DNA of 21,771 nt, taken from Phycisphaeraceae bacterium (GTDB lineage Bacteria; Planctomycetota; Phycisphaerae; Phycisphaerales; Phycisphaeraceae). The position numbers and the translations under genes were made by a program. The notes under the pieces were generated by a model. It did no database searches. It saw only the letters and a list, made by a program, of their open reading frames with translations, and had not been told where the DNA came from. Shown here piece after piece: positions 1 through 21,771 of this stretch (positions are counted from its first letter, which is position 1; each line of letters begins with the position of its first letter). The DNA is taken from the NCBI GenBank assembly GCA_020850375.1, contig JADZET010000141.1:1-21771 (forward strand). Direction: 5' to 3'.

Positions 1-305
1 AGCACGCGCAGCGGGGCGAGCGATCGCGCCAAGGCGACGTCCTCCCGGCCGTGCAGTTGCACCGTCCGCAGCCCCACCGCGTCGGCCGTCTTGCGGATCA
101 CTTCCGGGGTGGCGTCCACGAACAGACCAATGCGTTCGACGCTCATCGGCAGCGACGCGACGATCCCCTTGGCCTGATCGACCGTCACGAAGCGTGGCGA
201 GGCCTCGACGAACACCAGGCCCACCGCGTTGGCCCCCACCTCCGCCGCGGCGCCCGCCATCTTCGCGTCACGCAGCCCGCAGATCTTGATCCAGGTCTTG
301 GACAC
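1..305 (-). CDS. trpF: Phosphoribosylanthranilate isomerase, N-terminal part (runs off the left edge)
   Basis: TrpF converts N-(5-phosphoribosyl)anthranilate to its ribulose isomer in cytoplasmic tryptophan synthesis. Only the first 101 codons are present; the gene continues past the left edge. The translation from a GTG start at 305 shows the family landmarks in order: KICGL near residue 6 with the catalytic Cys, VGLVF followed by SPR near residue 30, LFVD near residue 60, and VQLHG near residue 80. These are typical of the first half of the (beta/alpha)8 barrel. The start is set by a perfect AGGAGG at 311-316, which overlaps the TAG stop of the upstream helicase gene (315-317). The two genes are therefore probably translationally coupled. 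A tryptophan gene directly behind a DNA helicase is an unusual partner, and the rest of any trp operon lies outside the window. Confidence 0.93.
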   Translation of the reverse strand, partial: MSKTWIKICGLRDAKMAGAAAEVGANAVGLVFVEASPRFVTVDQAKGIVASLPMSVERIGLFVDATPEVIRKTADAVGLRTVQLHGREDVALARSLAPLRV

Positions 306-314
306 GGTTACCTC

Positions 315-2648
315 CTAGGGAGACACCTTCTCCAGTCGGGCGTACTCGAGCACCAGCGTCTTGACCCCGCTGCCGTGGAACTGCACCTGAGCCCGCGTGT
401 GCGAGCCGACCGCGCTGACCGTCAGAACCCGTCCCACGCCGAACGTCGGATGCCGCACGAGCATCCCAGGCCCGTACTCGCCGGATGGACGGGCCGCACC
501 ATTCGAGCGGCGAGCCTCGATCCGTCCCTCGCGAGATGTCGGTGACAGCCAGTCCTCTTCCTCTGATCGATCCTCCCACTGCGTCGCCTCCTCGGGCAGT
601 TCCCGCAGGAATCGGCTGGGAATCGTCGGCTGCGTCTGGCCGAAGATCGTCCGGTACTTGGCGTGGCTCATCCGCAGCACCCGCCGTGCCCGCGTGATGC
701 CCACGAAGCAGAGCCTTCGTTCCTCCTCGATCTCATTGAGGTCCTGATTCGACTGGCTGTGCGGCAAGAGGCCATCCTCCAGCCCGATCATCGCCACGGC
801 CGCGAACTCCAGCCCCTTGGCCGCGTGCAGCGTCATGAGCGTGACCGCCCCCTGGCTGGCGTCGACGGCGTCCACGTCGCTCATCAGGCTCACGCGCTCG
901 AGGTACCCCCGCAGACGAACCCCCAGCGTGTCATTGTTCGCTGCTGTTTCAGCCCCCGGCTTCGCCGGGGGGTACGTCGGCGACCCCGCGGCCGCGCCTT
1001 CCTCCCGCAGGACTTCCCACTCCTCCTCGAATTGCTGCACGGCACTGACCAGTTCGCCCAGGTTCAAAAGTCGTTCCTGGTCCGGGTCGGACTTGTCGTT
1101 GCGATAATGCTCCTCAAGCCCCGAGTCGCGTAGCACCTGCTGGACGAACCCGCGCAGCGTGACGCCGCCCTCAAGAGCCCCGGAATCGACGGGTTTGTCG
1201 CACAGATCTCGCCAATCCTCGATCATCTTCCAGAAGCCCTCGACGGCCGTGACCGCCCGCTTGTTGAGCGTCGTGATCTGGCCGGGCCGCTGGAGCACGT
1301 CGAGAAGGGGGGTGCGGCTGGTGAGCGAATGGAGTTGGATCGCCTTGACCGTCGCATCGCTGATGCCTCGCGCCGGCGTGTTGATGATCCGCAGGAGGTT
1401 CAGTGTGTCCGCCGGGTTGGCCACCGCCCGGAGGTACGCCACCGCGTCCTTGATCTCGGCCCGGTCGTAGAAGGCCGTGCCCCGCGCGATCTGATAGGGG
1501 ATCGTCGCCGCACGCATCGCCTCTTCCATCACGCGGCTGAGGCTGTTGACGCGGTAGAACACCGCCATGTCGCGCCAGGCGAGCTTCTCCTGATCGTGCA
1601 GCTTCGTGAACCACTCAACCGCGAGCCTCGCCTCATGCTTCTCGTCGGCGCAGGAAAGCACCTCGACCGCCTCCCCGGCCTCGTTGTCGGTGAACAGCCG
1701 CTTGGCCTTACGCTGCGTGTTGTTGCGGATGAGCGCATCGGCCGCTGCGACGATGTTCTTCGTCGAGCGGTAGTTCTGCTCCAGCCGAACCACCGTGGCG
1801 TCGGGGTAATGCTGCTGGAAGTCCAGGATGTTGCGGATGTCCGCCCCGCGCCAGCGGTAGATCGACTGATCCGGATCGCCCGTGACGCAGAGGTTGCGGT
1901 GCCTGCTCGCCAGGGCGTGGGCCAGCATGAACTGGGCGTGGTTGGTGTCCTGGTACTCGTCGATCAGCAGGTACATGAACCGCTGCTGGAGCTCGGCCAG
2001 CGACTCGGGCTGCTTGAGCAGTTGCACCGTGAGCATCAAGAGATCGTCGAAGTCGACGGCCGCGTTCTCCAGAAGGATCTTCTGGTACTGCTTGTAGATC
2101 TTGGCCGTGTGCCGGGCGAAGAAGTCCCCGGCTCTGGCCGCGAAGGCCTCGGGCTCGATCAAATCATTCTTGGCCTGACTGATGACGCCCAGCACGCGGT
2201 CCGGGGGGAAGTGCGAGGCGCTGATCTCCAGGTCCGTCAGGGCCTGCTTGACCGCCCGCTTCTGGTCGGCCGTGTCGTAGATGGAAAAGCCCGGGGAGAT
2301 GCCGAGCCGATCGGCGTACTGCCGCAGCAGCCGCGCGCAGAGGCTGTGGAACGTGCAGACCGTCGTCCGCCTCGCGTCACGCGGGCCGAGCAGTTGCTCG
2401 ACGCGCTGCCGCATCTCGCCGGCCGCCTTGTTGGTGAAAGTGATCGCCAGCACCTGCCACGGCGGGATGCCGACCTCATGCACCAGATGGGCGATCCGCC
2501 GCGTGATGACGCGCGTCTTGCCTGATCCCGCCCCGGCCAGCACCAGCAGGGGCCCGTCGACATGCGCCACCGCCTGCCGCTGCGGCTCATTGAGCCCCTC
2601 GAGCAGCTTCGATGGTCTGTCGGTGGTGAAGGCCGATCCGTCATTCAT
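315..2648 (-). CDS. pcrA: UvrD/PcrA-type ATP-dependent DNA helicase (superfamily 1A)
   Basis: This is a 3'-5' DNA helicase of the UvrD/PcrA/Rep family, known for roles in repair and in clearing stalled replication. All SF1 motifs are visible: Walker A AGAGSGKT near residue 38, motif II LIDEYQDT, motif III GDPDQSIYRWRGAD, motif IV LEQNYRSTKN, motif V TLHAAKGLEF and motif VI LCFVGITRARR. The length of about 777 residues is normal for PcrA. A start at 2648 (MNDGS) is preferred because helicase homology begins soon after it. The 13 residues before it, from an alternative GTG at 2687, use rare-looking codons such as AGA and CTT. Upstream of motif V, a Pro/Ala/Gly-rich stretch (PPAKPGAET) is encoded by a perfect DNA palindrome at 953-971. 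The C-terminus ends in a small Tudor-like tail (VRHPTFGVGRVL) usual for PcrA. Whether it should be called pcrA or uvrD cannot be decided from sequence alone. Confidence 0.96.
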   Translation of the reverse strand: MNDGSAFTTDRPSKLLEGLNEPQRQAVAHVDGPLLVLAGAGSGKTRVITRRIAHLVHEVGIPPWQVLAITFTNKAAGEMRQRVEQLLGPRDARRTTVCTFHSLCARLLRQYADRLGISPGFSIYDTADQKRAVKQALTDLEISASHFPPDRVLGVISQAKNDLIEPEAFAARAGDFFARHTAKIYKQYQKILLENAAVDFDDLLMLTVQLLKQPESLAELQQRFMYLLIDEYQDTNHAQFMLAHALASRHRNLCVTGDPDQSIYRWRGADIRNILDFQQHYPDATVVRLEQNYRSTKNIVAAADALIRNNTQRKAKRLFTDNEAGEAVEVLSCADEKHEARLAVEWFTKLHDQEKLAWRDMAVFYRVNSLSRVMEEAMRAATIPYQIARGTAFYDRAEIKDAVAYLRAVANPADTLNLLRIINTPARGISDATVKAIQLHSLTSRTPLLDVLQRPGQITTLNKRAVTAVEGFWKMIEDWRDLCDKPVDSGALEGGVTLRGFVQQVLRDSGLEEHYRNDKSDPDQERLLNLGELVSAVQQFEEEWEVLREEGAAAGSPTYPPAKPGAETAANNDTLGVRLRGYLERVSLMSDVDAVDASQGAVTLMTLHAAKGLEFAAVAMIGLEDGLLPHSQSNQDLNEIEEERRLCFVGITRARRVLRMSHAKYRTIFGQTQPTIPSRFLRELPEEATQWEDRSEEEDWLSPTSREGRIEARRSNGAARPSGEYGPGMLVRHPTFGVGRVLTVSAVGSHTRAQVQFHGSGVKTLVLEYARLEKVSP
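953..971. repeat. 19-nt palindrome (8-bp stem, 3-nt loop) inside the helicase gene
   Basis: The arms CCCCCGGC and GCCGGGGG are perfectly complementary around the loop TTC. The palindrome is read in frame in the helicase and gives the residues PPAKPG. It has the same 8-3-8 design as the palindromes at 15698, 15718, 20917 and 20966, with a different stem sequence. It sits in a variable linker just before motif V, where an insertion would be tolerated. Confidence 0.6.
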
Positions 2649-2704
2649 CCCAACAAGTCTAACACGACCCAGCCGCACGTTTTCCACGGCCGTTACGGAT
2701 CGAA

Positions 2705-3394
2705 TCAGTTCCAGCTCATCTCATCGTCACTGGTCGGCGGGCAGAGTCGCTTAGCCAGACGTAGCGTCTTGCGCAGGGATTGCAGGTGCCCGACCAGCCA
2801 TCCGGCCCGCTGATCGACGTCGGGCTCAGCCAGCAGGCTGTACTGCTGCTCGGGATCGCCGCACAGCGCCGCCGCGGCCACGTCCACCAGCACCGGCGTG
2901 GGGATCGCCCGCGTCAAGAGATTGCGCAGGGCGCTGACCTGGGCGAGGTTCTCCATCAGCGGGTCGCGCAGCAGATCTTCCACCCGCCGGCGCGTCTCGG
3001 CCAGGTCAATCTCCATCGGCCGTTCTGGCTCTAGCGGCCGGAGCAGCGCCTTGCGGTAGGGCTTGTGAGGCACTTCCTTCGCGACCTCCGCCCGGCAGAG
3101 CCCGTGCAGCAGGATGTCGTACCGCCCGTCGGACAGCCGTTCGTGCCTGAGGATGTACCCCAGGCAGACGGCCGACCGGATCGGCGGCTCGCCCTGGTAC
3201 TGGCTCTGCCACAGGTCGCCGGCGAACGTGGCCATCGCGATCAGCCCGTTGCCGTCGAGCGCGTCAGCCGTCATCCGCAGGTACCGCGGCTCAAAGATGT
3301 GCAGCGGCGCCGTGGCGTGCGGCAACAGCACGCACCGCGACAGCGGGAACAGGGCCATGGGCCGCGAGAAATCGATCTCGGCAACGACCTGCAT
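2705..3394 (-). CDS. LON substrate-binding domain protein, stand-alone (no protease domain)
   Basis: This protein of about 229 residues resembles the N-terminal substrate-recognition domain of Lon protease, without the AAA ATPase or the Ser-Lys protease domain. The signature is at the start: IDFSRPMALFPLSRCVLLPHATAPLHIFEPRY, written here as motif blocks ALFPL, LLPHA and LHIFEPRY, followed by MATF and a CLGYI / DGRYDILLHGLCR strand pair. The C-terminal third is helical, as in other stand-alone members. Their biochemical role is not established. The start at 3394 (MQVVAEIDF) is chosen because homology begins there; the longer reading from 3490 adds an Arg/Ser-rich segment with no similarity. 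No Shine-Dalgarno is visible. A TATCAT box at 3400-3405 lies so close to the ATG that a leaderless transcript is possible (inference). It lies between cysE and the helicase gene on the same strand. Confidence 0.88.
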   Translation of the reverse strand: MQVVAEIDFSRPMALFPLSRCVLLPHATAPLHIFEPRYLRMTADALDGNGLIAMATFAGDLWQSQYQGEPPIRSAVCLGYILRHERLSDGRYDILLHGLCRAEVAKEVPHKPYRKALLRPLEPERPMEIDLAETRRRVEDLLRDPLMENLAQVSALRNLLTRAIPTPVLVDVAAAALCGDPEQQYSLLAEPDVDQRAGWLVGHLQSLRKTLRLAKRLCPPTSDDEMSWN

Positions 3395-3514
3395 GACCAA
3401 TGATAGCCGTCGTCGGTCACACGGGAGGGGATGGGGACAAAACCCGAGCCCGGTCCGTCGAAAAAGCGAGCGGGACTCCGATTCAGTCACTCTATTCCTG
3501 AGTCGTTGCCCCGC

Positions 3515-4489
3515 CTAGATCCCCGCCGCGTCGGTGAACTCGTTGGGGTCCAGCGGCACGTAGCCGTCCCGCCGTCGGGCGCTGACGCGCAGGTCCGGCG
3601 GCGTGACCGTCACCGTGTGGTGGGCCGGCACGGACTTGGTCAGGAACACCGCCCCGGCCACGGTGCACCCCTGGCCGATGACGGTTTTGCCGCCAAGGAT
3701 GATCGCCCCGCCGTAGATCGTCACGTCGTCCTCGATCGTCGGGTGGCGTTTGCGGCCGCGCCAGTCCTGGCCGCCCTTGGTCGACAACGCCCCGAGCGTC
3801 ACGCCCTGGTAGATCTTGACCCGCTTGCCGATGGTCGTCGTCTCGCCGATGACCACGCCCGTGCCGTGGTCGATGAAGAACGACTCGTCGATCTCGGCCC
3901 CGGGGTGGATGTCGATGCCCGTCTCGTTGTGGGCGTACTCGCTCATCATGCGCGGCAAGAGCGGCACCCGGAGCCTGTAGAGCTCGTGGGCGACGCGGTG
4001 GATGAAGATGGCGTCGAGGCCCGGGTAGCAGAAGATGACCTCGTCGGTGCTGCCCGCCGCCGGGTCGCCGTCGAAGGCCGCCTGCACGTCCGTCGCCAGC
4101 AGTCGCCGCAGCTCCGGCGCGCGGTCGAGCAAGGCGTCGGTGATCTCCTGGGCCCGCACGTCGAAGTGGTCGTTGGTGTCCCCCTCGCCGGGCTTGCGGC
4201 GGTTCTCGGCATGCCGCAGGGCCTGGCGGATCTGCTCGTAGAGGCTCTGGCGGACGTGCACGAGCAGCTCGCCGACGTGGTACGCGATCGTCTGGCTCGT
4301 CAGCCGCTGCTCCTCGAAGAAGCCCGGGAACACCAGCCGGCGGAGCATCTCCAGCACCCGGATCACCCGCGCCCGGTTGGGCAGGAACGTCGAGTTGAGG
4401 TGGTGCGTCCGGGCGTCGTCGTGGTAGCTCTGGACGATCCGCCGGACCAGCTCGGGGGTGTCGTCCGGACTGGTTTTGTCGTGGCTCAT
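3515..4489 (-). CDS. cysE: Serine O-acetyltransferase (EpsC/SatA-like, extended N-terminus)
   Basis: The enzyme acetylates L-serine with acetyl-CoA to O-acetylserine, the precursor of cysteine. The 324-residue protein has a long helical N-terminal part (about residues 1-180) and then a left-handed beta-helix of hexapeptide repeats (about 185-295). The catalytic pair Asp207-His208 lies in FIDHGTGVVIGET, and the second conserved His (about 249) lies in GRKRHPTIEDDV, the loop and repeat typical of CysE. The N-terminal block with FCYPGLDAIFIHRVAHELY is the family oligomerisation region. The long N-terminus fits the SatA/EpsC subgroup rather than the shorter enterobacterial enzyme. Upstream there is a TAAAAT -10-like box at 4532-4537 and a small hairpin (4505-4520) in the leader. 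The Shine-Dalgarno is weak. No O-acetylserine sulfhydrylase gene is adjacent. Confidence 0.95.
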   Translation of the reverse strand: MSHDKTSPDDTPELVRRIVQSYHDDARTHHLNSTFLPNRARVIRVLEMLRRLVFPGFFEEQRLTSQTIAYHVGELLVHVRQSLYEQIRQALRHAENRRKPGEGDTNDHFDVRAQEITDALLDRAPELRRLLATDVQAAFDGDPAAGSTDEVIFCYPGLDAIFIHRVAHELYRLRVPLLPRMMSEYAHNETGIDIHPGAEIDESFFIDHGTGVVIGETTTIGKRVKIYQGVTLGALSTKGGQDWRGRKRHPTIEDDVTIYGGAIILGGKTVIGQGCTVAGAVFLTKSVPAHHTVTVTPPDLRVSARRRDGYVPLDPNEFTDAAGI

Positions 4490-4531
4490 GGCGGTGATCC
4501 AGAGCCCGCCGAGGGGCGGGACAGAAAAGTC

Positions 4532-4537
4532 ATTTTA
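4532..4537 (-). promoter_or_regulatory. Candidate -10 box for cysE, followed by a leader hairpin
   Basis: On the minus strand the hexamer TAAAAT (5 of 6 to consensus) would start transcription near 4525, giving a leader of about 36 nt. That leader contains a CCCGCC/GGCGGG hairpin (4505-4520, loop of 4) ahead of the ATG at 4489. No convincing -35 box is seen. The location just downstream of a strong terminator at 4600-4628 supports an independent cysE promoter here. Confidence 0.35.
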
Positions 4538-4599
4538 GGATGTTCGCCCCCCGGAAGAAACCCCCGCAAGGAGCGCCTGTCGGAGAGGGGGCCGCCAAC

Positions 4600-4628
4600 A
4601 AAAAAACCGGCCCGCGTGAACGGGCCGG
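4600..4628 (-). terminator. Rho-independent terminator of the 4600-4854 unit
   Basis: On the minus strand a perfect 8-bp stem CCGGCCCG/CGGGCCGG with a 6-nt loop is followed directly by seven T residues (A run at 4600-4606 on the plus strand). It lies about 110 bases upstream of the cysE start and 300 bases past the stop of the isomerase gene, so it serves a transcript made within this gap. Confidence 0.85.
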
Positions 4629-4658
4629 CCTGGATCGGATCGTGAGTTCTTGTTCTCG

Positions 4659-4841
4659 TCAGCGCGACTTGCTCTGGGTGACTTGTTCGAACCCCAAATT
4701 TAGGTGGGTGCGTCGCCGAGTCATCCAGGCCTTCCGCTCGTAGACGGCTTGACCATCGTGCCCGAAAGCCAGCTCCCTTTGGGGTCTCAAAGGTTCGAAC
4801 AAATGCATCCCGCCAGAGCAAGCCGCGTAGACGAGAGACAC
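4659..4841 (-). CDS. Possible 60-residue small protein inside the structured transcript
   Basis: A GTG-started frame (or ATG at 4808, giving 49 residues) runs through the paired region and ends with TGA at the base of the outer stem. The product is basic and polar, with the segments FEPLRPQREL, YERKAWMTRRRTH and LNLGFEQV, no signal peptide and no membrane helix. Counting bases by codon position from the ATG gives GC highest at position 3, then 1, then 2, the order expected of coding DNA in a GC-rich genome. The sample is small, and third-position GC is visibly lower than in the neighbours. A GGAAAG lies six bases before the GTG. I do not recognise a family. It may equally be a chance frame in an RNA gene. 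Confidence 0.35.
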   Translation of the reverse strand: MSLVYAACSGGMHLFEPLRPQRELAFGHDGQAVYERKAWMTRRRTHLNLGFEQVTQSKSR

Positions 4842-4860
4842 TCTTCACTTTCCATGGCTG

Positions 4861-4886
4861 ATTATACCCGACCGCTTCGGTGTCAA
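4861..4886 (-). promoter_or_regulatory. Promoter of the 4600-4854 unit, with an inverted repeat over the -35 region
   Basis: Reading the minus strand, TATAAT (4861-4866) is a perfect -10 box. A perfect TTGACA (4881-4886) lies 14 bases upstream, which is short. A 17-base spacing gives TTCTTG instead. The TTGACA sits in the loop of an inverted repeat, CCGCTTC/GAAGCGG (4872-4878 and 4887-4893), which could be an operator or part of the 3' end of the upstream isomerase transcript. Confidence 0.55.
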
Positions 4887-4927
4887 GAAGCGGACAAGGC
4901 ATGAAAATGGTGAGCTGGGCGCTCGAT

Positions 4928-5773
4928 CTAGATCAGGCCTTGAAGCAGTTCGACGGCCTTGCGGATGTCCGCCACGCGCTGGTCGCCGGCCTCGCGTTCG
5001 ATCAGGAGTCCGCCCTTGAACCCTGACGAGCGGAGCTGGGCGATGAACGCCTTCCAGTCCACCTCGCCCTCGCCGACGGGAACCTCTTGGCCCCACGTCC
5101 CGGGCGTCTTGGTGCGGACCGCGTCCTTGATGTGCACCTGATGCACCCAGGGCTGGAGCTTCTTAAGTGACGCGATGGGGTCGCCCTTGTCATAAAGAAT
5201 CATGTTCGCCGGATCAAAATTCACCCCGATGTTGCGTGCCCCGGCCTGCTCGACGTCGGTGATGAAATCGACCAGCGTCTGGGCCGTCTCCTGACCGGTC
5301 TCGAGGATCAGGGTGATCCCGTAGGCCTGCATCACGCCCGCGGCGTGGTGGATGCGTTCGATGATCTTGTCCCGCCGTCCGCCGGCGTTGGCCTCGGGCA
5401 GGAAGCCGGCGTGCACGCTGACCGTCCGCAGATTCAGCGCCGCGGCCGCCTTCGCCGCTTGGTCGATCACCCGGCGGTTCTGCTCCCACGTCGCGTCGGG
5501 CACCAGCCCGCCGGTCCGGCGGATCGACTCGAGCGTCGAGTAGTCCTCGCCCACGCAGCCGAACATGCCCGTGAGGATCCACTGGTCCCTGGCCCTGAAG
5601 ATCGCCGCCAGATCCTTCCAGTCCGCGCTGTTCGTCCAGAGAGGGTCCAGGCCGATCTGCGTGTGGTTCAGGCCGGTCTGCGCCAACAGGTCCGAGAGCT
5701 CCTGCGCATTACGCGCGTGCAGGGACCAGCTGCACACGCCGATCGTGAACTGTTGCTCGGGACGCGGGACCAT
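4928..5773 (-). CDS. Sugar phosphate isomerase/epimerase-like TIM barrel (xylose isomerase-like, AP-endonuclease 2 fold)
   Basis: This is a metal-dependent TIM-barrel protein of about 281 residues, in the family that includes IolE, hydroxypyruvate isomerase and L-ribulose/tagatose epimerases. The substrate cannot be read from sequence. The first strand is FTIGVCSWSLH. Likely metal ligands are Glu in LILETGQE, Asp in VNFDPANMILYDKGDP, His in VHQVHIKDA and the late Glu in LLIEREAG. The start at 5773 (MVPRPEQ) is chosen because AGGAG at 5781-5785 lies seven bases before it. An alternative ATG at 5810-5812 overlaps the TGA stop of the upstream nagB-PIG-L gene by one base and would add 13 residues, so the pair is probably co-transcribed and perhaps coupled. 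The neighbour suggests a role in amino-sugar or glycan-derived sugar use. Confidence 0.9.
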   Translation of the reverse strand: MVPRPEQQFTIGVCSWSLHARNAQELSDLLAQTGLNHTQIGLDPLWTNSADWKDLAAIFRARDQWILTGMFGCVGEDYSTLESIRRTGGLVPDATWEQNRRVIDQAAKAAAALNLRTVSVHAGFLPEANAGGRRDKIIERIHHAAGVMQAYGITLILETGQETAQTLVDFITDVEQAGARNIGVNFDPANMILYDKGDPIASLKKLQPWVHQVHIKDAVRTKTPGTWGQEVPVGEGEVDWKAFIAQLRSSGFKGGLLIEREAGDQRVADIRKAVELLQGLI

Positions 5774-5811
5774 GCTCATGCTCCTGCCGTTGAACTTTCC
5801 GGATATCCGCA

Positions 5812-7767
5812 TCACACCCAATCCGACCGGCTCGTCCAGCGGACGAAGCCCTCGATGGCCTCGTACTCGGCCAGCCCCAGCTTGTCGTAGAGCCGCGCCG
5901 TCGCCCGGTTGCGGTCCTCGGCACGCTGCCAGAACTCGCGGGCGTCGAAGCCCGGGAACAACGCCTTGTCCTTCTGCGACTCGTGCTTGAAGATCGCCGT
6001 CCGCTTGCGCATGAGCTCCTGCGGCGAGATGGGCACAGCCATCTCGATGTTCTCCGGCTCCCATTCCTGCCACGCCCCGCGGTAGAGCCAGACCTCGCAG
6101 GGCTTCATCCACGGCTCGTCCCTGACGACCCCCAGCGCCCGGATGATCGCCGCCAGGCACACACGGTGCGTCCCGTGCGGGTCCGACAGGTCGCCGGCCG
6201 CGTAGACCTGGTGCGGCTGGAGCTTGCGGAGCAGGTCCACGATGATCCGGATGTCCGCGTCGCTCAGCGGCTTCTTGCGCACCCGGCCGGTCTCGTAGAA
6301 GGGCATGTCCAGGAAGTGCAGGTTCTGCATCCGCACCCCGCAGCACCGCCCGGCCGCCTTGGCCTCGCCGCGGCGGATCAGCCCCTTGATCTTCTGCACC
6401 TCCTCGGAGTCCACCTGCCCGGCCTGCTTGTGCTTGAGGAACTCCTCGATGTGCTTCTCGAGCTCCGTCACCCGCTTGTCCTCGATGCCGAAGATCTGGT
6501 TGAACTCCGACGCGAAGTCCGCGAACCGGATCGCGTCGTCGTCGAAGACCGCGATGTTGCCCGAGGTCTGGTACGCCACGTGCACCTCATGCCCTTGGTC
6601 GACCAGCCGCAGCAGCGTCCCGCCCATGGAGATCACGTCGTCGTCGGGGTGCGGCGAGAAGATCACCACCCGCTTGGGATAGACCTCGTCCGTCGGCCGG
6701 CGCCGTTCGCTGGGCCGCTGGGCCTTGGCCGGCTTGCCGCCCGGCCAGCCGGTGATCGTGTCCTGCATGGTCCGAAAGATCTCGATGTTGATGCTGTACG
6801 CCGGCCCGTGCTCGGCCAGGAGGTCCTGCAGCCCGGTCTCGTTGTAGTCCTCGTCGGTGAGCTTGAGGATCGGCTTCTCGACCTTGCGCGCCAGCCAGAT
6901 GACGGCCTTGCGGATCGTCGCCGGCGTCCACTCCACGGGCCCGAGCAGCCAGGGCGTCTTGCACCGTGTCAGCTCGCTCGCCGCCGCCTTGTCGAGAATG
7001 ATCTGCGCGTTGCCGTGCTCCTGAAGGAAGCTCGCCGCCACCGTCGCGGTGATCGGCCCCTCGACGGCCTGGGCGATGATCGGCGCCTTGTGCTCGCCGA
7101 AGGCCATCAGGATCACCCGCCTGGCCGTCAGGATCGTCCCCACGCCCATGGTGATCGCCCGCCTCGGCACGTTCTCCTCGCCGAAAAAGTCGCTCGCCGC
7201 GTCCAGCCGCGTCACCCGGTCCAGCGAGATCAGGCGTGTCCGGCTGGTCTTACCCGAGCCCGGCTCATTGAATCCCACGTGGCCCGTCCGGCCGATGCCC
7301 AGGATCTGCAGGTCGATCCCGCCGCTCTCGGTGATCTTCTTCTCGTACGCCCGGCAGTGGGCGAGCACCTGCGTAGGATCGAGCGTGCCGTCGGGGATGT
7401 TGATGTTCTGCCGCGGCACGTCCACGCGGTCGAACAGGTGCTCGAACATGAACCGGTGGTAGCTCTGCAGCTCATCCGGCTTCATGGGGAAGTATTCGTC
7501 GAGGTTGAACGTGATGACGTTCTTGAAGCTCAGCTTCTCCTGCTCGTGCAGGCGGACCAGCTCGTCGTAGACGCCCGTCGGCGTCGACCCCGTGGCCAGG
7601 CCCAGCACGCACGTCTGCCCCGCGGCCGCCTTGCCGCGGATCAGGGCCGCGATCTCCTGCGCCACGGCCAGGCTGGCCTGCTTGGCCTGCTCAAAAACCT
7701 TCGTCGGGATCAGCTCCTTCTGGGAGAGGATCTCCTCCATGGCGATCGAACGGTCAGCGACGGTCAT
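5812..7767 (-). CDS. nagB: Glucosamine-6-phosphate deaminase-like protein fused to a PIG-L (LmbE) deacetylase domain
   Basis: Two enzymes are joined in one 651-residue chain. Residues about 20-340 are NagB-like: LATGSTPTGVYDEL (phosphate-binding loop, about 57-70), FNLDEY with Asp90 (the E. coli Asp72 position), and LGIGRTGHVGFNEPGS (157-171). His163 and Glu168 match E. coli His143 and Glu148, but the residue at the Asp141 position is Thr161. Residues about 365-651 are a PIG-L/LmbE domain, a zinc-dependent N-acetylglucosaminyl deacetylase fold. It has SPHPDDD (371-377) and DPHGTHR (529-535), which supply the expected His and Asp zinc ligands. This arrangement is a known fusion class, usually about 650 residues, so the length supports the start at 7767, where GGAAGG (7777-7782) is 9 bases away. 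The inferred joint role is deacetylation and deamination of an N-acetylamino sugar. The Thr substitution makes classical NagB activity uncertain. The TIM-barrel gene follows directly. Confidence 0.93.
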   Translation of the reverse strand: MTVADRSIAMEEILSQKELIPTKVFEQAKQASLAVAQEIAALIRGKAAAGQTCVLGLATGSTPTGVYDELVRLHEQEKLSFKNVITFNLDEYFPMKPDELQSYHRFMFEHLFDRVDVPRQNINIPDGTLDPTQVLAHCRAYEKKITESGGIDLQILGIGRTGHVGFNEPGSGKTSRTRLISLDRVTRLDAASDFFGEENVPRRAITMGVGTILTARRVILMAFGEHKAPIIAQAVEGPITATVAASFLQEHGNAQIILDKAAASELTRCKTPWLLGPVEWTPATIRKAVIWLARKVEKPILKLTDEDYNETGLQDLLAEHGPAYSINIEIFRTMQDTITGWPGGKPAKAQRPSERRRPTDEVYPKRVVIFSPHPDDDVISMGGTLLRLVDQGHEVHVAYQTSGNIAVFDDDAIRFADFASEFNQIFGIEDKRVTELEKHIEEFLKHKQAGQVDSEEVQKIKGLIRRGEAKAAGRCCGVRMQNLHFLDMPFYETGRVRKKPLSDADIRIIVDLLRKLQPHQVYAAGDLSDPHGTHRVCLAAIIRALGVVRDEPWMKPCEVWLYRGAWQEWEPENIEMAVPISPQELMRKRTAIFKHESQKDKALFPGFDAREFWQRAEDRNRATARLYDKLGLAEYEAIEGFVRWTSRSDWV

Positions 7768-7881
7768 GACGTGCATCCTTCCGCCTCGGCTCCTGCTCAG
7801 AGCCGGGATGGGGGGTGTGACGATACCACGTTTGTGACGGTGGGTGGGTGGGGCTTCCACACCCTTGCCGAAACCCTTGGC

Positions 7882-8658
7882 TCAGGCCCCAGCCGTCGGT
7901 CGGGCCTTCTCGGCGGCGGCGATATTATCCGCAAAGTGGTGTAAATCCAAAGTGCCGATCAGAAGACTCGTCACCCCCGGCTCGCCAAGCACCCAACGGA
8001 TCGCCCTGCCTGCCTCCAGACGCCCCGACGCCAGCCCCTTTTTCACCAGCACGCCAACGCCCCGGCGGTGGGCCTCCCGGATCACCGGCCGATGGCTGTC
8101 GTTCTCGGGGTGAAATTCCACCGCCAGCACGTCCGACCAGTCCAAGGCCCGCATCGCCCCCTCCACCGTCTTGCCCGACAGGCCGATCCCCCGCGTCAGC
8201 CCCCGCCTCTTGATCTCCAGCAGCCCTTCAACCGTGTCCGTCTGAGTCTGGATCCACTCGTCGCGGCCGTCGGAGTGGATCAAGAGCAGGTCCACCGCCT
8301 CGGTACGCAGCCGGCGGAGGCTCGCCTCCAGGCTTACACGCACCTCACGAGCGGAGAACTCGAAGCTCGACCGCCCCCCCTCGAATCGCTCGCCGACCTT
8401 GGTCGCCAGGACATACTCCGCCCGCCGATGGCCGACGGCTCGCCCGATCCGCTCCTCGCTCAGCCCGTACGCCGGGGCCGTGTCGATCAGGTTCACCCCC
8501 AGGTCCAGCACGCCGTTGAGCAATCGCGCTGCGGCCTGCTCATCAGGCAGCTCGTAAGCCTGGGGATACTTCGCGCCGACGTTGCGGCCGATCTTGAACG
8601 CCCCGAACCCGATGGGCGTCACGGGCAGGCCGAGCTTGCCTAGGGGTTGGTGTACCAC
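7882..8658 (-). CDS. Aldo/keto reductase
   Basis: This NAD(P)H-dependent oxidoreductase has the aldo/keto reductase barrel. The tetrad is complete: Asp and Tyr in [16 protein letters not shown], Lys in LATKVG and His in DLLLIHSDG. The C-terminal nucleotide-binding region is present ([15 protein letters not shown]). The length of about 258 residues is short for the family (often 280-330) but complete. A GTG start at 8658 gives [21 protein letters not shown], where family homology begins, and overlaps the upstream FAD oxidoreductase gene by 19 bases. An ATG at 8706 would add 16 Arg/Pro-rich residues that are antisense-like and unlikely. The overlap implies translational coupling. The substrate is unknown. 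The partner flavoprotein suggests a shared pathway in sugar or polyol oxidation and reduction (inference). Confidence 0.92.
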
Positions 8659-9938
8659 TTCGTGGCGAGCTCCCACGGCGGGGCGGCGACGCGCGGGCGC
8701 GGCCACTCGGCCACCACCTGATCGGGGTAGTCCGGGTCATGGTCGTCGGCCGCGCTGGTCCACGTCTCGCCGGACGACTCGCGCAGCCAGACGCCCGAGC
8801 CGTGCGAGACGTTCTGCCCCACCGGCTTGCCGATCATGCCCACGATCCGCCTGGCCAGCACCGGCGCCAGCACCAGTTTCGTCGGCCAGGCGGTGATAAT
8901 GTTCCCTTCGAGGACCGCGTGCTCATGGTCCGGCCGGCGCCTCCCGGGGGTGGCGGCCTCGGCCTTGTCGATCCTGTACGTCGTCCACTCCACGCCCGTC
9001 AGGTCCACCGCCGGCAGCGTGTGATGCAACTCCCTGATCGTGTAACGGATCAGCTCGGTCGGCCCCATGTTCACGCCGTCCTCGGAGATCTTCCCGCCGA
9101 TCTGCCAGACCTGCTCGCCCTGGAAGTTGTCGATGGTGGTGATCGTCACCCGCGTGTGGGCCCCGTGGACGCAGTGCCCGAAGACCGCCGGCAGCTTGCC
9201 CCGCGCCACGACGATCTGCACGCCCCGCCGCTGCATCGCCCCCCCCGGGAGGTTCAGCCGCCGGCGTAATTCCTCGTTGCCCTGCCCGGCCGCCAGGATC
9301 ACGTGCCGCGGCCGCAGCACCATCCGCGTGCCGTTGGACGGCGAACGCAGGAACACCGTGTCCACCCCGCCGGGCTTCTTCGTCTTCTTGGACGAAAACT
9401 CCAGCCCCGTCTGCGCGTCGATCCGCAGCACGCGCGACCGGTTGGCCTGGAACAGCCCGTGCAGGAAGCTCCCCGGGTCGATCACCGGCTCGGCGATCCG
9501 CATCACCGACGACGCGCCCCGCAGCACCGCCGGCCAGAGCTTCTTCTCGATCGTCTGCGGCCGGACCCGCAGGCTCACCCTCGCCCCCGAGAAACCCAGC
9601 CACGATCGCAGCGACCGCGTCCGCCAGAGGTGGCACGCGTCGGCCCGGATCCGCGTGTCGCTCAGATCCGGCTGGTCGTGGCCCTCGAGGCACCGTCGCC
9701 ACAGCGCCGGCATCTCCGCCACCGCCGCGGCCGACTCGGTCAGGAGTCCCCCGAGGCTGTACTTCAGGCCCCCGTGGATGATCCCCTGCGACGCGATCGT
9801 CTGCCCCGCCCCCAGCGCGTCGCTCTCGAGCAGCAGCGCCCGATAGCCGAGCCTCCGCAGGTCGTCCAGGAGCCACAGCCCCGCCGCGCCGCCGCCGAAG
9901 ATTACGGCGTCGAGTTTCACCGGTCCGGCCAACGTCAT
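8640..9938 (-). CDS. FAD-dependent oxidoreductase (DAO/GlpA-like)
   Basis: This 432-residue flavoprotein of the D-amino-acid oxidase/glycerol-3-phosphate dehydrogenase superfamily starts with a Rossmann dinucleotide-binding motif ([16 protein letters not shown], residues 11-26). An acidic residue ending beta-2 follows (LLLESDALG), and then [12 protein letters not shown], the stretch that binds flavin near the substrate in GlpA- and L-2-hydroxyglutarate oxidase-like enzymes. A second nucleotide-contact strand is [13 protein letters not shown]. No signal peptide or membrane helix is seen. The ATG at 9938 has GAGG five bases ahead. The gene overlaps the following aldo/keto reductase. The substrate cannot be assigned; a 2-hydroxy acid, amino acid or polyol phosphate is possible. 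Confidence 0.88.
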
Positions 9939-10001
9939 CGTCGCCTCACGCCATGCTCAGATGCTTGCCCGCGGGCCCGACGCCCGCCGCGACCTTCTCC
10001 C

Positions 10002-10019
10002 ACGGTGCGACCGCACCGT
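10002..10019. repeat. Perfect 18-nt palindrome between the LysM gene and the FAD oxidoreductase gene
   Basis: ACGGTGCG and CGCACCGT are exact complements around a 2-nt centre. No T run follows on either strand, so it is not a standard intrinsic terminator. The 8-bp stem resembles the 8-3-8 palindromes elsewhere in the window, but the loop length differs. Confidence 0.45.
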
Positions 10020-10036
10020 CAGAATCACTCCATGGA

Positions 10037-10064
10037 GCCTCGTGGTCATCAACAACCGCGAGGC
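10037..10064 (-). terminator. Hairpin just past the LysM gene stop, possible terminator
   Basis: GCCTCG pairs with CGAGGC and, past one mismatch, GGT pairs with ACC, with an 8-nt loop. It lies four bases downstream of the LysM stop codon (10068). There is no T tract, so if it ends transcription it does so inefficiently or with Rho; it may instead protect the 3' end. Confidence 0.3.
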
Positions 10065-10067
10065 CCG

Positions 10068-10943
10068 TCACCGCGCGCCCTGCGGCGCCGGCGGGATGAC
10101 CAGTTTCGTCCCCGCGTCGAGCTGATCGGGGTTGTTGTTCAGGGCCTGCTTGTTGGCGCTGTAGATCGTCCGCCACAGCCGCCCGTCCCCGTAGTGCTGC
10201 ACCGCCACCGACCAGAGCGTATCGCCCGGACGGACGGTGTAAGCCACGCTCGACGGCGCCGGCTGCTGCGGCTGGGCCGTCGTCTGCTGTTCCTGATTGC
10301 GGATCTGGGCCAGGCTCGGAAGACGGATCACCTGCCCGACCGAGAGCTTGGTCGGATCGACGCGCGGGTTGGCCTGGGCGATCTCCTGCCAGTAGCGATC
10401 CGAGCCATAGACGCTCACGGCGATCGACGCGAAGGTGTCGCCGGACTTGATCGTGTAGGGCCGTGTCCCGTCGGCTGGGGCGCCGGTCGGGCGGACACCG
10501 TTGCCGGTCAGTCCCGTGCCGGGCTCGACGGGCCGGGCGGTCGGCGTCGGTGCGCCCACCGCGGTCAAGCCGCCGGGCAAGGTCACCGTCGGCGCGGGCG
10601 TGGGGGCAGGTCGAGGCGTCGGGACCGCGGCCGACGCGGGCGCGGTCGGCATCGCCGCGGGCTGCATCTGCGAGCCCGTGGGCGGCGGCGTGATCGGCGA
10701 ACCCGGCGCATACGTCGACGTCGCGCCCAGAGGGTTCGGCCCCGGTTGGTTCGGGCTCGGCCGGCTCGGGTCCGACGCCGGCGACGAGCCCAGCGCGAAC
10801 CGGCCCGACGTGTCGCTCGCCTGCCCCAGACGCACCATCTCGCCGCCCCGCGGTGGGTTGTCCTGGTACAAGAAGTGATAGCCGACGATCAGCAGACAGA
10901 TCGCCACCGTCAACACCAACGCCACGTTGTACGGATTCTTCAT
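10068..10943 (-). CDS. Membrane-anchored protein with two LysM domains
   Basis: The 291-residue protein begins MKNPYN and then has a single hydrophobic helix (residues about 7-25, VALVLTVAICLLIVGYHFLY), best read as an uncleaved anchor with the rest outside the cytoplasm. A Pro/Ala/Thr/Gly-rich linker (about 50-160) is followed by two LysM modules: YTIKSGDTFASIAVSVYG (163-209) and YTVRPGDTLWSVAVQHYG (235-284), separated by a Gln-rich spacer. LysM modules bind N-acetylglucosamine-containing polymers such as peptidoglycan, so a role in tethering membrane to wall or in envelope assembly is likely. No catalytic domain is present. The start at 10943 has GGAGG eight bases upstream (10952-10956); the longer frame to 11114 runs into the divergent promoter region and is rejected. 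A weak TACACT -10 box lies at 10971-10976. Confidence 0.9.
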   Translation of the reverse strand: MKNPYNVALVLTVAICLLIVGYHFLYQDNPPRGGEMVRLGQASDTSGRFALGSSPASDPSRPSPNQPGPNPLGATSTYAPGSPITPPPTGSQMQPAAMPTAPASAAVPTPRPAPTPAPTVTLPGGLTAVGAPTPTARPVEPGTGLTGNGVRPTGAPADGTRPYTIKSGDTFASIAVSVYGSDRYWQEIAQANPRVDPTKLSVGQVIRLPSLAQIRNQEQQTTAQPQQPAPSSVAYTVRPGDTLWSVAVQHYGDGRLWRTIYSANKQALNNNPDQLDAGTKLVIPPAPQGAR

Positions 10944-11069
10944 CGCTCGAGCCTCCATGCCAATCGCCACAGTGTAACGCCCCCGCGCCCGTCCAGCCAT
11001 GTCAAGACGCCGGCCCGGCCGGCCGATGATGCCGATGCACGCCCTGACGCATTCTCGGGGCCGATTTGG

Positions 11070-11098
11070 TTGACACCCCACCCCCGCAGACCTACATT
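11070..11098 (+). promoter_or_regulatory. Sigma-70-type promoter for the STAS gene
   Basis: A perfect TTGACA (11070-11075), a 17-base spacer and TACATT (11093-11098, 4 of 6) precede the STAS ATG at 11133, giving a predicted leader of about 28 nt with GGAGA seven bases before the start. This is the cleanest -35/spacer combination in the window. Confidence 0.6.
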
Positions 11099-11132
11099 CG
11101 CCTGGCCCTTCCATTCATCCCGGAGAACGCCG

Positions 11133-11492
11133 ATGCCCGCCAAAGATTCACGCCTGGTCGTCGAGATCGACGGCGATGTCACCCGCGTCAGCTTCCTCGA
11201 ACGCAACATCCTCGAGGAGGCCCTGATCCAGCGCATCGGCGACGAGATCAGTCAGATCATCGACCAGACGACCAACCCCAAGCTCCTGATCAGCTTCAAG
11301 GGCGTCGAGCACCTGTCCTCCGCCGCCCTGGGCATGCTCATCAACATCAACAACAAGGTCCGCAAGCGCGGCGGCCAGCTCCGACTGGCCCACATCGACC
11401 CCCAGATCTACGAGGTCTTCACCATCACCAAGCTCAACAAGCTCTTCCAGATCCACGACGACGCCCAGCAAGCCCAATCCAGCTTCCGCTAA
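11133..11492 (+). CDS. STAS-domain anti-sigma factor antagonist (SpoIIAA/RsbV-like)
   Basis: This 119-residue single-domain protein has the STAS fold. In the SpoIIAA/RsbV family such proteins bind an anti-sigma kinase and release the sigma factor when unphosphorylated. The core strand and helix are recognisable: LLISFKGVEHLSSAALGMLI, in which Ser62 or Ser63 matches the Ser that the partner kinase phosphorylates. The C-terminal half is LRLAHIDPQIYEVFTITKLNKLF, the usual last strand and helix. The ATG at 11133 follows GGAGA. An ATPase of the matching kinase family lies 96 bases downstream on the same strand, so the two likely form a partner switch. No sigma factor or PP2C phosphatase gene is nearby. 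Confidence 0.93.
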   Translation: MPAKDSRLVVEIDGDVTRVSFLERNILEEALIQRIGDEISQIIDQTTNPKLLISFKGVEHLSSAALGMLININNKVRKRGGQLRLAHIDPQIYEVFTITKLNKLFQIHDDAQQAQSSFR

Positions 11493-11588
11493 CCCCCCCG
11501 CCCCCGGAAGTTTTCTCCGGTGGTCTAGGATTCATCAAACGGCACACCCGGTTTTCCATCCCTGATTCGACGGAGGCGTCCAGCTTTC

Positions 11589-12014
11589 ATGGCCGGCTCG
11601 TCCACCAAGACCATGGTCGTCGCCAGCAACCCCCAGGCCCTGGCCGAGCTGCGGCAGCAGGTGGTCCAGGCCGTCCGCTCCCATGACTTCCCCGACGCAG
11701 CCATCTTCGCCATCCAGCTCTCGCTCGACGAGGCCTTCTGCAACGCCATCCGCCACGGCAACCAGGGCGACCCCCGGAAGGTCGTCACCGTCAGCTACGA
11801 TGTCACCGACGAGGCCGCCACCATCTCCGTCACCGACCAGGGCCCCGGCTTCGACCCCGACGGCGTGCCTGACCCCACACTCGAAGAGAATCTCACCCGG
11901 CCCAGCGGCAGGGGGGTCATGCTCATGCGGCAGTACATGACCGAAGTGAAATTCAGCCAGGGCGGCCGAACCGTGACCATGATCAAGCGCCGGGATTGCA
12001 GCAAGCCGCTCTGA
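11589..12014 (+). CDS. RsbW/SpoIIAB-like ATP-binding anti-sigma kinase
   Basis: This 141-residue GHKL ATPase (HATPase_c_2 type) probably phosphorylates the upstream STAS protein and may sequester a sigma factor or another partner. The N box is LDEAFCNAIRHGN (46-58), the G1 box is DQGPGFD (83-89) and the G2 box is SGRGVMLMRQYM (106-117). The domain is complete and has no sensor or receiver attached, as is normal for this family. The likely Shine-Dalgarno GGAGG is about 12 bases from the ATG, which is longer than ideal. Gene order STAS then kinase matches the rsbV-rsbW order of other bacteria, but the sigma factor that usually follows is missing. Confidence 0.92.
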   Translation: MAGSSTKTMVVASNPQALAELRQQVVQAVRSHDFPDAAIFAIQLSLDEAFCNAIRHGNQGDPRKVVTVSYDVTDEAATISVTDQGPGFDPDGVPDPTLEENLTRPSGRGVMLMRQYMTEVKFSQGGRTVTMIKRRDCSKPL

Positions 12015-12040
12015 CCCTGGCCGACATCTCATCGCCGTCA

Positions 12041-12056
12041 CGTATTAAAAAATACG
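12041..12056. repeat. AT-rich inverted repeat downstream of the RsbW-like gene
   Basis: CGTATT and AATACG flank AAAA in an AT-rich patch (about 12040-12090) that stands out in this GC-rich window. It sits 27 bases after the RsbW-like stop and may mark a transcription end or a promoter region for ybeY. No clear T run or -35/-10 pair was found, so its role is open. Confidence 0.35.
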
Positions 12057-12211
12057 CATAAGCAATTGATTTCATTGGTGTTATCGTCTGTCCATGATCC
12101 GCGGGGCCTGTCTCAGCTTTCCCCCAGTTCCCCGGGCGTGTAAACTCCAGCGTTGCCCATCGTCGTCGGGACGATCTGGACCTCATCCGCACGACTACCC
12201 ACACCTAAGCC

Positions 12212-12778
12212 TTGCCCGCGACCACCCCTAAGCGTCTTAAGCCCCGCACCAACAAGACTCGCCCAGCACGGGACGCAGCCAAAGCCAGCCCTACACCCGT
12301 CAACGGTCGGGCCTTGGACGTCGATTGCCGCATCTTCGGACAAGACGTCGAGCCTCCCGCGGCCAAGTGGCTTCCCGCCAAGCTCGCCCAAGCCGCCCAC
12401 CGACTCGGCGTCCGCAAGGGACACCTGAGCGTCGCCATTGTCGGCGACCGCCGGATGGCGTCCGTCCACCAGCAGTTCTCCAACACCCCCGGCACCACCG
12501 ACGTGCTGACCTTCGACCTCCGCGAGCCGGGCCAGAAGACCCTCGAGGGCGAGCTGATCCTCTGCCGCGACCAGGCCCGCCGTCAGGCCCGCCAGCGCGG
12601 CCACGACACGCGCACCGAGCTGCTGCTCTACGCCGTCCACGGCCTGCTGCACCTGCTCGGCCACGACGACCACGACCCCACGAAGTGTCGACGGATGCAC
12701 GCCCTCGAGGACCAGGTCCTGACCAGCCTGGGCCTGGGCAAGGTCTTCACCGCACCGCCCGCGAGAAACGCCAAGTGA
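12212..12778 (+). CDS. ybeY: Endoribonuclease YbeY (rRNA maturation factor)
   Basis: YbeY is a zinc-dependent single-strand RNase needed for 16S rRNA 3'-end maturation and ribosome quality control. The signature zinc site is YAVHGLLHLLGHDDHD (140-155), with His143, His147 and His154 as ligands. Also present are FSNTPGTTDVLTFDL, matching the family block before the zinc site, and the strand LEGELILC. The protein of 188 residues has a basic, Pro-rich N-terminal extension of about 35 residues compared with E. coli. The TTG at 12212 is the first possible start, since an in-frame TAA precedes it by one codon. A second TTG near 12314 could be the true start and would remove the extension. The stop overlaps the GTG start of the CorC-like gene, as in the ybeY-ybeX pair of other bacteria. 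Confidence 0.92.
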   Translation: MPATTPKRLKPRTNKTRPARDAAKASPTPVNGRALDVDCRIFGQDVEPPAAKWLPAKLAQAAHRLGVRKGHLSVAIVGDRRMASVHQQFSNTPGTTDVLTFDLREPGQKTLEGELILCRDQARRQARQRGHDTRTELLLYAVHGLLHLLGHDDHDPTKCRRMHALEDQVLTSLGLGKVFTAPPARNAK

Positions 12779-14100
12779 CCGACTCCGCCCTCCTGATCGC
12801 CCTGCTCGCCAGCATGCTCAGCGGCTTTTTCGCCGCCAGCAACCTCGCACTCAAGTGGTTCAACCGCGGCAAGCTCGCCGAACTGCTCGATGCCCGTGGC
12901 CAGCTCCATCGTCTGGATGTCCTGAGCGACCGGCTCGTCTCCCTGCAGCTCATGACGGCCACGCTCCGCACCGCGCTGAACCTCTTTGTGCTGCTGGCCG
13001 TGCTGTATTACGTCGAGGTGCGCTTCGTCGGGCGGTGGCCGATCGGCCTGATCTACCTCGTGGCCTTCCTCGTCGCCGGCACCTTCGTCAGCATCCTGGC
13101 CGTGGCCGTCCCCACCAGCTGGGCCCGCTACCGCTCCGAGGCCATCCTCGTCCGCTCCCTGCCATTTCTGCTGGCCGTGCAGCGCGTGCTGTTGCCGCTC
13201 CTGCGCCTGCTGCACCTGGCCGACCCCATGGTCCGCCGCATCAGCGGGGCCGAGACCGACGAACCCACCCCCGCCAACGAGGCCTTGACGGACCAGGTCA
13301 TGTCCGTCGTCGAGGAGCACGTCGAGGAGGGCCATGTCGACGCTCTCCAGAAGCAGATGATCGAGGCCGTCTTTGAGTTCCGCTCCGTCACCGCCGGCCA
13401 GATCATGACCCCACGCACCGACATGGTCGGCGTCGAGATCAGCTCCGACCTCGCTCAGGTCCGCCAGGCCATCCTCGACAACGGCTTTAGCCGATACCCC
13501 GTCTACCGCGAGAGCCTCGACGACATCGTCGGCCTGCTCTACGTCAAGGACCTCGTCCGCTTCCTGGGCTTCGACGCCCAGCCGCTGGACCTTGCGGCCA
13601 TCCTCCGCGACGCCCTGATCGTTCCCGAGAGCAAGCCCGTGCAGGAGCTCCTGGCCGAGTTCAAGGCCCGCAAGGTCCACCTAGCCATCGTCCTGGACGA
13701 GTACGGCGGCACGGCCGGCCTGGTGAGCATCGAGGACGTGCTCGAGGAGCTCGTCGGCGAAATCCAGGACGAGTACGAATCGGCCCAGGACCAGCCGCGC
13801 ATCAGCCGCCTCGACGCCCGCTCCGCCGAGGTCGACGCCCGTGTCCGCGTCGACGAGCTCAACGACGCCATGACCCTGGAGCTGCCCGAGTCCGAGGACT
13901 ACGACACGGTGGGGGGGCTGGTCTTCTCGACCCTAGGCCACATCCCCATCGCCGGCGAGACGGTGGACATCCCCGGAGCCGACGTCCGGCTCGTCGTCCT
14001 CCAGGCCGAGCGGACCAAGATCAACCGCCTGCGCGTCGAGAGCCTCAGCGCCGCCGGCCGACCTGCCCAGGCGGTGGCCTCGAGCCGGCAGGCCAAGTGA
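12775..14100 (+). CDS. CNNM/CorC/TlyC-family membrane protein with CBS pair
   Basis: This 441-residue protein belongs to the hemolysin C/CorC group, implicated in magnesium and cobalt handling. The N-terminal DUF21-like part has about three hydrophobic helices: [20 protein letters not shown] (4-24), a segment around [12 protein letters not shown], and [25 protein letters not shown] pair follows, with [19 protein letters not shown] and [23 protein letters not shown] blocks. The chain ends in the CorC_HlyC transporter-associated domain ([20 protein letters not shown]). The GTG start at 12775 overlaps the ybeY TGA (AAGTGACC), so translation is coupled. The pairing with ybeY mirrors the E. coli ybeY-ybeX arrangement. 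The old hemolysin label is not supported by function. Confidence 0.92.
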
Positions 14101-14188
14101 CCATCTCCCTTCTCCTGGGCATCGACAGCGGTTTGTGCTAGATTTCAACGTCGCGTCGAGGCTGACCCTCACCTCTTCCGAGGCTGCC

Positions 14189-15685
14189 ATGGACATCCGT
14201 TTCTACAACAGTCTGACCCACCGCCTCGAAGACTTCGCGCCGATCGAGCCCGGCCACGTCCACATGTACAACTGCGGCCCGACGGTCTACGACTTCGCCC
14301 ATATCGGGAACTTCCGTAGCTTTCTCTTTGCCGACCTGCTCCGCCGCTTCCTGGAGCTGGCGGGCCTGACCGTCCACCAGGTGATGAACATCACCGACGT
14401 CGGCCACATGACCGACGACGCCTCGGCCGACGGCGCGGGCGAGGACAAGATGCAGGTCGCCGCCCGCCGGCTCAAGGAGGCCAAGAAGTCCGGCCAGGCC
14501 CCCGTCGACGATCCCAACGACCCCTTCCAGGTCGCCGGCTATTACGCCAAGTCTTTTATCGAGGACGCCGGCAAGCTCAACCTCCGCATCGTCCAGGACG
14601 ACCCCCGCCAGATGCCCCGGGCCACGCAGTACGTCCAGCAGATGCAGGAGATGATCGCCGGCCTGATCGAGAACAAGCACGCCTACGTTGCCGCCGACGG
14701 GGCCGTTTACTACAGCGTCGAGTCCTTCCCCGACTACGGCCAGCTCAGCGGCAACACGCTCGATAAACTGCGCGGCGGGGCCGGCGGACGCATCCTCGAC
14801 GAGCACCAGGCCGTCAAACGCCACCCGGCGGACTTCCTGCTCTGGAAGCCCGACGCTTCGCACATCATGAAGTGGGACTCGCCCTGGGGCCCGGGTTACC
14901 CCGGCTGGCACATCGAGTGCTCGGCGATGGCGGCGGCCGTGCTAGGCAGGCAGGTCATAGACATCCACACCGGTGGCGAGGACAACATCTTCCCCCACCA
15001 CGAGTGCGAGATCGCCCAGACCCGCGGCTGCTTCGGCCGCGACCACTTCGCCCGCTTCTGGATGCACGCCCGCTACCTGATGGTTGAGGGCCAGAAGATG
15101 TCCAAGAGCAAGGGCAACTTCTACACCGTCCGCGACCTGATCGTCCAGGGCGTCGCCCCGGCCGTCATCCGCTACGAGATCCTCAAGGGCCACTACCGCT
15201 CGAACATCAACTTCACCCGCAAGGGGCTGGAGGATTCAGCCCGCGCGGTGCAGCGACTGCGCGACGCGGCAGGGGAGTGGAAGTCCAAGGCCGGCTCCGC
15301 GCCGCTGCCGAAGGTCGATCTGACTCACCCGGTGCTGGCCGAGTTCGCCGCGAGGCTGGCCGATGACCTGAACATCGCCGGCGCCCTGGCGGTGGTCTTC
15401 AAGTGGCTCGCCGAACCGCAGCCCGATCCCGCGACGTCGCTGGCCGTGCTGGAGAAGATCGACTCGGTCCTCGGCGTCGTCCACACGGCTGACGAACAGT
15501 CCCAAGCGGCGCCGGCAGGGGGCCTCACCGACGACCAGGCCGCGGACCTGGCTCGCCAGATCAACGACGCCCGCGCCGCCAAGGATTTCGCCAAGGCCGA
15601 CGCCCTGCGCAAAGAGCTTATGGACGGCGGCTTCGAAGTCCGCTCGGCCAAAGAGGGCACCACCATCCGCCGCACGCTCGCTTAA
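14189..15685 (+). CDS. cysS: Cysteinyl-tRNA synthetase
   Basis: This class I synthetase charges tRNA-Cys. The HIGH-type motif reads [17 protein letters not shown] (29-45), with Cys29 as the first zinc ligand. Further ligands are in [13 protein letters not shown] and [21 protein letters not shown] lies near residue 303. The protein is 498 residues, longer than the usual 460 or so, because a charged, Lys/Asp-rich insertion ([19 protein letters not shown] and following, about residues 88-115) lies in the early catalytic domain. The C-terminal tail ends in the family helix around [21 protein letters not shown]. The start at 14189 has GAGG five bases upstream; a longer frame from 14135 has no support. 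A TGCTAGATT extended -10-like element lies at about 14136-14144. The gene converges on rhaB. Confidence 0.96.
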
Positions 15686-15697
15686 GGTTTGTCCCAG

Positions 15698-15736
15698 CCG
15701 GACTCTGCGAGTCCGGTCCGGGCTCACAGAGCCCGG
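15698..15736. repeat. Two tandem 19-nt palindromes between converging cysS and rhaB
   Basis: The first (15698-15716) is CCGGACTC-TGC-GAGTCCGG. The second (15718-15736) is CCGGGCTC-ACA-GAGCCCGG. Both have perfect 8-bp stems and 3-nt loops and are one base apart, with stems related in sequence. They fill most of the 69-base gap between the cysS stop (15685) and the rhaB stop (15755). As RNA they could serve as bidirectional 3' stabilisers or terminators, although no T tract follows on either strand. Confidence 0.75.
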
Positions 15737-15754
15737 CTCTGATGATGGCCCACG

Positions 15755-17254
15755 TCACACCCGCATCTTCGCGAACCGCTCAAGATGGTTCGCGAACGCG
15801 GCCGAGTCCTTCGGCTCAACGGTGGTCAATTCGAACGAGTCCCGCACCACCTGCCGCAGTTGCGCCAGGTCCTTGATCTGCCCCGCCCCCATCGCCTGCG
15901 TCAGGGCGTTGCCGATCGCTGTCGCCTCATAGGGCCCGACAATAACGGGTCGGCCCAGGGCGTCGGCGGTCATCTGGTTGAGCAGCGTGTTCTTCCCGCC
16001 CCCGCCGACGATGTGCAGCCGTTCGAACTTCCGCCCCAGCAACTGCTCGAGCAGGTCCATCACCTGCCGGTAACGCAGCGCCAAACTTTCGAGGCAGCAC
16101 CGCACGAATTGCCCCGGCTCGATCGGCTCAGGCTGGCCCGTCTTGCGGGCGAAATCGCGGATCTTCGTCAGCATGTCCCCCGGCGTGCCGAACGGCCCGT
16201 GATCGGGATCGACCAGCGTGCGGAAGGGCAGCGACTTGGCCGCCATCACCGTCAGCGTCTCATAGTCGAGCGATTGGCCCTGTTTCTCCAGGTCGCGCCG
16301 GCACTCCTGCACCAGCCACAGACCCGCGATGTTCTTGAGGAAGCGGATCTTTCCGCCCACGCCGCGCTCGTGCGTGAACTGCGCCGCCAGCGTCGCCGGC
16401 GAGATCGCCGGCTCGTCGATCTCCGCCCCCATCAACGACCACGTCCCGCTCGACAAATACGCCCAGTTCCCCTTGCCCGTCTCGGCCGGCACCGCCGCCA
16501 CCGCGCTGGCCGTGTCATGCGTCCCCGGCGCGATGACCGCCACTTCCGGGGGACAGCCTGTCTCCGCCGCCACCCCCGGAAGGATGCTGCCGATCTTAGT
16601 GCCGGCGGGAACTATCCCCCCGAGGAAGTGCGTCGGCACGCCAGTCGACGCGATCAATTCCTTCGCCCACGTCCCGCTTCTCGGATCAATCATCTGCGTG
16701 GTCGAAGCGTCGGTCGCTTCGTTGACCGCCTGCCCGCTGAAGAAGTATTGCAGCAGGTCCGGCATCGTCAGGATGTGCCGGGCGTGCTCGAGCAGCGCCG
16801 GCTCGGACTGCTGCTGGGCCACGAGCTGGTACAGCGTGTTGAAGGGCATGAACTGGATGCCCGTGACGTCGTAGATCCGCTTCTCCCCGAGCTTCTTGAG
16901 CGTCGCCGCCATCGCCGGCGGGTTGCGATCATCGCGGTAGGCGAAGGGCAGCCCCAGCAGCTGCCCGGACTTGCCGATCAGCCCGTAGTCCACGCCCCAC
17001 GTGTCCACGCCCAGGCTCGTGATCGTCACGCCCTGGTCCGCCGCCGCGCGGATGGACTTGCTTAACCCCTCGAGCAGGTGCGCCCACAGCCCCGTCAGGT
17101 CCCAGTGCAGCCCGTCGGGCAGCCGGATCGTGCGGTTGGCAAAGCGATGTTGCTCGCCCAGCTCAATCCTGCGCCCATCGAACGTCGCGAGCATCGCCCG
17201 CCCCGATTCGGCGCCCAGGTCGAAGGCCACGTAACCGCGCTTGCTCGCACCCAT
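15755..17254 (-). CDS. rhaB: Rhamnulokinase
   Basis: RhaB phosphorylates L-rhamnulose to L-rhamnulose 1-phosphate in L-rhamnose catabolism. The 499-residue protein has the FGGY-kinase layout. The N-terminal ATP-site strand is YVAFDLGAESGRAML, typical of RhaB. The sugar-site region includes LGVDTWGVDYGL and YRDDRNP. The C-terminal ATPase half has APGTHDTASAVAAVP, with the probable catalytic Asp, then YLSSGTWSLMG and IVGGGGKNTLLNQMTADALGRPV. The start at 17254 is supported by AGGAGG (17264-17269) nine bases ahead; a TTG at 17263 directly abuts it and is unlikely. It follows pgsA by 45 bases on the same strand. No rhamnose isomerase, aldolase or transporter gene is nearby, so either the pathway is scattered or the true substrate is a related ketose. 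Confidence 0.93.
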   Translation of the reverse strand: MGASKRGYVAFDLGAESGRAMLATFDGRRIELGEQHRFANRTIRLPDGLHWDLTGLWAHLLEGLSKSIRAAADQGVTITSLGVDTWGVDYGLIGKSGQLLGLPFAYRDDRNPPAMAATLKKLGEKRIYDVTGIQFMPFNTLYQLVAQQQSEPALLEHARHILTMPDLLQYFFSGQAVNEATDASTTQMIDPRSGTWAKELIASTGVPTHFLGGIVPAGTKIGSILPGVAAETGCPPEVAVIAPGTHDTASAVAAVPAETGKGNWAYLSSGTWSLMGAEIDEPAISPATLAAQFTHERGVGGKIRFLKNIAGLWLVQECRRDLEKQGQSLDYETLTVMAAKSLPFRTLVDPDHGPFGTPGDMLTKIRDFARKTGQPEPIEPGQFVRCCLESLALRYRQVMDLLEQLLGRKFERLHIVGGGGKNTLLNQMTADALGRPVIVGPYEATAIGNALTQAMGAGQIKDLAQLRQVVRDSFELTTVEPKDSAAFANHLERFAKMRV

Positions 17255-17299
17255 GCTCGTCAACCTCCTGCAAGAACACCGGCCCGCGAGCCGGACGAC

Positions 17300-17929
17300 T
17301 TACTTGCTCTCACGCATCATCCGCAGCGAGCTCGTCACGTAAGGCCAACCGCTGGCCAGCGTCGAGATCACGATCGCGTAGACCAGCCCGTCGCGCACCC
17401 AACCCGCCCACTCATGTCCTTGCTTGTGCGGGTCGAACCACACGATCGCCAGGATCGTCGGCACGCCCACGAGCTGGAACACCGTCTTGAGCTTGCCCCA
17501 GATGCTCGCCCCGAAGGCCACGCCGCGTCCCTCGACCTCGCTGCGGATGCCCGTGACCAGGAGTTCCCGGAAGAGGATCAGCACCACCATCCATGGGTAG
17601 ACCCCGCTGATCATGTTGACGATCCTCCCCTGACCCACCGCGTCGGGCATGGCGAACCGCGCCCCGGCCAGCGCGATGAACGCCCCGATCACCAGCAGCT
17701 TGTCGCACAACGGGTCCATCACCCGGCCGAAGGTGCTCTCGACCTTCCACTTGCGGGCGAGGTACCCGTCGAGCCAGTCGCTGACGCCCGCGACGATGAA
17801 GATGACAAACGCCGCCACCAGCACCCAGCGCGGGCCGTGCGGGTAACGGTACGAATTGAGCGTCAACAGAAAGGCGCCGGCCAGGAAGAGCCTCAGCACG
17901 GTCAGTTGATTGGGCAGTGTGCTTCGCAC
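17300..17929 (-). CDS. pgsA: CDP-diacylglycerol--glycerol-3-phosphate 3-phosphatidyltransferase
   Basis: PgsA makes phosphatidylglycerol phosphate, the first committed step to phosphatidylglycerol and cardiolipin, at the inner membrane. The CDP-alcohol phosphotransferase motif is complete: SDWLDGYLARKW followed by GRVMDPLCDK, giving the D-x2-D-G-x2-A-R-x8-G-x3-D-x3-D pattern. Hydrophobic helices are visible at about residues 12-24 (LRLFLAGAFLLTL), 36-50, 78-90 and 110-122, with more toward the C-terminus. The length of 209 residues is normal. The start is a GTG at 17929 with no clear Shine-Dalgarno, 36 bases after the S1-protein stop, so it probably belongs to that transcript. A CCGGC/GCCGG hairpin near 17280-17295 separates it from rhaB. 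Confidence 0.95.
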   Translation of the reverse strand: MRSTLPNQLTVLRLFLAGAFLLTLNSYRYPHGPRWVLVAAFVIFIVAGVSDWLDGYLARKWKVESTFGRVMDPLCDKLLVIGAFIALAGARFAMPDAVGQGRIVNMISGVYPWMVVLILFRELLVTGIRSEVEGRGVAFGASIWGKLKTVFQLVGVPTILAIVWFDPHKQGHEWAGWVRDGLVYAIVISTLASGWPYVTSSLRMMRESK

Positions 17930-17965
17930 GGCAGCCGTTGTGGGTTCGGGTTCGTCGAAGTGAGA

Positions 17966-19567
17966 CTATTCGAGCCCGCCCTTGAGTGGTTTGCCGGGTC
18001 GTCGGGTTGCGGGCTTGGACGGGGCGGTCACCACACGCTCGCCGCGATGCGAGCCGCCGCGTCCACCGGACGGACGACCACCGTCGCCCGCTTCGGCCCC
18101 CTCCGCCGGTGGCGCGGCGTTGACCGCTTTGAGCGACAGGCGGATCTTGTGATTGTCCTCGTCCACGTCCAGCACGCGGAACTGGTGCTTCTGCCCGTTA
18201 CTCACCACGTCCGTCACCGCCCCGACGCGCTTGTCCGACAGCTCGGAGATGTGCACCAGCCCCTCGACGCCCGGCTCGAGCTGCACGAACGCGCCGAAGT
18301 CCGTCGTCGACAGCACCGTGCCCTCGACCAGGCTGTGCTTGGCGTACTTGTGCTCCGCGCCGACCCACGGGTCGCCCGAGGTCTGCCGCACCGACAGCGA
18401 CACCCGGTGATTGGGGATGTCCACGCTCAGCACCGCCACGCGGATGACGTCGCCCTCCTTGACCGCCTGATCGGCCCGGCTGATCCGTGTCCAGCTCAGC
18501 TCGCTCAGGGGGGCCAAGCCCTCAACGCCCGTCTCGACCTCGATGAACGCCCCGAACGGCGCCAGCCGCATCACGCGCCCCGAGATCTGGTCGCCCGGCT
18601 TGATCCGCTCGCCCAGCGTCGCCCACGGGTCCGGCTGGGCCTGCTTGAGCCCCAGGCTGATCCGCTGCTTTTCTTCGTCGAGCTTGAGGACCTTGACCTG
18701 CACCTTCTGCCCGGCCGACACGACCGACTCGGGCTTGTCCACCCGGCTGTAGGCCATGTCGCTGACATGGACCAATCCCTCGACGCCGCCGATGTCCACG
18801 AACGCCCCGAACTCGGCGATCCGCGTCACCACGCCCTCGAGGATGGCCCCGGCCTCGATCGTCTCCCACAGCTTCTTGCGCATCGACTCGCGGCGCTTTT
18901 CCATGAGCGCCCGGCGGCTGAGCACCACGCTCTTGCCCCGCCGGTCCACGTCCTGCACGATCGCCTCAAGCTTCTGGCCCACCAGCGCCTGCAGGTCGTC
19001 CACATGGTGCAGGTCCACCTGGCTGGCGGGCATGAAGGCGCGGATCCCCCCGGTGACTTCCAATTCTAATCCGCCCTTGTTCGTCCCCGTCACTCGGGCC
19101 TCGACCGTCAGCCCCTTCTGGATCTGCTCCCACGTCGCCCGCGCCGCCGCACCCTCGCGGGACAGCACGACCAATCCGTCGGAGTCGTCATACCGCTGGA
19201 CCACGAAGTCCATGATGCTCCCGACGCGCGGCGGGCGCTCGAACTGCGTCAGCGGCACCACCCCTTGGTTCTTGCCCGGCATGCCCGCCAGGTCAACGAA
19301 CACGTCGTCGCCCGAGATGGCGGTGATCCGCCCACGCTTGAGCTGGCCGACCACCCCGGCACCCCCGCCCCCGGAAGCGTCGCCGCCCTTGCCCGGTTCG
19401 TCCTGGCCCTCGGCCTCGCCCGCCTCGCGCTGCCCGCCGTCCGGTTCGGACTGGGCCATCAGCGATTCAAGGCTCTGACCGCCGAGCGCCTCGTTGATCT
19501 CCCGGTCGAGTTCCGCGTCAATGTCGGAGCGGACCGGCTCCCCTGCTGGATTGGGTGATTGCGTCAT
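17966..19567 (-). CDS. rpsA: S1 RNA-binding domain protein, ribosomal protein S1-like, five S1 repeats
   Basis: S1 brings mRNA to the 30S subunit. The 533-residue product has an acidic N-terminal segment (1-45), a Gly-rich stretch (45-72) and five S1 OB-fold repeats at about 73-137, 152-219, 241-308, 326-394 and 413-481. A basic Gly/Arg-rich tail (490-533) follows. Repeats 3-5 carry the RNA-binding core, with blocks such as IAEFGAFVDIGGVEGLVHVSD, LAPFGAFIEVETGVEGLAPLS and TTDFGAFVQLEPGVEGLVHIS. Repeat 2 carries GGIRAFMPASQVD, as in S1 domain 2, which contacts the ribosome in E. coli. E. coli S1 has six repeats, so this is a shorter version or a paralogue. The ATG at 19567 has AGGAAG about ten bases upstream. 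pgsA and rhaB follow on the same strand. Confidence 0.9.
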   Translation of the reverse strand: MTQSPNPAGEPVRSDIDAELDREINEALGGQSLESLMAQSEPDGGQREAGEAEGQDEPGKGGDASGGGGAGVVGQLKRGRITAISGDDVFVDLAGMPGKNQGVVPLTQFERPPRVGSIMDFVVQRYDDSDGLVVLSREGAAARATWEQIQKGLTVEARVTGTNKGGLELEVTGGIRAFMPASQVDLHHVDDLQALVGQKLEAIVQDVDRRGKSVVLSRRALMEKRRESMRKKLWETIEAGAILEGVVTRIAEFGAFVDIGGVEGLVHVSDMAYSRVDKPESVVSAGQKVQVKVLKLDEEKQRISLGLKQAQPDPWATLGERIKPGDQISGRVMRLAPFGAFIEVETGVEGLAPLSELSWTRISRADQAVKEGDVIRVAVLSVDIPNHRVSLSVRQTSGDPWVGAEHKYAKHSLVEGTVLSTTDFGAFVQLEPGVEGLVHISELSDKRVGAVTDVVSNGQKHQFRVLDVDEDNHKIRLSLKAVNAAPPAEGAEAGDGGRPSGGRGGSHRGERVVTAPSKPATRRPGKPLKGGLE

Positions 19568-19664
19568 GACGTACGTGCTTCCTAACGTGTTCCGGCGAAA
19601 CCAATACCGTCCAGATTACCCGCTGCCAGCCGCCGGGCAAGTGCCATGGGGCCTTTTGACGCGC

Positions 19665-19711
19665 TTGCCCAGCCGTCCAGGACGTTTATGCTGCCTGTCC
19701 GGAACGTTTAT
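19665..19711 (+). promoter_or_regulatory. Promoter and putative operator of the manA-like gene
   Basis: TTGCCC (19665-19670), a 16-base spacer and TATGCT (19687-19692) form a moderate -35/-10 pair. Two direct repeats, GTCCAGGACGTTTAT (19675-19689) and GTCCGGAACGTTTAT (19697-19711), match at 13 of 15 positions and start 22 bases apart, about two helical turns, across the -10 box and predicted start site. A GGGCAAGTGC/GCGCTTGCCC inverted repeat (19635-19644, 19661-19670; one mismatch) overlaps the -35 box. The divergent S1 gene starts at 19567. Confidence 0.4.
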
Positions 19712-19728
19712 CCATGAGGAACCCGTTC

Positions 19729-20910
19729 ATGACCAGCACGCTCGACGCACGCTCCCTCACCGCCGCCCTGGACCGCACCGGTGACCTGGTCCGTCTCCTC
19801 CCGCAGATCGTCGGCCGGTTCTACGGCGACGGCAATCGCCTCGGCCAACGCCCCGCCGACGCACCCCGCCCCGCCTACTACCAGCCCGAGCGCTGGATCG
19901 GCTCGGCCACCCCCGCGTCCAATCCCCCCTCCATCCCTTCCGGGGGCATCAGCGCCTGTGCCGACCTGGCCCACCAGCACCAGCCCATCGCCCTGCGCGA
20001 CCTGGTGGCCGTGCCCGAGATCGGCCCACGCCTGCTGGGCGAGAAGCGCTTCACCCAGCATCGCGGCGAGTTCCGCGTCCTGATCAAGCTCCTCGACGCC
20101 GTCTGCCCCATCCCGTTCCACATCCACGCCGACGACCGCTTCGTCAGCCAGAACCCCGACGTCTACCCCAACGAGCGCTTCGGCAAGGACGAGGCCTATC
20201 ACTTCCTCGACGCCCCCAAGGGCGACTGCCCCTACACCCACCTGGGCCTCTACCCCGGAGTGACAGCCAGGGACATCGTCACCGCCATGCGGCGCAGCAC
20301 CGACCACGTCATCGAGCTCTCCCCCGGCGCTTACCAGAACTTCGGCCAGGGCTTCGTCGCCCGGGCCGGCCTGCTGCACCGCCCCGGCACTGCGCTCACC
20401 CTCGAGATCCAACAGCCCTCGGACGTCTACACCTTTTTCCAGACCGATTTCGGCGGCCAGCCCCTCGACCCCGCCATCCTTCACCCAGGCTTCAAGACCC
20501 TCGAGGAGGCGGCCGAGCGGGTCATCAACTGGTCCGACAACCTCACCCCCGGCCTGCTCGAGGCCTCGCGCCTCACGCCCACCCTGATTGCCTCCGGAAG
20601 CTCGATTACCGCGTCGCCGTCGGGTGCAGCCGTGGAGTGGATCTCCCCCCCGACAGCCTCGACCAAGTTCAGCGGCCTGCGCATCACCGTCCAGACCGCC
20701 ACGACGATCCGCTGGCCCGAGCCGGCCGTCCTGTTCGTCTGGAAGGGGCAAGGCACGCTTAACGGCTCGCCCATCGAGGGCGGCGGCGGCAAGGCCACCG
20801 ACAGCGACGAGTTTTTCGTCGGCCAGCAGGCCGGCCAGCGCGGGCTGGAGATCAAGAACACCGGCCAGCAGCCGCTGATCGTCTTCGCCTTGTTCGCCCA
20901 GGAAGTTTGA
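19729..20910 (+). CDS. Class I mannose-6-phosphate isomerase-like cupin protein
   Basis: Class I phosphomannose isomerases interconvert mannose 6-phosphate and fructose 6-phosphate with one zinc. This 393-residue protein keeps the layout but departs at the metal site. The usual Q-x-HPDD-type stretch reads PFHIHADDRF (about 129-138), so Gln is replaced by His while the following His is kept. Glu155 lies in GKDEAYHFL, and the late zinc His217 lies in FVARAGLLHRPG. The ligand set His, His, Glu, His is plausible for zinc. The C-terminal third (about 265-393) is a second cupin-like beta region (AVLFVWKGQGTLNG, FFVGQQAG). The start at 19729 has GAGGA eight bases ahead; an ATG at 19714 is possible but lacks one. 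Its substrate may be another sugar phosphate. It converges on tatD. Confidence 0.85.
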   Translation: MTSTLDARSLTAALDRTGDLVRLLPQIVGRFYGDGNRLGQRPADAPRPAYYQPERWIGSATPASNPPSIPSGGISACADLAHQHQPIALRDLVAVPEIGPRLLGEKRFTQHRGEFRVLIKLLDAVCPIPFHIHADDRFVSQNPDVYPNERFGKDEAYHFLDAPKGDCPYTHLGLYPGVTARDIVTAMRRSTDHVIELSPGAYQNFGQGFVARAGLLHRPGTALTLEIQQPSDVYTFFQTDFGGQPLDPAILHPGFKTLEEAAERVINWSDNLTPGLLEASRLTPTLIASGSSITASPSGAAVEWISPPTASTKFSGLRITVQTATTIRWPEPAVLFVWKGQGTLNGSPIEGGGGKATDSDEFFVGQQAGQRGLEIKNTGQQPLIVFALFAQEV

Positions 20911-20913
20911 CTT

Positions 20914-20986
20914 GTAGGGCACGCATCCTGCGTGCCAATGGCCTTACCGAAAGATCTGGATGCGGCACGCAGGATGCGTGCCCTAC
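20914..20986. repeat. 23-bp inverted repeat pair, each arm itself an 8-3-8 palindrome
   Basis: The arms at 20914-20936 and 20964-20986 are exact reverse complements, 27 bases apart. Each contains GGCACGCA-(3 nt)-TGCGTGCC, a perfect 8-bp stem with 3-nt loop, so the DNA can fold as two small hairpins or one long one. It lies between the converging manA-like gene (stop 20910) and tatD, and the right arm contains the tatD stop codon (20983-20985). Its head-to-head arrangement is like that of bacterial REP pairs. It may also act as a bidirectional terminator. Confidence 0.85.
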
Positions 20987-21765
20987 GCCGACGGCAGACG
21001 GAAGATCCGCTCGGCATTGGCGTCGACGGCCGCGATGAACTTCGCCTCATCCATGCCGCGCAGCTCGGCCAGGAACTTGGCCACGAACGGCACGTAGCAC
21101 GGCTCATTCGGCCGAACCTTGCGGTGCGGCTCGGGCGTCAGGTAGGGCGAGTCCGTCTCGCACAGCATCCGATCCAGCGGCACGATCTTCGCCGCCTCGG
21201 CCACTTCCGGGGCGTTCTTGAACGTCACGATTCCTGTGAACCCGATCGCCGCCCCGAAGGCCAGGATCGCCTCCGCCTCCGCGGGCGTGCCCGTGAAGCA
21301 GTGGAAAACGAACCGCTCCCCTGGAAGATTTGAAGCCCGCAGCACGCCAAGGATCTCCTCCGTCGCCTTGCGGTTGTGGATCACGATCGGCAGTGAGGGG
21401 AACTCCCCCGCCAGGGCAAGCTGCCAGTCCAGCGCCCGCCGCTGGATCTCGATCGGAGGCTCAGCGTAGTGCTTGTCTAAACCCATCTCGCCCAGGGCGA
21501 CGATCTTTCCCTGCCCCGCCAGCTCACGCACGCACGCCTCGACCGCCGCCCGGTCCGGCGACTCGTCCGCGTGCAGCGGATGCATCCCCGCCGTGGCGTA
21601 CACGTGCGGATACTTCCCCGCCAGCTCCGCCGCCAGCCGGGCATCCTGCGGCGAGGTGCCCACGCTGATCATCCGGTCCACGCCCATCCCCGCGGCGCGC
21701 CTCAGCACCGCGTCGAGCTGGTCGAGCAGGGGCTCATACGTCAGATGGCAGTGCGTGTCGATCAT
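20983..21765 (-). CDS. tatD: TatD-family metal-dependent DNase
   Basis: TatD proteins are metal-dependent hydrolases with 3'-5' exonuclease activity on DNA and RNA. The 260-residue product is complete and has all metal ligands: His4 and His6 in MIDTHCHL, Glu in VALGEMGLDKHY, His in IVIHNRKA, His in FVFHCFTG and Asp in CETDSPYLTP. The length is normal. The ATG at 21765 is six bases from the right edge, so its ribosome binding site and promoter lie mostly outside. The stop codon lies inside the right arm of the 20914-20986 inverted repeat, so the last residues (PSA) border that element. In many bacteria the gene sits by metG or ksgA; the upstream neighbour is not visible here. Confidence 0.96.
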   Translation of the reverse strand: MIDTHCHLTYEPLLDQLDAVLRRAAGMGVDRMISVGTSPQDARLAAELAGKYPHVYATAGMHPLHADESPDRAAVEACVRELAGQGKIVALGEMGLDKHYAEPPIEIQRRALDWQLALAGEFPSLPIVIHNRKATEEILGVLRASNLPGERFVFHCFTGTPAEAEAILAFGAAIGFTGIVTFKNAPEVAEAAKIVPLDRMLCETDSPYLTPEPHRKVRPNEPCYVPFVAKFLAELRGMDEAKFIAAVDANAERIFRLPSA

Positions 21766-21771
21766 GGGGGG

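Follow-up and report, generated by a model that had tools for sequence, protein, structure and literature searches.

The minus strand of the window (the whole 21,771-nt stretch of Phycisphaeraceae bacterium DNA analysed here, contig JADZET010000141.1) carries at 4597-4866 a well-supported, free-standing gene for a structured RNA, equipped with a −10 box and a terminator of its own, and judged by sequence and alignment this RNA is a divergent member of a known family, 6S RNA (ssrS). 6S RNA is well known in bacteria, where it parks RNA polymerase by imitating an open promoter. Members of this family are typically abundant, with levels that depend on growth phase, and they bind the sigma-70/A holoenzyme and serve as templates for pRNA. 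Taken as a whole, the data are very probably best explained by an ssrS gene of a planctomycete near Phycisphaeraceae, whose rod-like transcript would hold RNA polymerase and release it through a short pRNA and a collapse helix. While the kind of RNA is known, the added value is evidence against an absence of 6S RNA from planctomycetes, together with covariation of the release helix.

RESULTS

A free-standing RNA gene and its neighbourhood

The features of the locus are as follows.

4866-4861, minus strand: −10 box of the RNA gene, an exact match to TATAAT in the sequence
4597-4856, minus strand: approximate 6S RNA (ssrS) transcript, ~255 nt including the terminator, both ends predicted
4600-4631, minus strand: intrinsic terminator, consisting of a hairpin of 12 pairs (4631-4604) and a run of seven T (4606-4600), from the sequence and a terminator scan
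4657-4832, minus strand: Rfam 6S (RF00013) matched over the full model length (1-187), 36.2 bits
3515-4489, minus strand: downstream neighbour and synteny marker outside the RNA gene, a cysE-like serine acetyltransferase (hexapeptide repeat protein, Pfam Hexapep)

The earlier note on this DNA, which gave no strand, had proposed a structured RNA gene between a TATAAT box and a hairpin-plus-T7 terminator. Both elements are found on the minus strand, and with the folding described below they support such a gene well; with its −10 box and terminator the gene is also free-standing, like those of 6S RNA. The transcript would start near 4856. By eye, 9 of 13 sequences, the window among them, have an exact TATAAT upstream of the RNA, and L011, L012 and L084 have near matches, with no TATAAT-like box seen in L009; the distance of the box to the RNA varies among the 13 and is larger in L002 and L004. 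A promoter scan at 16-18 nt spacing found no sigma-70 promoter. A perfect TTGACA is located at 4886-4881, yet just 14 nt from the TATAAT, and the nearest relative (L001) has TTGACG, likewise 14 nt from its TATAAT. A 5′ leader of approximate form [AG]UGACAAGUGAAGA, located where the 6S RNA is predicted to start (4854-4841, minus strand), is conserved in many close relatives, and the loci with this leader are L006, L007, L010, L011, L106, L117 and L120. By eye, its first half seems unpaired, and its second half can lengthen the closing stem in some relatives.

Assignment to the 6S family

At Rfam curated thresholds no family matched anywhere in the window. When the 461 bases from 4480 to 4940 were searched by E-value with 4227 Rfam families, 6S was the best: RF00013 reached 36.2 bits and E 7.2e-6, below the curated cut-off of 46.4, and the runner-up family had E 0.026. 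In this alignment the 6S blocks GGGAGC, CAAGCC, GGAAG and GCACCCACCU are in place. Moreover, the syntenic orthologues in genomes G004 and G002 (loci L004 and L002) scored 69.2 and 63.8 bits, both above the cut-off, and because they lie at exactly the same locus, the family assignment is firm despite the sub-threshold copy in the window. The covariance-model search proposed in the earlier note thus led to a known family, at a score below the curated one. The RNA had there been called undescribed and without a match to 6S, and both statements were wrong in view of the full-length match, the two syntenic relatives above the cut-off and the covarying stems; the loose likeness to 6S RNA that it mentioned was the right lead.

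The window RNA shares with RF00013 the rod with a central bubble, the four blocks, a match over the full length and the free-standing gene. It differs in its score, in its 5′ bubble, which is C-rich (CCUUUGAGACCCCAAA) whereas the Rfam consensus is A/U-rich, and in its length, ~255 nt including a longer closing stem and the terminator. That the copy in the window scores below the cut-off would also suit a new class of RNA that resembles 6S in shape only, e.g. a core-polymerase binder like Ms1 of actinobacteria. According to the available text of PMC9130861, Ms1 RNA is structurally related to 6S RNA and binds core polymerase. We consider such a class very improbable, given the rightly placed 6S blocks and the orthologues above the cut-off, and none of the five Rfam matches at E ≤ 10 bears the name Ms1.

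Relatives of the locus and the cysE-like gene

We take the product of 3515-4489 to be CysE-like, while Pfam gives Hexapep alone. A search with this protein gave Phycisphaeraceae bacterium SJ746 as the best relative (94% identity). Among the best 80 of 548 neighbour-protein loci in named genomes, BLASTN at E ≤ 0.1 found the RNA in 11 (L001-L007 and L009-L012) and gave no match in L013-L080, which are chiefly from other phyla; L008 starts within cysE, and the same genome carries the RNA on another contig (L084). The distance from the RNA core to cysE is at most ~350 nt in 10 of the 11 loci, and in L005 the RNA lies ~3.6 kb upstream. In 16 related genomes searched with RF00013, 11 matched at E ≤ 1 and five did not; three matches were above the cut-off, two of them at this locus, and in 8 of the 11 the best match stayed below it. 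6S genes are usually single-copy, and the nearest relative (G001) has one RF00013 match at E ≤ 1, which is this locus. In 19 of the 30 loci found with our first model, R1 (L104-L133, where L108 repeats locus L001) the 6S RNA gene lies upstream of a same-strand cysE-like gene. A protein encoded nearby in the window was also used for a viral search; no relative was confirmed, and the outcome does not bear on the RNA gene.

This neighbourhood could suggest that the RNA acts in cis on the cysE-like gene, as a leader or attenuator, with the hairpin at 4631-4604 as a regulated terminator for cysteine synthesis. RNA and gene are on the same strand with the terminator between them, the gene follows downstream in those 19 loci, and it is close by in all but one of the 11 RNA-bearing cysE loci from named genomes. 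A leader, however, should always precede its gene, and 10 of the 30 model-R1 loci have no cysE match within ~1.5 kb, in one cysE is on the opposite flank and runs the other way, and the 16 other above-cut-off loci examined, from both classes, all lack cysE within ~1.5 kb, i.e. 11/30 and 16/16 loci are without downstream cysE in that range (L081 and L082, which are above the Rfam cut-off but outside those 16, do have cysE). The distance in L005 and the coverage of the whole RNA by the 6S match likewise speak against a leader, and we give this explanation very little weight.

A rod with a central bubble

The structural elements of the RNA, all on the minus strand, are listed in the following.

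4836-4830 with 4660-4654, minus strand: outer helix of the closing stem, 7 bp (fold)
4827-4815 with 4675-4663, minus strand: middle helix of the closing stem, 13 bp with one G-U (fold)
4654-4675, minus strand: 3′ strands of the closing stem, 4675-4663 and 4660-4654 (fold)
4804-4793 with 4692-4681, minus strand: 12-bp helix of the fold
4792-4804, minus strand: P2 5′ strand AUUUGUUCGAACC, beside the bubble; the predicted pRNA template runs on into it (covariation)
4785-4791, minus strand: 5′ central bubble UUUGAGA (alignment position), with the pRNA start predicted inside UUU by analogy
4778-4784, minus strand: CCCCAAA of the distal 5′ bubble, collapse-helix partner, CCCC being 4784-4781 (covariation)
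4772-4777, minus strand: GGGAGC, start of the internal stem, paired with GCACCC (GGG/CCC paired in 99.2% of cells)
4706-4711, minus strand: GCACCC, 3′ strand of the internal-stem start (alignment pairing)
4702-4710, minus strand: CACCCACCU, conserved 6S motif leading into the 3′ bubble (alignments)
4692-4698, minus strand: UUUGGGG, collapse-helix 3′ strand, of which GG 4693-4692 also pairs with the P2-terminal CC (covariation, fold)
4681-4693, minus strand: P2 3′ strand GGUUCGAACAAGU (covariation)

The 260 nt of the minus strand folded with −120.3 kcal/mol (z = −5.71), and 0 of 200 shuffles were as stable. The plus strand of the RNA region also folded well (z = −4.25), as expected of an inverted repeat, and the 126-nt core by itself was unremarkable (z = −1.69; 12 of 200 shuffles as stable). 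In the minus-strand fold the two halves pair colinearly through helices of 7 bp, 13 bp with one G-U, 3 bp, 2 bp and 12 bp. The colinear pairing and the helix places had thus been given rightly before, but the cuts between helices differ from the 6, 15 and 11 bp proposed then. Closing stem, central bubble and long internal stem together form the rod typical of 6S RNA.

The palindrome GUUCGAAC occurs in each strand of P2 (4800-4793 and 4692-4685, minus strand), by which two copies of the RNA could pair with each other; the P2 words with this palindrome resemble the T-arm of tRNA. The apical hairpin has an extra insert in L122, L138, L139, L141, L154, L155, L161, L163, L166 and L167.

Stems are kept by compensatory changes

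An alignment of 82 sequences (81 distinct) to our first model, in which nucleotides beside P2 pair with the distal 5′ bubble as CCCCAA/UUGGGG, had 89.2% of its cells paired. Two-sided changes were seen at 29 of 35 pairs, as would be expected of evolutionarily supported 6S stems, and amounted to 404 cells where shuffling gave 123 on average, with 0 of 500 shuffles as high, where the shuffles ignore relatedness. In a control with slid partners, paired cells dropped from 89% to 33-63%. The stems are thus kept by compensatory changes in homologues, the check that had been proposed for them.

These data also bear on a coding stretch or a chance inverted repeat. Open frames cross the gap mechanically, but with frames counted from a common anchor over the full 260-nt span none of the six is stop-free in all 13 homologues, and neither a coding stretch nor a chance repeat fits with covarying stems and a folding z of −5.7. 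Hence the conserved reading frame with broken stems that was named earlier as a possible refutation was not found: no stop-free frame is common to the 13 homologues and the stems are kept. We regard the probability of either explanation as negligible. In sum, cysE leader, coding sequence, chance repeat and Ms1-like RNA were rejected on account of synteny gaps, stops, covariation and 6S blocks.

Distribution in Planctomycetota

In the class of G001, RF00013 matched 95 of 198 genomes at E ≤ 0.01, 50 of them above the cut-off, and a model from 13 cores matched 70 of 397 genomes at E ≤ 0.001. In the class of G410, a Pirellulales genome, 93 of 148 genomes matched RF00013 at E ≤ 0.01, 55 of them above the cut-off; the two classes are probably Phycisphaerae and Planctomycetia. 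Nine further genomes were reached via loci, of which four were above the RF00013 cut-off, and two Pirellulales genomes among the nine (G410 being one) gave no RF00013 match. Within the order of G410, 10 of 77 genomes matched at E ≤ 0.001, three above the cut-off, which points to loss or strong divergence of 6S RNA in this order.

In the available text of PMC5673643, no 6S gene was found in Thermogutta terrifontis, and Wehner et al. 2014 is cited there for an absence of 6S from two planctomycetes. The low rate in the order of G410 (10/77) fits this printed absence. Going by the matches above, Planctomycetota as a whole does not lack 6S RNA. We found no report of a planctomycete 6S RNA in the accessible portions of PMC5673643, PMC2864571 and PMC8567305, which cover the literature in part; the screen in PMC2864571, as far as its available text goes, also turned up divergent 6S representatives, with details in an additional file.

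Two possible partners of GGGG next to the bubble

Two alternative pairings are possible by sequence for the GGGG next to the bubble. One is with the closing stem P2, the other with CCCCAAA of the distal 5′ bubble, the latter pairing being the putative collapse helix of up to 7 bp, 4 of them G-C, whose GG is shared with the CC of P2. As the first model contains CCCCAA/UUGGGG, its alignment leans to the collapse helix, and we therefore built a second, open-bubble model without this helix, to which the 82 sequences were realigned (structure-neutral alignment). There, the first two collapse-helix pairs hardly vary. Pair 39/198 was paired in 52 of 82 sequences (shuffled mean 36.4, maximum 49 in 1000) and had 15 two-sided changes (shuffled maximum 11), and pair 33/202 was paired in 80 of 82 (shuffled maximum 78). 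At 41/196, 45 sequences were paired, with up to 46 in shuffles, and at 36/201 there were 58, with up to 62, so that neither pair exceeded all shuffles. Parsimony on the tree gave 19 double changes across the six collapse-helix pairs (4, 2, 10 and 3 at the four varying ones), with losses of 7, 2, 2, 11, 18 and 13 across the six.

In an alignment-free test, in which 3′ strands were swapped among sequences, the mean helix was 5.09 compared with 4.41 after swapping (maximum 4.64 in 1000; 81 of 82 rows, L137 having dropped out, and relatedness ignored). The same test on the best-scoring Rfam-model loci alone gave 4.42 versus 3.86 in the first class, where none of 1000 swaps came as high (31 rows, i.e. 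29 loci and two later-reached ones), and 4.48 versus 3.86 in the second class, with 4 of 1000 as high (23 of 25 entered rows). This test left out L095, L195 (an empty row), L221 (duplicate) and L201 (without anchor), and kept rows with misread 3′ anchors, namely L182, L188, L192, L204, L206, L208, L211, L214, L215 and L220. Some 6S loci (L097, L100 and L102) are without the collapse helix. The predicted helix shows covariation in these comparisons, whose shuffles and swaps all ignore relatedness, and what is known of the B. subtilis type is found here as complementarity, covariation at two of four varying pairs and the outcome of the swaps.

The P2-terminal CC pairs with GG 4693-4692 in 82 of 82 sequences in the alignment fitted to that pairing, and the same GG pairs with the first two C of CCCC in 66 and 80 of 82. 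Core energies of the two states are close, with −39.7 kcal/mol for the bubble held open and −42.3 kcal/mol with the collapse helix. The collapse helix is not in the minimum-energy folds of the window and of the L007 core; the L007 core has neither helix, and in the window the 3′ bubble forms a CCCA/UGGG hairpin. Its presence there would favour a refolding of GGGG into this hairpin, in the style of E. coli, instead of a cross-strand collapse helix. We consider this unlikely, because the nucleotides before GGGG covary with those after CCCC on the opposite strand, as in CCCCAU/AUGGGG, CCUCAA/UUGAGG and CCCCGA/UCGGGG, while by eye the CCCA block (4708-4705) is near-invariant without matching change. 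The cross-strand pairing with CCCCAAA is the form used in the following.

DISCUSSION

The observations on gene anatomy, family match, synteny and covariation of P2 and the collapse helix allow a mechanism to be proposed, in which the order of refolding would follow known 6S biology. The rod with its central bubble would imitate an open promoter, and housekeeping RNA polymerase holoenzyme would be bound and kept inactive. When nucleotides return, polymerase would copy a short pRNA from UUU at 4791-4789, a start chosen by analogy. The predicted pRNA, approximately 5′-AAGGUUCGAACAAAUG, would extend into the P2 5′ strand and displace the P2 3′ strand GGGGUUCGAACAAGU. The freed GGGG might then form the collapse helix with CCCCAAA in the distal 5′ bubble, by which the bubble would close and expulsion of the polymerase would be helped.

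Similar refolding is described in the available text of PMC8876501, where the central bubble collapse helix of Bacillus subtilis 6S-1 and of Aquifex aeolicus 6S forms once pRNA synthesis opens P2, and in B. subtilis a stabilised collapse helix with a weakened P2 led to more effective release. In both RNAs the alternative helix joins the distal 5′ bubble with the P2 3′ strand, just as proposed here; it was inferred there from probing and tested with mutants in B. subtilis (PMC8876501, available text), whereas here it comes from covariation. E. coli 6S belongs to the same family, and by analogy pRNA-driven release would be expected here too. The E. coli RNA uses a 9-bp hairpin in the 3′ bubble (PMC8876501, available text), whereas only the short CCCA/UGGG is possible in the window RNA.

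The present data would correct the record, as print has 6S RNA absent from two planctomycetes and not found in a third, and many planctomycete 6S genes fall just below the database cut-off. They also provide natural covariation data on the release of RNA polymerase from 6S RNA, for which PMC8876501, in its available text, relied on mutated or shortened RNAs from a single model species. For Planctomycetota, we slightly favour the view that 6S RNA is common and that compensatory evolution has kept a two-state switch, in which one GG is common to the mutually exclusive P2 and collapse helices. If the two-state switch reading is true, it would be comparative evidence for the collapse helix as a selected release device.
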